Assembly: GCF_040529185.1 (NCBI RefSeq)
Contig: NZ_CP159510.1
Location: 1,736,001-1,800,000 of the forward strand
DNA length: 64,000 nt
Direction of reading: 5' to 3'
DNA from: Sporolactobacillus sp. Y61
GTDB lineage: Bacteria; Bacillota; Bacilli; Bacillales; Sporolactobacillaceae
In this document: positions 1 to 64,000 of the stretch, piece by piece
Numbering within the stretch: the first letter of the stretch is position 1
How the letters are laid out: every line of letters begins with the position of its first letter
Made by a program: the position numbers and the translations under genes
Notes under the pieces: model-generated
Databases searched by the model: none
Seen by the model: the letters and a program-made list of their open reading frames with translations, nothing else
What the model was told of the DNA's origin: nothing

Positions 1-4
1 TAAT

Positions 5-1066
5 GTGATGGAGTCACGTAAAGATCAGCATGTCCGACTATTTCAGGAAACCTACCGGAAACACGAGAACGATTTTGATTCTGTAAAATTTATTCATGAT
101 GCTTTGCCGGAAATGAGCCTTAATCAGATTGACTGTACAACGGAACTGCCGTTTACTTCATGGCCGCATGCCTTTTTTATCAATGGGATGACCGGAGGAA
201 GCGAGAAAACTAAAAAAATCAATGAAAGCCTGTCACGGGCAGCAGCAGCAACAGGGATAGCAGTTGCCTCCGGTTCACAGAAGGCGGCTTTAAAAGATCC
301 GGAATTACGCGGTACATTTCGCGTGCTGCGCCGCGTCAATCCGGATGGATTTATCTTTGCCAATATAGGTGCTGAGCTGGATGCGGAACAGGCGAAAAGA
401 GCCATCGATATGCTGGAAGCAAACGCGCTGCAGATCCACTTAAATGCACCTCAGGAAATTGTCATGCCGGAAGGAGACCGGGATTTTTCATCATGGCTGA
501 AAAATCTGGAGCAAATCGTCCGTTCGGTTGATGTACCGGTTGTCGTTAAAGAGGTTGGATTCGGGATGAGCAGGGCAACGTTTCGGAAATTGGTGAATGC
601 AGGCGTGGATGTGATCGATGTTGCCGGCAGAGGCGGTGTTAATTTTATTTCCATTGAGAATCGCCGCCGGAACCGGGCGCGATACAATTATCTGGAGAAT
701 TGGGGTCAGTCGACAGTCATTTCCATGCTTGAAGCGCAGTCTTATCTTGATCAGACTACTTTTTTTGCATCAGGCGGGGTGCGTCATCCTCTTGACATCC
801 TTAAAGCGCTCGCACTGGGCGCCCGTGCGGTTGGCATCTCAGGTACTTTTCTCCATACCGCTCTGGCAGAGGGAGCGGATGGACTGATCAGACAGATTGA
901 AGAATGGAAAGAACAGCTGACTCAAATGATGCTGCTGCTCGGCTGCCCGGATGTGGCCTCTCTTCGCAGAAAAGACCTGATCCTGAGTGGTTCTCCACTG
1001 GAGTGGGCACGGCTTCGGGGACCAAATCCGGAAAAACTTGCCAGACGTTCATCCGTAAGTGATTAA
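5..1066 (+). CDS. fni: Type 2 isopentenyl-diphosphate delta-isomerase
   Basis: Interconverts isopentenyl and dimethylallyl diphosphate in cytosolic isoprenoid synthesis, using FMN and a reduced nicotinamide cofactor (family knowledge). The 353-residue product has the expected FMN barrel landmarks in order: MTGGSEKT near residue 62, ASGSQKAALKDPE near 88, QIHLNAPQEIVMPEGDR near 142, VVVKEVGFGMS near 180, DVAGRGGVNF near 206 and ASGGVRHPLDILKALALG near 256. Length matches the Bacillus Fni. The start is either GTG at 5 or the adjoining ATG at 8. The window edge hides the ribosome site, but the N-terminus aligns with the family start, so the gene is probably whole. It converges with the fructosamine kinase gene. 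This non-homologous IDI type is usual in Bacillales and lactic bacteria. Confidence 0.95.
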   Translation: MMESRKDQHVRLFQETYRKHENDFDSVKFIHDALPEMSLNQIDCTTELPFTSWPHAFFINGMTGGSEKTKKINESLSRAAAATGIAVASGSQKAALKDPELRGTFRVLRRVNPDGFIFANIGAELDAEQAKRAIDMLEANALQIHLNAPQEIVMPEGDRDFSSWLKNLEQIVRSVDVPVVVKEVGFGMSRATFRKLVNAGVDVIDVAGRGGVNFISIENRRRNRARYNYLENWGQSTVISMLEAQSYLDQTTFFASGGVRHPLDILKALALGARAVGISGTFLHTALAEGADGLIRQIEEWKEQLTQMMLLLGCPDVASLRRKDLILSGSPLEWARLRGPNPEKLARRSSVSD

Positions 1067-1154
1067 TTGGACAGCCATCCATGACGGTTCTAAGTATATA
1101 GTGAGTATACCACCGCGCCCTGAAAAGACGTGGCCTGTGAGTCAAAGCCGGACG

Positions 1155-2012
1155 CTAATTTTCTTTAATAATCTTATTCAGCATAGCAAGTACACTCCCG
1201 GCATAACCCAGACCAAATTTATCCAGATGAACCATCAGATAATACAGCTGATAAAACGCCAGACGTTTTTCATATCCTTCATCAAACGGACAGGACGCCG
1301 CATAAGCCCGGTAAAATTCAGAAGTAAAACCGCCAAAGACCGTTGTCACGCCAATATCCAGCTCTCGATCGCCGTAAAGGGCTGCCGGATCAATTAATGC
1401 AGGGGACCCGTCTGCTGTAAACATATAGTTCCCGCCCCATAAATCACCATGCAGCAAGACGGGCTGACTCGGATGTCGTGCCAGCTCGGAGACGATGCAG
1501 GCACGACTTTCTTTATATAATCTTTCTTCCTGTCCGGTCCACAGGCCTTTCTTTTGCAGCGCTGAAGCAAGTACGTCCAGACGCCGGGTGACGAACAGCT
1601 CCGTCCATGAATCTGTCCAATCATTATTGAATGAAATGCTTGTACCCGAATAGGGGTAATCAAAGCCAAATTTACCGTTCGGGCTTCTATGTTGGTGAAG
1701 ATGGGCAACCAGTTTTCCTAAATCAGACTGGCTTCCGGTTCCACGCTCAAGGTAATTGAGCAGGAGATAGGCATCACCGTGGATCTGTCCGCTCTTAATG
1801 ACCTGTGGAGCCTGAACACCTGCTTCTTTAAATGCTTTTAATCCGGCAATCTCACTATCGTAGAAGCTTTGCGGATGATTCGGCTGAACCAGAAGAAAAT
1901 AGCTTTCCCTGCCGGTATCGACACGGTAAGCCTGATTCACATCACCACCGCCAATACGTGTTACCGACCGGATATCCTTAAGCGGCAACTTGCTTATCCA
2001 GTTAGGGTCCAT
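1155..2012 (-). CDS. Fructosamine kinase family protein
   Basis: A 285-residue aminoglycoside-phosphotransferase-fold kinase of the fructosamine/ketosamine-3-kinase family. Members phosphorylate sugar adducts on protein amino groups so that they fall off (deglycation). Visible motifs are the glycine-rich TRIGGGDVNQAYRV at about residues 18-31, the catalytic loop LLHGDLWGGNYMF near 185 and the metal-binding ALIDPAALYGDRELDIG near 205. The ATG start is preceded by GAGGAGG. It is followed on the same strand by the 3-methyladenine glycosylase gene after about 70 bases, so a shared damage-repair theme is possible but unproven. The actual substrate cannot be read from the sequence. Confidence 0.9.
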   Translation of the reverse strand: MDPNWISKLPLKDIRSVTRIGGGDVNQAYRVDTGRESYFLLVQPNHPQSFYDSEIAGLKAFKEAGVQAPQVIKSGQIHGDAYLLLNYLERGTGSQSDLGKLVAHLHQHRSPNGKFGFDYPYSGTSISFNNDWTDSWTELFVTRRLDVLASALQKKGLWTGQEERLYKESRACIVSELARHPSQPVLLHGDLWGGNYMFTADGSPALIDPAALYGDRELDIGVTTVFGGFTSEFYRAYAASCPFDEGYEKRLAFYQLYYLMVHLDKFGLGYAGSVLAMLNKIIKEN

Positions 2013-2081
2013 TTTACATCCTCCTCGTCATGAAAAGGTCTATCCCTATATTATAAACCTTAGTGATGCATCCGGGTCTGT

Positions 2082-2726
2082 TCACCTGTTTTCTTTCCAA
2101 CCAAATGAGCGGTCATTCACTTCGCTTTTCTTTATGCCAGACACATATGGGTTGCCTTTGACAAAGAAACGGAATGGCCAGCAGGTGCCACTTCCCCGGC
2201 GGCTGATCCCTTTACGGGCGGAAACGCCGATTTCTTCCGGTTCCCTTTCTGCAGACAGATCTATGTACAGAGGGGCGTCCCCCATATGTTTCCTGTTTAA
2301 CGATTTGTCGTGGATGCCCAGTGCTTCCATGAATTTACCCGGACCATTTGTGAGCTCAAAGCCATGCTTTTTTCGGTTCTTTTCCATCAGATCCCTGCCG
2401 TCCAGTGGCTCAATGGCACGAATCAGTATCCCCTGGGGAACTTCTTTCTTCTGCACGGCAATGTCCAGCATGGCCCGTCCGTGCAGCAAATAAATATAAA
2501 TCGTACCGGGCGGCCCGTACAGTGCTTCGTTTGCCGGTGTGCGTCGTCCTTTATAGGCGTGCGCTGCTGAATCTTTTTGCCCCAGATAGGCTTCTGCTTC
2601 AACGATATATCCGCTCATGATCCCCTCGGGGTGCTCATAAACGAGCTGTTTTCCCAGAACGGAGCGGGCAATATCGGGAGTCGACTGCTGACTGAAAAAA
2701 TCGCTGAGTTGTCGCTTCCTGTTCAT
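2082..2726 (-). CDS. DNA-3-methyladenine glycosylase (AAG/MPG family)
   Basis: Base-excision repair enzyme that removes alkylated purines such as 3-methyladenine. The 214-residue protein shows the AAG/MPG signatures: ARSVLGKQLV near residue 20, IVEAEAYLGQKDSAAHAYKGRRTP near 41-64 with the catalytic Glu and the DNA-contacting segment, YGPPGTIYIYLLHG near 69 and LTNGPGKFMEALGI near 125. Length is normal for the bacterial family (about 200). An AGGTGATACAGG sequence precedes the ATG. It lies between the fructosamine kinase gene and the small cysteine-rich protein gene on the same strand. Confidence 0.93.
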   Translation of the reverse strand: MNRKRQLSDFFSQQSTPDIARSVLGKQLVYEHPEGIMSGYIVEAEAYLGQKDSAAHAYKGRRTPANEALYGPPGTIYIYLLHGRAMLDIAVQKKEVPQGILIRAIEPLDGRDLMEKNRKKHGFELTNGPGKFMEALGIHDKSLNRKHMGDAPLYIDLSAEREPEEIGVSARKGISRRGSGTCWPFRFFVKGNPYVSGIKKSEVNDRSFGWKENR

Positions 2727-2791
2727 CCTGTATCACCTGCTGCTGTGTTTTTAACGTTTATATGGCCCGAGGAATACTGCGCAGCTGATCC

Positions 2792-3109
2792 TTATCTTTT
2801 TAAGAGATGCCGAATGGAGAAAATGGGATGATACAGCAGCATCCACGGTCCGGAGAAACGCATGACTTCTTTGATTTTTTTTCGATAAACCGGACTGTAG
2901 CAATGGACTTTACAATTGGAGCAGGCACTTTTATTTTCTCCAAAACGGCAATAGGAAAGTCGTTTTAATGCATAATTGTTTAAATCGCGACACGAATCAC
3001 ACAGTTCTTTCTGATGGTGTTTTTTTCTGCAGAAAATCTCGATCATTTTGGTAACGGTTTCTTTTTCTTTGCGGATTACAGGGCCGTTATTTAATGCTCT
3101 TTTTCCCAT
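2792..3109 (-). CDS. Small cysteine-rich protein, nitrous oxide-stimulated promoter family (PF11756-like)
   Basis: About 105 residues with a cluster of cysteines in the pattern C(R)KKHH...LCDSCRDL...CRFG..K.ACSNCKVHCY, followed by a conserved tail MRFSGPWMLLYHPIFSIRHLL. This matches my memory of the family named 'nitrous oxide-stimulated promoter', whose function is unknown. The Cys arrangement suggests metal binding (inference). An ATG at 3109 has a GAAGG-type site at suitable distance. An upstream in-frame start at 3130 is possible but less well placed. It is the last gene of a leftward run of three. Confidence 0.75.
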   Translation of the reverse strand: MGKRALNNGPVIRKEKETVTKMIEIFCRKKHHQKELCDSCRDLNNYALKRLSYCRFGENKSACSNCKVHCYSPVYRKKIKEVMRFSGPWMLLYHPIFSIRHLLKR

Positions 3110-3207
3110 TTCTTTAGCCTTCCTTCTCAAGCGTCGATCAGGGTTCTGCCAAACCCTATTTTACAAGTTATATCACGCTATGGGTATGACAGGGATCAAG
3201 GCGCAGG

Positions 3208-3252
3208 AAAAAACCGGGAAATTTTTCTTTGCTCAGGACATCCCGGTTTTTT
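3208..3252. terminator. Bidirectional rho-independent terminator
   Basis: A perfect 12-bp inverted repeat, AAAAAACCGGGA / TCCCGGTTTTTT, with a 21-base loop. It has a T run on either strand. It sits just beyond the stop of the leftward AEC carrier gene. Confidence 0.85.
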
Positions 3253-3264
3253 ACTGCTTTATTG

Positions 3265-4200
3265 TCAAATCATTGTCATCAGGACAGGAATTTCAACCAG
3301 GCTGAGAAGTGTGGTTTCTGTCACCATCACTGCTGCGTAGTCCGAATCGGCATGGTAAAGTTCGGAGACGACCGGCGCATTGGTCATCACCGGCATCGCT
3401 GACTGCAGGATAAAAACCTGTTTCATCAATAGCGGCATCGGTGCCGGCAGGACGAGCAGGGTCATCAAGACAGGTGCAGCAATGAATCGTCCGACCAGGA
3501 CACCAATATTATCCCTGTTCAGGCTTAATTTGTTCAGTCCGGCCTGATGAATGGCGAAACCGATGAAGAGCATCGACAGAGGAATGGTCAGACCTCCGAT
3601 ATAATTCAGATCCGACATAAGGAATTTCGGCAGCCGAATATTCAGCAGGATCAGGATCACGCCGACAATAAAACCCATCAGAGGCGGTGAGAAGATTTTA
3701 CTTAACGTTTGTTTCAGACTCAGGCGTGAAGAGCTGTCCCCGTCTCTTTGAATCAGATAAACACCCAGAGTCCAGAAAAAAGTAGTATTGGCCATATAAT
3801 AAACAAGGACATAGGGCAGACTATCATCACCAAACAGCGCCATATTAACCGGCAAACCGATGAAAACGGTATTCGAATTACAGAACATCGATTTAAACAG
3901 ACCGCTGTGACTATTCGGGACGGCAAACAGTTTGACGGCTAAAAAAGAAAGGGCAAACAGGATAAACATGGACAAAAACGGAAAAAACAGGTCAGGCAGC
4001 AATACCATTAATTCCTTACTGGTAAAATCGGCGGTAATGGTACTGATCATATAAGCCGGCAGGGCGATCTGTGTGACCAGTCGCGCCATTAATTTACCGG
4101 TTTTCCGATCAAACCAGCCACGGTCGGTTAATACGTAGCCGATACTGATCATGACAAGGATCACAAGAACCCCCTGGATCCCCTGAAAAAACGTTCCCAA
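3265..4200 (-). CDS. AEC family transporter (organic-acid/malate carrier-like)
   Basis: Integral membrane carrier of the auxin-efflux-carrier family with about ten hydrophobic segments and the typical fold: an N-terminal bundle (VLVILVMISIGYVL), a central charged loop near residue 150 and a second bundle to the C-terminus. The family includes malate and other carboxylate permeases. A divergent MleR-like LysR gene next door makes an organic acid the likely substrate (inference). Start: ATG codons at 4233 and 4215 lack a ribosome site. TTG at 4200 follows GATGGAGG by 8 bases and gives the usual family N-terminus MGTFFQGIQ, so it is preferred. A strong terminator follows the stop. No malolactic enzyme gene is visible nearby. 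Confidence 0.88.
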   Translation of the reverse strand: MGTFFQGIQGVLVILVMISIGYVLTDRGWFDRKTGKLMARLVTQIALPAYMISTITADFTSKELMVLLPDLFFPFLSMFILFALSFLAVKLFAVPNSHSGLFKSMFCNSNTVFIGLPVNMALFGDDSLPYVLVYYMANTTFFWTLGVYLIQRDGDSSSRLSLKQTLSKIFSPPLMGFIVGVILILLNIRLPKFLMSDLNYIGGLTIPLSMLFIGFAIHQAGLNKLSLNRDNIGVLVGRFIAAPVLMTLLVLPAPMPLLMKQVFILQSAMPVMTNAPVVSELYHADSDYAAVMVTETTLLSLVEIPVLMTMI

Positions 4201-4347
4201 GATAAAGGCCTCCATCACTGTGCGACAAGTCATAAATCGTCATAAAATTTACTTATTAATTAGTATCAACGAGCATACAACAATGCTAGAATTATAGTCA
4301 AATGTTCATAGGGTCATAAAAAATATTTATATCAGTGAAGAGGACAA

Positions 4348-5226
4348 ATGAATTTACAGGATTTGAAATATTTCCAGCGGCTGGTCCAGGAGCGGAGTTT
4401 TACAAAGGTAGCGGAATATTATCATGTCAGCCAGCCGACCATCACTCTGTCCCTTAAAAGGATGGAGAAAGAATTTCAGACCAGACTGGTCGAGCGGAAC
4501 CATAACCATAATGAACTGCAGATTACGGAAAGCGGAAGGCAGCTTTACCACCATGTTGAGCCTATGCTGAATGAGTGGCGGCTCGCCCATCAGGAGATTT
4601 ACGCGCTTAACCGGCAGATTATTCGATTTGGGATGTCGCCGACGATCAGTGCCCGTTTTTTTCCAGGTATGACCTATCAGTTATTAAAGTCCGGGCTGCT
4701 GAATCACCTGTACACGTACGAAGCCGGTTCCCGGGAACTTCTGCACGCCGTCCTGGAAGGGAAGATTGACATTGGACTGATTGGCAGTGTCACATCGCCA
4801 GTGGATGAGCAGTTAATAGAGGAAAGTCTGAAAGTGGTTCCATTTAAAATCGTCGCGGGTCCGGGCAGCCCGCTCGCGGCCTGCCGTTCGGTCAGTTTTC
4901 GTGAAGTCGGTGATTTCCCGTTTGTTGTTCTGGACAACCATTATGCCAATCCGGTCGCTTTTGCGCGTATTTCCCGCCAGGCGGGTGTTTCACCGAAAAT
5001 CATCTATCGCACCAGTAATATCGACACACTGAAAAGGATCGTCAGCGGTGGCATGGCCATCAGTTATATTGCAGATTTGTCCATTCTGCCTGGGGATCCG
5101 ATTGTCAGCATCCCCCTGACAGATCAGGACCAGCCGGTTCTGACCGTGATGATGGTTTACCGGAAAACGCTGGAGCTGACCGAACGTGTGAATAAATTTA
5201 TGGATATTGTCCGAAAATACGAATAG
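4348..5226 (+). CDS. LysR-type transcriptional regulator, MleR-like
   Basis: 292 residues: an N-terminal winged helix-turn-helix (NLQDLKYFQRLVQERSFTKV... then VSQPTITLSLKRMEKEF at about 27-43) and a C-terminal periplasmic-binding-like effector domain. The helix-turn-helix resembles MleR, the malolactic regulator of lactic bacteria. It is transcribed away from the AEC carrier gene, with a shared intergenic region of about 147 bases, so it probably controls that carrier in response to an organic acid (inference). The ATG is preceded by GAAGAGGACAA. A rho-independent terminator follows. Confidence 0.88.
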   Translation: MNLQDLKYFQRLVQERSFTKVAEYYHVSQPTITLSLKRMEKEFQTRLVERNHNHNELQITESGRQLYHHVEPMLNEWRLAHQEIYALNRQIIRFGMSPTISARFFPGMTYQLLKSGLLNHLYTYEAGSRELLHAVLEGKIDIGLIGSVTSPVDEQLIEESLKVVPFKIVAGPGSPLAACRSVSFREVGDFPFVVLDNHYANPVAFARISRQAGVSPKIIYRTSNIDTLKRIVSGGMAISYIADLSILPGDPIVSIPLTDQDQPVLTVMMVYRKTLELTERVNKFMDIVRKYE

Positions 5227-5243
5227 CCGGCACATTCACCTGT

Positions 5244-5268
5244 TTCCGGGCAGAACCGGAATTTTTTT
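5244..5268 (+). terminator. Rho-independent terminator after the LysR gene
   Basis: A short stem, TTCCGG / CCGGAA, with a six-base loop, followed by seven T. It lies 17 bases after the LysR stop. Confidence 0.75.
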
Positions 5269-5327
5269 CCGCTTGCGCCTATTCGTGTTATGATAAGGAT
5301 AGATTCTATAAAAATCAGGTGATAACA

Positions 5328-6239
5328 GTGAAACAGGGGACAACGATTATTACGCTTGACAATGGATACCATCTCTGGACACATACGCGGGGAACTGGCA
5401 ATATACACCTGCTGTGCCTGCACGGTGGGCCGGGGGGCACCCATGAATATTACGAGAACTTTGCGGAGAAACTTGCCGGGCAGGGGCTGGATATTCAGGT
5501 CCATATGTATGATCAGCTTGGTTCTTTTTATTCTGATCAGCCGGATTACTCCGATCCGGAGACGGCCGGGAAATATCTGACGTATGATTATTTTCTGGGA
5601 GAAGTTGATGAGGTCCGCAGAAAACTGGGACTTGATCATTTCTATCTGATTGGTCAGAGCTGGGGCGGACTGCTGGTTCAGCTGTACGCTTTGAAATACG
5701 GGCAGCACCTGAAAGGCTCCATCATTTCTTCCATGACCGATAATATTGATGAGTATGTCGCACATATTAATCAGATCCGGGAAAAAGAACTGTCCCCTGA
5801 TGCGGTGGCCTTTATGAAAAAGTGTGAGGCTGAGAATCATTACGATAATGACCGCTACCAGGGATATGTTGATCAATTAAATAAAGGCTATGTCGACCGG
5901 AAACACCCGAAGGCCATTTCCCATCTGATCAGTACGATGGCGACTCCGGTCTATAATGACTTCCAGGGAGATAACGAATTTGTCGTGACCGGAAAACTGA
6001 AAGAGTGGGACGTACGGGACCAGCTGAAAAACATCCAGGTACCGACGCTCCTTACATTCGGTGAACACGAGACGATGCCACTTGCGGCAGCCAGGCGTAT
6101 GGCTGAAAGCATCCCTCACGCACGGCTGGCCACAACTCCGGAAGGCGGTCATCACCATATGATCGACAACGCCCCGGTCTATTTTGATCATCTGGCTACT
6201 TTTATCAGGGATGTCGAGAGCGGGAATTTTAAAGATTGA
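5328..6239 (+). CDS. Proline iminopeptidase-family alpha/beta hydrolase
   Basis: Cytosolic serine peptidase expected to release N-terminal proline from peptides. The alpha/beta-hydrolase landmarks are the oxyanion loop LHGGPGGTHEYY near residue 33, the nucleophile elbow IGQSWGGLL near 108 (GxSxG), a cap domain, the LLTFGEHETMP acid region near 243 and the catalytic His in EGGHHHM near 270. The length of about 303 is typical of PepI. GTG at 5328 is chosen because AGGTGAT, a perfect match to the 16S tail, lies just before it. GTG at 5319 lies inside or too near that site. It stands alone between two terminators. Confidence 0.88.
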   Translation: MKQGTTIITLDNGYHLWTHTRGTGNIHLLCLHGGPGGTHEYYENFAEKLAGQGLDIQVHMYDQLGSFYSDQPDYSDPETAGKYLTYDYFLGEVDEVRRKLGLDHFYLIGQSWGGLLVQLYALKYGQHLKGSIISSMTDNIDEYVAHINQIREKELSPDAVAFMKKCEAENHYDNDRYQGYVDQLNKGYVDRKHPKAISHLISTMATPVYNDFQGDNEFVVTGKLKEWDVRDQLKNIQVPTLLTFGEHETMPLAAARRMAESIPHARLATTPEGGHHHMIDNAPVYFDHLATFIRDVESGNFKD

Positions 6240-6247
6240 AAAGAGGA

Positions 6248-6308
6248 GAAGCATCCGGCGCAGGTTCGGATGCTTCGATTTCGTATTTATTGACGGAAGA
6301 ATCCGTCA
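6248..6308. terminator. Two stem-loops between convergent genes
   Basis: The first stem, GAAGCATCCG / CGGATGCTTC (6248-6276), precedes GATTTCG and can end the rightward peptidase gene. The second, TGACGGA / TCCGTCA (6291-6308), lies just past the leftward YjcZ gene stop. Confidence 0.65.
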
Positions 6309-6327
6309 GATTATTTTCGCAGACTGA

Positions 6328-6438
6328 TTAATAGCAGAATGCGGTGCCGACGATAATCAGCAGAATGAAGAGAACAACGAGCAGCGCAAAACCATTGCCG
6401 TGTCCAATACCTCCGACATTATCATAAGGAGCTCCCAC
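6328..6438 (-). CDS. YjcZ-family small sporulation-type membrane peptide
   Basis: A 36-residue peptide with a glycine-rich head (GAPYDNVGGIGHGNG) and a single hydrophobic segment, FALLVVLFILLIIVGTAF. This is the hallmark of the YjcZ family of short membrane peptides found in spore-formers. The start is GTG at 6438, 6-7 bases after a strong GAGGAGGTG site. Longer in-frame starts upstream (to 6525) have no such site and add non-family sequence. The role is uncertain. The family is annotated as sporulation-linked, but its activity is unknown. Confidence 0.8.
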   Translation of the reverse strand: MGAPYDNVGGIGHGNGFALLVVLFILLIIVGTAFCY

Positions 6439-6525
6439 ACAGAACACCTCCTCATCCATCAGATAGTCCATTGTATGAAAGAGGGCCCGCTCCGGCATGG
6501 GCAAAAGTCGTAGGGACAAAAGCAA

Positions 6526-6553
6526 AAAAGAAGGAGGATTTCCTCCTTCTTTT
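6526..6553. terminator. Rho-independent terminator after the CBS gene
   Basis: A perfect stem AAAAGAAGGAGGA / TCCTCCTTCTTTT around two T, with T-rich flanks. It follows the leftward CBS-domain gene. Confidence 0.85.
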
Positions 6554-6566
6554 TCATGGTGACCGG

Positions 6567-7001
6567 TTAACGGGAAGATGAAATACCGGAAAGGGCAGCT
6601 TCGGCTTCATCCCGGTAGTGATCCCTGTCAGCCAGATCACCAAGTGCGACATAACCAATCAATTTTCCCTGATCGACCACAGGAAGCCGGCGAATCTGAT
6701 GCTCAGACATCAGGCGCGATGCCTCATGGATATCCATATCAGGTGTTCCTGAAATCAGATGATCACGCGTCATGCACTCTTCCACATGGATCTGATCGCC
6801 ATCTTTTCCACGTGCTGTGGAGCGAAGCGTCATATCGCGGTCTGTAATCACTCCCAGAAGAGTGTGATCGTTATCGACAACCGGAATCGAACCGATATGG
6901 TGATGGCTCATCAGTTCAGCAGCTTCTTTCAGTGTCTGACCCGGTCGACAGCAGATGACGTCATGAGACATAATATCTTTCAGTGTGTGTGTCAATCTCA
7001 T
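6567..7001 (-). CDS. Tandem CBS-domain protein
   Basis: About 144 residues made almost wholly of two CBS domains (roughly 8-62 and 72-133). The first carries MSHDVICCRPGQTLKEAAELM, and each ends with a conserved turn (VITDRDMTLRS; VALGDLADRD). Such stand-alone CBS pairs bind adenine nucleotides and act as energy sensors (family knowledge). The target here is unknown. The ATG at 7001 is preferred, with AAAGGGG just upstream, over the TTG one codon earlier. A strong terminator follows, so it is probably monocistronic. Confidence 0.88.
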   Translation of the reverse strand: MRLTHTLKDIMSHDVICCRPGQTLKEAAELMSHHHIGSIPVVDNDHTLLGVITDRDMTLRSTARGKDGDQIHVEECMTRDHLISGTPDMDIHEASRLMSEHQIRRLPVVDQGKLIGYVALGDLADRDHYRDEAEAALSGISSSR

Positions 7002-7092
7002 CAATCCCCTTTCGCTAAATAATTTGCCCTAATAACGGGAATACATGACTGCGAAAAAGAGGGATTTTTTGCTATAGAGCTTCTCCGGATCT

Positions 7093-7890
7093 TCAGACCA
7101 GGTTTAAAAAAAGGCCGGTGCAGAAGGCAATGAGAAACAGGATCAATGCCAGAACGTCGTTTCTGTTCAGCTTCAGAACGGTCAGACGCGTCCTTTGACT
7201 GCCCCCGTGATAGCATCTGCTCTCGATGGCATTGGTCAGCTCGAAAGCGCGGCGGAAGGAAGACATAAACAGCGGCAGGATGATCGGAGCATACGATTGA
7301 ATCCGGCGGATAAGGTGGCCGCTTCCGATTTCAGCACCCCGGGCTTTCTGCGCATCGGTAATCCGTCCGATTTCATCAGCCAGTGTCGGAATAAAGCGCA
7401 GCGAAAGCGTGACGATCATAGCCAGATCATCGACTCTGAGATGCAGTTTCCTTAAAGGACGCAGCATTTGCTCCAGGCCTGCTGCCAGGGCATTCAGCGA
7501 AGTGGTATAGGTGATCAGTGAACTGCCGGCAATCATGGCGGTCAGCCGGATCATGAGCGACAGGCCGACAAACAGCCCCTCACGTGAAATGTGTATAAAA
7601 TAAAAAGATAAAAGCGGTTCGCCCCTGACATAAAACAGGTTCATCAGTGCTGTAAAAATGATGACAGGAATCAATGGACGGATGCCGGTGAAAACCTGCC
7701 TGATCGATACGCCTGAGAGGCCGATCAGGACGGCAAGAACAGTGACCATGAAACCCAGGCTTGCCGGGCTTCGCGAAATGAAGACCATAATAATGAAAAG
7801 AAAGGTCAGGGTTATTTTCACTCTGGGATCCAGGCGGTGCATCAGTGAATGACCCGGAATATATTGCCCTGCAGTGATGTCACGCGTCAC
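7093..7890 (-). CDS. ecfT: Energy-coupling factor transporter transmembrane protein EcfT
   Basis: Membrane scaffold of a group II ECF vitamin transporter, which couples the two ATPases to exchangeable S components. The 265 residues contain several hydrophobic helices and, in the cytoplasmic coupling region, the two Arg-bearing motifs AQKARGAEIG (near 183) and AIESRCYHGG (near 224) that dock onto EcfA subunits. The GTG start overlaps by four bases (GTGA) the stop codon that ecfA2 would use if its reading frame were restored. That is strong evidence for a coupled ecfA1-ecfA2-ecfT operon. It is the last gene of the operon. Confidence 0.93.
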   Translation of the reverse strand: MTRDITAGQYIPGHSLMHRLDPRVKITLTFLFIIMVFISRSPASLGFMVTVLAVLIGLSGVSIRQVFTGIRPLIPVIIFTALMNLFYVRGEPLLSFYFIHISREGLFVGLSLMIRLTAMIAGSSLITYTTSLNALAAGLEQMLRPLRKLHLRVDDLAMIVTLSLRFIPTLADEIGRITDAQKARGAEIGSGHLIRRIQSYAPIILPLFMSSFRRAFELTNAIESRCYHGGSQRTRLTVLKLNRNDVLALILFLIAFCTGLFLNLV

Positions 7891-8002
7891 AGTCCGTCAC
7901 TCCCTCTGAACAGCTTAAGAATTTCAGCTTCCGCCTGACTGACGGTCAATGCTGCCGTATTCACAGGATAACCGGCTTGATTCAAGAGATGCAGGAGTTT
8001 TG

Positions 8003-8749
8003 TTACCGGGGAATATCCAGCCCCAGTGATTCGAGGCGATCAGCCTGTGAAAAAATAACAGCTGGCGCGCCGGACATGACCAGACTTCCCTGATCGATAA
8101 CGATGACTTGATCTACGCGTTCAGCGATATCTTCCATACTGTGCGAGACCAGAATGACGGCACTCCCGGTTTGCTTCCTGTAGGATTCGAGGCGATCCAG
8201 CATTTCTTTCCTTCCTGCAGGATCAAGCCCGGCCGTCGGTTCATCCAGAATAAGAACCTGCGGGCGCATGGCGATCACACCGGCAATGGCGATTCGCCGC
8301 ATTTCACCGCCGGATAACCGGAACGGATTTCGTTCAAGATAAGAGGCATCCAGGCCGACAAAGTTCAGGGCATTCAGCACCCGGCTTTGGATCTCCCGAT
8401 CGTTGAGACCCATGTTTATCGGACCGTACATGATCTCTTTCTGGACGGTGTCCTCAAAGATCTGTGTTTCCGGATATTGGAAAACAAGGCCGATACGGAA
8501 CCGGACAGAGCGGATTTGATGAGGGGTACGCCAGATATCTTCGCCGTTTACCCGTACCTGTCCGCTGTCCGGACGTAAAAGTCCGTTCATCTGTTTGATC
8601 AAGGTTGATTTTCCGGAGCCTGTGTGGCCGATGATACCTATGTATGCGCCGGCAGAAACCGACAGGGAAATATCCGACAGTGCCTGTTTTTCAAAAGGCG
8701 TGCCGGATCCATATCGATAGGAGACATTCCTGAGTTCAATGATCGGCAT
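8003..8749 (-). CDS. ecfA2: ECF transporter ATP-binding protein EcfA2, C-terminus lost to a frameshift
   Basis: ATPase subunit with Walker A GHTGSGKST near residue 40, signature LSGGEMRR near 144, Walker B VLILDEPTAGLD near 164 and a switch His (LVSHSMED). As read it has 248 residues, but the family has about 285-290. The missing 37 or so residues are present out of frame (VTKLLHLLNQAGYPVN..., ending at 7887). Adding one base to the CCCCGG run at 8006-8011 rejoins them, and the stop would then overlap the ecfT start. It overlaps ecfA1 by 14 bases. The break looks like a one-base error in a G/C run, but a real mutation cannot be excluded. Confidence 0.9.
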   Translation of the reverse strand: MPIIELRNVSYRYGSGTPFEKQALSDISLSVSAGAYIGIIGHTGSGKSTLIKQMNGLLRPDSGQVRVNGEDIWRTPHQIRSVRFRIGLVFQYPETQIFEDTVQKEIMYGPINMGLNDREIQSRVLNALNFVGLDASYLERNPFRLSGGEMRRIAIAGVIAMRPQVLILDEPTAGLDPAGRKEMLDRLESYRKQTGSAVILVSHSMEDIAERVDQVIVIDQGSLVMSGAPAVIFSQADRLESLGLDIPR

Positions 8750-9596
8750 GACTTTCCTCCAGACTGGCGATCAGTGATGTCGCGCATTCATCGACACTTG
8801 TTATTTTTTCAGGTATGGGGATGCCGTGGCGGCGTAAATGACTGCACAGTTCCACGATCTGGGGAACATCAAGCTTCACATGCCGGAGCTGCTCAGGCTG
8901 TGTCAGGATATCCTGCGGTTTCCCCTCACGATAAACCTTGCCCGCATCAAGCAGGATCAGTCGATCCGCAAGAGCTGCTTCTTCCATATTGTGCGTGATC
9001 AGTATGATCGTGATCCCGTAGTCGCGGTTGAGCCCCCTGATGGTATTCATGACATCCCGGCGCCCTTTTGGATCAAGCATCGATGTTGGTTCATCCAGGA
9101 CAATACATTTTGGACGCATGGCCAGGATGCCGGCTATCGCGATACGCTGTTTCTGACCTCCCGAGAGCTTAAAGGGGGTGTGCAGACGATAATCGAACAT
9201 ACCTGTCGCCTTGAGGGCTTCATCCACGCGTCTGCGGATTTCTGAGCGCTCCATACCAAGATTTTCAGGAGCAAATGCGACATCTTCTTCAACGATAGTC
9301 GAAATGATCTGGTTATCCGGGTTCTGAAAAATTAAACCCACGGTCTGCCTGATGGCCTGTTTTTTCTCCTCATCCCTTGTATCCATGCCGTCGATGAGGA
9401 CTTCTCCCGAGGAGGGCTGCAGAAGTCCGTTCAGGTGCCTGGCCAGAGTGGATTTCCCGCATCCGTTCGGACCAAGAACGGCCACGAACTCACCGGCCGC
9501 CACATCAAAGCTGATTCCATTCAAAATCCACGGCCTGCCGTTGTGGTGGTGCAGATATTGAAAATGTAAATTTCTGACTTCGATCAGGTGTCCCAT
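8736..9596 (-). CDS. ecfA1: ECF transporter ATP-binding protein EcfA1
   Basis: The first ATPase of the energy-coupling module. The 286 residues carry Walker A GPNGCGKST near 41, Q-loop LIFQNPDNQI, signature LSGGQKQR near 145, Walker B CIVLDEPTSMLD near 165 and the switch His in LITHNMEE, plus the C-terminal extension typical of EcfA proteins. The ATG follows GGAGGTATACC. It forms an operon with ecfA2 (14-base overlap) and ecfT. Unlike B. subtilis, the module is not next to ribosomal protein genes here. An S-component gene lies about 190 bases upstream on the same strand. Confidence 0.95.
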   Translation of the reverse strand: MGHLIEVRNLHFQYLHHHNGRPWILNGISFDVAAGEFVAVLGPNGCGKSTLARHLNGLLQPSSGEVLIDGMDTRDEEKKQAIRQTVGLIFQNPDNQIISTIVEEDVAFAPENLGMERSEIRRRVDEALKATGMFDYRLHTPFKLSGGQKQRIAIAGILAMRPKCIVLDEPTSMLDPKGRRDVMNTIRGLNRDYGITIILITHNMEEAALADRLILLDAGKVYREGKPQDILTQPEQLRHVKLDVPQIVELCSHLRRHGIPIPEKITSVDECATSLIASLEESHADH

Positions 9597-9631
9597 GGTA
9601 TACCTCCCATTTCCTGATAAAGTGAAACTTC

Positions 9632-9664
9632 AATCAGTGGGGAAGTCCTTCAACCCCACTGATT
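9632..9664. terminator. Perfect inverted repeat between the S component and ecfA1
   Basis: AATCAGTGGGG / CCCCACTGATT, 11 bp with an 11-base loop. The flanks are not strongly T-rich on either strand, so it may be an attenuator or an mRNA processing hairpin rather than a full terminator. It would separate S-component expression from the ecfA1-A2-T genes. Confidence 0.5.
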
Positions 9665-9784
9665 GTTCGTTGACTCATCGGGCTGCTGCGGAAAGCGATT
9701 CCCTACCGGGGCCGTTTGTTTATTCATTATAAATGAAAAAGTCCGGACAGATGTTCATTGCCCGAACTTATCATACAAATTCCC

Positions 9785-10360
9785 TCAGACTTTGGAAACC
9801 CCTTTATTTGAATCGAAAATTTCAAGTCCCTTTTTCAGCGGGAAGTAAAGGATGGTGACAATAATGACAGTCGAGACCGCATTGATCGAAGTAGCCAACT
9901 GACTCGTGATTGAAGCAATCACTGCGGGTCCGAATGCACTTCCTGATAACAGGGCAAGAATAACATGATAAATAAATTCCAGAATGATTTTGGATGCCCC
10001 GGCAATAATCGCCACAAAGAGGATATGGAGCACGGTATCGCGACGTCCGAAAAGGCGAAAAGACCCGGTAACAATTGCTGCAATAATCAGCGCCATGAGT
10101 GCTGTAACCGGTGACGTTGAAGCGTATCCGTTCAGAAGATCAAACAGACCCAAACCGATTGCGCCGGCAATGCCTCCGCGTGTACCGCCTAAAAGCAGGG
10201 CGGAAAGAACGACCAGTGAATTACCGAAATGAATGAACGGAGCGCCTATCGCAGCCGGGAGCGGGATGCGAAACAGGGAAATACCCAGGTAGGTGATTGC
10301 GGCGAACAGTGCCACAAGCACGATGTCACTTACGCCAAAACCGTTTTTTGTCCGACTCAT
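9785..10360 (-). CDS. ECF transporter S component (substrate unknown)
   Basis: A 191-residue membrane protein with about six hydrophobic segments. The motif PLPAAIGAPFIHFGNSLVVL (near residue 33) followed by LLGGTRGGIAGAIGLGLFDLLNG is characteristic of the riboflavin-type/PF07155-like S-component family. S components give vitamin specificity to the EcfAAT module, and this one is encoded directly upstream of it. No riboswitch that would name the vitamin was recognised in the roughly 90-base leader. Candidates in this family include pyrimidine and thiamine precursors or pyridoxine-type compounds, but the sequence alone does not decide. The ATG follows GAGGAGGACATCATT. Confidence 0.85.
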   Translation of the reverse strand: MSRTKNGFGVSDIVLVALFAAITYLGISLFRIPLPAAIGAPFIHFGNSLVVLSALLLGGTRGGIAGAIGLGLFDLLNGYASTSPVTALMALIIAAIVTGSFRLFGRRDTVLHILFVAIIAGASKIILEFIYHVILALLSGSAFGPAVIASITSQLATSINAVSTVIIVTILYFPLKKGLEIFDSNKGVSKV

Positions 10361-10548
10361 AATGATGTCCTCCTCAAAAAAAGTAAGATAAGTAATAATT
10401 CCTATAAATATACAAGGGATAATGGATAAGAATTGCGCTTATTTTACACTCAATGGTCCGTTCTGTCAAACAGACTCAGGCAGAAATGAGGACAGGTCTA
10501 TTCGATTCTGATAAAATACGCTATGTAAGATGAAAGGAGCTGTTTCAG

Positions 10549-10821
10549 TTGTCTGAAAAAAAGGTACTGATGATTACGAAAAGGGTCTGCCCATACTGTG
10601 AGCGGGCGAAGGTTGTACTGAATAAAGGACTCGAAGGCAAATATAATGATCGGATAGAATTTTTTGTACGTGAAGATGATGAAAAGCGTTTCTCTGATCT
10701 GAGAGAAAAGTATCATTTTCTAACTGTTCCGACGTTCATTGATAAAAAAACAGGCGATGTTCTGAGCGATTCTAAGCCTGAAACCATTACCGCCTTTATG
10801 AAAAAGGCGTTTGGTGAGTGA
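10549..10821 (+). CDS. Glutaredoxin-family thiol-disulfide protein
   Basis: A 90-residue thioredoxin-fold protein with a classic CPYC redox centre at about residues 14-17 (MITKRVCPYCERAK). A conserved TVP turn (LTVPTFIDKKTGDVL) near residue 60 gives the cis-proline. The start is TTG at 10549, about ten bases after GAAAGGAG. Family members reduce disulfides or mixed thiols. The electron donor here is unknown, since most Bacillales lack glutathione. It is monocistronic, with a strong terminator immediately downstream. Confidence 0.87.
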   Translation: MSEKKVLMITKRVCPYCERAKVVLNKGLEGKYNDRIEFFVREDDEKRFSDLREKYHFLTVPTFIDKKTGDVLSDSKPETITAFMKKAFGE

Positions 10822-10838
10822 GCGGAGTAACAGGTACG

Positions 10839-10865
10839 GACGGATAAGCATCCGTCTTTTTTTTT
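10839..10865 (+). terminator. Rho-independent terminator after the glutaredoxin gene
   Basis: Stem GACGGAT / ATCCGTC with loop AAGC, followed by nine T. Confidence 0.9.
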
Positions 10866-11094
10866 AGCTTTTTTTCAGGATTTACCGACAGGGTCACGAG
10901 CTTATTGTGTTGTGGGGAACCCCTTGTGCCGTTAAGGGTTCAGAAATTATTTTCTTCCAAAGTAGAAGGCAAATTTTCGTACGGTCAAAAGTTAGGGACG
11001 ATTTACCCCCATATGAAAAATACTGGGGAGGGTGACCTGGTATCCGCTCTTATCGGTTGGGGGATCAGGTTAAGCGCATGATCAGATGAATAGG
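10866..11094. other. Intergenic stretch with no recognised gene
   Basis: About 230 bases between the glutaredoxin terminator and the short palindrome cluster. I see no open frame with a ribosome site, no RNA motif that I recognise and no clear promoter. Confidence 0.5.
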
Positions 11095-11272
11095 CGGAAA
11101 ACTTTCGCTTATTTAGAAAATAAAATGAAAAATAAGCTACCATAGACGGAGAGCTTCCGCCTATTGCTTTGAAAAGCTGGAAAATAGAGCTTTTTGTCTG
11201 GCATAATCGGATAGTTTCCGCTTATATCCCCCGAAAAGAATGCCGTTCTGCCCCTAACCGGAAAATTTCCGC
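11095..11272. repeat. Cluster of four short palindromic repeats
   Basis: Four 14-bp near-palindromes of the form CGGA-NAR-YTTYCGC, each followed by CTTAT or CTATT, start at 11095, 11147, 11208 and 11259 (spacing 52, 61 and 51 bases). The last copy, CGGAAAATTTCCGC, is the most symmetric. An open frame on the minus strand (11109-11471) runs through them, but its repeated residues simply mirror the DNA repeat, so it is not taken as a gene. Function is unknown. The core resembles part of the 41-bp array at 14.5 kb. Confidence 0.75.
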
Positions 11273-11547
11273 TTATTTTACTTTTTGCTCTCAGGACAAA
11301 ACATCTTATGACAAGTAAATCAGATGAAAGCCCTCGCAAGATAGGAGATGGCCTGTGGCTACTTTGAAAGGGATCGCAATACGTCAGGAAGGAAAACCTT
11401 TGACAATCCGGAAAAGTTGCGCCGCTAATATTGGTGTGATGAAAAAAATCAACATTGAAAAAGCTCACCACATAAATCCCTTTTCTAATGCCTCCATTTC
11501 AGTTACGATAGGAAGAGATCTTTCATTTCATTTAAGGAGATATCCGC

Positions 11548-12207
11548 ATGGATGCTGTATCCTGGGTGATCGATGTATTTCTTCACATTGATCAGTTTTT
11601 ACTTCAGATCGTAAGTCAGTATGGAGTCTGGACTTACGGCATACTTTTCGTCGTAATTTTCATTGAAACTGGTCTCGTCATTTGCCCGTTCCTCCCCGGT
11701 GATTCACTGCTGTTTGCCGCGGGGGCGATTGCAGCCAACAGCAGTTCCGGTCTGAATCTGTTCTTACTGATCGTTCTGATTATTGTTGCTGCGGTCCTGG
11801 GCGATACAGTCAACTACTGGATCGGACGTGAACTGGGGCAGGCACTGGAACGACATCATCTTTTTCACCGGTTGATTAATGAAGAAAAGATGGAAAAGGC
11901 AAGACAGTTTTTTAATAAATATGGCGGATTTGCTGTTTTTCTGGGCCGGTTTATTCCGTTTATCCGAACATTCATCCCTTTCATTGCCGGCGGCAGCCGG
12001 ATGCATTACCCGTTTTTCTTCTTCTACAATGTTCTGGGCGGAACGGTATGGACACTGGTCGGACTTCTTGCCGGGTACTTCTTCGGACGGATTCCATTTA
12101 TCAGTGAACATTTCTCCATTATCATGCTGCTGATTATTTTCATTTCTGTGATACCCATTCTGCTGGTCTGGGTGAGCAATACGTTCCGTAACAAAACCGA
12201 AAACTGA
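11548..12207 (+). CDS. DedA family membrane protein
   Basis: A 219-residue integral membrane protein of the DedA/SNARE-associated family. Recent work links members to undecaprenyl-phosphate or phospholipid flipping. Landmarks are the N-terminal FVVIFIETGLVICPFLPGDS (near 34-53, with the acidic and Pro-Gly-Asp motif) and the Arg-containing stretch VFLGRFIPFIRTFIPFIAGGSRM (near 131-153), then two further membrane helices. The ATG follows AAGGAG at 12 bases. It is monocistronic with a terminator behind it. The transported lipid cannot be told from sequence. Confidence 0.9.
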   Translation: MDAVSWVIDVFLHIDQFLLQIVSQYGVWTYGILFVVIFIETGLVICPFLPGDSLLFAAGAIAANSSSGLNLFLLIVLIIVAAVLGDTVNYWIGRELGQALERHHLFHRLINEEKMEKARQFFNKYGGFAVFLGRFIPFIRTFIPFIAGGSRMHYPFFFFYNVLGGTVWTLVGLLAGYFFGRIPFISEHFSIIMLLIIFISVIPILLVWVSNTFRNKTEN

Positions 12208-12210
12208 TTG

Positions 12211-12248
12211 AAAAAGGCAGGGTTCCTGTGGCGGGTGCCTGCTTTTTT
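12211..12248 (+). terminator. Rho-independent terminator after the dedA-like gene
   Basis: AAAAAGGCAGG pairs with CCTGCTTTTTT across a 16-base loop, ending in a T run. Confidence 0.8.
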
Positions 12249-12265
12249 AGTTATGATCATGAAAT

Positions 12266-12296
12266 TTGCACTCATGAAACATGAGTGAAATAATAG
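12266..12296 (+). promoter_or_regulatory. Candidate operator inside the S14 promoter (possible Zur site)
   Basis: A perfect dyad, CACTCATG-AAA-CATGAGTG, spans 12269-12287. A -35-like TTGCAC (12266-12271) and an AT-rich -10-like stretch (AAATAATAG, ending at 12296) flank it, so a bound repressor would block RNA polymerase. The downstream gene encodes the zinc-free S14 paralogue, which Zur controls in B. subtilis. The dyad does not match the B. subtilis Zur box, so assignment to Zur is inference. Confidence 0.45.
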
Positions 12297-12329
12297 AAGG
12301 GATGAGTCTAATACAAGGAGATCTTTTGT

Positions 12330-12599
12330 ATGGCTAAAAAGTCAAAAGTCGTCATGGAGAAAAAACGGGAAGCGATCGTTGCGAAGTATGCAAAACGGAG
12401 AAGGGAATTGAAGAAAGCGGGAAATTATGAAGCCATTCGCAAATTACCCCGTGATTCATCACCGACGCGTTTGCACAATCGCTGTGAATTGACTGGAAGG
12501 CCACGCGGCTATCTGAGAAAATTCCATATGTCTCGAATTGCTTTTCGTGAATACGCACATAAGGGTCAGATCCCGGGTGTCAGGAAATCCAGCTGGTAA
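12330..12599 (+). CDS. rpsN: Alternative 30S ribosomal protein S14 (zinc-independent paralogue)
   Basis: An 89-residue S14 protein of the long, cysteine-poor (C-minus) type. It contains the signature [20 protein letters not shown] near residue 49 but lacks the two CxxC zinc-binding pairs of the 61-residue S14 encoded in ribosomal operons. In B. subtilis this paralogue replaces the zinc form when zinc is scarce (family knowledge). It is isolated from other ribosomal genes, as expected for a stress copy, and has its own promoter with a dyad operator. The ATG follows CAAGGAG. Confidence 0.93.
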
Positions 12600-12616
12600 T
12601 TCCCGGGTAAAATGAA

Positions 12617-12651
12617 AACCGACAGGTCAGAGACTTTCTGACCTGCCGGTT
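12617..12651. terminator. Bidirectional terminator between rpsN and the aquaglyceroporin gene
   Basis: A long stem, AACCGACAGGTCAGA pairing with TCTGACCTGCCGGTT (one mismatch), lies between two convergent stops. T-richness is modest. Confidence 0.65.
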
Positions 12652-12669
12652 CATTCTGTGCGGGTGAAA

Positions 12670-13380
12670 TCATAAGCCAAGGAATCCTCTGGCAAACAGA
12701 GCCGCAGCGGCCGCTCCAAGAAATGGGGCGATACCTGGTACAATGATGCCGTATTGCCAGTCATTGTCTGCTTTACCGCCGGGGATCGGCAGGATAGCAT
12801 GAGCGATTCGCGGTCCCATGTCACGGGCCAGATTCATGGCGAAGCCCGTCGGTCCGCCCATCCCCATACCGATGGCCCAGACAAGCAGCCCGACCGCAAT
12901 GGGAACCATCCCGGGTGTTTTGACTCCGGAGATGGCAAGAATGGCTGTAATAAATATGAACGTATCAATAAATTCGACAAAGAAGTTACGAGGCAGATTG
13001 CGTACATTGGGGTTTGTTGAAAAGATATTTCTGATTTTCACTCGATCAATAGTGACAGATTCTTTGAACTGATCAGCATAAGCAATATAAACTACAATAG
13101 AACCGAAAATACCGCCAAGGACTTCAGCGATGCTCAGCGGAATTACCTGGGCCCACGTAATGTTGCCGAGGATCGCCTGCGCGAGAACCATCGCCGGGTT
13201 AATGCAGACCTCTCCGAAAATAAATAAGGATATGGTGATCCCAAATCCCCAGGTTGTAATCGCAAAAAGATGTCCGGACCCCTGGTATTTCGACGTGTTG
13301 AGGACTTCGCAGCAATGGACGCCGACACCGAAGACAATCATCAGCGCTGTACCGAGAAATTCCGCGACTAATTGATGCAT
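12670..13380 (-). CDS. MIP family aquaglyceroporin (GlpF-like)
   Basis: A 236-residue channel with six membrane segments and two half-helix pore loops. The first pore motif is normal (GEVCINPAMVLAQAI, NPA near residue 65). The second reads MNLARDMGPR, with Leu in place of Pro, followed by the glycerol-channel Asp-Met-Gly-Pro-Arg. I recall the same change in GlpF proteins of lactic acid bacteria, some of which pass lactic acid as well as glycerol. ATG at 13380 is chosen because GGGGGA lies about ten bases ahead. It is divergent from an AraC regulator gene, which probably controls it (inference). Confidence 0.9.
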   Translation of the reverse strand: MHQLVAEFLGTALMIVFGVGVHCCEVLNTSKYQGSGHLFAITTWGFGITISLFIFGEVCINPAMVLAQAILGNITWAQVIPLSIAEVLGGIFGSIVVYIAYADQFKESVTIDRVKIRNIFSTNPNVRNLPRNFFVEFIDTFIFITAILAISGVKTPGMVPIAVGLLVWAIGMGMGGPTGFAMNLARDMGPRIAHAILPIPGGKADNDWQYGIIVPGIAPFLGAAAAALFARGFLGL

Positions 13381-13688
13381 GTTCAACATTTCCCCCTGAA
13401 TCATCATTTCTGTTTTTTATACCTGAATGAGTATATCGGGAGAAAAACAGGCTGTCTTTTCCGATTTACAGGAGATTGTTATCCAGTTTTAAGAGTATCC
13501 GTTTTCAAAATGCAAATTTCCCAACTTGTTCAGGGATTACAGTTAAATACCGGCGCCACAGGAGAAAAAGATGCCCGGACGACTGGAACGAGCGGCTCAG
13601 ATGTAACAACATCGTCACAAAACGTGGCTCCATTTTCTGATATACTCCTCGTTGTGAGCATCTAAGATGTACCGGGAGGACCTGTTAC

Positions 13689-14405
13689 GTGCACGACATC
13701 TCATTTCATTTCGCATCGCTTGATTCTCGAGTCACTTGTCTGAATCAATCCTGCTTTACACTGATGCTGCCTGTTCACGGGTGCATCAGCATGGTCACAT
13801 CAGCAGGAAATAAAAGAATCAGCGGTACGCAGATTTGTCTGCTTCCAATTCATCATGCCTGTACCTTCTGTGCAGACGGATCGAACGAGAGCCTGGTCAT
13901 CGAAATTGATGAAATCTACGCGGTTCACTACTTTAAATCCAGATATACGGAGTGTGAGGGGGATGTTCTGGAGATGGACACCGTACTGCGTTCGGTGAAA
14001 GAGCTGTTGATCCGTGAAGTACTTCAACATCACCGGGATGAGTCCTTACTTCTTCTCAATTATCTGCTCCACAAGATTACCGAGAGACCGGTAACGCCTT
14101 CAATCCTTTTTATTCATGAACATTATGCTGAAAAAATTGACATCAAAGCTTTAGCTGCGATGGAACATTATACCCCTTCTTATTATTGTGACTGGTTTAA
14201 GCGGAAAATCGGAATGACCCCCCTTGCGTATATTCATTTTTTACGTATTCACAGAGCAAAAGAAATGCTTCATGACTCAAAGATGAGTGTACTGGACATC
14301 TCATACCAGGTCGGCTATGAGTATAATGCCTCTTTTACAAAAATGTTTAAAAAGTACGAACGAAAATCACCATCCGAATATCGGGCAGCCCTGCATCTCT
14401 CGTAA
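13689..14405 (+). CDS. AraC-family transcriptional regulator
   Basis: 238 residues: an N-terminal cupin-like sensing domain (about 1-125) and a C-terminal pair of helix-turn-helix motifs. The first is IDIKALAAMEHYTPSYYCDWFKRK and the second lies near VLDISYQVGYEYNASFTKMFKKYE, followed by the family SPSEYR ending. The start is GTG at 13689 with GGGAGG about ten bases ahead. It is divergent from the aquaglyceroporin gene with roughly 300 bases between them. The effector is unknown. The 41-bp repeat array begins 70 bases after its stop. Confidence 0.88.
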   Translation: MHDISFHFASLDSRVTCLNQSCFTLMLPVHGCISMVTSAGNKRISGTQICLLPIHHACTFCADGSNESLVIEIDEIYAVHYFKSRYTECEGDVLEMDTVLRSVKELLIREVLQHHRDESLLLLNYLLHKITERPVTPSILFIHEHYAEKIDIKALAAMEHYTPSYYCDWFKRKIGMTPLAYIHFLRIHRAKEMLHDSKMSVLDISYQVGYEYNASFTKMFKKYERKSPSEYRAALHLS

Positions 14406-14457
14406 AGCTGTTCAGACAGGATATTCAGATGGTGTGACATGAATGGACAGCAAACAC

Positions 14458-14482
14458 TCAGCCGGAGGTAACCTCCGGCTGA
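14458..14482. terminator. Perfect 12-bp palindrome at the edge of the repeat array
   Basis: TCAGCCGGAGGT-A-ACCTCCGGCTGA followed by TATATTTT. It can serve as the terminator of the AraC gene. Its right arm merges with the first GGCTGA element of the 41-bp array, so it could also be an array boundary. Confidence 0.65.
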
Positions 14483-15235
14483 TATATTTTCCGCCCGGCT
14501 GAAATGACGTGGAAACCGGCTGATATATTTTCCGCCCGGCTGAAATGACGTGGAGACCCGCTGATATATTTTCCGGCCGGCTGAAATGACGTGGAACCCG
14601 GCTGATATATTTTCTAGCCGGCTGAAATCAACTGGAGACCGGCTGATATATTTTCTAGCCGGCTGAAATGACGTGGAAATCGGCTGATATATTTTCCGCC
14701 CGGCTGAAATGACGTGGAGACCGGCTGATATATTTTCTAGCCGGCTGAAATGACGTGGAACCCGGCTGATATATTTTCTAGCCGGCTGAAATGACGTGGA
14801 AATCGGCTGATAAATTTCCGGCCCGGCTGAAAAGACCTGGAGATCGGCTGATAAATTTTCTGATCGGCTGAAATGACGTGGAAACCCGCTGGTATATTTT
14901 CTAGCCGGCTGAAATGACGTGGAGACCCGCTGATATATTTCCGGCCCGCTGAAATCAACTGGAGACCGGCTGATATATTTCCTGGCCCGCTGAAATGACG
15001 TGGAGATCGGCTGATAAATTTCCGGCCCGGCTGAAATGACGTGGAGACCGGCTGATAAATTTCCGGCCCGCTGAAATAAGTCGTAGACCGGCTGATAAAT
15101 TTTCCGCCCGGCTGAAAAGACCTGTAGATCGGCTGATAAATTTTCCAGCCCGGCTGAATTGACGTGGAAATCGGCTGATATATTTCCGGCCCGCTGAAAT
15201 CACGTGTCAACCCAGCTGATAACCCAGCTGATAAA
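14475..15235. repeat. Tandem array of about eighteen 41-bp units
   Basis: Units start every 41 bases (14475, 14516, 14557, 14598, 14639, 14680, 14721, 14762, 14803 and so on to about 15211). Four are 40 or 42 long, and a decayed partial copy lies at the right end. Each unit is two half-units opening with the same CCGGCTGA word. The first half continues TATATTTTCCGC. The second continues AATGACGTGGAA. Left units are nearly identical, while right units carry AAATTT variants and other changes. There are no unique spacers, so it is not CRISPR. Frames running through it only echo the repeat. Function is unknown. Confidence 0.95.
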
Positions 15236-15480
15236 TCTCGAATTTTGGCCAAATTTCCAGAGGGTCTGATCAAACACTTCCAGACAAATCTTCCAGCACT
15301 CCGGCGGCATGTGTGACCCCCTGTTTTTTTGATTGATGCCTTTCTTCAGCCGAAGCCTGCAGATTTCCGGGCCGACCACGCCACGTGTATGAATGATCTG
15401 TTCCGGGTTTTGCGCCTCAGAGAACAGGGGAGAGCAGGCGTGAGGGATTGCCGCATGATTTCGGCAAATTCGCTCACTGC
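15236..15480. other. Non-coding or decayed stretch between the array and cls
   Basis: About 245 bases with no convincing gene. A minus-strand frame (15200-15484) has no ribosome site and no recognisable family. The stretch contains the first copy of a 24-bp duplication of the cls 3' end. Confidence 0.5.
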
Positions 15481-15508
15481 TCACAGAACAGGGGAGAGCA
15501 GGCGTGAG
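15421..15508. repeat. 24-bp direct repeat duplicating the cls 3' end
   Basis: The 24-base word that begins AGAACAGGGGAGAG and ends CAGGCGTGAG occurs at 15421-15444 and again at 15485-15508. The second copy encodes the last residues of cardiolipin synthase (VSRLLSPVL, read on the minus strand). The first copy lies outside the gene. Confidence 0.9.
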
Positions 15509-16929
15509 ACCGATTCTTTGAATTTAATCAGTGCTGAGCGTTTCTTATAATCTTCCAACGTTAATTCCCGTGACAATCGCATATCCCGCTTGAAGATATC
15601 AGCCAGTTTTCGCGCCGTCTGCTCATGATAAATAAAAGCATTAACCTCAAAATTAAGACTGAAACTGCGAAAATCGAGATTGGATGTACCCACCGTTGCC
15701 AGCCGTTCATCTGCGATCATAGACTTGGCATGGAGAAATCCGTTTTGATACAGGTACACGCGTGCGCCTGCTTCAAGCAGCTGTCCGACATTGGAAAGAG
15801 TCGCCCAGTAGACGAAGGGATGATCCGGTTTGTTCGGAATCATGATCCGGACATCCACCTGTGAAAGCGAGGCAATAGAAATAGCGGTCAAGAGACTCTC
15901 ATCAGGAATCAGATAAGGGGTTTGAATATAGACGGTCTGTTTGGCCGACAGGATCATTTTAATAAACCCGTTTTTTATCTGCTCCCATTTTTTATCCGGT
16001 CCGCTTGATACAATCTGAATCCCGACTTCTCCGTAATGCTTCCTGTTATTAATCTTATAATATTGCTGAAAAGGGACCTGTTCGCCTGACGCCTGATTCC
16101 AGTCCAGGAGAAAGCGTGATTGAATACTGTTCACTGCTTCACCCATAATACGCAGATGCGTGTCACGCCAGTAACCGTATTTGGCACTCAGCCCCAAATA
16201 CTCATCGCCGACGTTAAAACCGCCGAGATAGCCGATTTCTCCGTCTATGATGACTAATTTTCGGTGGTTGCGATAATTAATTCGCAGGTTTAACAGCGGA
16301 AGACGCCCGGGGAAGAACGTCTGAAACTTGCCTCCCGCACGAGTCAGCCTCCGGACCAGCTTCTTTGAGAGGTGGCGTGATCCCTCATCATCAACGAGCA
16401 GACGGACGATCACGCCTTCTTCAGCTTTCTGCGCCAGTGTATCGATCATTTCATTACCGAGAAAATCGCTGCGGAAAATATAATACTCAATATGAATATG
16501 GTATTTTGCCGCTCTAATATCCTGAAGCAGCTGTCTGAACTTCTCTTCTCCGTCTGTGTAGATGGTCATGCTGTTGTTCAGCGTGAGCGGTGCTTCATCA
16601 TTATTCAGATTCATATAAATCAGTCCGTGATAATCTCTGAGAACAGGTTGGGTAAATGGCGGGTCGTTATTAATGATCGCCAGCATTTGCTTTTTTACCA
16701 GCTCACGGGTACGCAAGTGCACGTTATGGTCCCATTTAAAAATCTTACGGCGGCTGAGGTTCTGCCCGAAAACCAGATAAAAAATAAAACCGACAATCGG
16801 CATGAAGTTAAGAATCATCAGCCATGCCCAGGTGGAACTGATACTTTTTCTTTCCAGAAAGACAACTGTTGCTCCCAGGAAAATATTAGATAAAATAATG
16901 ACGCCCAGCAGTATAGTCGTAATGGTCAT
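15481..16929 (-). CDS. cls: Cardiolipin synthase
   Basis: Membrane phospholipase-D-superfamily enzyme joining two phosphatidylglycerols into cardiolipin and glycerol. The 482 residues comprise two N-terminal membrane segments (about 1-65) and two HKD catalytic motifs, HRKLVIIDGEIGYLGGFN near residue 224 and HAKSMIADERLATVGTSN near 400. The C-terminus KFKESVSRLLSPVL is the usual family ending. Length matches Bacillus ClsA. Start ATG at 16929 with AAAGGATG upstream. It stands alone. The gene's last 24 bases are duplicated just downstream. Confidence 0.95.
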   Translation of the reverse strand: MTITTILLGVIILSNIFLGATVVFLERKSISSTWAWLMILNFMPIVGFIFYLVFGQNLSRRKIFKWDHNVHLRTRELVKKQMLAIINNDPPFTQPVLRDYHGLIYMNLNNDEAPLTLNNSMTIYTDGEEKFRQLLQDIRAAKYHIHIEYYIFRSDFLGNEMIDTLAQKAEEGVIVRLLVDDEGSRHLSKKLVRRLTRAGGKFQTFFPGRLPLLNLRINYRNHRKLVIIDGEIGYLGGFNVGDEYLGLSAKYGYWRDTHLRIMGEAVNSIQSRFLLDWNQASGEQVPFQQYYKINNRKHYGEVGIQIVSSGPDKKWEQIKNGFIKMILSAKQTVYIQTPYLIPDESLLTAISIASLSQVDVRIMIPNKPDHPFVYWATLSNVGQLLEAGARVYLYQNGFLHAKSMIADERLATVGTSNLDFRSFSLNFEVNAFIYHEQTARKLADIFKRDMRLSRELTLEDYKKRSALIKFKESVSRLLSPVL

Positions 16930-17082
16930 TCAAACACACATCCTTTACCCCGCGCCAGCAGGCGTTTAAATTATATAACAAAAACAGACAGCCCTGCCAG
17001 CATCTGCATGATAGCAAGGGAGGTTTTTCATTTCACTGCTGCCCGTCATCGTGAAAATCAGGGTATCCTGCCAGTGTCTGCG

Positions 17083-17112
17083 TTGATTCATTGATTCTGC
17101 ACACGCTATAAT
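17083..17112 (+). promoter_or_regulatory. SigA-type promoter of the AI-2E family gene
   Basis: TTGATT (17083-17088) and a perfect TATAAT (17107-17112), spaced 18 bases, about 60 bases before the GTG start. The remaining gap from 16930 shows no gene. Confidence 0.6.
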
Positions 17113-17172
17113 AGAGTAAGCGAAAGGTCCCGAGACCGGTGGCGAAAGTTGATAAAGGTGTGATCACGTACT

Positions 17173-18285
17173 GTGCTAAAAAAACATTCAAAATTGATAT
17201 TCTGGACAATTGAACTGCTTGCACTTTCTCTGTTGATTTTTGTTCTGACAAAAATTTCCTTCATTTTCGTACCGATTGTTACGCTGATCACGACACTTTT
17301 CTTTCCGATCATCGTCGCCGGTTTTTTATTTTTTCTGCTCAGTCCACTTGTCGATCTGATTCAGCATTTTAAAATCCCCCGAGGATTGGCGATTCTATTG
17401 ATCTACATCCTTCTGGCCGGCTTAATCGTGCTGCTTGTGGTGTCCGTCGGTCCTCCGCTCGGCAATCAGGTCAAGTCTCTGTTTGCACAGATCCCGGATT
17501 ATATCAGAAACTGGCAAACAGGGATCGAGCATTTGGCGGATACGCGCGGCTTCAAATGGCTGATTCATCAGGATTATTATTCAATAGATAACATCCAGAA
17601 AAATTTTGCTGAAATGATTCAGAATTACTCAAAAAACGCAAGCTCCGGTATCTCCACCTTTTTTAATGTTCTGGTCAATATTACATTAACGGTGGTGACT
17701 GTACCTTTTATTCTATTCTACATGCTGAAAGATGGGGACAGGCTGCCACATGCCGTCACACGTTTTTTCCCCTCTCAGTATCATCACGAAGTCACAAAGA
17801 TTTTGCAAGATCTGAGTACAACTCTTTCATCGTACATTCACGGCCTGATTATCGTTGCATCTTTTGTAGGCATCAGCTCAAGCCTCGGATTTTCGATCAT
17901 CGGTCTGCCCTACAGCCTGCTTCTGGGGCTTGTTGTCGGTATAACGAACATCATTCCTTATCTTGGCCCGATACTCGGCGCGACACCGGCGATCATTATC
18001 GCACTGATGGATTCGCCGACAAAAGCACTGCTTGTTCTCGCGGTCATTGTGACCGTGCAGCAGATGGATAGTCATCTTATTTCTCCGCTTGTCATGGGGA
18101 AAAGACTGCAGACGCATCCGCTGACGATTATTTTTCTTCTCCTGGTTTCAGGGAAATGGCTCGGCCCCATCGGGATGATTCTTGCGGTACCCACCTATGC
18201 GATGATCAAAACGATTGTGATGCACGCCGTCAGGCTATTCCGTCTGAGAAAGAAGAGTAAGGATGACAGTTTAATTGATAAGTAA
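17173..18285 (+). CDS. AI-2E family transporter
   Basis: A 370-residue polytopic membrane protein of the AI-2E/PerM family. It has hydrophobic N-terminal helices (LIFWTIELLALSLLIFVLTKISF), a soluble loop at about 100-155, and the conserved C-terminal blocks GLPYSLLLGLVVGITNIIPYLGPILGATPA (near 240) and HLISPLVMGKRLQTHPLTIIFLLL (near 298). Members export signalling molecules or ions, and the name does not prove autoinducer transport. The start is GTG at 17173, with AAGGTGTGATCAC 11 bases upstream. It is convergent with alsR, with only four bases between the stops. Confidence 0.9.
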   Translation: MLKKHSKLIFWTIELLALSLLIFVLTKISFIFVPIVTLITTLFFPIIVAGFLFFLLSPLVDLIQHFKIPRGLAILLIYILLAGLIVLLVVSVGPPLGNQVKSLFAQIPDYIRNWQTGIEHLADTRGFKWLIHQDYYSIDNIQKNFAEMIQNYSKNASSGISTFFNVLVNITLTVVTVPFILFYMLKDGDRLPHAVTRFFPSQYHHEVTKILQDLSTTLSSYIHGLIIVASFVGISSSLGFSIIGLPYSLLLGLVVGITNIIPYLGPILGATPAIIIALMDSPTKALLVLAVIVTVQQMDSHLISPLVMGKRLQTHPLTIIFLLLVSGKWLGPIGMILAVPTYAMIKTIVMHAVRLFRLRKKSKDDSLIDK

Positions 18286-18289
18286 TCCG

Positions 18290-19180
18290 TCAGTCGATCA
18301 CTTTCCCGATTTTACGGGTCAGGCTGATAAACTGGTGCATGGCGGGATTACTGTTGGTCTTGCGTCTGGCCAGTGAAAGAACAGCATGGAGTTTAATCCC
18401 TGCAATTTCCCGATAGACGACATCAAGATTGAACAGCTTTTCGGCACCGGCGGGTACGACACCAATACCGATCCCGGCTGAGACCAGTCCGACGACCATT
18501 TGATATTCCGTTGCTTCCTGGACGATGTTTGGGGAAAAGGGGACATCACGGAACAGCGATAGAAATTCATCATACAGACCGGGCCAGATTTCACGGCTGA
18601 CCAGGATGAAGGACTGATCACGTAAATCTTCGATATGTAATTTCTTTTTTTCAGCAAGCGGATGATTTTTCGGGAGGGCCAGGGCGGCAAAACCCTGCTT
18701 CACAGGCTCTGCTTCAATCAGTGATGAACTGATCGGAGGGTGAAGCAAACCGATATCGATCCGGTTGCCGATCAGTGCGCTGATCTGGTCGGGAGTGGAA
18801 AGCTCATGAAGAACCACTGCCACGTCCGGGAAGTTCTTTCGATATTCGCGAATAAATCGGGGAAGAATATCATAAGTAGCCGAACCGACGAATCCGATGA
18901 CCAGGCGACCAAACTCCCCCCGCTGTGCACGCTGCGCGGTACTGACCGCCTGCTCAGCCTGAGCGAGCACCTGCCGGGCTTCCGGGAGGAAAAATTCTCC
19001 GGCCGTTGTCAGTTCCACATGTCTTTTGTTTCGCTTAAACAGGGTAACACCAATCTCTTCCTCAAATTGCTGAATCTGTTTGCTGAGTGGCGGCTGGGTC
19101 ATACGCAGCCGTTCAGCAGCCCGGCCAAAATGCAGTTCCTCAGCCACTGTGATGAAATAAATAAATTGACGGAGTTCCAT
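18290..19180 (-). CDS. alsR: LysR-type regulator AlsR
   Basis: 296 residues: a LysR helix-turn-helix (AERLRMTQPPLSKQIQQFEEEIG at about 20-42) and an effector domain. It faces alsS across a 225-base AT-rich region. This is the conserved arrangement of AlsR, which activates acetoin synthesis in response to acetate, low pH and stationary phase in B. subtilis. The sequence is also AlsR-like in its opening MELRQFIYFITVAEELHFGRAAERL. The ATG is preceded by AAAGGGAG. It probably represses its own gene and activates alsSD from the shared intergenic region (inference from the family). Confidence 0.9.
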   Translation of the reverse strand: MELRQFIYFITVAEELHFGRAAERLRMTQPPLSKQIQQFEEEIGVTLFKRNKRHVELTTAGEFFLPEARQVLAQAEQAVSTAQRAQRGEFGRLVIGFVGSATYDILPRFIREYRKNFPDVAVVLHELSTPDQISALIGNRIDIGLLHPPISSSLIEAEPVKQGFAALALPKNHPLAEKKKLHIEDLRDQSFILVSREIWPGLYDEFLSLFRDVPFSPNIVQEATEYQMVVGLVSAGIGIGVVPAGAEKLFNLDVVYREIAGIKLHAVLSLARRKTNSNPAMHQFISLTRKIGKVID

Positions 19181-19251
19181 CCGTATTGCCGCTCCCTTTC
19201 GTGAATCCTGTAAGTAGTTTCATTATAATTGTTGCCGTTTTCATTTTCAAT

Positions 19252-19270
19252 TAATATATATTATATATTA
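19252..19270. promoter_or_regulatory. Perfect AT palindrome in the alsR-alsS intergenic region
   Basis: TAATATATA-T-TATATATTA, a 19-base perfect dyad about 70 bases upstream of alsR and 135 upstream of alsS. It is a plausible AlsR binding site. However, AT-only palindromes arise easily by chance. Confidence 0.45.
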
Positions 19271-19405
19271 CAACGAAAAGAATAATATATTTCACAACAA
19301 TGAACATGCCATGTAAAATGATAGTAAATACTAAACAGAGTAGTTATTGATCTGAAAAAGGCGGGATCTGCGCTCTTTTCAGATGAGTTAAGGGAGTGAG
19401 AATCA

Positions 19406-21094
19406 ATGAGCCGTATTGAGAAAAAGCAGAAAAAGACACGGACAACAGGTGCAGAGCTGGTCGTTGATTGTCTGATCAGACAGGGTGTTCAGTATGTGTT
19501 TGGTATTCCCGGTGCAAAAATTGATGCAGTGTTCGATGTGTTACAGGATCGCGGTCCGGAACTGATTGTCTGCCGCCATGAGCAGAACGCCGCATTCATG
19601 GCAGCCGCTGTGGGGCGCATCACGTGTAAGCCGGGGGTCTGCCTTGTCACTTCAGGACCCGGTGCCTCAAATCTTGCGACCGGAATCGCTACCGCGAACG
19701 TTGAGAATGATCCGGTTGTCGCGCTTGTGGGGGCAGTACCACGGGCGGATCGGCTGAAAAGAACCCACCAGTCCATGGACAACGCCGGACTGTTCCATCC
19801 GATTTCAAAATTCAGCGCTGAAGTCGTCGATCCGAAGAATGTCGCCGAAGTAGTGACAAATGCCTTTCGTGCTGCCGAATCCACAGCGGCGGGGGCAAGT
19901 GTCGTCAGCTTCCCTCAGGATGTCATGCAGGCGGAAACGGATGTCACCGCGCTCGGGCCACTAAAGACCCCTGAACTCGGGACGGCTTCTGATGCGGCGG
20001 TTGATGCAGCCGTTGACGCTTTGAGTAATGCGAAGATGCCTGTGATTCTGGCAGGGATGCGTGCCAATCGTTATTCTGTCGTATCCGCCGTCCGGTCACT
20101 TCTGAGAAAGATCTCCTTACCTGTCGTTGAAACCTTCCAGGCAGCAGGACTGATTCCACGCAACATGGAGGAACATTTCTTTGGACGTATCGGACTCTTC
20201 CGCAACCAGCCGGGAGACCTGATTCTGGAGAAGGCAGATGTGGTGCTGACGATCGGATACGATGCTGTAGAATATGATCCGAAATTCTGGAACCATTCAG
20301 GTCACCGGAAGATCATCCATCTGGATGAGATACGTGCCGATATTGACCACTTTTATCAGCCGTCTATAGAGCTGGTTGGGGATATACCGGGGACGGTAAA
20401 AGAAATTGAAAAGAAACTGACACACCTCAGTATCGCACCGGAAAATTTGGATGATCTGGAGCAGATGAGATTGCGCCTGGACGCTTACGATGAACTGCCG
20501 GAAAACCTGGCGAGTCATCTGGTTCATCCGCTGCAGCTGATTCATACCCTGCGCCGTCTGATCAGTGATGAGACAACAGTGACCTGCGACGTTGGGTCCC
20601 ATTATATCTGGATGGCCAGACATTTCCGTTCTTATGAACCCAAAACGCTGCTGTTCAGTAATGGGATGCAGACCCTTGGCGTGGCACTTCCATGGGCCAT
20701 GGCAGCAAGTCTGATTCATCATAAGGCAAAAACGATCTCGATGTCGGGAGACGGTGGTTTTCTGTTCTCGGCGATGGAGCTTGAAACGGCGGTACGGCTG
20801 AAACTGCCGATCGTCCATATTGTCTGGCGGGACGGCGCGTATGATATGGTTGCCTTCCAACAGAAGATGAAATATAACCGGACTTCAGGTGTGGATTTCG
20901 GAAAAATTGATGTGGTGGCTTATGCTGAAGCATTTGGTGCAATCGGGATGCGCGTAGACAAACCGGATGATCTGGAATCTGTCCTTCGCAAAGCGCTTGA
21001 CATTCAGGATGTACCGGTGATCATTGACGTTCCGGTCGATTACAGTGATAATATTGCACTTGGAAAGAGTCTGATTCCAAATCAGCTGAACTGA
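19406..21094 (+). CDS. alsS: Catabolic acetolactate synthase
   Basis: Condenses two pyruvates to 2-acetolactate, the first step to acetoin. The 562-residue thiamine-diphosphate enzyme shows [14 protein letters not shown] near 33, the catalytic Glu in [13 protein letters not shown] near 58, the cofactor-binding motif [17 protein letters not shown] near 446 and [11 protein letters not shown] near 472. It has no FAD- or subunit-dependent features of the anabolic IlvB type. Context (alsR, alsD) supports the fermentative AlsS. The ATG has GGGAGTGAG upstream. Pyruvate diverted here limits acidification in a lactate producer. Confidence 0.96.
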
Positions 21095-21150
21095 TCTGGA
21101 GTCATGCACTCGAAATACAGTGACCATTTTTTGTAAAGGAGATTTTAATT

Positions 21151-21876
21151 GTGACAAGTGAAGGAAACAAAGAAACCGGAGAAGTTTTTCAGCTTTCTAC
21201 AATGACCTCGCTGCTCGCAGGTGTCTATGAAGGGGCTATGAACTATCATCAAATTAAGGAACACGGTGACTTTGGTATTGGAACATTTGAACATCTCGAC
21301 GGAGAAATGATCGGCTTTGACAATAAATTTTATCGATTGCGTGGTGACGGGACGGCCACACCGCTGAAACCGGAAGACAAGACGCCTTTCTGCTCGCTGA
21401 CTCACTTCCGTCCGCAAATCAAAAAAAATTTCGATAAGCCATTAAATAAAGCGGAATTTGAGCAGGAACTGCACCGGCTGGTACCGAGTGATAATCTGTT
21501 CTATGCTTACCGGATTGACGGTGTGTTCAGGGAAGTACGGACACGGACCGTCGCTTATCAGGAGAAGCCGGTGCCGATGACAGAAGCGGTAAAAACCCAG
21601 CCTGTTTTTGATTTTGAAAACAGAAAGGGGACGATTATCGGATTCTGGACGCCTGCTTTCGCCCAGGGCATAGCGGTTGCGGGTTATCATTTTCATTTCA
21701 TCGACGAAGAGAAACAGGGGGGAGGCCATGTGCTTGATTATGTCCTTGACCATGGCACGCTGCTGATTGATCAGAAGACGCATCAGAGTCTGTATACCCC
21801 TCATACCGAATCTTTCCTGAAAGCCGACCTGGCACGAAATGATCTTGAAAAAGAAATTCAGGTGACTGAGGGCTGA
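21151..21876 (+). CDS. alsD: Alpha-acetolactate decarboxylase
   Basis: Converts 2-acetolactate to acetoin. The 241 residues include the zinc-binding His set in GYHFHFIDEEKQGGGHVLDY (near residue 176) and a conserved Glu/Arg region around CSLTHFRPQ. Length is normal. The GTG start follows AAAGGAGATTTTAATT, 56 bases after alsS, so the two form an operon. A strong terminator follows the stop. Confidence 0.95.
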   Translation: MTSEGNKETGEVFQLSTMTSLLAGVYEGAMNYHQIKEHGDFGIGTFEHLDGEMIGFDNKFYRLRGDGTATPLKPEDKTPFCSLTHFRPQIKKNFDKPLNKAEFEQELHRLVPSDNLFYAYRIDGVFREVRTRTVAYQEKPVPMTEAVKTQPVFDFENRKGTIIGFWTPAFAQGIAVAGYHFHFIDEEKQGGGHVLDYVLDHGTLLIDQKTHQSLYTPHTESFLKADLARNDLEKEIQVTEG

Positions 21877-21910
21877 GTCGGCCCGCAAACAGAACGATGA
21901 TGCATTTAAA

Positions 21911-21932
21911 CCCGGTAACACCGGGCTTTTTT
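21911..21932 (+). terminator. Rho-independent terminator of the alsSD operon
   Basis: Stem CCCGGT / ACCGGG with loop AAC, followed by CTTTTTT. Confidence 0.9.
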
Positions 21933-22340
21933 ATACCGTGAACGGTCAAACGACTGGTGCCGCACCGGATGAAAAAAGGGGTATGCTTCCTCGGACCTGC
22001 GCGAGGGCCGGTGCCAGATGATTCTTTTCCTGCTTCACATTTAGTATAATTCTATATAGATCCATCATCCTGATCATTCGGAGGAAAAAAGTGTGAATAA
22101 CCATGATATCACCTGTGATTGAAGGGCAGGACTTGCCGGATGTCCGGATGGGCCTGATCCCGGGGAAACGGTGATTGCAAAAAGCGGGTGACGATTTTTG
22201 GTGAGAGCTGGCTCTTTTGACCTGCTTGACGGCAGAGAATCACTCCCGTGCCGATGGGTGAAAACGATTCAGTTGAGATCTCTTCCGGATCATGTAAGAA
22301 TGGATACAGGGCAAAATATTGAATACCAATTTTTACTGGA
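21933..22340. other. Intergenic stretch of about 400 bases, no clear gene
   Basis: A GGAGGAAAAAAGTG motif near 22080-22093 looks like a ribosome site, but the frames after it close within about 10-25 codons. Other frames here have no family resemblance. It may hold a promoter for the BNR-repeat gene or the remains of an older gene. Confidence 0.45.
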
Positions 22341-23285
22341 GTGGCTAAAAAAGTGGGAAACAGAGAAAAGGTATCAGGAAACGGATCAGACAGGAAGAGT
22401 TTTAAACTTGTATTCTGGCTCTTTGTTGCTAAAATCGCACTCATTCTGCTACTGGCCGGCTTTGCAGTCTGGCTGATTTATGTGGTGAAGCAGGCGGTGA
22501 CAGGGGACAACTCAGGTCTTCACTTCAAACATATTACAGGCAGTGGCTACACGCAGAACGGAAAGCTCTGGGTCGCATCCGACTCGGGCCTTGCCGGTTA
22601 CCATGACGGGAAATGGAGCAGGAGTTCTGAGAACAAAACGAAAGGGACCTTTTTCCTTCCGGTGGATAACGGTTATTTCCGAATCACTGGAAAAACGATT
22701 GAATACATAGCGGATGGAAAGGTCATTACAAAGAATGAGTTGCCTGCAGGGCTCGGTAAGGGAGTCTGGGCTGCCGGTTACAAGTCGCACGCAATCAGTC
22801 ACCTGAGCCGAGATCAGTTGTCCATCTCCGTAGATTCAGGAAACTCCTGGGAGGACCAACAGCTGGAAGGGATCAAAGGAAATCCGCAGCAACTGGCGAT
22901 TGACCCGGGGAACGACAGAAATTTTGCTGTAGCAACAGATCGGGGACTTTATCTGACTTCGGATGGCGGAAAGACGGGTATTGCTATGCTGAAAGGTGAG
23001 AACGTCACCAGTGTGTCATACGGATTTAACAGCCGCCAGACACTGCTTGCGGGTACTTCAGGGGATGAAACGGCGCTCTACAGCATCATTCCCGATGAGG
23101 ATAAGGCGATTCATCTGGATATCGGCTCGGTTGAGAGCGACCGGCTAATTCAAATAAAGCAGAATCCCGTACGTCATCAGGAGGCTGTTCTGATCACAGC
23201 AGGTGGAAATATTTATATGACGGAAAACGGGGGTCAAAACTGGGTCATTATCGCTCAAAACGGCCGTGCTTTATCTCTCCACTGA
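22341..23285 (+). CDS. Membrane-anchored BNR/sortilin-like repeat protein (F510_1955-like)
   Basis: 314 residues: a short basic N-terminus, one membrane helix (about 21-50, FKLVFWLFVAKIALILLLAG) and an extracytoplasmic beta-propeller-like domain. Asp-box type repeats are visible: SVDSGNSWEDQQL near 163, TSDGGKTGIAML near 206 and TENGGQNWVII near 293. The second lacks the final Trp. It resembles Bacillus proteins labelled F510_1955 glycosylhydrolases, for which no enzyme activity is shown. The start is uncertain. GTG at 22341 lies just after CTGGA, and GTG at 22353 is an alternative. Role unknown. Confidence 0.7.
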   Translation: MAKKVGNREKVSGNGSDRKSFKLVFWLFVAKIALILLLAGFAVWLIYVVKQAVTGDNSGLHFKHITGSGYTQNGKLWVASDSGLAGYHDGKWSRSSENKTKGTFFLPVDNGYFRITGKTIEYIADGKVITKNELPAGLGKGVWAAGYKSHAISHLSRDQLSISVDSGNSWEDQQLEGIKGNPQQLAIDPGNDRNFAVATDRGLYLTSDGGKTGIAMLKGENVTSVSYGFNSRQTLLAGTSGDETALYSIIPDEDKAIHLDIGSVESDRLIQIKQNPVRHQEAVLITAGGNIYMTENGGQNWVIIAQNGRALSLH

Positions 23286-23420
23286 GCGACGGACAGGACG
23301 GCAGCAATTTCTGACACTTTTCTGAGCCCTTCAGACCACTCCGGGACGGACAACGATGACTGAAGCAAGACATGAAGTGCAGTGTTCAAAATGAGTGATG
23401 GGATTGGTGAACAGGGGAAA

Positions 23421-24569
23421 ATGATAAAAACAATTTTATTTGATGTCGACGGGGTTTTCCTGAGTGAAGAACGCTACTTTGACGCTTCGGCGCTGACGGT
23501 CAGGGAGCTGCTGCTAAGTGATCATTATCTTGGACTCGGCAGGGCGCATGAGTTCAAGACAAGGTACAGCGACCGTGAAATTGCTGGCATTCGCGCGAAC
23601 ATTTTTCTAAACGATGATGTATTAAACTTTATGAAATCCAGAGGCATGAATGCAAACTGGGATATGATTTACGTCACTTTTTCCGTGCAGCTGATTCACT
23701 TAACAGCACAGTTGCCGGAAGATGCACGCGAGGAGGCGAAAAAGTGGTTTCAGAAACCGATCGACAGGGCGTCACTCGATCAGTTCAGAACGCTTTTCCG
23801 GAAATATCCGGTTCAGCCTGATTTCTCTCAGTTTATGACTGATTTTGCCGATACAGAGGTAACCCGTCAGGGCATCATCCTCTATCTGAATCAGATCGCC
23901 GGGAAACGTCTGGGACTGGAAACGGACATTTTCAGGCCGAAAAGTGCGTTATGGCATATCGGGGAACATGCTTCCCAGGAATGGTATATTGGTGATGATC
24001 ATGTACTTGCCGCAACAGGTATGCCTTCCGTACAGACAGGGAAAGAGGGCTTCATGAATGAAGAACGGACACTGGCAGATCCGGCGCGGATTCGCCGGTT
24101 GTTCAGCCGGCTCTCTGATAGCGGAGTGAAGATCGGTATTGCAACCGGACGACCGCATCTTGAAACCTTCAGACCCTTTGGTTATCTGCACTGGCTGGAA
24201 CTGCTCGATGAGAATCACATAGCGACAGCCGATGACGTCCTTATGGCAGAAAAAAAATACGATGCAGCCCCGCTTGCCAAGCCGCATCCATTTACCTATC
24301 TGCTCGCCCGTTATGGAAAGGACAGCGATGTAAAAGCACTGACGGTAAGGAAACCGGAAAAACTTGCAGATGGGAAGGAGACGTTAATCGTCGGGGACTC
24401 TCTTGCCGATCTCTTCTGCGCCCGTCAGCTGGGCTGCCGCTTCGCCGGTGTTCTGACCGGTCTCTCCGGTCAGAAAGCAAAGCCGGAACTTGAAGCACAC
24501 GGTGCAGATTACATTCTTGATTCCATAGCCGATATGGAAGATCTTGTTTTTGAAAAGCTGAATAAATAA
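23421..24569 (+). CDS. HAD-superfamily hydrolase with a large cap insertion
   Basis: About 382 residues. The phosphatase core shows motif I ILFDVDGVF (Asp near residue 7), motif II IGIATGRPH near 250 and motif IV LIVGDSLADLFCARQLGC near 330. An unusually long insertion of about 230 residues between motifs I and II forms a cap that I do not recognise. The Asp-x-Asp pair supports phosphohydrolase chemistry, but the substrate is unknown. ATG at 23421 is chosen (AGGGGAAA just before, family-like start MIKTILFDVDG). The upstream ATG at 23391 lacks a site. Two hairpins follow before the convergent serA gene. Confidence 0.85.
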   Translation: MIKTILFDVDGVFLSEERYFDASALTVRELLLSDHYLGLGRAHEFKTRYSDREIAGIRANIFLNDDVLNFMKSRGMNANWDMIYVTFSVQLIHLTAQLPEDAREEAKKWFQKPIDRASLDQFRTLFRKYPVQPDFSQFMTDFADTEVTRQGIILYLNQIAGKRLGLETDIFRPKSALWHIGEHASQEWYIGDDHVLAATGMPSVQTGKEGFMNEERTLADPARIRRLFSRLSDSGVKIGIATGRPHLETFRPFGYLHWLELLDENHIATADDVLMAEKKYDAAPLAKPHPFTYLLARYGKDSDVKALTVRKPEKLADGKETLIVGDSLADLFCARQLGCRFAGVLTGLSGQKAKPELEAHGADYILDSIADMEDLVFEKLNK

Positions 24570-24630
24570 GCCGTTTTGTTAAGAAAATTCAGCAAAGTGG
24601 AGCCTCCGGCGGCTGAGCCGATCGAGATTT

Positions 24631-24655
24631 ATCCCTGCCACCGGGGATTTTGTTT
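24631..24655 (+). terminator. Terminator after the HAD gene
   Basis: ATCCC / GGGAT-type stem (ATCCCTGCCACCGGGGAT) followed by TTTGTTTTT. Confidence 0.65.
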
Positions 24656-24702
24656 TTCTGAACCTTTTTTCCTTAAAAGTTATATGCCGTTTAAAAGTAC
24701 AG

Positions 24703-24737
24703 AAAAAACCCCCTCCGGATGTCGAAGGGGATTTTTT
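24703..24737. terminator. Bidirectional terminator between the HAD gene and serA
   Basis: AAAAAACCCCCT pairs with AGGGGATTTTTT. On the minus strand it lies just after serA. Confidence 0.8.
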
Positions 24738-26384
24738 CTAGTTCTGTAAAATTGTCCGGCGGGAACGAGAAATCAGAACCTGATCAGTCATTTTCCGGAA
24801 CGTCAATTTCCGCGAACTGAACATCATCCAGATCCGGAAGGGAGAGGATTTCCTTTCTGATTTCCCGGAAACGGGCTTATCTACAGTGAGGATCATCACC
24901 GCTTTCCCGCCAACCGCCTGCCGGCCGACATACATGCTGCCGATATTGATATGATCTTTGCCGAGCAGTGATCCAACATTGCCAATCATGCCGGGCACGT
25001 CATTATGGGTGATGTAGAGAGAATATTTTTCAGGCTCCATATCCAGACGATAACCGTTAATGGAAACAATACGGCCGCCGAATCCCGGCAGATAGGTGCA
25101 GGCGATGGTCGCCCTTTCACCGTCATGTTCGATTTCGAGTTCAATAAAATTAGTGAACCCTTTATGCGCCGCATTCTTCTGTACATTGTAAGAAAGACTG
25201 TGTGCCTTCAGTACCTGCATGACATTAACGATGTTGATTGATGTATCCAGATAAAATGAGAGCAGAGCCTTAATGATTTGTCTGGTCAGGAGTCCGGTAT
25301 CTTCCAGAAAAAGTTCGCCATAATAATTGATCGTAATTTTTTTGGGCGCTTTTTTGAAAATCTGCATCAATAGCTCAGCCATCTGTTCGCTTAATGTCAG
25401 GTAGGGCTTGATTTTCTGCTGAACGGCAGCAGAGATATGCGGAAGATTCAGTGCATGCTGGACACTTCCCGTTTCAAAAATTCCGACAATCTCTTCACTG
25501 ACCGACTGGGCTACCTTCTCCTGAGCTTCGGCAGTTGAGGCGCCAAGATGCGGCGTCACAATAATCTTGGGATTTTGCGTAAGCCCTGTGTTTGCCGGGG
25601 GTTCATGCTCAAAAACATCAATGGCGGCTCCCGCCACCTGGCCGCTGTTTACGGCATCTACAAGTGCCTGTTCATCAATGATACCGCCGCGGGCGCAGTT
25701 AATGAACCGAACGCCCTTTTTGGTTTTCGCCATAAAGCCGGCATCAATCAGACCTCGAGTCTCAGCGGTCAGCGGAGTATGTACCGTAATAAAATCCGCC
25801 TGCGCCGCAATCGTGTCCAGATCGGACTTAGTGACCCCCATTTTTTTTGCCCGGTCTTCAGTGAGAAACGGATCATAGGCGAGTATGTTCATCCGGAAGG
25901 CTTTTGCCCGTTTCGCGACTTCTGTCCCGATGCGTCCCATGCCTACAACGCCGAGCGTTTTCTGGTACAGTTCTACACCCTTAAACCGTTTGCGGTCCCA
26001 TGTTCCCGAAGAAAGGGAACCGTACGCCTGCGGGATGTTCCTGGCAAGTGCAAGCATCATGGCCAGGGTATGTTCCGTTGCGGCAATCGTGTTACCGGCC
26101 GGAGCATTGATCACGATTACCCCTTTTTCCGTAGCTGCATCGATATCGATATTGTCTACACCGACACCGGCGCGGGCAATCACCTTCAGATGATCGGCTG
26201 CCTGAATGATCTCGCGTGTCACCTGTGTCTGACTGCGGACAATCAGGGCATCATAACCGCTGATAGCATGGACCAGTTCCTCCCGGGGCAGTCCCGGACG
26301 CTGATCAACCTGGACGTCGGGATGGTTAAATAGCGCTTTTAATCCTGTTTCATTTATTGGATCGGTAACGATAACTTTATACAT
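24738..26384 (-). CDS. serA: D-3-phosphoglycerate dehydrogenase, last part out of frame
   Basis: First step of serine synthesis from 3-phosphoglycerate. The long form has a substrate domain, an NAD Rossmann domain (GVVGMGRIGTEVAKRAK near 144), catalytic Arg and His in NCARGGIIDEQALVD and VTPHLGASTAEAQ, an intervening domain and a C-terminal ACT domain. After DKPVS the reading departs from the family and ends at 24738. Another frame supplies EIRKEILSLPDLDDVQFAEIDVPEND with a stop at 24784. One base is missing in the run at 24864-24868. The ATG at 26384 overlaps the aminotransferase stop by eight bases, indicating translational coupling. The operon is under a T-box. Confidence 0.92.
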   Translation of the reverse strand: MYKVIVTDPINETGLKALFNHPDVQVDQRPGLPREELVHAISGYDALIVRSQTQVTREIIQAADHLKVIARAGVGVDNIDIDAATEKGVIVINAPAGNTIAATEHTLAMMLALARNIPQAYGSLSSGTWDRKRFKGVELYQKTLGVVGMGRIGTEVAKRAKAFRMNILAYDPFLTEDRAKKMGVTKSDLDTIAAQADFITVHTPLTAETRGLIDAGFMAKTKKGVRFINCARGGIIDEQALVDAVNSGQVAGAAIDVFEHEPPANTGLTQNPKIIVTPHLGASTAEAQEKVAQSVSEEIVGIFETGSVQHALNLPHISAAVQQKIKPYLTLSEQMAELLMQIFKKAPKKITINYYGELFLEDTGLLTRQIIKALLSFYLDTSINIVNVMQVLKAHSLSYNVQKNAAHKGFTNFIELEIEHDGERATIACTYLPGFGGRIVSINGYRLDMEPEKYSLYITHNDVPGMIGNVGSLLGKDHINIGSMYVGRQAVGGKAVMILTVDKPVSGKSERKSSPFRIWMMFSSRKLTFRKMTDQVLISRSRRTILQN

Positions 26385-27549
26385 GCTGGATCCACACCTT
26401 CTCTGCTTTTTTCGTTGCCACACCAAGCTGTGGTTCCTGACCCAGTTTTGCAAGTGTCAGTTCAAGAGCGCTCAGCACTTTAAGCACATCAAAGGGTGTG
26501 CAGTACCCCATATGCCCGATTCTGAAAATCTTTCCTTTGAGTTTCTTCTGACCGCCGGCTATGGTGATCGAAAAATCTTTTTTCAATGCTTTCTGAATGT
26601 CTGGTGCAGGAATGTCTTCCGGCTGAACCGCGGTGACGGTCGGAGAGGCATCTTCATCGCTTGTCAGAAGCGGCAGACCCAGCCCGCGGATGCCGGCACG
26701 CATCATGTCCCGGAGCAGGGTATGACGCTCGACGACATGGTTCCAGCCTTCTTCTTCAATCATCGTGCAGACTTCACGGGCTCCGGCAATCAGCGAAACA
26801 GCCGGGGTGAAGGGTGTGGATTTCTGCTCTTCATAGGCTTTTACGTACCGGTTCAGGTCAAGATAAAATCTTCTTTCAGGGCAGGCCTTAATGGCCTCAA
26901 GGCCCCGGTCGCTGAAGGAAACAAAAGCCAGCCCCGGCGGCAGCATCAAGGCTTTCTGTGAACTTGTGACGAGCAGGTCAATCTGATCGGCTTCCATATC
27001 TACCGGAACCGCACCGATACAGCTGACGCCGTCGACGATAAAGAGAGCGTCTGTTTTTTTACGGACCACCTTGCCCAGTTCATGAATGGGATTCAGCACA
27101 CCCGTTGACGTCTCATTGAAGGTGGCAAATACGGCTTTTACAGGTGTTCCTGACAGTTTGTCGAGGAAAGCTGCCAGTTCATCCGGAGAACAGGATTTGC
27201 CCCATTCAATATTCAGCCGGTGCGTATGAACGCCGTAGTTTTCAGCGATTGTCGCGAATCGGTCACCGAAGGATCCGGCCACAATCACCACAGCGTGTTC
27301 GCCCGCGGCAACCGTATTGACAACGGCGGCTTCAAGTGCCGAAGTACCGCTGCTTGTCAGGGCGAGTACCGGGTGTTTCGTACCAAAAACCGGCATCAGT
27401 TTAGTGGCCACTTCTTCAATGAGAACGGAAAAATCCGGACTGCGGTGGCCAATCATCGGTCGGGCCATTGCTGCATTTACTCGATTGGGTATGGGAGTCG
27501 GACCCGGTGTGAACAAATACGTTTGATCAAGAAACAGGTTGCTCATCAT
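26377..27549 (-). CDS. Class V aminotransferase (serine/phosphoserine type, SgaA-like)
   Basis: A pyridoxal-phosphate aminotransferase of 390 residues resembling alanine-glyoxylate/serine-pyruvate enzymes, not classical SerC. Landmarks: FTPGPTPIPNRVN near 14, LTSSGTSALEAAVVN near 64, VDGVSCIGAVPVDMEADQIDLLVT near 175 and the cofactor Lys in SSQKALMLPPGLAFV near 198. It is co-transcribed and translationally overlapping with serA behind a T-box with a candidate serine specifier. It therefore probably performs the phosphoserine aminotransferase step of serine synthesis (inference from context). The ATG follows AAGGGATGAG. Confidence 0.88.
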   Translation of the reverse strand: MMSNLFLDQTYLFTPGPTPIPNRVNAAMARPMIGHRSPDFSVLIEEVATKLMPVFGTKHPVLALTSSGTSALEAAVVNTVAAGEHAVVIVAGSFGDRFATIAENYGVHTHRLNIEWGKSCSPDELAAFLDKLSGTPVKAVFATFNETSTGVLNPIHELGKVVRKKTDALFIVDGVSCIGAVPVDMEADQIDLLVTSSQKALMLPPGLAFVSFSDRGLEAIKACPERRFYLDLNRYVKAYEEQKSTPFTPAVSLIAGAREVCTMIEEEGWNHVVERHTLLRDMMRAGIRGLGLPLLTSDEDASPTVTAVQPEDIPAPDIQKALKKDFSITIAGGQKKLKGKIFRIGHMGYCTPFDVLKVLSALELTLAKLGQEPQLGVATKKAEKVWIQHV

Positions 27550-27673
27550 TTAACTCATCCCTTCTCTTCTCTGTTTTTTGTTGCTCAGGTTCTGCCCGCC
27601 ATGTCTGTTGATTCTCGATCCGGCCGGTATCCCGAATCAGCCAGTATATAGCATGAACATTGCCCTTAGAGTA

Positions 27674-27940
27674 TAAAAACGCCCCCCGCAGTGTGCATAA
27701 ACTCACTGCGAGGGGCGTGATTATCGCTGTGCCACCCTCATTTACCGTCTGCATTGCAAACGGCCTTCCTTACGCTATAACGGTCAGATTTTTCTACCGG
27801 ACCGGCCTACTGAAACATTCAGCCGATCAGTTCCGAAGGGCTAAAGCTGAAGAAACATACACCGGTTTCCAGCACTCCCGGCTCTCTGTCTGTACCTTTC
27901 CAAAGCCTGTTATCTTCTTCATCACTGTTATTTTAATTGT
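27674..27940 (-). promoter_or_regulatory. T-box leader of the serine operon
   Basis: On the minus strand the leader carries, in order, an AGAGAGCCGGG element and GGAAACCGGTG apex in stem I, a candidate specifier AGC (serine) at 27846-27848 within TTCAGCTTTAG, and the T-box motif GAGGGTGGCACAGCG (27725-27739). It ends in a terminator: CGCCCCTCGCAGTG pairs with CACTGCGGGGGGCG (27680-27717) and is followed by TTTTTAT. Uncharged tRNA would favour antitermination. The T-box and terminator are clear, while the specifier is inferred from position and context. Confidence 0.9.
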
Positions 27941-27946
27941 GTACAA

Positions 27947-27975
27947 ATTGTAACAGCATTTTGGCAGTTTGTAAA
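27947..27975 (-). promoter_or_regulatory. SigA-type promoter of the serine operon
   Basis: Minus strand TTTACA (27975-27970), a 17-base spacer and TACAAT (27952-27947), directly upstream of the T-box leader. Confidence 0.75.
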
Positions 27976-28006
27976 GAAAAATATTTTCAAAAATGTTTAC
28001 CGGGTT

Positions 28007-29095
28007 TCACAAACTGGGTTCGGACAGGGTTTCATTCATCGCCTGTTCAAGGACGGGCAGCAGGCCCTTCATATCATTCATTTTTCCAATCGTGATTCGG
28101 ACCCCGTCTTCAAAGGCCTGAATCAGATAACCGTTTCGTTTGCAGATCTCCTGTACGGCTTTGGCATGCCCCGTTTTTACAAAGATAAAATTCGCCTGGG
28201 AAGGAAAATAAGGGATCTCTTTCCTGTCCAGAAAAGCGTATGTCATATCGAGAACTTCTCTGTTCTTTCGTACGCAGGCCTCTTTAAAGGCCTGATCCTG
28301 GAGGGCGGCGAAGGCTGCGATCTGGCTTAGCCGCGGATTGTTAAACGGTGGCCTGACTTTTTCTATTTCTTCAATCACGCGACGCCGGCCAATGGCATAG
28401 CCGATTCGGAAGGAGGCAAGACCGTATGATTTTGAAAAGGTGCGCAGGACAAGTACGTTTTCCTGATCATTTATCCATTCAAGTGACCGGGGAAAATCTT
28501 CTGCAACGACAAAATCGATATAGGCTTCATCCAGGACGATGAGCACATCGCCCGGTACGCGCTTCACGAAGGCGTAAAGTTCTCTGCCGGTGACATAGGT
28601 GCCCGTCGGATTATTCGGGTTACAGATCCAGACGACTCTGGTGGTCTGATCAATCGCGTCGAGCATGCCCTGAAGGTCGTGCCTGCCTTCCCTGTTGCAG
28701 GGGATCTTGCGCGTTTGTGCCCCTTCAATCTGCGCATGGCAGTAATATTCGTAGAACGTCGGCCATGCCATGACGATACTGTCTCCGGGAGCAAGAAAAG
28801 CCCTGCTGACCAGCACAATAATTTCATCCAGCCCCAGTCCGAACAGCAACTGGTTTTCATTAATGTTGAGCCGCTTCGCCAGGTCCTGCCTCAAAGCGCT
28901 GTCCTGGCAGTCCGGATACAGCTCAGGGAGAAGGGCTGCCTGAGCGATAGCCCGGGCTACCTCAGGTGAAGATCCATAAACATTTTCGTTGGCGTCGAGT
29001 TTGACGAGATGATCCAGACCATATGCTTTTTTTATCTCATCAGGAGACGGCCCCGGGTCATAAGCCCGCAGATGAGCGAGATTTTTTTTAAACAT
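28007..29095 (-). CDS. hisC: Histidinol-phosphate/aromatic aminotransferase
   Basis: A class I/II pyridoxal-phosphate aminotransferase of about 362 residues. Family landmarks: LDANENVYGSSPEVARAI near 35, YPDCQDSALRQDLAKRL, the CNPNNPTGTYVT cofactor loop near 158, DEAYIDF near 190 and the Schiff-base Lys in TFSKSYGLASFRIGYAIG near 221. HisC enzymes of Bacillales often also make tyrosine and phenylalanine. With no other his gene here and a chorismate mutase gene opposite, an aromatic role is plausible. ATG at 29095 (GGGAG eight bases before) is preferred over GTG at 29104. The serine-operon promoter starts just past its stop. Confidence 0.9.
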   Translation of the reverse strand: MFKKNLAHLRAYDPGPSPDEIKKAYGLDHLVKLDANENVYGSSPEVARAIAQAALLPELYPDCQDSALRQDLAKRLNINENQLLFGLGLDEIIVLVSRAFLAPGDSIVMAWPTFYEYYCHAQIEGAQTRKIPCNREGRHDLQGMLDAIDQTTRVVWICNPNNPTGTYVTGRELYAFVKRVPGDVLIVLDEAYIDFVVAEDFPRSLEWINDQENVLVLRTFSKSYGLASFRIGYAIGRRRVIEEIEKVRPPFNNPRLSQIAAFAALQDQAFKEACVRKNREVLDMTYAFLDRKEIPYFPSQANFIFVKTGHAKAVQEICKRNGYLIQAFEDGVRITIGKMNDMKGLLPVLEQAMNETLSEPSL

Positions 29096-29281
29096 GTCAG
29101 ACACTCCCTGTTAATCATTTAACCGATATGATATATGTATGATGATTGCCCTTTTTTGGGTAAAGGTGCCGTTTTCGGGAAATGTGCAGAATGGCCACCT
29201 TCATGATTCAATTTAAACACGCCGGTTCTGCTATGTAAAGAGACCTGACATAAGGGCGAATGAAGTTATCGGACGAGCCCA

Positions 29282-29308
29282 TTGACTTGAATGACATTTT
29301 TTTATAAT
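29282..29308 (+). promoter_or_regulatory. Candidate promoter of the chorismate mutase gene
   Basis: TTGACT (29282-29287) and TATAAT (29303-29308), spaced 15 bases, about 50 bases before the GTG start. The short spacer lowers confidence. Confidence 0.5.
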
Positions 29309-29355
29309 CTGTGTTCATACTGATTTTATCGCGGCAGAAGCGGGAGGGACGGCAA

Positions 29356-29634
29356 GTGACGGCAGATCGTCTGAGGCAATTACGCAGGGAGATTGATACT
29401 ATTGACAGAGAACTGATCGGATTACTGAATCAGCGGGCCCGTGTTGTTCGGGAGGTGGGCAAAGAAAAAAAGGCAGCAGGGACCGCCTACACCGATTCGC
29501 TGCGTGAAAAGGAAATACTGAACCGGATTGCAGAGGAAAACAGAGGCCCGTTTCCTACCGCCTCTCTGCAAAAACTGTTTGGTGAAATCTTTGAAATCAG
29601 CAAGCATCTTGAAAAGAAAAGCGATTCAGATTAA
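29356..29634 (+). CDS. Stand-alone chorismate mutase (AroQ type)
   Basis: Rearranges chorismate to prephenate for tyrosine and phenylalanine. The 92-residue all-helical protein contains the AroQ pattern: DRLRQLRREIDTIDRELIGLLNQRARVVREVGKEKK with the first Arg and Lys, then YTDSLREKEILNRI and the ending LQKLFGEIFEISKHLEKK. It looks like the N-terminal mutase domain of Bacillus DAHP synthase (AroA) but stops before any synthase domain, so it is either a free enzyme or a detached domain. GTG at 29356 with GGGAGGG upstream fits best. The longer frame from 29311 adds non-family residues. Confidence 0.85.
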   Translation: MTADRLRQLRREIDTIDRELIGLLNQRARVVREVGKEKKAAGTAYTDSLREKEILNRIAEENRGPFPTASLQKLFGEIFEISKHLEKKSDSD

Positions 29635-29653
29635 ATATTTTGTTTAATTTCAG

Positions 29654-29693
29654 CAAACGTTTACAGAAAATTATTTTCAAATGTAAGCGTTTG
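29654..29693. promoter_or_regulatory. Inverted cre-like pair before the MurR/RpiR regulator
   Basis: CAAACGTTTACA (29654-29665) and TGTAAGCGTTTG (29682-29693) are inverted copies with one mismatch, separated by 16 bases. Each resembles half or more of a catabolite (CcpA) site. They could equally be the regulator's own operator. The pair lies 40 bases before the start codon. Confidence 0.5.
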
Positions 29694-29732
29694 ATGTACA
29701 ATAAAGATATGATATAAATAGGGAGGGGAAGA

Positions 29733-30572
29733 ATGATGACACAGCAACAATGTCTGATTCGCATTCAGTCGGCATACCCGCACCTGAGCGAAAAGGAGAA
29801 AAGGATTGCCGATTATATTCTGAACGACCCGGAAGAGACGGTGCACAGCAGTATTAATCAGGTGTCGGCGAGAATTAAAGTAGCTGACGCGACGGTCTTC
29901 CGTTTCTGCAGGAGGCTGGAATTCAAGGGATTCCAGGAAATGAAAATTGTTCTGGCGGCAGACATCGCCAAAAGCCGCCATCTTGAACAGGAAAAGGTTA
30001 GGTTTGACGGCGACGAAGAGATGCTGCTTGCCGATCATGTCTTCAGAGATAATATCCGCACGCTTGAGAACACGTTTCAGATCCTGAACAGCGATCATTT
30101 TAAGCAGGCGGTAAAAATCCTGTCCGGTGCCAGGCGTATTGCCTTCTTTGGCAGCAGCGGTTCGGCGATGATGGCTCAGGAAGCCCACCGTAAATTTGTC
30201 CGGGCGGGCATGATGACTTTTGCTCCGTCGGATAATGAGTTCCAGATGCTTTCGGCTTCTCAGCTGGGTGAACGTGATGCGGCCGTTTTTATCTCGTATT
30301 CAGCGTCCGATAAGCACCTGCTTCAGGTTGCCAGAACGGCAAAGTCAAAGATGAGCCCGACAATCGGTCTGACCGGATTTATGAAGTCCGCACTCAGTGA
30401 TCTGATGGATGTGTCTCTTCACACGGTGTCTGTATCTGCCGACTACAGATCAGAATCTTATGTCGCCCGGGCGGCACAATTAACACTGATCGATGCCCTT
30501 TTTGTTAACGTGATGCGACGTGTCAGGAAAGACCGCCATAATGAGCAGGAACGTGTTGTTCTCCAGAGTTAG
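29733..30572 (+). CDS. MurR/RpiR-family transcriptional regulator
   Basis: 279 residues: an N-terminal RpiR helix-turn-helix domain (about 1-77, with LSEKEKRIADYILNDPEE and the recognition stretch KVADATVFRFCRRLEFKGFQEMK) and a SIS sugar-phosphate isomerase-like domain (about 120-250, IAFFGSSGSAMMAQEAHRKFVRAG and AVFISYSASDKHLLQVARTAK). Members sense phosphosugars such as N-acetylmuramate-6-phosphate. No sugar operon adjoins it, so its target is unknown. The ATG follows GGAGGGGAAG. Cre-like motifs flank the gene on both sides. Confidence 0.88.
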   Translation: MMTQQQCLIRIQSAYPHLSEKEKRIADYILNDPEETVHSSINQVSARIKVADATVFRFCRRLEFKGFQEMKIVLAADIAKSRHLEQEKVRFDGDEEMLLADHVFRDNIRTLENTFQILNSDHFKQAVKILSGARRIAFFGSSGSAMMAQEAHRKFVRAGMMTFAPSDNEFQMLSASQLGERDAAVFISYSASDKHLLQVARTAKSKMSPTIGLTGFMKSALSDLMDVSLHTVSVSADYRSESYVARAAQLTLIDALFVNVMRRVRKDRHNEQERVVLQS

Positions 30573-30592
30573 AGTGTTCATAAATGATTGCT

Positions 30593-30608
30593 TTGGAAAC
30601 GTTTGCAA
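30593..30608. promoter_or_regulatory. Candidate cre site downstream of the regulator
   Basis: TTGGAAACGTTTGCAA is a near-perfect 16-base dyad and fits the loose cre pattern WTGNAANCGNWNNCW. It lies between two convergent genes, where a bound CcpA could only act as a roadblock. It could also belong to the regulator. Confidence 0.45.
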
Positions 30609-30614
30609 TAGCAT

Positions 30615-30707
30615 CTAGTGGGAATGGACAACGAGATAGACAACATATAAGATGCCCAGTAAACATGCAAAGAAAAAGATAAAGCCCCAGCCAATTTTTA
30701 CTTTCAT
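30615..30707 (-). CDS. 30-residue single-helix membrane peptide (too short for most gene finders)
   Basis: The frame encodes MKVKIGWGF followed by a hydrophobic stretch (IFFFACLLGILYVVYLVV) and HSH. It thus has a basic N-terminus, one membrane helix and a histidine-ended tail. A strong AAGGGAG lies 7 bases before the ATG. That site is inside the 3' arm of the terminator of the hom-thrC-thrB operon, so translation would need readthrough or an opened hairpin. No family is recognised. Size, composition and ribosome site suggest a real small membrane protein or a type I toxin-like peptide, but nothing proves expression. Confidence 0.5.
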   Translation of the reverse strand: MKVKIGWGFIFFFACLLGILYVVYLVVHSH

Positions 30708-30754
30708 AAAAAAACTCCCTTCTCTGTCTTATTATTGGCAGAAGAGGGAGTTTT
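30708..30754 (-). terminator. Terminator of the hom-thrC-thrB operon
   Basis: AAAACTCCCT pairs with AGGGAGTTTT, with further imperfect pairing inward, and ends in seven T on the minus strand. Its 3' arm includes the ribosome site of the 30-residue peptide gene. Confidence 0.8.
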
Positions 30755-30774
30755 ATGTGTCCGGGTCAGGTCTG

Positions 30775-31701
30775 TTATTGATCTTTTGTGCGTGGCACCG
30801 CTTCGGTCACCCTGGAAACAGCCCCTTCTGAAACGGGGTGCAGGGTGACACAGATGTCATTTGGGAAAGCTGTCTGCAGTTTTTCCTTTATGGCGGAACT
30901 TTTTCCCTGAGGAGCCAGACACATCACGGTCGGACCGGCTCCGCTCAGGAAAGTGCCGAATGCACCGGCTGACTTCGCAAGAGAAGAAATCCCCTCGAGG
31001 TCGGGAATCAGTTTCGCGCGGTACGGTTGATGAAAATGATCACTCTCCATCATCTGACCGGCCAGTTTGCCGTTATGACTCAAGAGAGCGCAGATCAGTA
31101 CATTAGCCACACTGCTGCCTTCTATAGCCTGATGGAAGGGAAGGACATCAGGCAGGACATGACGGGCATCACTGGTTTTCAGTTCAAAATCAGGAATCAG
31201 TGTGACAAAATCAAAATCAGGCACGGGCAATTTAACCGAATGGACAGCCGCAGCCGATTGGGTGGATATCACAAGCCCCCCGTACAGAGAGGCTGTGACA
31301 TTATCCGGATGGCCTTCGGTGCGGCAGGCGAGCCATGATTTTTCTTCTATGCTGAGCTTCAGGTCAAGCAGAAAGTCAGCCAGTTCAATCCCGGAAATAA
31401 TTGCTGCACCACTGCTTCCCAGACCACGTGCAAGGGGAATATCACTGTGCACGGTGATTTCATAGGGAGGAAGAGATGCCTGGAAGTGTTCTGCAAGCTT
31501 TTTCGCTGTCCTGTAAATCAGATTTTCTGCAACAGGAGGATGAAAGTCAGGCTGATCCACATAGTTGAACTGCCATCGGTCTGCCTGCCGGGCATCCAGC
31601 ACAAGATAACGATTGACGGCCATACCGATTGAATCAAAACCTGGTCCGAGATTGGACGTACTGCCCGGAACTTTGATCTGGAAAGCGGGAGGATGTATCA
31701 T
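30775..31701 (-). CDS. thrB: Homoserine kinase
   Basis: Phosphorylates homoserine, the step before threonine synthase. The GHMP kinase of 308 residues shows [24 protein letters not shown] near the N-terminus, the ATP loop [16 protein letters not shown] near residue 90 and the C-terminal [19 protein letters not shown]. Its ATG overlaps the thrC stop (ATGA), showing translational coupling. It is the last gene of the hom-thrC-thrB operon. A terminator follows. Confidence 0.95.
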
Positions 31702-32759
31702 TTTGCCACCTGCCGGAGTGAATCGACGACCGCGGATTTTTCCGCACCGATCTCAGTCGGTTCAATAGTCAGCGTGTCCATAGCGGTAGCGGGATCCTTT
31801 AGTCCGTTTCCGGTCAGGATGCAGACAATTTTTGATCCCTTTTTGATTTTACCTGCGCTGATATGCTTGATCAGTCCGGCGATCGAAGCACAGGAAGCCG
31901 GCTCGGCAAATACACCTTCTGTCCGGGCTATCCGCTTATAAGCTTCCAGAATCTGCATGTCAGTCACATAATCAATCTCACCATGGGATTCTTTTTCAGC
32001 AGCGACGGCCAGTTTCCAGCTGGCCGGATTGCCGATACGGATGGCAGTCGCGATCGTCTCGGGATGCTCGATCACCTTGTTCTTTACGATGGCGGCAGCT
32101 CCTTCTGCCTCAAAACCGTGGATCTCCGGAGGGGCAATCTGCCGCTTGTCGCGCAGTTCCTTAAATCCTTTCCAGTAAGCAGAGATATTGCCCGCATTGC
32201 CTACCGGGATGCAAAGAACATCCGGGGCTGTACCGCCCAGCTGTTCAACAATTTCGTAGGCACCTGTTTTCTGCCCTTCAAGACGATAAGGATTGATTGA
32301 ATTCACAATTTTATATTCAGAGTGAGCCCCGGTATACCGGACGATGTCAAGCGCCTGATCAAAATTGCCATCGACTTCAAAAATACGGGCACCGTACATG
32401 ACCGACTGGGCCAGTTTCCCGAGCGCAATTTTTCCCTTTGGAATCACAATGATGCAGTCCATACCTGCGCGGGCACTGTATGCAGCAGCTGAAGCAGATG
32501 TATTTCCTGTTGATGCGCAGATGACTCCTTTAGCCCCTTCTTCTTTTGCTTTAGCAACGGCAAGAAACATCCCGCGGTCTTTAAAACTTCCGGTCGGGTT
32601 CAGCCCTTCGAACTTCACACTGATCTCACATTCCAGCTGTTCTGATAGTTTGTCCAGCGGAATCAGGGGTGTATTCCCCTCCAGTAAGGTCAGCCGTGGT
32701 GTCTTCTCTGTCACAGGCAGGACATCTTTGTATTTTTCCATAAGCCCCTTCCAGACCAT
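31698..32759 (-). CDS. thrC: Threonine synthase
   Basis: Makes threonine from O-phosphohomoserine. The pyridoxal-phosphate enzyme has about 353 residues with the cofactor Lys in [19 protein letters not shown] (near 56), the Ser/Asn loop [19 protein letters not shown] near 78 and the phosphate cradle [16 protein letters not shown] near 180. ATG at 32759 lies four bases after the hom stop, with GAGGGGATAAGCAA as ribosome site. Earlier in-frame codons (to 32783) lie inside hom. The short distances indicate one transcript with hom and thrB. Confidence 0.95.
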
Positions 32760-32763
32760 TTGC

Positions 32764-34056
32764 TTATCCCCTCTCAACGCCAAAGTATTTTATGTTTAAC
32801 ACAACATCCAGACTTTTTAATTTTTCAAAAGATTTTTCGAAAAGTAACTTGCCGGTTTTATGGGTGATAATGGAAACCTCTGCTGCCTGATCACCGGCAA
32901 TGGGTTCCTGATACAGCTTTTCAAGACTGATATGCTGTTCTTTAAATAAGTCGGTCAGCTTTGAAAAAGAGCCGGGCTCGTCCTTAATATGCAGCCTGAC
33001 AAAAAACTGGCTTTCCATCTGACTTTCTTTTCGGGCATGCATTTCTTTCTTAGGCAGGAAAATATGTTTTCCTGTTACGCCCAGACGGATGTTTCGCACG
33101 ATGGACATCAGGTCCGAGATCACGGAGACTGCAGTCGGGCCTTCACCTGCGCCGGGCCCGTAATACATCGTTTCACCAAGTGCTTCACTGTATACGTAGA
33201 TCGCATTATTTTCGTTATCTACAGACGAAAGCGGATGATCATCCGGTAACAGTGTCGGTGCAACCCGTACATCAATTTCATCATTGCTGACTTCTGATAT
33301 ACCGACGAGTTTGATTGTATAGCCCAGTTTATGGGCATAAATAATATCCTCACGCGTGACATTGGTAATGCCGTCAATCCGCACATCATCCATCGTCACT
33401 GGAATGGAGTAGGCGAGGTGGCTGAGGATGACCATTTTTCTTGCGGCATCCAGACCTTCAACATCCGATGTGGGATCTGCTTCGGCAAAACCGAGTGCCT
33501 GAGCGGATGAAAGGGCCTTTTCGTAAGACAGCCCGTCATGACTCATTTTACTCAGTATATAATTGGTCGTTCCGTTGACAATACCAATCATTTTCCGGAT
33601 CCGGTCGGCCCCCAGACTGTCCGTCAGGGTTTTGAGAATGGGGATACCTCCTGCCACACTGGCTTCGTAATAGAGGTCGCAATCCCTTTCCCTGGCTGAC
33701 ATGAGGAGTTCCTCACCATAAGTGGCCATCAGGTCTTTGTTAGCTGTAATCACATTTTTTCCGGCATGGAGTGCGCGCAGAATATAGCGATAGGCTCTGT
33801 CTACTCCACCGATCAGCTCAATAACGATATCAATTTCCGGATCATCCAGTATATCTGAAATATCGGTTGTCAGCTTGCGATTGTCAATAAGCACCTTTCT
33901 GGGTCTGTTTTTATTGCGGACCAGAACTTTTTTTAAATCAATTCTGCAACCGGTTCTCTTCTTCAGTCTTTCCTGATCCCTGGTCAACAGTCGGACAACA
34001 CCGGTGCCTACTGTACCGAAACCAAGCAGCCCCACAGTTACTTTTTCCAATCCCAT
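32764..34056 (-). CDS. hom: Homoserine dehydrogenase
   Basis: Reduces aspartate semialdehyde to homoserine at the head of the threonine/methionine branch. The protein has about 430 residues: NAD(P) Rossmann domain ([17 protein letters not shown]), catalytic domain with [26 protein letters not shown] and the substrate motif [14 protein letters not shown], and a C-terminal ACT domain ([22 protein letters not shown]) for threonine feedback. The start is uncertain. ATG at 34056 is only two bases from GGGGAG, whereas TTG at 34050 has eight bases of spacing and gives [10 protein letters not shown]. It heads the hom-thrC-thrB operon. Confidence 0.94.
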
Positions 34057-34150
34057 CACTCCCCGTAACACTTGCGATTATCCGGTCATCCCCGCGCTTT
34101 TCGCTGATTTCCGGGTGGCGGAAAGCGCTTTTTGTCTATATATATCTTGC

Positions 34151-34179
34151 ATTATAACCCGAAGCTAAAGAGACAACAA
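34151..34179 (-). promoter_or_regulatory. SigA-type promoter of the hom operon
   Basis: Minus strand TTGTTG (34179-34174), a 17-base spacer and a perfect TATAAT (34156-34151), about 95 bases before hom. No riboswitch was seen in the leader. The stretch from 34180 to 34392 shows no gene. Confidence 0.75.
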
Positions 34180-34392
34180 GATTCACTTAATGGCAAAATC
34201 ATTTTAAAATCCGTATGCCTGTCGTGTTAAGGCGTGTCATACCGAAAAAATGGGTTTAAAAATAGTTTAGCACACTGCCGCAGGAAAAAGGAAGGCCCGG
34301 ACCACATCTGTTTTCCGGCAGGGGATGGTGACTTACTGCCCGGGAGAGGGAGCTTGCCTTGTTACGACCTGAAGCCATCCGAAAACAGGAGC

Positions 34393-34947
34393 TCACGGAT
34401 CTTCGCGCATGCTCTTCATGGCGGTTTCAATCAGACGGCAGGCTTCCTTCTGAAAATCAGGACGGATCCGGAGTTTCGATGGATCAAACCGGGTAAAAGC
34501 AGGCGTCTGTTTTTTTATCTGTTTTCCGAATACAGAGAGCATCCTCTGATATTCAAAATCATCATTGACAGGCAGAACAGCAGAGATTTTCTGCACCTTT
34601 TTTGATTTATCGAGCTCGGAGATCCGGTAAATGATGACGGCTGCAATATGTTCACAGGGCAGCTCTCCGCCGCAGCTGCAATGGAAAGTTCTTTTGTCCA
34701 TGTACCGGGGGAGGGGGCCGGCAGGATCACTGCGGGCTGCATCCCATCTGATATCGACCTGGCAAAATTCCGAATGACGGTCTTCAACATTGGCGTGGAT
34801 CGATGTCTGTGAAGCATGGTAGTCCCATACACGGTTACGGCGGCAAAAATCATAACCTCTGCTGAATTTTGTACGGTCTATTGTCCCGGAAAAATGGATC
34901 AGCCAGTCAGCCAGCTGAGGATCATGTATCGAAATGAGCCCCTTCAC
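34393..34947 (-). CDS. SWIM zinc-finger protein, short form
   Basis: 184 residues with a SWIM metal-binding motif FHCSCGGELPCEHIAAVIIY (CxCx6CxH) at about residues 87-106. The remainder has no known enzyme motif. SWIM proteins next to SNF2 ATPases are usually much longer (500 residues or more). This one ends soon after the finger, so it may be a naturally short or reduced form. The GTG start lies one base after the SNF2 gene stop, with AAGGCGTGAT as ribosome site, so the two are coupled and probably form a working pair in DNA metabolism. Confidence 0.82.
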   Translation of the reverse strand: MKGLISIHDPQLADWLIHFSGTIDRTKFSRGYDFCRRNRVWDYHASQTSIHANVEDRHSEFCQVDIRWDAARSDPAGPLPRYMDKRTFHCSCGGELPCEHIAAVIIYRISELDKSKKVQKISAVLPVNDDFEYQRMLSVFGKQIKKQTPAFTRFDPSKLRIRPDFQKEACRLIETAMKSMREDP

Positions 34948-34948
34948 T

Positions 34949-37900
34949 TTACATCACGCCTTCTCTTAATCGAATCAGATCGAAAATTTCACTGTCACTC
35001 AGTTCGGTCACCCAGCCTTCTCCTTTATTAAGGATCTGCTGCTGAAGTGTCTTTTTCTGTTCAATCAGCTGGTCGATCCTTTCCTCAAGTGTTCCGCTGC
35101 AGATTAATTTATACACCTGTACATTATGTTTCTGGCCGATACGGTAAGCTCTGTCTGTCGCCTGTTCTTCGACGGCCGGATTCCACCAGCGGTCATAGTG
35201 AATGACGTAACTTGCGGCTGTCAGATTAATCCCGACACCACCGGCTTTCAGGGACAGGATAAAACAGGCAGGGCCTTGGGTATCTTCCTGGAATTTGCGG
35301 ATGAACTGTTCCCGCTTTCTGGCCGAAAGAGATCCATGAAGGAAAGAGATATCAGCGTCCGGATATCTTTTTTTCGTTTCATGGAGCAATTTTTCTCCCA
35401 TCCCGACATATTGGGTGAAAACGAGGACTTTTTTCCCGCGGCTGAACAACGGATCCAAAAGATCATAAAAGAGTGCGAGTTTTCCCGATGCTTTTTTACC
35501 GCCCTCTCCACTCATAATCAGGGCCGGGTCATCACAGACCTGTTTCAGCCGGGTCAGCGCGGACAGGATCAGTCCTTTTCTCTGAATACCGCCGGCAGAT
35601 CTGACTTTCTGTTCCAGCCGATTGACAATAGACTGATAAAGAGAAGCCTGATCTTTACTGAGATAACAGGTTTTTTTGGTTTCAAATTTATCAGGAAGAT
35701 CACGAATGATCCGTTTGTCCGTTTTTTCCCGGCGCAGAATAAACGGCTGAATAATCCGGGTCAGATCTGCTGCCCGCGTGCGGCTGTTCTTTTTCTCTAC
35801 CGGACGGATAAACTGTCTGCGGAACCGTTCCAGCGTACCGAGATAGCCGGGATTCAAAAAATCCATGATGGACCAGAGTTCTTCAAGCCTGTTCTCAATC
35901 GGCGTGCCGGTCAAAGCCAGTCTGTGCGCGCATCGTATGGTTCTCAGGGCACGTGTTTTCTGTGCGTGCGGGTTTTTGATCGCCTGAGCCTCGTCAAGGA
36001 TCGCGCTGCGCCAGACGATCTGCTCAAACCAGGAGGCCTCTTTGGTGTAAATCGTATAACTGGTTACGACGACATCGGCCTGTCTGATCCGCTGCATCAG
36101 CCGATCACCGTGAAGTCGGGCGGATCCATGGTGTATATAAATGTCGAGCCCGGGTGAAAAAGTGTTAAATTCGTGTTTCCAGTTCGCAACAAGCGAGGTC
36201 GGACAGATAATCAGGGACGGGGTATCCGGTGCTTCCTTTGAAGGAAGCTGACGGCAATAATCGAGATAGGCAATGGCCTGAACCGTTTTTCCCAGCCCCA
36301 TATCATCTGCCAGACAACCGCCGACATGTCTCCGTCGCAGGTTGACGAGCCAGGTATATCCCTTTTTCTGGTAGGGACGGAGCTCGCCTGTAAATCCTGA
36401 CGGAACAGGAACGGTACGTGAGGGCTTTTTCAGGATATTTTTCAAATAATTTTCCAGATCGGCTGTCATGCGTATGTGGGTGAGCCGGTTCCGCTTTCTG
36501 CGCGTTACCGCTTCCAGACGCAGAGCTGCTGCGACATCAGGCCGGTTTTCAAACAACTCCATGGCGTCGCTGATTTCCTGAAAGGCCTTCTCCATTTTGA
36601 GTCTGGGCAGGTGAATCCACTTGTTGCCATGGCGGATGAAGGACTGATTGGCTTTCACAAGCTGTCTGAACGTTTCAGCTGACAGCTGAAGATCGCCTAT
36701 GGAAATCCGCCAGTCGTAACTGATTAATGAGGCAAGACTGAACAGTGATCCATCCTGTCCGGGCGCTGAATGAATACTCAGATCAACAGATACTGTGTCG
36801 GGGCTGTCACTGATTTTCAGATCTGCCGGGAAAAGCAGCCTGACAGCATACGTCTCAAGTGTACCCTTCTGCTGATAAAGTTCGGAGATGTCGGGAGAAC
36901 TGAGGTATCCGCGACCCGAACCTTCAAACAGCTGCATCACTTTTTCGGGAACTGCATCGCTCAGTTGTTTCAGCTGCTTATCCAGCCATTTTTTGCCTGC
37001 CAGTGCGATGGTATTCCGAAATGCCTCCAGTGGTTTTTCGAGTCGTTCTCCGTCCTGGGTACCGAACACGTGGACATCATAAGCCCAAAGCGTATTGGCT
37101 GAAAATGGATCTTCCGGATGGTCCGGTTCGAGTGAGACAGTCAGCCTGTCTGGGAGAAAGTTTTCCTTATTCTGCTTCTTTTTAAAATTGATCAGTGCAG
37201 CTATCCATTTACGGGACTCTTTTCCGGCTGCCGGCTCCACCCATTCGGCAACTTCGAGTTCCAGAAGATTCAGTTTTTCAATCTGATCCGGATCAGCTGT
37301 TGTGATCCACGGTTTTTCCGAAAAATTGAAGGGAAAAGATCTTTCCAGTCGTCCGGTCAGGTGATCAGGACCCTTCATTTCAGAAGCGGCAGTATGATGC
37401 CGGATAAGGGCATTCATCCAGTAAATGACAATGAGATAGAGCCATTGCTGCACGCGTTCATCCTGCAGGTCGGCAATTTCGAAGGACAGATGGGGAAGCC
37501 GGCTGAGCCAGTCAGAAAAAAGCCCGCTCTGAAGAAGGGGGCCCGGGACAGGCAACCAGGTGCAGAAGTAGCTGCGGGTTCGGTCTGCATCTTCCAGGTG
37601 ATACATATACGGATAGAACTGACCCTGATCAATGATCAGTGATACAGCTTCGGCGATATGACCGAACCATTGCATGGTCTGGCCGGGTGCTATATCCGAA
37701 ACCCGTTCTGCCGGGCACAGATGACGGATCATCCGGTAAACGTTTTCCATTGTTGACAGAGCGCCGGACACCGGATACGTACGGTCGGTGCTGATAAAGG
37801 ACGCCTGAGCCGGGACCAGATGGTAAGGCGACCCTGCCTTCAGCCATTCGGGTCCAGCTTCTTCCGCTTCACCGGTTCCCGGAAACGGCAGCGGATGACC

Positions 37901-37981
37901 GTTTTCATCTGTCAGCCAGAGAAAAAAATTCTGCTCTTTTTCAATCTGAGGGATGAAAGTCAATTGCAGGTAACACTTCAC
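34949..37981 (-). CDS. SNF2-family DEAD/DEAH-like helicase
   Basis: About 1010 residues. The N-terminal half (1-520) is a bacterial SNF2-associated region. The C-terminal half is a complete SNF2 motor: motif I CLADDMGLGKTVQAIAYL near 558, motif Ia SLIICPTSLVANW, motif II ILDEAQAIKN near 660, motif III LALTGTPIENRLEELWSIMDFL, then the second RecA domain with LVFTQYVGMGEKL and motifs V-VI (SLKAGGVGINLTAA, RAYRIGQ). It probably translocates on duplex DNA. GTG at 37981 is chosen (AAAAGGAG ten bases before), because the GTG at 38002 lies inside that site. It is coupled to the SWIM gene. Confidence 0.92.
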   Translation of the reverse strand: MKCYLQLTFIPQIEKEQNFFLWLTDENGHPLPFPGTGEAEEAGPEWLKAGSPYHLVPAQASFISTDRTYPVSGALSTMENVYRMIRHLCPAERVSDIAPGQTMQWFGHIAEAVSLIIDQGQFYPYMYHLEDADRTRSYFCTWLPVPGPLLQSGLFSDWLSRLPHLSFEIADLQDERVQQWLYLIVIYWMNALIRHHTAASEMKGPDHLTGRLERSFPFNFSEKPWITTADPDQIEKLNLLELEVAEWVEPAAGKESRKWIAALINFKKKQNKENFLPDRLTVSLEPDHPEDPFSANTLWAYDVHVFGTQDGERLEKPLEAFRNTIALAGKKWLDKQLKQLSDAVPEKVMQLFEGSGRGYLSSPDISELYQQKGTLETYAVRLLFPADLKISDSPDTVSVDLSIHSAPGQDGSLFSLASLISYDWRISIGDLQLSAETFRQLVKANQSFIRHGNKWIHLPRLKMEKAFQEISDAMELFENRPDVAAALRLEAVTRRKRNRLTHIRMTADLENYLKNILKKPSRTVPVPSGFTGELRPYQKKGYTWLVNLRRRHVGGCLADDMGLGKTVQAIAYLDYCRQLPSKEAPDTPSLIICPTSLVANWKHEFNTFSPGLDIYIHHGSARLHGDRLMQRIRQADVVVTSYTIYTKEASWFEQIVWRSAILDEAQAIKNPHAQKTRALRTIRCAHRLALTGTPIENRLEELWSIMDFLNPGYLGTLERFRRQFIRPVEKKNSRTRAADLTRIIQPFILRREKTDKRIIRDLPDKFETKKTCYLSKDQASLYQSIVNRLEQKVRSAGGIQRKGLILSALTRLKQVCDDPALIMSGEGGKKASGKLALFYDLLDPLFSRGKKVLVFTQYVGMGEKLLHETKKRYPDADISFLHGSLSARKREQFIRKFQEDTQGPACFILSLKAGGVGINLTAASYVIHYDRWWNPAVEEQATDRAYRIGQKHNVQVYKLICSGTLEERIDQLIEQKKTLQQQILNKGEGWVTELSDSEIFDLIRLREGVM

Positions 37982-38106
37982 GTACAATAATCTCCTTTTC
38001 ACTTCGGAACAACCTTAAGATGCAGCTGTCGGGCAATTCCCGAACCGGCAACGTCATAAATGATCTATCCTTTAAGTTTAACATATCCCATGTTTCAATG
38101 ATACAG

Positions 38107-38185
38107 ACCCTTAAAGGGGAAGTTCAGCCGGATAAGACGTGCTGCTATGATTCTGCTACCCTTAACGGGGAATTCCTGATATGAT
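38107..38185 (+). promoter_or_regulatory. Repeated operator-like motif before lipM
   Basis: ACCCTTAAAGGGGAA (38107-38121) and ACCCTTAACGGGGAA (38158-38172) differ at one base and lie 51 bases apart. The second overlaps the expected -35 region of a TATGAT -10 (38180-38185). The core CCCTTAAAGGG is a dyad. The binding protein is unknown. Confidence 0.5.
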
Positions 38186-38267
38186 AGAGGAGAAGGACGA
38201 CGTGAGAGAATCAGAATAATGGCAGCGCTAACATTTTATGGACTGCCCCTGGGGGCGAAACGATAAG

Positions 38268-39089
38268 ATGCAGTCAGATCACTGGTCTTTTATGGATTCA
38301 GGCAGGCAGACCCCGGCCTATAATATGGCCCTTGATGAATATCTTCTGAATCGCGGAGCAGGCGGCAGAAAAAAGCCGGTTCTCCGGTTTTACGGATGGG
38401 ATCCGCCCGGCCTTTCCATCGGCTATTTTCAGAAAACAAAAGGAAGAATCAGCAGCGAGGGAATCCGGCGTCACGGAATCAAACTGGTTCGCCGGCTGAC
38501 AGGCGGGCAGGCTGTACTTCATCATCATGAACTGACTTACAGTGTCCTGATACCGGAGGATGATCCGGATATGCCGGGAAGTGTTGTCGGTGCCTATCGA
38601 CTGATTTCAGAGGGATTGCTCAAAGGGTTCAGCCATCTTGGCCTCCACGCAGAACTTGCCATACCTGAAAAGAAAAAAAGCCACAGTCATTCACCCGTCT
38701 GCTTTGAAGAGGCGTCATGGTATGAACTTGTTGTTGAAGGCAGAAAAGCAGCAGGAAGTGCTCAGACGCGGCAGAAAGGGATGATTCTTCAGCATGGATC
38801 TATCCCGATTGATATCGACAGGGAAGAACTCTTCGATTGTTTCATCTACCCGAACAATCGGGTCCGCGACCGCGCCAGGCAGGCTTTTCTGCACAAAGCC
38901 GTGACGATTGATGAGATTGCCCGCCGGAGAATCACTCTGGATGAGGTGAAACAGGCTTTTTATCAAGGGTTTGAGCAGGGCCTTGGCATAAAACTGGAGA
39001 CAGAAGGCATCACACGGGCGGAAGAAGAACAGGTTCGGATACTTGCACGGACAAAATATGAGACGGATGCCTGGAACTGGAAAAGATAA
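38268..39089 (+). CDS. lipM: Octanoyltransferase LipM
   Basis: Moves octanoate from acyl-carrier protein to GcvH in lipoate synthesis. The protein has about 273 residues with the biotin/lipoate ligase fold. Landmarks are DSGRQTPAYNMALDEYLL near residue 9, LVRRLTGGQAVLHHHELTYSV near 75 and the catalytic Cys in SPVCFEEASWYELVVEGRKAAGSAQ near 143-167. The Cys and the 'SWYELVVEGRKAAGSAQTRQKG' type block separate LipM from true lipoate ligases. ATG at 38268 gives the family start MQSDHWSFMDSG. A frame from 38238 lacks a ribosome site. lipA follows 24 bases later. Confidence 0.92.
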   Translation: MQSDHWSFMDSGRQTPAYNMALDEYLLNRGAGGRKKPVLRFYGWDPPGLSIGYFQKTKGRISSEGIRRHGIKLVRRLTGGQAVLHHHELTYSVLIPEDDPDMPGSVVGAYRLISEGLLKGFSHLGLHAELAIPEKKKSHSHSPVCFEEASWYELVVEGRKAAGSAQTRQKGMILQHGSIPIDIDREELFDCFIYPNNRVRDRARQAFLHKAVTIDEIARRRITLDEVKQAFYQGFEQGLGIKLETEGITRAEEEQVRILARTKYETDAWNWKR

Positions 39090-39113
39090 ATCATCCGGAA
39101 GGGGAGAACTTCA

Positions 39114-40037
39114 ATGGAGAAACATAGAGAATTTCTGAGAAAACCGGACTGGCTGAAGATCAGACTGAATACAAACCAGGATTTTCGCGGAATCAGGACA
39201 TTAGTGCGACAGGAGAGGCTGCATACGGTCTGCGAAGAAGCGAAATGTCCCAACATCCACGAATGCTGGGCTTCAAGACGAACCGCAACTTTTATGATTC
39301 TTGGTGATATCTGTACCCGCGGGTGCAGGTTTTGTGCCGTTAAGACAGGACGGCCGACAGAACTTGACCTCAGAGAACCGGAGCGCGTTGCCGATTCAGT
39401 GAAAAGAATGAAACTTCGTCATGTCGTCATTACTGCAGTTGCCCGTGATGATCTGAATGATGGCGGTGCCGGTGTTTTTGCCGAGACGGTCCGGGCCATC
39501 CGGAGAAAAGTGCCATACTGTACCATTGAGGTTCTTCCTTCCGATATGAAGGGTGACGATGCAAGTATCGAGACCCTGATGGATGCGAAGCCTGATATTT
39601 TTGACCATAATGTAGAAACCGTTCGCAGATTAACCAAAAGAGTCCGGGCGATCGCAACTTATGACCGATCGCTTGCCGTTCTGCGCCGGGTCAAGGAACT
39701 GAGCCCGAATACACCTACTAAATCCAGTATTATGCTGGGTCTTGGTGAAACAAAGGAAGAAATACTGCAGGTTATGGACGATTTACTGGCCAACCATGTC
39801 GACATTATGGTTATCGGTCAGTATCTTCAGCCAACGAGAAAACATCTGGACGTTGTGCGTTATTACAGTCCGGAAGAATTTAATGAGCTGAGAGAAATTG
39901 CCCTTTCCAAAGGCTTTCGTCATTGTGTGTCGGGACCGCTCGCGCGTACCTCCTATCATGCTGATGAACAGGTGGGCGAAGAGTCACGCAGGAGGCATGA
40001 CCGGTTGATTGCTGAGGAAGAAGAGTCCGGTCAGTAA
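39114..40037 (+). CDS. lipA: Lipoyl synthase
   Basis: Radical-SAM enzyme that inserts two sulfurs into protein-bound octanoate. The 307 residues show the auxiliary-cluster motif [13 protein letters not shown] (CxxxxCxxxxxC) near 41, the SAM-cluster motif CTRGCRFC (CxxxCxxC) near 67 and the conserved C-terminal Arg-Ser/Ser-Tyr region [12 protein letters not shown] near 278. Operon with lipM. The ATG follows GGAAGGGGAGAACTTCA. A perfect 14-bp terminator hairpin follows. Confidence 0.96.
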
Positions 40038-40063
40038 AGACAAAGACGGCCTGACACATAGGA

Positions 40064-40097
40064 AGCGGGCATCCGGTCTTCAAACCGGATGCCCGCT
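40064..40097 (+). terminator. Terminator of the lipM-lipA operon
   Basis: Perfect 14-bp stem AGCGGGCATCCGGT / ACCGGATGCCCGCT with a six-base loop, followed by TTATAT. It can also serve the convergent gltC. Confidence 0.85.
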
Positions 40098-40114
40098 TTA
40101 TATCATCACATGTA

Positions 40115-41020
40115 TTACTGCCCAAAACGATACAACCGTTCATAGAACTGATCTGTAAAACTGGAGAACAGCTGTTCTGACGGGGCGAGTTCCCGGTCCC
40201 GCGGCCGGATGACTCCGACCGTTCGGGATATTCTTGGCGCTTCAATCGCAGCGGTTGTAATCTCAGGAGACAGATTATAGGCTACCGAGTTCTGCGGCAT
40301 TAACGCAATACCGAAATTAGCAGCAACGAGTCCCTTAATCGTATCCATATCTTCTCCTTCAAAGACAATGTTCGGCTTAAATCCTGCCTGCGCGCAGGCC
40401 TCGCGGAACAATTCCTGAAGGGACAGCCGGCTCCGGAACGTAATAAACCGTTCGTCTTTCAGCTGGGATAAGGATACCGGGCCGCGCCCTGCAAAAAGGT
40501 GATGCTTCGGCAGCAAAAGTACCAGTCGTTCGCTGTAAAGAATTTTGCTTGAAACACTGTCAATATCTTTCGGGACGGGGGAGGCAAAGGCGAGATCAAT
40601 CCGCCCCTGTTCAATCATCCGGATCAGGTAGGGAACCGTCCCCTGATGCAACTGAAAACTAATGCCCGGATGGGCTTTTCTAAAGTTTTGCAGGATGACA
40701 GGCAGCGTATGAACGGAAAGGCTTGTCGAGATCCCGAGAGGAATCGTGCCTGTTTCCGGATTAAGATGCTCCCTGATTTTTTGTCTGGCTTTATTCAGTT
40801 CTATTAATCCCCGCTCTGCATGTTCCAGAAAGATTTTCCCGGCCGGTGTCAACTGGATATTTCGGCCTTTTCGTGTGAACAGGGCGATACCAAGTTCTTC
40901 TTCGAGTACCGCAATCTGCCTGCTGACTGCTGACTGGGCAACGTGCAGGGATTCGGCGGCTTTAGTCATATGTTCACGTTTTGCTGCTTCGATAAAATAT
41001 TCAATTTGCCGCAATTCCAT
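40115..41020 (-). CDS. gltC: LysR-type regulator GltC
   Basis: 301 residues: helix-turn-helix AAESLHVAQSAVSRQIAVLEEELG (about 20-43) and a C-terminal effector domain. It is divergent from gltA, the arrangement in which GltC activates glutamate synthase genes in B. subtilis. The opening MELRQIEYFIEAAKREHMTKAAE is GltC-like. ATG at 41020 with GGAG nine bases before is preferred over the upstream start at 41035. The intergenic dyad overlapping the two promoters is the probable binding site. Confidence 0.9.
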   Translation of the reverse strand: MELRQIEYFIEAAKREHMTKAAESLHVAQSAVSRQIAVLEEELGIALFTRKGRNIQLTPAGKIFLEHAERGLIELNKARQKIREHLNPETGTIPLGISTSLSVHTLPVILQNFRKAHPGISFQLHQGTVPYLIRMIEQGRIDLAFASPVPKDIDSVSSKILYSERLVLLLPKHHLFAGRGPVSLSQLKDERFITFRSRLSLQELFREACAQAGFKPNIVFEGEDMDTIKGLVAANFGIALMPQNSVAYNLSPEITTAAIEAPRISRTVGVIRPRDRELAPSEQLFSSFTDQFYERLYRFGQ

Positions 41021-41037
41021 GTATCCCGACTCCATTC

Positions 41038-41090
41038 ATATCAATATGAGATTGATATATTCTTAATTATATATTGTAAAGATTGATATA
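41038..41090. promoter_or_regulatory. Probable GltC operator region
   Basis: A perfect dyad ATATCAAT-ATGAG-ATTGATAT (41038-41058) lies 17 bases upstream of gltC. A third half-site ATTGATATA (41082-41090) lies towards gltA, followed by a TATAAT at 41103-41108. Paired half-sites of this kind are typical of LysR activators. Confidence 0.65.
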
Positions 41091-41222
41091 TAAAGTGTAA
41101 AATATAATCAACATACTTTTCGGAATAAAATGATAAGAGACAGAAAAGCATTTTCTGAAAAGTGGAACAGATAGATGCAGATATACGAGTGATGATGGCA
41201 TACAGAAGGAAGGATGAGGTTA

Positions 41223-44200
41223 ATGCTGCCAACAAGTCAAACAGGAGAAAAGGTTACGGAAGGCCTGTACCGTCCTGAATTTGAACATGATTCATGTGGT
41301 ATTGGTCTGTATGCGGATATAAAAGGACGGGCGACAAATGATGTGGTCAGGACAGCACTTAAAATGCTCACTCGTCTTGATCACCGGGCGGGTAAAGCTG
41401 CTGATGGAAAAACAGGTGACGGGGCTGGCATTCTTGTACAGATTCCGGATCGTTTTTTTCAGGAAGTGTGCACGTTTTCTCTTCCTGAAGCCGGGCATTA
41501 TGGCGTCGGCATGTTTTTCCTTCCTCAGGACCGTTCAAGCCGGCTTGTGGCCATAGGAAAGATCAAGGCATGTATTTCCGCACGCAACATGCGACTTTAT
41601 GGAGAACGCGATGTTCCGGTATCTGAAAATGAAATCACGCCGCTTGCCCGCAGTAAAGCGCCGTTTATGATGCAGATGTTTATCGGGACGGCATCTCACG
41701 ATTCAGGGCAGGCTCTGGACATCAAATTGTATCTGTTAAGAAAAGCGATCGAAGAGAAGCTGAAAGGTGAAATCTATGTCGCAAGTCTTTCCAGCCAGAC
41801 ACTGGTCTATAAAGGTATGCTTCGTGCAAAAGAAGTGGCCGCTTATTATACGGATTTACAGGATGAGCGTTTTATTTCGTCACTCGCTTTAGTGCATTCC
41901 CGCTACAGTACAAATACGTTCCCAAGCTGGGAGAGGGCACACCCGAACCGTATGATTGTTCATAATGGCGAAATCAATACCATCCGCGGGAATATAAGCT
42001 GGTTTAATGCCATGGCTAAACGGCTGTCGGGCGGAAGACTGCCTCAGATTATTGATCCGGAAGGCAGTGACTCAGCCATTTTTGATAATGTGCTGGAATT
42101 TCTGACGTTCCACGGATTCTCGCTGCCGCATGCCATTATGATGATGGTGCCGGAACCGTGGGAAGGGGATTCTGAACTTCCGGATTATCTGCGTCAGTTC
42201 TACGAATTTCACAGCCGGCTGATGGAACCGTGGGATGGTCCCATGGCGCTCGGCTTTTGTAACGGTAAACAGATTGGTGCTGTTCTGGACCGTAACGGTC
42301 TGCGCCCTGCCCGCTACTATATTACAAATGATGACAAGGTTGTGTTCTCCTCCGAGGTGGGTGTGGCTGATCTGGATCCGGCAAACATTCGTGAAAGATG
42401 TCACCTGAAGCCTGGACAGCTGCTGCTCATTGACACGGAGAAAGGAAGAATTATTCCGAGCGACGAGCTCAAAAAAGAGATCAGCCTTTCTGAAAATTAT
42501 CAGGAATTATTGAAAAAGACGGTTATTGAATTAAAAGGAGGAGCAGCAGAACCGGAGAAACTCCCCGTAGCGTGCGACTTTATCAGCAGAAAGTGCAGGG
42601 GTATACGTATGAAGATGTAACCAAAGCGATACAGCCGATGGCAGAACAGGGAAAGGAACCCACCGGTTCGATGGGAAACGACACCCCGCTTGCTGTTCTT
42701 TCCAATAAACCGCAGCTCTTATTTGATTATTTTAAGCAATGGTTCTCCCAGGTGACGAATCCGCCAATTGATGCGATCCGGGAGGCATGGGTCATGTCGA
42801 AGATCACCTGGCTTGGCCCTCATGTCGGACTTCTTGACCCGACGCATCACCTGACCAGACAAATTCGGCTGGAGCATCCGATACTGGATCGCCGCACGTT
42901 CCGCGCTGTAACCCGTCAGGGGCTCAAGTCGGCGACGATTGACACACTCTTTACGGCAGATAAGGGGGAGAAGGGCCTTTCCGATGCGCTGGATCAGGTG
43001 ATTTTACGGGCTGATCAGCTGATCCATGAAGGGGTTTCCCTGTTGATTCTCTCTGACCGAAAAATTGATGAACATCACCTGCCGATCCCTTCGCTGCTGG
43101 CAGTCAGTGCCCTGCATCATCATTTGATTGATAAGGGGACCCGGCCGGAGGTCAGTCTGATTGTTGATTCCGGAGAGCCGCGCGACAGCCACCAGGTGGC
43201 TTTACTGCTGGGTTACGGAGCAGACGCCATTCATCCGTATCTGGCCATTGAAACGGTCTGTGCGCTGAGAACGGCCGGACATCTGACTATGGATGAGGAA
43301 ACGGCCGAAAAGAATTATATAGCCGCACTTGTCGGCGGCCTTGTGAAAATCATGTCCAAGGTAGGTATTTCATCTATACAGAGTTACAGGGGTGCTCAGA
43401 CATTTGAAGCGCTCGGCCTTTCAGATAAACTGATTCAAAAATATTTTAAAGGTACCGTTTCCCAGATCGGCGGTATCGGACTCGACGAGATCGCTGAGGA
43501 AACGATTTTACGGCACAGAAAAGCCACTGATGAACTCAGGGAAGGAAGACTCAGATCACTCGATGCCGGCAGTACGCTGCAATGGCGCAGGGGCGGTGAG
43601 CAGCATAAAATTGAACCGCTCATTATTCATATGCTTCAGCAGGCGACAAGACGAAATGATTATAAATTATATAAAGATTATGCGGAAATGGTTGACAATG
43701 CCCCATTCTCAACGATTCGCAGCCTGCTGACTTTCGAAAGAGACAGAGAACCGATTCCTGTCGATGAGGTCGAACCCGTTGAAAACCTGTTCAGACGATT
43801 TAAAACAGGGGCTATGTCCTATGGATCAATCAGCAAAGAAGCACATGAAGCCATGGCCATAGCCATGAACCGGATTGGCGGAAAGAGCAACAGCGGTGAA
43901 GGCGGCGAAAATCCCGAACGATTCACCCCTGACGCAAAGGGTAACTGGCGCAGGAGTGCCATTAAACAGGTGGCCTCGGCACGTTTTGGCGTAACAAGCT
44001 ACTATCTTTCGGAAGCATCAGAACTCCAGATCAAGATGGCACAGGGTGCAAAACCGGGCGAGGGCGGTCAGCTCCCTGCCGGTAAAGTGTACCCCTGGAT
44101 TGCACATACAAGAAGAGCAACGCCCGGTGTGGCCCTGATTTCACCCCCGCCTCACCATGACATTTATTCTATTGAGGATCTGGCGCAGCTGATTTATGAT

Positions 44201-45775
44201 CTGAAATCCAGTAATCCAAAAGCGAGAATAAGTGTGAAACTGGTCGCCAAAGGCGGGGTCGGAACAATCGCTGCCGGTGTTGCGAAAGGAAAAGCCGACG
44301 TGATTCTGATCAGCGGCCATGACGGCGGGACAGGTGCCGCGTCCAAAACATCGATTAAGCATGCCGGACTTCCGTGGGAAATCGGCCTGGCCGAAGCCCA
44401 TCAGACATTGATGAAGAACGGGCTTCGCGACCGTGTCAGACTGGAAACGGATGGAAAACTGATGACAGGCCGCGATGTATTGATTGCTGCCTGCCTGGGT
44501 GCTGAAGAGTTCGGCTTTGCGACAGCTCCGCTTATTGTGCTCGGGTGTCTGATGATGCGCCATTGTCATCTGGACACCTGTCCTGTCGGCATTGCGACTC
44601 AGAATCCTGAACTGCGCAAAAATTTTTCCGGCAGTCCGGATTACATTGTCAACTTTATGACTTTCATCGCTCAGGATCTCCGCGAACAGCTTGCTGATCT
44701 GGGTTATCGCTCACTGGATGAGGTGATCGGTCAGGCGCACCTGCTGCGGATTAAAAAAGAAGTGCATAATCACTGGAAAGCAAAGCATCTTGATCTTTCG
44801 GATCTTCTCTATCAGGCCGAAAGCGATGTCTCCAAACGGCATTTTGCGCGGGCTCAGGATCATCATATGGAACGTCGTTTCGATGAACGTCATCTGATAT
44901 CTACATGCCTGTCGACGATTGAAAATAAACATCCGATTCATCTGTCCTATAAGATCAGAAATGCAGATCGGACGGTGGGCACTACCCTGGGGTATGTGAT
45001 TTCCAAGTCTACAGCCGGTCGCGGTTTACCCGAGGATACCATCAATCTTCAGTTTGCCGGAAGTGCCGGCCAGAGCTTTGCCTCGTTTATTCCCAAAGGG
45101 GTCACGATGTCACTTATCGGCGACGCCAACGATTATGTAGGAAAAGGTCTCTCCGGTGGTAAAGTGATCATCAGGTCTGAAGAAGTGGCCGGTGTGAATA
45201 CCGACGCTCAGGCGATGATGGGGAACGTTGCCTTTTTTGGTGCCACGGATGGAGAAGCCTATATCCGTGGTACTGCCGGCGGCCGGTTCTGTGTCCGCAA
45301 CAGTGGGGCACAGGCGGTGGTCGAAGGAGTCGGTGAGAACGGATGCGAATATATGACAGGCGGAAACGTGATCATTCTCGGTGCAATAGGACGGAATTTT
45401 GCTGCCGGAATGTCCGGCGGAGTGGCTTATATCCTTTCTGAACAGCCCGAAGATCAGCTGGTTCATCATATTAATCAGGCGCTCGTCAATATCGAACGAG
45501 TGACGGAGAAAGATGAGCAGATGAAGGTATACGAACTGATGAAAAATCATCTCGCTTATACCGGCAGCCCGAAAGCAAAGGCTGCGCTTGATCACTGGAG
45601 TGAGACACTTGAGCGGCTGGTCAAAGTCATCCCGCGCGATTATGAAACCATGCTGGCACAGATTAGTCGATTGGAGTCGGAAGGCCTGTCTCAGAAGCAG
45701 GCTCAGGAACAGGCTTTTTATTTAAAGAAGAGTGGAAAGCTGACGGCCGGCTATGTCAAATACCAGCCGGTATAA
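41223..45775 (+). pseudogene. gltA: Glutamate synthase large subunit, split by a one-base frameshift
   Basis: Makes glutamate from glutamine and 2-oxoglutarate. The first frame (to 42620) carries the N-terminal amidotransferase with catalytic Cys in EHDSCGIGLYADI, which is exposed after removal of a short propeptide. The second (from 42572) carries the central and FMN domains, the iron-sulfur motif CHLDTCPVGIA and the glucosamine-like C-terminal helix. Together they give about 1517 residues, the usual length. The frames meet at a CCCC run (42563-42566), where one extra C reads straight through (LPRSVRLYQQKVQGYTYED). ATG at 41223 with GGATGAGG is preferred over 41214. Either a base-call error or a recent mutation. 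Confidence 0.93.
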
Positions 45776-45817
45776 TAAGTGATTATCGGGAAAATCCGGA
45801 AAGGATGAAGAGTGACT

Positions 45818-47275
45818 ATGGGACAACTGATGGGTTTCCTGAATATAGAGAAGAAGAATCAGAAAGAACGTTTACCGCTTGAGCGGGTTCATGACTGGAA
45901 TGAATACCGGTTGACCATGTCAGAAGGAGATGTCAGAAATCAGGCTGCCCGCTGTATGGATTGTGGGACACCCTACTGTCAGTTGGGTACTGTTCTGAAC
46001 AGAGGAACAAGCGGCTGTCCGATTCACAACTTGATTCCGGAGTGGAACGATCTTGTCTATCATGGACTCTGGAAAGAAGCTTACGAACGTCTGACGAAAA
46101 CAAATAATTTTCCGGAATTTACGGCAAGAGCCTGCCCGGCACCGTGTGAAGGCTCATGTACGGCAGGTTTTGTCAGTGAGCCGGTTTCCATTAAATCTAT
46201 TGAACGGGCCATTATCGACCGGGCATTTGAAGAAGGATGGGTTACGCCGCATCCGCCCAGACGCAGAACAAATAAGAAAATAGCTGTCATCGGATCGGGC
46301 CCGGCGGGACTTGCCTGTGCCGATCAGCTCAACAAGATCGGCCACAGGGTCACGGTATTTGAACGTTCAGACCGCCCGGGCGGTCTCCTGATGTACGGTA
46401 TTCCCAGCATGAAAATTGAAAAGGATATTGTCGATCGACGGATCAGTCTGCTTAAGAAGGAAGGGATAACGTTCCGGACAGGTGTGGATGTCGGCAGGGA
46501 CATCACGCCGTCAGAACTTCGGGACGATTATGACGCCGTTGTGCTTTGCACGGGTGCGGGAAAGCACCGGGATGTGTCGATTGAAGGACGGAATCTCGAT
46601 GGCATTAATCCGGCGATGGTTTATCTGACAGCAAGTAATCGCCATTTACTCTATGGTGAACCGCTAAAAGCGGATTTAAATGCAAAAGGAAAACGCGTCA
46701 TCGTGATCGGCGGCGGTGATACAGGGGAAGACTGTGTCGCAACAGCTTTGCGTCAGGGATGCACCAGTGTCGTGCAGTTCGGAAAGCATGGCAGACTCCC
46801 GGACGAGCGGCAGAAAGATAATCCCTGGCCGGAACATCCGAATGTCTTCTCACTGGATTATGCTTACGAAGAAGCTGACCAGCTGCTCGGCAGGGATCCG
46901 CGTGCATACTATATAAAGACAAACAAGTTTATTGGTGATGAGCAGAATCATGTCAAACAGCTGGTTACCGGATTATTTAAGTCAGATCAGTCAGATGAGA
47001 CAGAGCGGATCTGGGATGCCGACATCGTGTTGATCGCGATCGGCTTCATTGGTGCGGAAGACCGGCTGATCGATGATTTTCAGGTTGATAAAGATCCGTC
47101 GGGTCGTGTGGTCCAGGCAGATGCAGAAAGTTATATGACCAGCCGGGAAGGCGTATTTGCAGCAGGTGATGTGCGCCGGGGTGCTTCCCTTATTGTATGG
47201 GCAATCGAAGAGGGGCGCCGGGTTGCTGCGGCTGTCGATCTTTATCTGGACAAAAAATATGCACTGATGAAATGA
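45818..47275 (+). CDS. gltB: Glutamate synthase small subunit
   Basis: NADPH-oxidising subunit that feeds electrons to the large subunit. The roughly 485 residues show N-terminal cysteine clusters for iron-sulfur centres (CMDCGTPYCQ...CPIHN near 46-68 and CPAPCEGSCTAGF near 110), the FAD motif VIGSGPAGLACADQLNKIG near 154 and the NADPH motif VIGGGDTGEDCVATALRQG near 298. ATG at 45818 is preferred. A GTG at 45812 is also in frame. It lies 42 bases after gltA, one operon. The small subunit being intact argues that the gltA break is an error or very recent. Confidence 0.94.
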   Translation: MGQLMGFLNIEKKNQKERLPLERVHDWNEYRLTMSEGDVRNQAARCMDCGTPYCQLGTVLNRGTSGCPIHNLIPEWNDLVYHGLWKEAYERLTKTNNFPEFTARACPAPCEGSCTAGFVSEPVSIKSIERAIIDRAFEEGWVTPHPPRRRTNKKIAVIGSGPAGLACADQLNKIGHRVTVFERSDRPGGLLMYGIPSMKIEKDIVDRRISLLKKEGITFRTGVDVGRDITPSELRDDYDAVVLCTGAGKHRDVSIEGRNLDGINPAMVYLTASNRHLLYGEPLKADLNAKGKRVIVIGGGDTGEDCVATALRQGCTSVVQFGKHGRLPDERQKDNPWPEHPNVFSLDYAYEEADQLLGRDPRAYYIKTNKFIGDEQNHVKQLVTGLFKSDQSDETERIWDADIVLIAIGFIGAEDRLIDDFQVDKDPSGRVVQADAESYMTSREGVFAAGDVRRGASLIVWAIEEGRRVAAAVDLYLDKKYALMK

Positions 47276-47309
47276 ATGAGACAGGAAAATAAAGATCATG
47301 TATGATTAT

Positions 47310-47345
47310 CCTGAACATCTGCAAAATGTTCGGGGTTTTTCTTTG
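47310..47345 (+). terminator. Terminator of the gltAB operon
   Basis: CCTGAACAT pairs with ATGTTCGGG around CTGCAAA, followed by GTTTTTCTTT. Confidence 0.8.
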
Positions 47346-47592
47346 TCTTTAGTGTCTTATCCAGGTGACAGGAGTAAACCTGAGACCGGAGTATCCTGTG
47401 TTTTTTTGTAAAGATCGGTCAGGACGGTTAAGTTCTTTGTTCTTTTACTTTATAATAAAGACAGAAATATGCCGTTTCATGAAGAAAACCCTGCCGGCCG
47501 GCCGCCTCTGGCACCGGCTGAGGCAGGGTTCGCTGACACGATCATCCAAAGAATTTTTACGGATAAGAAAAGACAGGGCTTGTGAAAATGGG

Positions 47593-49119
47593 GTGAAGAC
47601 GACGGGAAGACACAGACTCTTTGCGTCCATAACAGTAGGATTACAGGTGATCGACCTGAAAATTGCCGATATGACGAGTCTTAAGGTACTCGAAGATGTC
47701 AGTGCCGATGTCACAATCGGTGCCGATATCTATAATCACGACATGATTGCTTTCCGTACGGTGGATCAGGCCTGCCGGGCGCTTGCCGGGTTTGTCCGGA
47801 TTATGAAAGATTATGGCGTGGATGAATACAGAGCAGTTGCCGCAAGTTCTGTTCAGGAGGCAGCAAATGCCGCCTATGTCAAAGAACAGATCCGGATTAA
47901 GACAGGACTTAATCTTGAATGGCTGTCAAATGCGGAAGAACGCTATCTGCATAATCAGGCGGTTTCATATAAAACAGAAGGATTCAGTAAACTGATTGAG
48001 GAAGGGACCATGCTGATTGACATCGGCTCCGGGAGTATGCAATTGACCGTCTATAATAACGGGCAATTTATTTTTTCCAGAAACATCAAACTGGGACCGC
48101 TCCGTATCCGCGAAATGCTTGGCAATCTTGAAGGGCAGACGGGTAATTATGTAGATATCATGGAAGATTATATTATGAGCAAGATTAACGGGTATCAGCA
48201 GTTTGCACCGAAGAATGTCCGTTACGAACATTTTGTTCTTGTCGGAACGGATCTCCTCGCATTTAAAAGAGCATTTTTGAAAACAAGCAGCGATAAAATC
48301 AACAGAGAACGTTTTAATGAACTCTATCGCCATATTTTGAATATGCCGGTTCAGGTTCTTGCCCGGCAATACCGGGTACCTTATGACTCTGCCAATCAGC
48401 TTCTTCCTTCTGCCATGATACTGAAAATCATGCTGGAGATGACCGGCGCAAAGAGTATTCTGCTTTCTGAAGCAGATCTGGCAGACGGGCTCCTGATCCA
48501 TAATGAACTGGAACATAACAAAAGGAGATTTAATCATTCTTTCACAGAGGATATTATCGGGTCAGCACGCAATATTGCGGCAAGATATAATTGTGATGCG
48601 CAGCATATTGCTACGGTCGAGAAGTTTGCGCTGCATTTATTTGATCGTCTGAAGCCGCTTCACGGGCTGGATAAAAGGTGCCGTCTTTTGCTGCAGCTGG
48701 CAGCGATTCTCCAGGATGCCGGAAGCTTCATCGATATGAATGCGCATTATATTCATTCTTACTACATCATCCAATCATCGGAAATCATTGGCGTATCAGA
48801 CAGAGAACGGGATATTATTGCCTGTATTGCACGTTATCACAGTGTAGAAACTCCGGTGAAAGGGTCTGCAGCATTCAGTATACTTGATCCGGACAGCAGA
48901 CTGATTGTAGCCAAGCTTGCCGCTATTCTGCGTCTTGCGGATGCCCTTGATGACAGCCGCCAGCAGAAGGTCCGACGTATCACGGTTTCTCTTAAACACG
49001 ACCAGGTGGTTATTACTGCGGCAGCCGAAGATGACTTATCCCTTGAACATTTGACATTTGGGGAAAAATCTGGATATTTTGAAGAAGTTTACGGATTGAA
49101 ACCGATATTAAAAGGATGA
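47593..49119 (+). CDS. ppx: Ppx/GppA-type exopolyphosphatase with C-terminal HD-like domain
   Basis: About 508 residues. The actin-like Ppx/GppA fold is clear from the second phosphate motif MLIDIGSGSMQLTVY and VLVGTDLLAFKRAF. A C-terminal HD-like helical region follows (LLQLAAILQDAGSFIDMNAHYIHSYYII). The first phosphate motif is unusual: LFASITVGLQVIDLKI, where the family has an Asp-Leu-Gly-Ser-Asn-Ser loop. Catalysis may therefore be altered. The start is uncertain. GTG at 47593 keeps the family N-terminus, and the frame is open back to 47365. It is followed 12 bases later by ppk, so it should govern polyphosphate turnover. Confidence 0.83.
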   Translation: MKTTGRHRLFASITVGLQVIDLKIADMTSLKVLEDVSADVTIGADIYNHDMIAFRTVDQACRALAGFVRIMKDYGVDEYRAVAASSVQEAANAAYVKEQIRIKTGLNLEWLSNAEERYLHNQAVSYKTEGFSKLIEEGTMLIDIGSGSMQLTVYNNGQFIFSRNIKLGPLRIREMLGNLEGQTGNYVDIMEDYIMSKINGYQQFAPKNVRYEHFVLVGTDLLAFKRAFLKTSSDKINRERFNELYRHILNMPVQVLARQYRVPYDSANQLLPSAMILKIMLEMTGAKSILLSEADLADGLLIHNELEHNKRRFNHSFTEDIIGSARNIAARYNCDAQHIATVEKFALHLFDRLKPLHGLDKRCRLLLQLAAILQDAGSFIDMNAHYIHSYYIIQSSEIIGVSDRERDIIACIARYHSVETPVKGSAAFSILDPDSRLIVAKLAAILRLADALDDSRQQKVRRITVSLKHDQVVITAAAEDDLSLEHLTFGEKSGYFEEVYGLKPILKG

Positions 49120-49131
49120 GGGGATTCAATC

Positions 49132-51270
49132 ATGGATCAATACGGGAAAACAGAATATTTTACAAATCGTGAATTAAGCTGGCTGCAATTTAATGAGCGT
49201 GTACTGGAAGAGTCGCGTGATAAAGATAACCCGTTGTTTGAACGCGTCAAATTTCTTTCGATCACGGCCAGTAATCTGGATGAATTTTTCATGGTTCGCG
49301 TGGCCTCACTCAGTGACATGGTTAACGTCGGTTATGAAAAGGCGGATCCCGCCGGTCTGAAACCGGACAGGCAGCTTTCACTGATCAGTGAAGCGGCACA
49401 CAAAATGATTGGACAGCAGTACACCACTTATAACCGCATCCTGAAAAAACTGCTGAGTGAGCAGAACATCCGGATCTATGAGCTTGCGGAACTCAGTGAA
49501 AAACAGCTCGATTATACAGATCACTATTTCAGCCGGGAAGTATACCCTGTATTAACGCCGATGGCGGTGGATTCTTCGCGCCCTTTCCCGCTTATTTTAA
49601 ATAAAAGCATCAACATTGCCGCATTGATCCATAAAAAAGGGAGCGGCACCAGACACCTTGAATTTGTGACCGTTCAGGTACCCAATGTCCTTTCCCGCGT
49701 GATCCGGGTTCCGGATGAGGCGGGCCGCGTCAGTTTTGTCCTGCTTGAAAATGTCATTCGCCGTCACCTGGGAGACTTATTTATTGGCTATGATATTGAT
49801 GAAGCGTCATGCTATCGGGTGATGCGTGATATGGATCTGGAAGTCGATGAGGAAGATACGGAAGACCTCCTGAAAGAAATTGAGAAACAGCTTCGTCTTC
49901 GACAGCGCGGTAACGTGATTCACCTGGATGTCGAAGCCGGGATCAGTGATCGATTGATTCATAAACTGATCAATCGTCTTTCGGTGAGTGCCGACAACGT
50001 CTATCGCGTCAATGGACCGATTGATCTGACTTTTCTCTCGAAGATGATTGATACACTTGATGATAACGAGAATCTGCGTTTTCCGGTTCATCACCCGTTC
50101 GTTCATTATGAACTGATGGAACATTCTATTTTCGATACCATGCGAAAACATGATATCTTTCTGCACCATCCTTATGATTCATTCGAACCGGTGATTGAGC
50201 TGATCAGGCAGGCGTCCAGCGATAAAAGTGTACTTGCGATAAAAATGACCCTTTACCGTGTATCCGGAAATTCACCGATTATCCGTTATCTCGAAAAAGC
50301 GGCGGAAAACGGGAAACAGGTCACCGTTCTGGTTGAGCTCAAAGCACGGTTTGATGAAGAAAACAACATCAACTGGGCACAAAAGCTGGAGAAAACCGGA
50401 TGCCATGTCATATACGGGCTTGTCGGGCTGAAAACGCATTGTAAGATGGCTCTGATTGTCCGACGGGAGACAAACGGTATCAAGCGTTACATGCATTTTG
50501 GAACGGGTAATTACAATGATATTACTGCAAAGTTTTATACGGATATGGGTCTGCTTACAAGTAATGAGCAGATGGGTATTGATGCCTCGAATGTTTTCAA
50601 TATGCTGTCCGGTTACTCTGAGCCGCCTTATTTTCACAAACTGGTCATGGCGCCGCTCTGGCTGAGAAACACGTTACTTGATCTGATCGAACGCGAGACG
50701 GAAAACGCGCGGGCGGGGAAACCGGCCTTCATCCATGCAAAAATGAATTCTCTTTCCGATGACGGGATGATAAAGGCACTCTATAAAGCATCTGCAGCAG
50801 GCGTAAAGATTAAACTGATTGTCCGCGGAATTTGCTGCCTCAGGACGGGGATACCCGGAATCAGTGAGCATATCGAGGTTCATTCCATCGTCGGGCGCTA
50901 TCTGGAGCACAGCCGGATATATATTTTTGGAAATGGCGGCGAAGAGAAAGTTTTTCTGGCCAGTGCAGATCTGATGCCGCGCAATCTGAACAGACGCGTT
51001 GAACTGATGTTCCCGATAGAAGATGAAAAGATACGGGCACAGATTATTGAGATTTTCCGGATTATGATGAACGATAATGTGAAAACCCGGGTGCTTGGCC
51101 GTGACGGAAAATACAGAAAGAAGGACCGGAGAGGGAAAACAGCAATGAATGCACAGGAGTATTTTGCACGTGAAGCGGAGAAGCGTTCCATCACCCGCCA
51201 TAAGTCCATCCATGAACAGCGTACCTTTACGCCGATCGTCGGAAAAGAGAATCCGGAGGAGCAGAAATAA
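49132..51270 (+). CDS. ppk: Polyphosphate kinase 1
   Basis: Builds polyphosphate from ATP reversibly. The 712 residues have the N-terminal domain (NRELSWLQFNERVLEE near 11, ITASNLDEFFMVRVASL), the head domain and two phospholipase-D-like catalytic domains: YRVSGNSPIIRYLEKAAENGKQVTVLVELKARFDEENN, the phospho-His motif MHFGTGNYND near 455 and HSRIYIFGNGGEEKVFLASADLMPRN near 588. The ATG follows AAAGGATGAGGGGATTCAATC. It is the second gene of a ppx-ppk operon. Confidence 0.96.
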   Translation: MDQYGKTEYFTNRELSWLQFNERVLEESRDKDNPLFERVKFLSITASNLDEFFMVRVASLSDMVNVGYEKADPAGLKPDRQLSLISEAAHKMIGQQYTTYNRILKKLLSEQNIRIYELAELSEKQLDYTDHYFSREVYPVLTPMAVDSSRPFPLILNKSINIAALIHKKGSGTRHLEFVTVQVPNVLSRVIRVPDEAGRVSFVLLENVIRRHLGDLFIGYDIDEASCYRVMRDMDLEVDEEDTEDLLKEIEKQLRLRQRGNVIHLDVEAGISDRLIHKLINRLSVSADNVYRVNGPIDLTFLSKMIDTLDDNENLRFPVHHPFVHYELMEHSIFDTMRKHDIFLHHPYDSFEPVIELIRQASSDKSVLAIKMTLYRVSGNSPIIRYLEKAAENGKQVTVLVELKARFDEENNINWAQKLEKTGCHVIYGLVGLKTHCKMALIVRRETNGIKRYMHFGTGNYNDITAKFYTDMGLLTSNEQMGIDASNVFNMLSGYSEPPYFHKLVMAPLWLRNTLLDLIERETENARAGKPAFIHAKMNSLSDDGMIKALYKASAAGVKIKLIVRGICCLRTGIPGISEHIEVHSIVGRYLEHSRIYIFGNGGEEKVFLASADLMPRNLNRRVELMFPIEDEKIRAQIIEIFRIMMNDNVKTRVLGRDGKYRKKDRRGKTAMNAQEYFAREAEKRSITRHKSIHEQRTFTPIVGKENPEEQK

Positions 51271-51336
51271 TGCGCTCCGCTTATCTCCCGTGTTTCCCTG
51301 ATTCGCCTGCCAGAACAAGAGCTGACTGCTTGCCAC

Positions 51337-51383
51337 TTACTATATATTGTGGTAAATTAATGATTACAGGCTATATGTAGTAC
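51337..51383 (+). promoter_or_regulatory. Pair of NrdR boxes before nrdIEF
   Basis: TTACTATATATTGTGG (51337-51352) and AGGCTATATGTAGTAC (51368-51383) match the NrdR palindrome core CTATATATAG with one change each. Their centres are 31 bases apart, three helical turns, the known spacing for cooperative NrdR binding. They lie about 75-120 bases before nrdI. Confidence 0.85.
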
Positions 51384-51455
51384 TATCCGAGTAAAATGAA
51401 CATAATTTGGAAAACAGTCTGAACAGGCTTTTTTCTTTTTTCAGGGGGGATTCCG

Positions 51456-51839
51456 GTGCTCATATTATATGAAAGTATGACCGGAAATGTCAGACGTTTT
51501 TTAAGTAAAACGGGGCTTTCATTTCAGCCCATCAGTCAAACAGATACAGTCGATCAGCCGTTCATCCTGGTGACCAACACCATTGGGTTCGGCGATGCCC
51601 CTGAGTGCGTCAAACATTTTCTGGCGCGAAACGGGCGTTATCTGAGGGCAGTAGCAGCGAGCGGCAATCGGAACTGGGGCAGAAATTTTGCCCATGCCGC
51701 TGATGTAATTGCAGAGACCTGCCATGTCCCGGTATTATACAAATTTGAGCTGGGCGGAACAGCAGAAGACGTTGTGAATTTTCGGGAAAGGGTGAGGGCA
51801 TTTGTTGAACGAAGCGACCAGGCAGAAGTCATACATTGA
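51456..51839 (+). CDS. nrdI: NrdI flavodoxin-like protein
   Basis: Flavoprotein that supplies the oxidant for assembling the dimanganese-tyrosyl cofactor of class Ib ribonucleotide reductase. The 127 residues fit the family (usual 115-135): LYESMTGNVRRF FMN-phosphate loop near residue 4, VTNTIGFGDAP near 34 and AASGNRNWGRNFAHAAD near 65, then VLYKFELGGTAEDV. The GTG start follows AGGGGGG at eight bases. Its 3' end overlaps nrdE. Confidence 0.94.
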   Translation: MLILYESMTGNVRRFLSKTGLSFQPISQTDTVDQPFILVTNTIGFGDAPECVKHFLARNGRYLRAVAASGNRNWGRNFAHAADVIAETCHVPVLYKFELGGTAEDVVNFRERVRAFVERSDQAEVIH

Positions 51840-53907
51840 GCTGAATAATGAGGTGCTCACACGTGGAAAAGAGGGCTTCTATCAGCTGGAAAAAGATCAG
51901 GAGGCTATTCAGGCTTTTTTGGAAGAAGTACGTGCAAAGACCGTCCGGTTCGACAGTATTTTAGACCGACTGCATAACCTGGTTGATCATCATTACTATT
52001 ATGATGTATTCAGTGAGTATGATGAAAGGGCAATAGAATCCCTGCACCGGATGGCGGCGGATTATAACTTCACATTTAAGTCCTTTATGGCTGCAAGTAA
52101 ATTTTATCGTGACTATGCGATGAAAACCAATGATAAATCTCACTATCTGGAAAACTATGATGAACGCGTGTCTATTGTCTCACTCTTTCTTGCACATGGT
52201 GATTTTGATAAAGCGCTGCGGCTGATGCATGCCATGATGGAGCAACGTTACCAGCCGGCGACTCCGACTTTCCTGAATGCAGGCAAAGCCAGACGCGGTG
52301 AAATGGTGTCCTGCTTTCTGATTGAAGCCGATGATTCTCTGAATTCAATCAACTACATAGAAAGTACATCCCAGCAGCTGTCGAAAATTGGCGGAGGGGT
52401 GGCCCTTAATCTTTCGAAAATACGCGCCCGCGGTGAAGCGATTAAAGGCGTTGAAGGGGTGGCAAAGGGTGTTGTGCCGGTTGCACGGAAACTGCAGCTT
52501 GGTTTTTCCTATGCCGATCAGCTCGGCCAGAGACCGGGTGCCGGTGCCGCTTATCTGAATATTTTCCACTGGGATGCACCAGAATTTCTGGATACTAAGA
52601 AGGAGAATGCGGACGAAGATATTCGGCTGTCAACGCTCTCCATCGGACTGATCGTACCGGGAAAATTTTTCGAACTGGCTGAAGAGGGAAAGCCCTTCTT
52701 CATGTTCGCTCCTTATACCGTATATAAAGCTTATGGCAAACACCTGGATGATATGAACATGGATGAAATGTATGATCAGCTGGTTGCTGATCCGTCGGTG
52801 AAAAAGAAGAGTGCCGATGCACGTGAATTTCTCAATCTGATTGCCCAGATGCAGATGCAGTCCGGCTATCCCTATATTTTTTATAAGGACAACGCCAATA
52901 AAAATCATCCGCTGCACCGGCTCGGAAATATCAAAATGTCTAATTTATGTACAGAGATTTTCCAGCTGCAGGAAACGTCAACAATCAATGATTATGATGT
53001 ACCTGATCTGATCCGCCGTGATGTCTCATGTATTCTGGGTTCACTTAATATCGTCAACGTGATGGAAAGTGGCAAAATCCGTGATTCTGTCCATGCGGGC
53101 ATCGAGGCACTGACCCAGGTCAGCGATATGACCCACATTGCCAATGCTCCCGGAGTACGCCTTGCAAATCAGGAACTGCATTCCGTCGGCCTGGGTGCAA
53201 TGAATCTGAATGGTTACCTCGCAAAGAACCAGATCGCCTATGAATCGGAAGAGGCCCGGGATTTCGCTCGTACCTTTTTCTCGCTGGTCAATTATTATTC
53301 GATTGAAAAATCGATGCTGATTGCCCGGGAGCGCGGGGAAACATTTAAGGGGTTTGAAAAGTCCGACTATGCGGATGGCTCTTACTTCAAAAAGTACGAA
53401 CAGGAGTATTTTGGTCCGCGGACAGAACGTGCAGCCGAACTGTTTCAGGCGATTCACATTCCAACAACGGAAGAATGGGCGCATCTGAAAGAAAAGGTGA
53501 TGAAATTCGGGTTATATAATGCCTATCGTCTTGCGATCGCACCGACACAGTCCATCAGTTATGTTCAGAATGCAACCAGTTCGGTCATGCCTGTTGTCAA
53601 TGTCATTGAGCGGCGCAAATACGGTAACAGCGAAACCATCTATCCCATGCCCTTCCTGTCCCCGCAGACGATGTGGTACTTTAAATCGGCGTATCAGACG
53701 AATCAGTACCGGGTCATTGATATGATTGCCGAAATCCAGCGACATGTGGATCAGGGCGTGTCGACCATTCTGTATGTTGACAGCATGACCAGCACGAGAC
53801 AGCTGGCACGGCTTTATGTCTATGCCCATAAAAAAGGATTGAAATCACTGTATTACACGCGGACACAGCTGCTGTCGCCGGAAGAATGCACAGCCTGCGC
53901 CGTATGA
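51805..53907 (+). CDS. nrdE: Class Ib ribonucleotide reductase alpha subunit
   Basis: Catalytic subunit reducing nucleoside diphosphates. The 700 residues contain TFLNAGKARRGEMVSCFLIEADDS with the first redox Cys (near 171), the allosteric and barrel region, KMSNLCTEIFQLQ with the thiyl-radical Cys and finger-loop Glu near 380, MPVVNVIERRKYGNSETIYPMP, and a C-terminal shuttle CxxC (EECTACAV). A TTG at 51805 inside nrdI is the likely start, about 8 bases after GTGAGGG. The nrdI/nrdE overlap of 35 bases indicates translational coupling. Confidence 0.95.
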   Translation: MNEATRQKSYIELNNEVLTRGKEGFYQLEKDQEAIQAFLEEVRAKTVRFDSILDRLHNLVDHHYYYDVFSEYDERAIESLHRMAADYNFTFKSFMAASKFYRDYAMKTNDKSHYLENYDERVSIVSLFLAHGDFDKALRLMHAMMEQRYQPATPTFLNAGKARRGEMVSCFLIEADDSLNSINYIESTSQQLSKIGGGVALNLSKIRARGEAIKGVEGVAKGVVPVARKLQLGFSYADQLGQRPGAGAAYLNIFHWDAPEFLDTKKENADEDIRLSTLSIGLIVPGKFFELAEEGKPFFMFAPYTVYKAYGKHLDDMNMDEMYDQLVADPSVKKKSADAREFLNLIAQMQMQSGYPYIFYKDNANKNHPLHRLGNIKMSNLCTEIFQLQETSTINDYDVPDLIRRDVSCILGSLNIVNVMESGKIRDSVHAGIEALTQVSDMTHIANAPGVRLANQELHSVGLGAMNLNGYLAKNQIAYESEEARDFARTFFSLVNYYSIEKSMLIARERGETFKGFEKSDYADGSYFKKYEQEYFGPRTERAAELFQAIHIPTTEEWAHLKEKVMKFGLYNAYRLAIAPTQSISYVQNATSSVMPVVNVIERRKYGNSETIYPMPFLSPQTMWYFKSAYQTNQYRVIDMIAEIQRHVDQGVSTILYVDSMTSTRQLARLYVYAHKKGLKSLYYTRTQLLSPEECTACAV

Positions 53908-53937
53908 TACGATCAAGCATGTAAGGACGGTTGGAAA

Positions 53938-54918
53938 ATGAAAGCTATAAACTGGAACAACAGTGATAACCAGATTGCAAAGATATACTGGAAGCAAAAT
54001 ATCAATCAGTTCTGGACAGAAGAGGCCTTCAAGGTTTCACGGGATCTGCCCGACTGGGGCCGGATGACTGAGGCAGAACGGCGTACCTATGTCGAAGTCC
54101 TGTCCGGGCTGACAGGGCTTGATCGTGAACAGGGGGATAACGGCATGCCCCTGATCTCGATTCATCATGATAATATGCATGAGCAGGCTGTGTTTGCCTG
54201 GATGGGGATGATGGAACATATCCATGCAAAATCTTATTCCCATATTTTTTCAACGCTCATACCATCGAAGAAAACCAATTATTATCTGGGTGAATGGGTA
54301 GATCGGCAGCCGGAACTTCAGGCAAAGTATCAGGCGATTGCCTTCTGGTATAACCAGCTTTATGATCGGCGGGAAAATGTGACGCCGTTTAAACGGTATA
54401 TGGCCATGACCGCATCCGTTTTCCTTGAAAGCTTTTCCTTTTACAGTGGCTTCTTCTATCCGGTTTACCTGTCCGGACAGGGGCGGATGATTGCCAGCGG
54501 TGAGATCATCCGGAAAATCATTCAGGATGAATCGATTCACGGGAGTTTTACCGGAATGGTCGCCCAGAGGCTTTACCAGGAGGATCTGTCGGACAGTGAA
54601 AGAGTGAAGGCGGATCATGAATCTTTTAAACTCCTTGACCATTTGCTTGATATCGAGAAGAGATACACGCAAAAGATCTATGCGGATGTCGGTCTGGTGA
54701 AAGAAGTGAACGATTACGTCCTGTATAATGCCAACCGGGCACTGCAGAATCTGGGCCGGGACGATAAATACGAACATGATCCGGTCAGCCAGATTGTGCT
54801 GAACGGGATTGATACCGGTACGATCAATCATGATTTCTTCTCAACAAAAGGAGATTATGTTGTTCCGCTGAATATCGAACCCTTAACTGACGACGATTTT
54901 AAATTTGATAATGTGTAA
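53938..54918 (+). CDS. nrdF: Class Ib ribonucleotide reductase beta subunit
   Basis: Carries the dimetal-tyrosyl radical. The 326 residues show the metal ligands in EVLSGLTGLDREQGDNGMP, NMHEQAVFAWMGMMEHIHAKSYSHIF (near 80-105), FLESFSFYSGFFYPVYL near 162 and IIQDESIHGSFTG near 197. The C-terminal tail DDDFKFDNV is the peptide that docks on NrdE. The ATG follows AAGGACGGTTGGAA, 30 bases after nrdE. A terminator follows. Confidence 0.96.
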   Translation: MKAINWNNSDNQIAKIYWKQNINQFWTEEAFKVSRDLPDWGRMTEAERRTYVEVLSGLTGLDREQGDNGMPLISIHHDNMHEQAVFAWMGMMEHIHAKSYSHIFSTLIPSKKTNYYLGEWVDRQPELQAKYQAIAFWYNQLYDRRENVTPFKRYMAMTASVFLESFSFYSGFFYPVYLSGQGRMIASGEIIRKIIQDESIHGSFTGMVAQRLYQEDLSDSERVKADHESFKLLDHLLDIEKRYTQKIYADVGLVKEVNDYVLYNANRALQNLGRDDKYEHDPVSQIVLNGIDTGTINHDFFSTKGDYVVPLNIEPLTDDDFKFDNV

Positions 54919-54924
54919 CTCCTG

Positions 54925-54957
54925 ACAGCCTGTGATCCTCTTCGCAGGCTGTTTTTT
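54925..54957 (+). terminator. Terminator of the nrdIEF operon
   Basis: ACAGCCTG pairs with CAGGCTGT across 12 bases, followed by TTTTT. Confidence 0.85.
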
Positions 54958-55036
54958 CGAAAGAAGGACTGATGTTTCGGAGCGCTGCGAATGATATAAT
55001 AAGAGTACAGATGACGGAGAGCCGGGAGGGGATTTT

Positions 55037-55675
55037 TTGATTCCAAAATTCATGAGAAAAACACTAATTGGAATAGTCGCTGTACTGACATTTGGCGCCA
55101 TTGTCCCCACTTTTCCGGCGAATTATCTTGATAAACAAAGTGATAAGCAAAATATCCAGAGCACGAAAGGTCAGAAAACAGATCTTCCAGCTTATGTAGA
55201 GACGCAGGAAGCAAGCAGGAGAACAGGCTGGAGTGCCGCAGTTCCTGACAATGAGCCGGTGGAGAAACTGATCAGTGCCTTTTCGTCCTATGCGCTCCTG
55301 GAAGTCAGGTATCAGGGCCTGCATAAATTTGGTCGGCGGATCACAGAGAAAATGGGTTATCAGTATGCTACTGAAGTGGCTCCTGCATTTGCAGCCGTCA
55401 TACGGGAGCTAAGTCGCGGCCATGATTCAGAGTGGGTCCGCAGTCTTGCCGTAACGCACTCTGCTGCACCGGGACTGGGTGAACGAATTTTGCACATTTA
55501 CAATACGGATTCTGGAAAAAATGTACTCAAACTGCACGTCCGCCGGGATCACCCGCCGCTTGACGGTTACTGGTTTGATTTTCATTATCATTCTGCGCGG
55601 GATGGTTTTCAGGCACATCATGAATTGAAGAAAATATACTGGGGGAAAAATATACCACCTAAATGGCGGGCATAG
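55037..55675 (+). CDS. ypjP: YpjP-like protein
   Basis: 212 residues with an N-terminal hydrophobic signal or anchor (RKTLIGIVAVLTFGAIVPTFPANYL) and a C-terminal domain ending in WFDFHYHSARDGFQAHHELKKIYWGKNIPPKW. This block matches my memory of the Bacillus YpjP family, which has no known function. In B. subtilis the gene lies near nucleotide-metabolism genes, and here it follows nrdF. The TTG start at 55037 is preceded by GGGAGGGGATTTT. It is probably exported or surface-anchored. Confidence 0.8.
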   Translation: MIPKFMRKTLIGIVAVLTFGAIVPTFPANYLDKQSDKQNIQSTKGQKTDLPAYVETQEASRRTGWSAAVPDNEPVEKLISAFSSYALLEVRYQGLHKFGRRITEKMGYQYATEVAPAFAAVIRELSRGHDSEWVRSLAVTHSAAPGLGERILHIYNTDSGKNVLKLHVRRDHPPLDGYWFDFHYHSARDGFQAHHELKKIYWGKNIPPKWRA

Positions 55676-55727
55676 CCGTCAAACAGCCGGGCTGATGGAG
55701 TTCCGGCTGAATGTATAGATAAAAAAA

Positions 55728-56399
55728 TCAGTTCTCTGGCAGCTTACCGGTATGTTCGGAACCGGATCTCTGGTAAGGGTCGAACCCCAGTTCAGCAACA
55801 ACCTGCGTCATGAGGCGGTAGCCGGCCGGATTGGGATGCAAATGATCGAAACTGAGCAGATAAGGCTCATAGCCGGTGAAAGCCTGATAGATATCCGCCG
55901 TGCGGACAAAAGGAAAGCGTTCGAGAGCAGACAGGCCCTGATTGTACTGTTCAATCCAGAGGCTCGAGCCGGGAACATGAAATAAAGGGTTGTAAAGGTT
56001 AAGGACCCGGATCATGAGAGGTCCGGTCTGATGAATATCCAGAATAGCTGACAGGATTCGTTCCATTTGATCCAGACATTTACGGACTGCTGTTCTCGCT
56101 ATGCTGTCATCACCGGTTTTCAGCCAGGCTCTTCCGGCACGAAGGAGATCATTCCCGCCTCCTGTGATTGTGATAAATCCAGCCTGTCGGACGGCTTCGG
56201 AGACGGCCGGATGAGCCAGACTGCGAAGAATGTCTGCTGTCGTTGCACCGTTTCTTGCAAACACTTTCAGCCTGACAGGGAGCCGGAAGCGGTCTTTCAA
56301 AATACGGTGATATTGCCTGACAAAATCAGGATAAAATAAAGTTGATCCCACGCCCACGGTAAGAGAATCGCCGAGGGCTACATATAGCGGGTTACTCAT
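55728..56399 (-). CDS. SGNH/GDSL hydrolase
   Basis: About 223 residues with the four SGNH blocks in order: catalytic Ser in VALGDSLTVGVGS near residue 11, Gly (ARNGATTADIL near 47), Asn in ITGGGNDLLRAG near 78, and the Asp-His dyad in SFDHLHPNPAGYRL near 188. Members are esterases or lipases acting on small esters or lipids. It has no signal peptide, so it is probably cytosolic. ATG at 56399 with GGAGG eight bases before is preferred over ATG at 56405. The substrate is unknown. Confidence 0.87.
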   Translation of the reverse strand: MSNPLYVALGDSLTVGVGSTLFYPDFVRQYHRILKDRFRLPVRLKVFARNGATTADILRSLAHPAVSEAVRQAGFITITGGGNDLLRAGRAWLKTGDDSIARTAVRKCLDQMERILSAILDIHQTGPLMIRVLNLYNPLFHVPGSSLWIEQYNQGLSALERFPFVRTADIYQAFTGYEPYLLSFDHLHPNPAGYRLMTQVVAELGFDPYQRSGSEHTGKLPEN

Positions 56400-56479
56400 C
56401 GTCATAACCTCCGCGAAGTCAAGCTTCTTTTTTCATACTATTCAGCAGCGCCCGCAACGTTACCTTACCGATTTGAAAT

Positions 56480-56518
56480 AACAGGCAGCGCCGGATACAT
56501 GGTCCGGCGCTGCCTGTT
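56480..56518. terminator. Perfect 16-bp hairpin after the CAP-domain gene
   Basis: AACAGGCAGCGCCGGA / TCCGGCGCTGCCTGTT with a seven-base loop. On the minus strand it is followed by ATTTCAAAT. It terminates the leftward CAP gene and insulates the GDSL gene. Confidence 0.8.
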
Positions 56519-56557
56519 ATAGTTTATGATTAATGAATTAAAATAACGGATTGAAAA

Positions 56558-57355
56558 TTATTCTCCAATAAATTCCTGAGTCCAGTACGTGCCGTATGAT
56601 CCACCTTCAACAAAGCCGACACCAATTGTTGTAAAATTAGCGTTGAGAATATTCGCACGGTGTCCCGGGCTGTTCATCCAGCCCTGAACGACTTCTTCCG
56701 GGGTTTTTTGACCGGCTGCAATATTTTCTCCGGCTGCTCTATAGTTGATTCCGTATTTTTTCATCATATCAAAAGGAGATCCGTAGGTCGGTGACTGGTG
56801 GTCAAAGTAATTCCTGTCTCGCATATCCTGCGATTTGGCACGTGCCATTTTCGCCAGCTGGGCATTTCCCGATTTCAGCGGCGCCAGTCCGGCTTTTGTT
56901 CGTTCCTGATTCGTCAGTTCAACGACTTTCTTTTCAAATGCATTCATCTGACTCGTTGATTGCTGATGATCAGAAGGTTCAGGACTTTTGTCCGGTGCCG
57001 GTTTTTCCGGAGTTGCGGGTTTTTCCGGGGCTGCCGGCTTTGCCGGTGCCTCAGGCTTTTGTGGTTGAGCTGCCTGTCCCGGGTTTTTCTGCGGCTGATC
57101 TGTCTTTTGACCGATATCCACCACGATCGGCTGATTTTTCAGATGAGAAAGATCAACCTGAATGCCGAACTTTTTCAGCAGTTCATTGACGTCGGGCAAC
57201 TGATTGTCCTTCAACTTCCACAGATTTAAAAGGTCAGTCGCAGCAACTTTGAGCTGGACATTATTTGGAAGAGCTGCAGCTTCTGCGTGTCCCCCTGAAA
57301 CGAATGGCAAGGCAAGCGACCCAGCAAGAGTTAAAGCAAGAATTTTTTTGAACAT
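56558..57355 (-). CDS. Secreted CAP/SCP-domain protein (YkwD-like)
   Basis: 265 residues: a Sec signal peptide (MFKKILALTLAGSLALPFVSGGHAEA, likely cut near 26), a short domain to about 85 that I do not recognise, a Pro/Lys/Ala-rich linker (about 88-130, PAKPAAPEKPATPEKP) suited to spanning the wall, and a C-terminal CAP domain (about 137-265). The CAP motifs are NYFDHQSPTYG, AAGENIAAGQK, VVQGWMNSPGHRANIL and TIGVGF. The His/Glu pair is intact. Proteins of this type occur in Bacillus spores and walls, with unclear function. The ATG follows AGGAGGGAGTTACAAAAC. A possible SigI-type promoter lies upstream. Confidence 0.9.
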   Translation of the reverse strand: MFKKILALTLAGSLALPFVSGGHAEAAALPNNVQLKVAATDLLNLWKLKDNQLPDVNELLKKFGIQVDLSHLKNQPIVVDIGQKTDQPQKNPGQAAQPQKPEAPAKPAAPEKPATPEKPAPDKSPEPSDHQQSTSQMNAFEKKVVELTNQERTKAGLAPLKSGNAQLAKMARAKSQDMRDRNYFDHQSPTYGSPFDMMKKYGINYRAAGENIAAGQKTPEEVVQGWMNSPGHRANILNANFTTIGVGFVEGGSYGTYWTQEFIGE

Positions 57356-57385
57356 GTTTTGTAACTCCCTCCTTGGTCAATAGGT

Positions 57386-57417
57386 TTCGAGATTATGAGA
57401 CTTTCGGAGGGGTACAA
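57386..57417 (-). promoter_or_regulatory. Candidate promoter of the CAP-domain gene (SigA or SigI)
   Basis: Minus strand TTGTAC (57417-57412), a 16-base spacer and TAATCT (57395-57390) fit SigA weakly. The same stretch has ACCCCT (57413-57408) and CGAAA (from 57389), which resemble the ACCCCC and CGAA elements of SigI promoters, 18 bases apart. The spacing for SigI is uncertain to me. Confidence 0.35.
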
Positions 57418-57565
57418 AAGAAATTGCATGATGTTACCAGTTAAATGGAAAAACCGGCCTGCGCGTCAAGATATGCTATTTCCCGGGAAATCCACGGGTT
57501 TAGCCAGGCCTGAGGCGCCGGCTGAACCCGAGTTGCATCCATAGATTGTGATCCTTCCTCTATGT

Positions 57566-57600
57566 AAAAAAAGGCACTGCTCCATTCAGGAAACAGTGCT
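57566..57600 (-). terminator. Terminator of the coat-protein pair
   Basis: On the minus strand, AGCACTGT pairs with CAGTGCCT and is followed by TTTTTT. It lies about 90 bases after the leftward coat genes. The rest of 57418-57689 shows no gene. Confidence 0.7.
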
Positions 57601-57689
57601 GTAAATTCATTCGATTAAGAAAGGATTAGAAAAACCGGATTTCTGGCGCATCGGCAACTTGCCAGAGCAGTCTTTTTTTCAGCCCCTTC

Positions 57690-58025
57690 TTATTTGGGAA
57701 ACTGCTGCCGGGCATACTGGTTGAACTGTTGCTGTGTCTGCTGCATTTTCTGAGGTTCCTGAGATTCAAATTTATACCATCCCTTGTTAAACATCAGATT
57801 GTACAGATCGCGCTGATGGTCGCAGGTGGCATCAAAAACAGATTTAATATCCTGATAAAGCGCCTGATGACTCGCTTCCTGCATGGCATGTACATAGGAA
57901 ATGCCCATATATTTTTCCGACAGGAGCAAATCATTTAAATAATCCCTGTCATTCATCTGCGGCGTTTTCGGAACCTGGGATTCTGTATTCTGGATCGGCG
58001 TCGACTGTGCGGGCTGCTTCATCAT
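57690..58025 (-). CDS. Spore coat protein, CotF family
   Basis: 111 residues with a Coat F-type helical core: DRDYLNDLLLSEKYMGISYVHAMQEASHQALYQDIKSVFDATCDHQRDLYNLMFNKGWY, then a Gln-rich tail. This matches CotF-like proteins of the spore coat in Bacillales. The ATG overlaps the stop of the upstream coat gene (ATGA) and has AGGAGGG before it. The pair should be a late-sporulation operon. No SigK or SigE promoter was recognised with confidence. Confidence 0.86.
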   Translation of the reverse strand: MMKQPAQSTPIQNTESQVPKTPQMNDRDYLNDLLLSEKYMGISYVHAMQEASHQALYQDIKSVFDATCDHQRDLYNLMFNKGWYKFESQEPQKMQQTQQQFNQYARQQFPK

Positions 58026-58294
58026 TTCGAAATCCCTCCTGTAACAGGGGTCTGTATGTGTTTACCTAGGTGATTCAGGATATCCTGATAATGGCGCTGA
58101 TGAAGCTGACAGGTTCGATTCATCGCCTGCATCACATCCTGATCCTGACACATAGAAGCATAGGCGTGTGCTTTCTTGATGAGATCCAGGTTCCATGAAA
58201 GCATGTCTTCAATATACAAATGATCTTTAGTGGACAGGATGTCCGGCGGCTGCGGGAAGTTCGTCTGAGACTGCCCGCCCTGCTGCATAAACAT
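58022..58294 (-). CDS. CotF-related small spore coat protein
   Basis: 90 residues: a Gln/Pro-rich head and a helical core STKDHLYIEDMLSWNLDLIKKAHAYASMCQDQDVMQAMNRTCQLHQRHYQDILNHL. This resembles the ferritin-like helical coat proteins found in pairs with CotF genes. The overlap with the downstream CotF-family gene supports a joint coat role. GAGGAG lies about 12 bases before the ATG. Its exact place in the coat is unknown. Confidence 0.75.
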   Translation of the reverse strand: MFMQQGGQSQTNFPQPPDILSTKDHLYIEDMLSWNLDLIKKAHAYASMCQDQDVMQAMNRTCQLHQRHYQDILNHLGKHIQTPVTGGISK

Positions 58295-58324
58295 GTGTGT
58301 TTCACACTCCTCTGTTAATTAAAT

Positions 58325-58665
58325 TAATGGTGACGGTGCTCAGGTGTATTATGTCCCTGCGTGCGGAAATCATTTGGCTTTCTTTTTATTTTCTACAGGA
58401 AACAACAGTCACATGCCTTTAGATGATCTTATGAAATAGGCTATACTATAAGAAACAGGCCCGTTCAGCCTGCCTGTTATTTTTCACTCAGGTGTCATTT
58501 TCCGCGGGCGATCCGTGCCTTTCCTCGCCCGGTATATTCGCTGCGGGGGCTCACCAGGTTGCTGGTGCCGCCGGAGTGTCGCACCTGCCACTGATCCATT
58601 AAGGGCAAAACAGGCAGCGCGGACAAAGCCGGTAAAAAGAATAAGCGAAGGGGTGGTGAAGCACG
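58325..58665. other. Intergenic stretch, no gene recognised; locally GC-rich
   Basis: About 340 bases between the coat gene and the ArsC-like gene. It contains a hairpin AACAGGC / GCCTGTT followed by ATTTTT (about 58455-58486), and then a GC-rich stretch (58500-58630) with small inverted repeats such as CACCAG / CTGGTG. Overlapping frames on both strands have no ribosome site or family. A structured RNA is possible but not identified. Confidence 0.45.
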
Positions 58666-59037
58666 TTGCTGACGATGTATGGTTATCCGACCTGCGGGAC
58701 ATGTAAAAAGGCGAGAAAATGGTTAAACGACCACGATATCAACTACAGCGAGATACAGATTGCTGAGCATCCGCCTGCAAAGAATGAACTCAGAAGTCTC
58801 TACCGAAAATCAGGACTGCCTCTGAAGGAATTTTTTAACACAAGTGGCAGACATTATCGGGACCAGGATATAAAGACAAAGATCAGAACCGAACCTGAAG
58901 AAAAATGGCTGGAATGGCTTTCTGCTGACGGCATGCTGATCAAACGCCCGATTATAACCGACGGGGAACATGTTACGGTTGGCTTTAATCCGCAGCAGTT
59001 CGAAGCCATCTGGGGCAAAGTCATGAGGGAAAATTAA
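58666..59037 (+). CDS. ArsC/Spx-family thioredoxin-fold protein (YusI-like)
   Basis: 123 residues of the ArsC/Spx fold with the redox pair CGTC (YGYPTCGTCKKARKWLNDH, near residue 10) and the family blocks LPLKEFFNTSGRHYRDQ and LIKRPIITDGEHVTVGFNPQQFEAIW. This is the YusI-like subgroup, not proven to reduce arsenate and lacking clear signs of an RNA-polymerase-binding Spx. It precedes gcvH, as yusI precedes the gcvH homologue in B. subtilis. The TTG start aligns with the family N-terminus. GAAGGGGTGGTG lies upstream. Confidence 0.88.
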   Translation: MLTMYGYPTCGTCKKARKWLNDHDINYSEIQIAEHPPAKNELRSLYRKSGLPLKEFFNTSGRHYRDQDIKTKIRTEPEEKWLEWLSADGMLIKRPIITDGEHVTVGFNPQQFEAIWGKVMREN

Positions 59038-59130
59038 AGGGCATCACAGAGAAATTACGATATAATGGTATTGAAAAAAAATAAAAAGACACAGTGCGGT
59101 CAGCCGCTTAACTGAAACGGAGGCATTATA

Positions 59131-59520
59131 ATGAGTATTCCTGAAGATTTACTTTACTCGAAAGATCATGAATGGGTGAAAAAAGAACCAGACGGCAAAG
59201 TCCGAATCGGAATCACGGAGTACGCTCAGAAGGAATTAGGTGATATTGTTTTTGTCGAATTACCGGAGACAGGCAATGAATTAAAAAAAGGAGACTCGTT
59301 CGGCAGTGTCGAATCGGTGAAAACCGTCTCGGAACTTTATGCACCTGTTGGCGGGACGGTATCGGACACAAATAGTGATCTTGAGGATTCTCCCGAATTT
59401 GTTAACGAATCACCCTATGAGAAGGCCTGGATGATTGAGCTTGAATCTGTGGACTCAGATGCTTTCAATCAGTTACTTGACGCAGCGGCTTATGAGAAAC
59501 TGATCGGCGAAAAAGGCTGA
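59131..59520 (+). CDS. gcvH: Glycine cleavage system H protein
   Basis: Lipoyl-carrier protein of glycine cleavage and, in Bacillales, the entry point for lipoate made by LipM. The 129 residues show [39 protein letters not shown] and the lipoyl-Lys loop [18 protein letters not shown], with Lys near residue 65. The ATG follows AACGGAGGCATTATA. lipM and lipA are about 20 kb upstream in this window. Genes for the P, T and L proteins are not present here. Confidence 0.95.
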
Positions 59521-59566
59521 GATCAGACTCCCTCTCCATCTGGTAAAAATATCATGTTTTTTAACA

Positions 59567-59640
59567 GCCCTTGTCATCTGAATGTTACCATAATGTCGCT
59601 TCCCCTGCGGTAGCTGTCATGGTATAAAAGAGACAAGGGC
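59567..59640. other. Highly structured 74-base segment between gcvH and sigI
   Basis: Nested perfect pairings: GCCCTTGTC with GACAAGGGC (outer, 59567-59575 and 59632-59640), TACCAT with ATGGTA (inner) and CGC with GCG at the tip. It is followed by ATTTTACTG. It could be the gcvH terminator, a small RNA or part of the sigI leader. Confidence 0.5.
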
Positions 59641-59800
59641 ATTTTACTGATTCTGACAGGAAACGATGTCGTTCGACTGAAAATACGGCACAGATTTTGA
59701 CATTAACAAAAGTTTTTGACAATACTCACCAGAACTGTATTGACGTGATATGTTTAAATCAAGATCAATTGACCAGAAAAAAGCGAGAGGTGGAATCGTG

Positions 59801-60559
59801 ATGAGCGCCGGCCAGATTGCTATAGGTGGAGCGTACAATTTTCCGCTTGAAACCAATATTTTTAAAGCACAGCAGGGCGATGAGACCCTGAGAAATAAAA
59901 TTATCGAATCGTACCAGCCTTTTATTAAAAAGGTTGTTTCTAAAGTATGCAATCGTTTTATTGATCAGACCATGGATGAATTCAGTGTCGGAATGGTCGC
60001 TTTTAATGAAGCCATAAACCAGTATAAAAAAGGACAGGGCAGTAAATTCCTGACGTTTGCCGATATGGTTATTCGGCGCAGAATTATTGATTTCATACGT
60101 AAGGAATCAAGACAAATGCGCAATATCTATCTGGATCAGGCGCAGCATGATGATGAAAACAATATGGAAGAAAGCTATGTTGAGCAGCAGGCAGCCATTG
60201 ATTTTTATGAAGAAAAATGCCGGATCAGTGAGCGCACGGAACAGATCGACAGTTACAGAAAACTGTTGCTTGAATACGGGATCACCTTCGATGTCCTGAG
60301 CAGGCACTGCCCGAAACATGCCGATGCCCGTGAGAACGCCAAGATTTCAGCGAAAATTCTTGTAGAACACAAGGAGCTTGTTCAGTTTTTGCGTAAGAAA
60401 AAGCAGCTGCCGATAAAAGATTTACTGCAATTTGTTTCATGCAGCCGCAAAACCATTGAAAGGAATCGAAAGTATATAATAGCATTAGCGCTGATCTATA
60501 TCGGCGGATTCAATGCACTAAAGTCATATATTGAACCGGAGTACTCAGAGGTTCATTGA
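59801..60559 (+). CDS. sigI: RNA polymerase sigma factor SigI
   Basis: Alternative sigma factor for heat and cell-wall stress. About 252 residues: a SigI N-terminal region-2-like domain (IIESYQPFIKKVVSKVCNRFIDQTMDEFSVGMVAFNEAINQY, FADMVIRRRIIDFIRKESRQ) and the characteristic C-terminal domain ending with LLQFVSCSRKTIERNRKYIIALALI, a helix-turn-helix for the -35 element. ATG at 59801 is preferred (AGGTGG seven bases before). GTG at 59798 and a frame back to 59750 are less likely. It overlaps or abuts rsgI, its anti-sigma factor. TTGACA motifs upstream suggest a SigA promoter, while no SigI-type promoter was recognised. Confidence 0.93.
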   Translation: MSAGQIAIGGAYNFPLETNIFKAQQGDETLRNKIIESYQPFIKKVVSKVCNRFIDQTMDEFSVGMVAFNEAINQYKKGQGSKFLTFADMVIRRRIIDFIRKESRQMRNIYLDQAQHDDENNMEESYVEQQAAIDFYEEKCRISERTEQIDSYRKLLLEYGITFDVLSRHCPKHADARENAKISAKILVEHKELVQFLRKKKQLPIKDLLQFVSCSRKTIERNRKYIIALALIYIGGFNALKSYIEPEYSEVH

Positions 60560-61562
60560 CGTAAGAAGGGCGGGGAGGAAACTGAACAATCGTGGAGTTC
60601 TTGTCTCCAAACAGGGACGCCGGGCTGTCATTCTGACAAATGATGGTGATTTTGAATCGGTCAGACTGAGGCGCACCGCCACATTGTCAGTCGGGGAAAC
60701 GGTTTTATCCGCTCACCTTGCTCATTCATTTCATCTTGGCAGTTATTTTCTTATACCTGTACTGGCTCTTGGATTTTCCATGTTCTGCTTTGCACCCTTA
60801 TCGCATAGTACCTTCCAGCCGGACCGGCCGGTTGCCGCCTATGTCAGTTTCGATGTTGCATCCGATATTGAAGCGAGTGTCGATCCGGACATGCGCATTA
60901 TTTCCGTTCAGACCCTGGATGGGAATGCTAAAGCATTACTTCCGGATCCGGATGCATTCCGGGATATGTCTTTCAGTGCCTTTACATCACATTTGTTCGA
61001 GAGGCTCGATGCGCGGGGACAGTTAACCGGACAGACCCTGTGTCTGATTACGACCGTATTTACCAATCAGATCACGCGGTCAGAGCGAGACCATTTTAAC
61101 AGAAAATTATTCGAAGCATACACGGAAGGAACGGCCCGGACGGCCATACGAAGTGGATCGGCGTCAAAGTGGCAGATCGCATCGATGGCCGGACGGCAGA
61201 ATGCCAGACAGGCGGGACTGTCGATGGGCAAATACCTGTTGTATCTTAAGGCTAATGCGTTTCACAAAGTGCTGTCACTGGATCAGGCGCGACAGCTTTC
61301 TGCGTTACGTCTTGAACAGCAGCTTTCTTCCTCCAGACCGGTCTGGTATCCATTTATCAGGGAGCTGACGGGGAAATTTCAGAACGGTGAAAACCAGGCT
61401 GCGAAAGCAACTTTTCATTATATTAAAGAAAATTCACTGTTCAGAAATCCCTTTAACGGTCTGGAGAAGAAAAAGCCTGCTGAAGATCTGAGCGGTATGC
61501 GTCTCAGTGAGCCGCGGTCAGTTGCGTTGACTCATGCCCTGCGGCAACGTCTGGAAGCCTGA
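60531..61562 (+). CDS. rsgI: Anti-sigma-I factor RsgI, divergent
   Basis: About 327-343 residues. The N-terminal RsgI domain binding SigI (NNRGVLVSKQGRRAVILTNDGDFESVRL) is followed by one membrane helix (YFLIPVLALGFSMFCFAPL, near 91) and an ectodomain opening with AAYVSFDVASDIEASVDPDMRIISV. In other RsgI proteins this site reads Asp-Ile-Asn-Pro-Ser, with autocleavage between Asn and Pro. Here both residues are changed (Ala-Ser). There is no carbohydrate-binding module. The start is unclear: TTG at 60531 overlaps sigI by 29 bases without a ribosome site. CTG at 60582 lies just after GGGGAGG and gives the usual short N-terminus. Confidence 0.85.
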   Translation: MNRSTQRFIDVRRAGRKLNNRGVLVSKQGRRAVILTNDGDFESVRLRRTATLSVGETVLSAHLAHSFHLGSYFLIPVLALGFSMFCFAPLSHSTFQPDRPVAAYVSFDVASDIEASVDPDMRIISVQTLDGNAKALLPDPDAFRDMSFSAFTSHLFERLDARGQLTGQTLCLITTVFTNQITRSERDHFNRKLFEAYTEGTARTAIRSGSASKWQIASMAGRQNARQAGLSMGKYLLYLKANAFHKVLSLDQARQLSALRLEQQLSSSRPVWYPFIRELTGKFQNGENQAAKATFHYIKENSLFRNPFNGLEKKKPAEDLSGMRLSEPRSVALTHALRQRLEA

Positions 61563-61967
61563 TGAAAAACATAATCATGGATTCTGATGTTCAGGCAGGG
61601 GCGGCAGGCTGAAGTGCATTATTTGAAGATCAATCTGTTTCCGGATAAAGGAGACAGGTTATTTTTTTGGGCAAAATTTTTAACTGAAGAACTGATTTCC
61701 AGTGGGCAAGCCGTTGTTCTTCATTTTCCGGGTAGATCCTCATGCTGTTTTCTGTAAAAAATTGTCTGATCTGATAAATGTTCTTATAGCTGTCTTATCC
61801 TGCATCAAATATTAAACAACTGTAATGAAGACGTATCGCTTCTGTTAACAGCATGTAACTGCCATGAAAAATCTGGGGACTATGATTAACCTTGTTGAAA
61901 AGTTTAATACACATGTACATATAAGCGACGCGTGATTTTTGAAATACGAGCAGGAGGTTATCCGAAA
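61563..61967. other. Regulatory stretch before the P60/LysM gene
   Basis: About 400 bases. The left part has one unsupported 47-codon frame. The right part carries a WalR-type box and a promoter-like TTGTTG / TACATA pair (18-base spacing) ahead of the P60 gene. No RNA family was recognised. Confidence 0.5.
61843..61859 (+). promoter_or_regulatory. WalR (YycF) binding box
   Basis: TGTTAA-CAGCA-TGTAAC is an exact match to the WalR consensus TGTWAH-N5-TGTWAH, about 110 bases before the P60/LysM start. WalRK controls wall hydrolases such as lytE in B. subtilis. Confidence 0.75.
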
Positions 61968-63235
61968 ATGAAGAAAAAAGGAATTATATCAGCAACGCTT
62001 ATCGGCGGACTGGTTGTAGCAGGAACGGGTGCCGGAGGAGTAGATCAGGCAAAGGCAGCTCCTTCGGGAAATGCAGCAAGTTTGGCCAGACAGGGTATTG
62101 GTCAGCAATACAGATGGGGAGCTAACGACTGCTCCGGCTTTACGATGAAAGTCTTTGCCCGTTTAGGGGTGAATCTGCCTCACAGTTCTGCGGGGCAGGC
62201 AGCGTACGGTGCTTATGTCAGCAGAGATAACCTTCAGCCGGGGATCTCGTCTTCTTTAACACCAATAATAAAGGAATTTCTCATGTGGGGATCTATGTGG
62301 GCAATAACCAGATGATCAGTGCTGAAAATGAAGAAACAGGTGTCCGTCAGACGCAAATTTTTGATGGCGGTGCATCCAGCTACTGGGAACCCAAATATGT
62401 GACCGCCAGACGGATTTCTGAAAGCACCCCACCCGCTCAGAAAGCGAAAAAATCTGTACGTCCTGCAGTAAGACAGGCCGCACCGGCTTCGAACACGACT
62501 CAGAAAGCCACAAGCAACAATCAGGCGACGCCGTCTGGAACCTATAAAATTCAGGACGGGGATACGCTGTCAGGAATCAGTCAGAAGACAGATGTATCGG
62601 TGTCTCAGCTGAAAGCACTGAACGGGCTGAACTCGAATCAGATTAGATCCGGCCAAGTACTCCGGCTGAAGGGCAATCCGATTTCGCCATCCAAAGCTCC
62701 TTCAAAGGTTTCTGCAGCAAAACCGGCTAAAGCTTCTGCAGAAAAGCCGACAACAGCTTCTGCAGCAAAACCGACAACAGCTTCTGCAGCGGAACCGGCT
62801 AAAGTTCCTGCAGCAAAACCGAAAGCACAGACGGTTAATAAGTCAGGAGTTAAGGAAGCGGCGCAGCCTGCACAGTCGGCAGAACGTCCTGCCGCTGCTC
62901 AATCAGATAAAGTGTCCGGCGGAACTTATTTCGTCCGGACGGGTGACAGCCTGTGGGCGATTTCAAGACATCACGGAATCAGCGTATCCGAAATTAAACT
63001 GAACAATCATTTGAAGTCGGATGTGATTTATCCGGGTCAAAAGCTTAATTTCAATGTGCAGAATAAAGGCCAGACGCATAATCAGGCAAATAAAACATAC
63101 GCGATTAAGCGCGGGGATACCCTGTGGGATATTGCAAGAGCGCATGGCACGACAGTCAGCAAGCTGATGAAAGAAAATCATCTGCATTCTTCTCTGATTT
63201 TCGCAGGTGATCAATTAAAGTTGCCGAAAAAATAA
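61968..63235 (+). pseudogene. Secreted NlpC/P60 endopeptidase with three LysM domains, split by a one-base frameshift
   Basis: Predicted D,L-endopeptidase that cuts wall peptides. Frame 1 gives a signal peptide ([21 protein letters not shown]) and the catalytic Cys ([18 protein letters not shown]). Frame 2 (from 62285) gives the catalytic His region ([14 protein letters not shown]), an Ala/Lys/Pro linker with short repeats and three LysM domains (GDTLSGISQKTDVS, GDSLWAISRHHGIS, GDTLWDIARAHGTT). One extra G in the GGGG run at 62240-62243 joins them through [22 protein letters not shown]. The order, catalytic domain first and LysM last, is the reverse of LytE. The ATG follows CAGGAGG. A WalR box and sigI-rsgI upstream suggest dual control as for lytE. 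Confidence 0.9.
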
Positions 63236-63259
63236 TTAAAAATTTCATAATGATCATAA

Positions 63260-63297
63260 ACGCCGGGCAGGAGGAAAATCTTGCCTGGTGTTTTTTT
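63260..63297 (+). terminator. Terminator after the P60/LysM gene
   Basis: ACGCCGGGCA pairs with TGCCTGGTGT (two G-T pairs), followed by TTTTTT. Confidence 0.8.
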
Positions 63298-63372
63298 GAA
63301 TCGTCGATTTGACAACTTTCAGCCACCATGTTAAGTTAAATTTACGCATAAGAATAGAAGAATAGGTAATCA

Positions 63373-63528
63373 CTCTTATCAAGAGCGGCGGAGGGACTGG
63401 CCCGATGATGCCCGGCAACCCCTGTTTTCTGTTTATTCGGAAGACAGGAAGGTGCTAATTCCTGCAGAAATGCAAGTTTCTGGCAGATGAGAGAGGCAGC
63501 GGGCTCCTCTTTCATTGAGGAGTTTTTT
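63373..63528 (+). promoter_or_regulatory. SAM-I (S-box) riboswitch with terminator
   Basis: The aptamer spans about 63373-63493. P1 pairs CTCTTATC with GATGAGAG. The hallmark segments are AAGAGCGGCGGAGGGACTGG, CCCGATGATGCCCGGCAACC and AAGGTGCTAATTCC. The expression platform ends with CTCCTC / GAGGAG and six T (63504-63528). SAM binding should stop transcription of the methionine transporter gene that follows. Confidence 0.95.
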
Positions 63529-63630
63529 GTTTACCTTCATGAAGCGTGAAAGGGAGGAGATACAGGTTTCGGATTTTCCGGAATATCCGGCTAAGCGTAT
63601 AGAAAAGGTTTTGAAAGTGAGGAAATGGTG

Positions 63631-64000
63631 TTGATTGAGCTTCAAGATGTGAAAAAGGTTTACCAGACTGATGCCGGACCGGTTGAAGCTTTGTCTGACG
63701 TCAGCCTGAGCATCCGCCGGGGTGAGATATTCGGCGTCATCGGCTACAGCGGTGCCGGTAAGAGTACGCTGATCCGGCTGATTAATATGCTGGAGAAGCC
63801 GACATCCGGTCAGGTGGAAGTGGACGGGCGTGTGCTGTCTGATTTATCAGATAAACAATTGAGGAGGGAAAGACAGCAGATTGGAATGATTTTTCAACAC
63901 TTTAATCTGCTGTGGTCCCGCACGGTTGCTGAAAATATTGCTTTCCCGCTTGAACTGTCCCATCTTCCAAAAACTAAAAGGAAGGAGCGGGTGTCGGAAC
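63631..64000 (+). CDS. metN: Methionine ABC transporter ATP-binding protein (truncated by window end)
   Basis: N-terminal 123 residues of an ABC ATPase: [23 protein letters not shown], Walker [10 protein letters not shown] near 40 and the Q-loop region [25 protein letters not shown]. This block is typical of MetN. The S-box riboswitch directly upstream supports methionine import. TTG at 63631 is chosen (GTGAGGA seven bases before, family start MIEL). GTG at 63628 and ATG at 63625 are also in frame. The signature and Walker B motifs lie beyond the window. Confidence 0.92.

Follow-up and report, generated by a model that had tools for sequence, protein, structure and literature searches.

A phased array of 41-bp repeats between araC and cls in Sporolactobacillus sp. 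Y61, one of many related arrays and a candidate protein-binding locus

The window analysed here is a stretch of 64,000 nucleotides that covers positions 1,736,001-1,800,000 of the one-contig genome of Sporolactobacillus sp. Y61 (3,224,419 bases, here G000). An original prediction, made from the letters of the window, placed an array of about eighteen 41-bp units between an araC gene and cls. Pfam domains confirm the identity of both genes, which converge across the array. The features of the locus, numbered from the first base of the window, are as follows.

13689..14405, plus strand: araC-type regulator gene, the upstream flank (Pfam HTH_18/HTH_AraC)
14458..14482, no strand: inverted repeat TCAGCCGGAGGT-A-ACCTCCGGCTGA, with the first word of the array inside its right arm (read from the sequence)
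14475..15206, plus strand: array of eighteen 41-bp units (Tandem Repeats Finder, segmentation, word count against shuffles)
Each unit of this array: a GGCTGATAWA-type half-unit (pitch 20) followed by a GGCTGAAAT-type half-unit (pitch 21)
15207..15235, plus strand: degenerate right end with AACCCAGCTGAT twice (15209-15234) and weak words (period-12 row of Tandem Repeats Finder, sequence)
15481..16929, minus strand: cls, a phospholipase-D-type synthase gene, the convergent flank (Pfam PLDc_2, PLDc, PLDc_N)

The araC-type regulator was considered as a reader of the array and rejected; it occurs in each of the 15 genomes of the genus that were searched, array-poor ones included, and is therefore probably not the reader. 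In 13 out of 13 congeners (L239-L251) the araC-cls interval is occupied by a gene for a 4HBT-type thioesterase (Pfam 4HBT_2) and yielded no tandem repeat. The motif of the thioesterase gene is absent from the araC-cls interval of G000 (window 14406-15480) and from that of G018, a genome of the same species, and a tblastn search for the thioesterase in the window and in 16 stretches of G000 gave no match (best E 2.8). Close to the 3' end of cls, AGAACAGGGGAGAGCAGGCGTGAG occurs twice (15430-15515), the second copy entering the end of the annotated ORF. Other tandem repeats of the window lie at 62703-62822 (24 bp, 5 copies) and 56996-57046 (18 bp, 2.8 copies) and are probably coding.

Tandem Repeats Finder reports the array at 14475-15206 with a period of 41 and 17.9 copies. 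By segmentation it comprises 18 units, or 38 half-unit positions of which the last is spurious, so that the predicted number of units holds. The prediction of two words per unit, 20-21 bases apart, holds as well: the half-units start with GGCTGA and their steps mostly alternate between 20 and 21 bp, with some of 19 and one of 22. The exact word GGCTGA stands at 29 of the 38 word positions, and CGCTGA, CGCTGG or AGCTGA at eight others. CGGCTGAWWW is found 36 times in the window, 29 of these in the array, while 100 shuffles gave a mean of 1.40 and a maximum of 4; the seven matches outside the array represent a modest excess over the 1.4 expected. The left copies had been described as nearly identical and the right ones as diverged. 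This gradient is real but modest, with a mean pairwise identity of 0.882 among the left nine units and 0.786 among the right nine. The palindrome noted beside the array consists of two 12-base arms and one central base (14458-14482), and a matching hairpin is seen at the G018 array, which occupies the same araC-cls position and has 25 words.

The array is not protein-coding, as 41 bp is no multiple of three and the overlapping ORF on the minus strand covers only part of it; this ORF of 178 aa was set aside as a by-product. A CRISPR array was also rejected, because the spacers are themselves repeated and no cas gene was noticed among the listed ORFs of the window.

A search for the unit elsewhere in the chromosome, proposed along with the prediction, found the GGCTGA word at a pitch of 20-21 bp at no fewer than 15 loci of G000, all intergenic, in 16 stretches; this count is based on 100 of 132 word places, and further weaker arrays may exist. 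The loci carry from 3 to about 55 words each, and the spacer sequence varies between them while word and pitch are common to all. Sorted by hand according to ORF layout, six of 15 loci are convergent, six tandem and three divergent, although L144 has a doubtful left gene and, at L146, the array itself reads as a long antisense ORF. No neighbour gene common to the inspected loci was seen, nor, by eye, any strand bias relative to replication. With so many dispersed loci, the suggestion of a single partition-like locus is unlikely. In its exact form the triple CGGCTGA pattern is confined to two of 26 family genomes, both of the same species: it occurs 81 times in G000, 51 times in G018 and not at all in the remaining 24.

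The second proposed check, on copy number between strains, was made with pairwise alignments of ten G018 array stretches, all of which match G000 arrays. Differences were counted at 15 of 1195 positions of GGCTGA, against 302 of 2857 in the remainder of the unit, a figure inflated by mis-paired units in the more diverged arrays; for the flanks the count is 240 of 15583, which includes the L143/L164 flank with its anchor off by about 3 kb. The alignment of L147 runs into a contig end. In the five least diverged arrays (L142, L143, L144, L145 and L149, ranked by overall difference and some of them with large gaps) no word position differs (0/384) while 39 of 920 positions in the rest of the unit do; the corresponding values for the five more diverged arrays are 15/811 and 263/1937. 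The alignment of L144, which is free of gaps, gives 0/48 and 10/114. About 20 of 23 gaps of at least 12 nt have lengths that deviate by no more than 2 nt from a multiple of 20-21 (alignments of L143 and L147 left out), and the two strains differ in copy number mostly by whole half-units. Substitutions amount to 2.5 to 7% at the four A/T positions after the word and to 7 to 17% at later positions. The conserved word is about 10 bp long, GGCTGA plus a more weakly kept A/T run, and returns every 20-21 bp, with the bases between varying freely.

A more general pattern, GCTGNWWW three times at a pitch of 20-22, is present in 83 of 397 genomes of the order and in 45 of 135 genera; its distribution includes other families and is patchy. 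Four or more matches were counted by hand in 38 genomes and, with the reversed pattern as control, in eight, three of which (G018, G109, G302) are also among the 38. Some matches in these 38 genomes may be coding, since the arrays of G361 are largely within ORFs and one array of G231 is within an ORF. The latter (L299, 3556-3723) is a 21-bp array of GCTGCTTTCGCTCGGGT inside an ORF of 189 aa; G231 has several such arrays, which are either coding or a further dialect. In G271 two 21-bp arrays fall in different frames, which fits non-coding repeats. In a set of 13 congeners plus four further genomes of the family, the GCTG pattern matches four genomes, and the reversed control matches G011 (3 times), G013 (once), G016 (3) and G020 (24).

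The words are genome-specific and form dialects. G016 uses GGCTGGTAAA at 21 bp in about 20 places, two of which probably belong to a single array that is interrupted by contig ends. In G022 (L232-L236, L270, L309-L311) two dialects coexist: GGCTGATAWA with a pitch of 20 bp in 6 places and GGCTGGATT with one of 21 bp in 7. G013 and G019 have CGCTGAT at 20 bp. Because the pattern left the fifth base and the choice between A and T free, these dialects are not made by the query. Genus g36 includes species in which CGCTGATAWA at 20 bp predominates and others in which GGCTGGATT at 21 bp does; both kinds are found in G124. At the loci examined, GCTGG words step by 21 bp in 45 of 46 cases, and in 15 genomes 524 of 562 word steps are 20 or 21 bp when 17-24 is allowed. 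A profile of 37 three-word pieces finds matches in 12 of 16 genomes, counts that are partly given by construction as the pieces were taken from nine of these 16. With this profile (150 candidates scored per genome) members of one genus can differ strongly, at least 28 matches in G044 against none in G087 and at least 22 in G133 against one in G234, where G044 and G133 both contributed pieces.

Six intervals of G000 were compared, each in some of the congeners. On the 3' side of metE an array is present in G000, G016 and G022, whereas G014 and G011 have none; in G022 the element is on the strand opposite to that in G000, which is compatible with a new insertion and with retention alike. The region behind atpC (named by eye) carries an array in G000, in G016 and also in G363, a genome of another family, whereas G022 has two words at this position. 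The L145 interval holds arrays in G000 and G016, in the latter at two contig ends, and two small transporter-like genes without an array in G022, G014 and G011 (L278-L280). No array was found in the argH-MFS and L148 intervals of the congeners examined. At the three common positions (metE, atpC, L145) each array is written in the dialect of its own genome.

Taken together, we consider it somewhat probable (roughly 0.55) that the array belongs to a set of non-coding binding arrays spread over the genome, the words of which are read by a putative protein. This protein would be a sequence-specific binder of double-stranded DNA, touching a single word in every two turns of the helix. It may stack head to tail on the array and so wrap or bridge the DNA in nucleoid organisation, or else be titrated by the array. 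A word of one turn, a free turn and then a word again would suit such a stacking protein. Selection on binding would keep words and pitch while the spacers drift, arrays would grow and shrink by whole half-units, and a change in the specificity of the protein, or a takeover by another dialect, would change the words at many loci.

Among the interpretations offered originally, the multi-site protein-binding array fits best, given that the word is kept, the spacers are free, the pitch is near two turns and the orientation to neighbouring transcription is balanced. Curved DNA did not survive the proposed calculation, since intrinsic curvature is not raised for the array (z -0.8); elsewhere the picture is mixed, four of 13 arrays having a z above 2 and one below -2 (both calculated with wedge parameters). 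The placement of the words on one face of the DNA is roughly correct, but arrays of exactly 20 bp would drift slowly round a helix of 10.5 bp, so that a superhelical path is likelier than a strict single face. The recombination-prone satellite, with its gain and loss of whole units, fits too, but ranks below the binding array as its strongest rival.

According to this rival, which is unlikely yet has to be taken seriously, the half-units form a neutral or selfish satellite that multiplies by slippage and is sometimes copied to other intergenic sites. The apparent conservation of the words would then reflect a predominance of young copies or a requirement of the copying process, at no gain to the cell. 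The patchy distribution, in which one species has tens of matches while another of its genus lacks them altogether, agrees with this, as do the change of copy number by whole units and a unit of about 103 bp that is common to L141, L148 and L152. Against a satellite, near-invariant words persist in arrays with heterogeneous, old-looking spacers, the pitch is held where the spacers are not, and some positions are kept between species. For the binding array in turn, the existence of close relatives without arrays means that the function is dispensable. Selection is expected to be weak with hundreds of redundant words, and a copying bias could also keep them.

It is quite improbable that the repeats act at the RNA level, as structured or protein-binding RNA after transcription, a role that Subirana and Messeguer proposed for such repeats in the parts of PMC8161180 covered here. 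The plus strand does fold better than 20 shuffles (z -3.06, minus strand z -0.91). However, in tandem intergenic regions 12 arrays are sense and 13 antisense to neighbouring transcription (by hand, from ORF tables), a balance that counts against a role in the transcripts of the neighbours; no Rfam match was found on the arrays of 18 loci, and an RNA needs no fixed two-turn pitch of DNA. On average the flanks of 36 elements fold slightly better with their own partner (-27.1 kcal/mol) than with strangers (-24.8 kcal/mol), but worse with their own within G101 and G133, and this comparison is given no weight here. A strong G-then-C skew of the flanks is present only in G363.

We give very little weight to a non-autonomous mobile element that is moved by a transposase binding the repeated words. 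The elements are discrete and dispersed, and in several short ones of G363 and G101 (L255, L256, L263, L257, L268) TGTCGA stands directly before the first word, a sequence which we take to resemble a Spo0A box. But the 16 stretches of G000 have no common flanks among the best 60 matches, except for one gene similarity between L150 and L151, and the spacers differ from copy to copy. The sole transposase noticed is an IS3-like pair in G363, placed within an array but, as judged by eye, bounded by ends of its own. These two ORFs (named by eye) split the array at L261, 4436-6249.

Plasmid iterons and some partition sites are direct repeats at a two-turn pitch, as the array is, but an origin as iteron or centromere-like sites of plasmids or phages, serving replication, partition or plasmid exclusion, is hardly credible, because the flanking genes are araC and cls and not rep or par genes, a blastn search with the array in 72,556 plasmid and 50,697 phage records, blind to other dialects, gave no match, and the pattern matches in viruses look coding or like microsatellites with one exception, L291, a viral-labelled contig in which GGCTGGTAAA occurs three times at a pitch of 21 bp next to phage-like genes. 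In total 61 viral stretches have the triple pattern; 53 of these fall within runs of 100 or more codons without a stop, four are 7-bp microsatellites and four homogeneous 21-bp repeats. Seven further stretches include six that look coding by eye, and L291 is the seventh and the only array-like match of the viral collection. Its words (about 3549-3630) have palindromic spacers and apparently lie between genes, with phage-like ORFs adjoining.

Returning to the binding array, a wider and more tentative proposal is that the arrays with a GCTG core in the whole order are one system, in which a DNA-binding protein that polymerises head to tail would exist in a few specificities, each with its own word and pitch, and a switch of specificity would change the words together. 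If so, GCTGG words would belong to 21 bp and GCTGA words to 20 or 21, switches would happen within genera and recur between families, and the system would be a bacterial analogue of the co-evolution of satellites and centromere proteins. Should the core, the dialects and the constraint on the word hold, they would point to a trans-acting reader of the described but unexplained repeats of 20-21 nt. They would also provide a bait with built-in controls, through the scrambling of words or of spacers and through the comparison of a genome's own dialect with a foreign one, and the gene of the reader could be traced in pairs of close relatives of which one has arrays and the other lacks them.

Several known systems can be compared with the array. 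In plasmid iterons and in partition sites such as pSK41 parC, the stb repeats of R388 and sopC of F, a stacking protein binds direct or tandem repeats, some of about 20 bp. Such sites form one locus adjoining rep or par genes; in contrast, the arrays described here are spread over at least 15 chromosomal loci, and no rep or par neighbour was noticed. DNA uptake sequences of Neisseriaceae have genome-specific variants of a short word round a fixed core, much like the dialects, but they are single dispersed words and not phased arrays.

With the staphylococcal STAR elements (Purves et al. 2012, PMC3532100), as far as described in the parts of that paper covered here, the arrays share intergenic direct repeats, a conserved motif, locus-specific spacers, changes in copy number, a patchy distribution and an unexplained function. 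STAR elements, which are reported to occupy different loci in each species, have a 14-bp GC-rich motif with at least 40 bp between motifs and lack a two-turn pitch; the array, with its word GGCTGA(A/T)4 every 20-21 bp, therefore stands outside this family.

The closest match is the class reported by Subirana and Messeguer (2021, PMC8161180). The parts of the main text covered here describe tandem repeats of a constant 20-21 nt in Bacillus and other bacteria, variable in sequence with a short word in all repeats, with several arrays per genome, species-specific, patchy and mostly non-coding; repeats of 40-41 nt are called related, and a protein polymerising on DNA is proposed besides the role in RNA. 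The array agrees in size (half-units of 20/21, unit of 41), in its variable sequence with a short characteristic word, in its many loci with a species-specific word and in being non-coding, whereas some 21-bp arrays elsewhere (G361, G231) may code. Sporolactobacillus is not named in those parts of the main text. In the literature searched, which covered parts of main texts, nothing on the GGCTGA family appears beyond the papers on the class. The original prediction named a unit scattered as a known interspersed repeat as an outcome against it; the word is indeed scattered and its kind is published, but the GGCTGA family itself is not described in these texts. The same parts of PMC8161180 report no sequence conservation between species and give TCGCGG for the signal in the 21-nt repeats of B. 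weihaiensis, and here the arrays differ, as a GCTG core recurs across families in dialects with their own pitch. By the features described there the array is a member of this published kind of constant-size bacterial repeats, to which the present analysis adds, relative to the same parts of the text, the common core, the dialects with their pitch, the test of word against spacer and the common positions occupied by different dialects.
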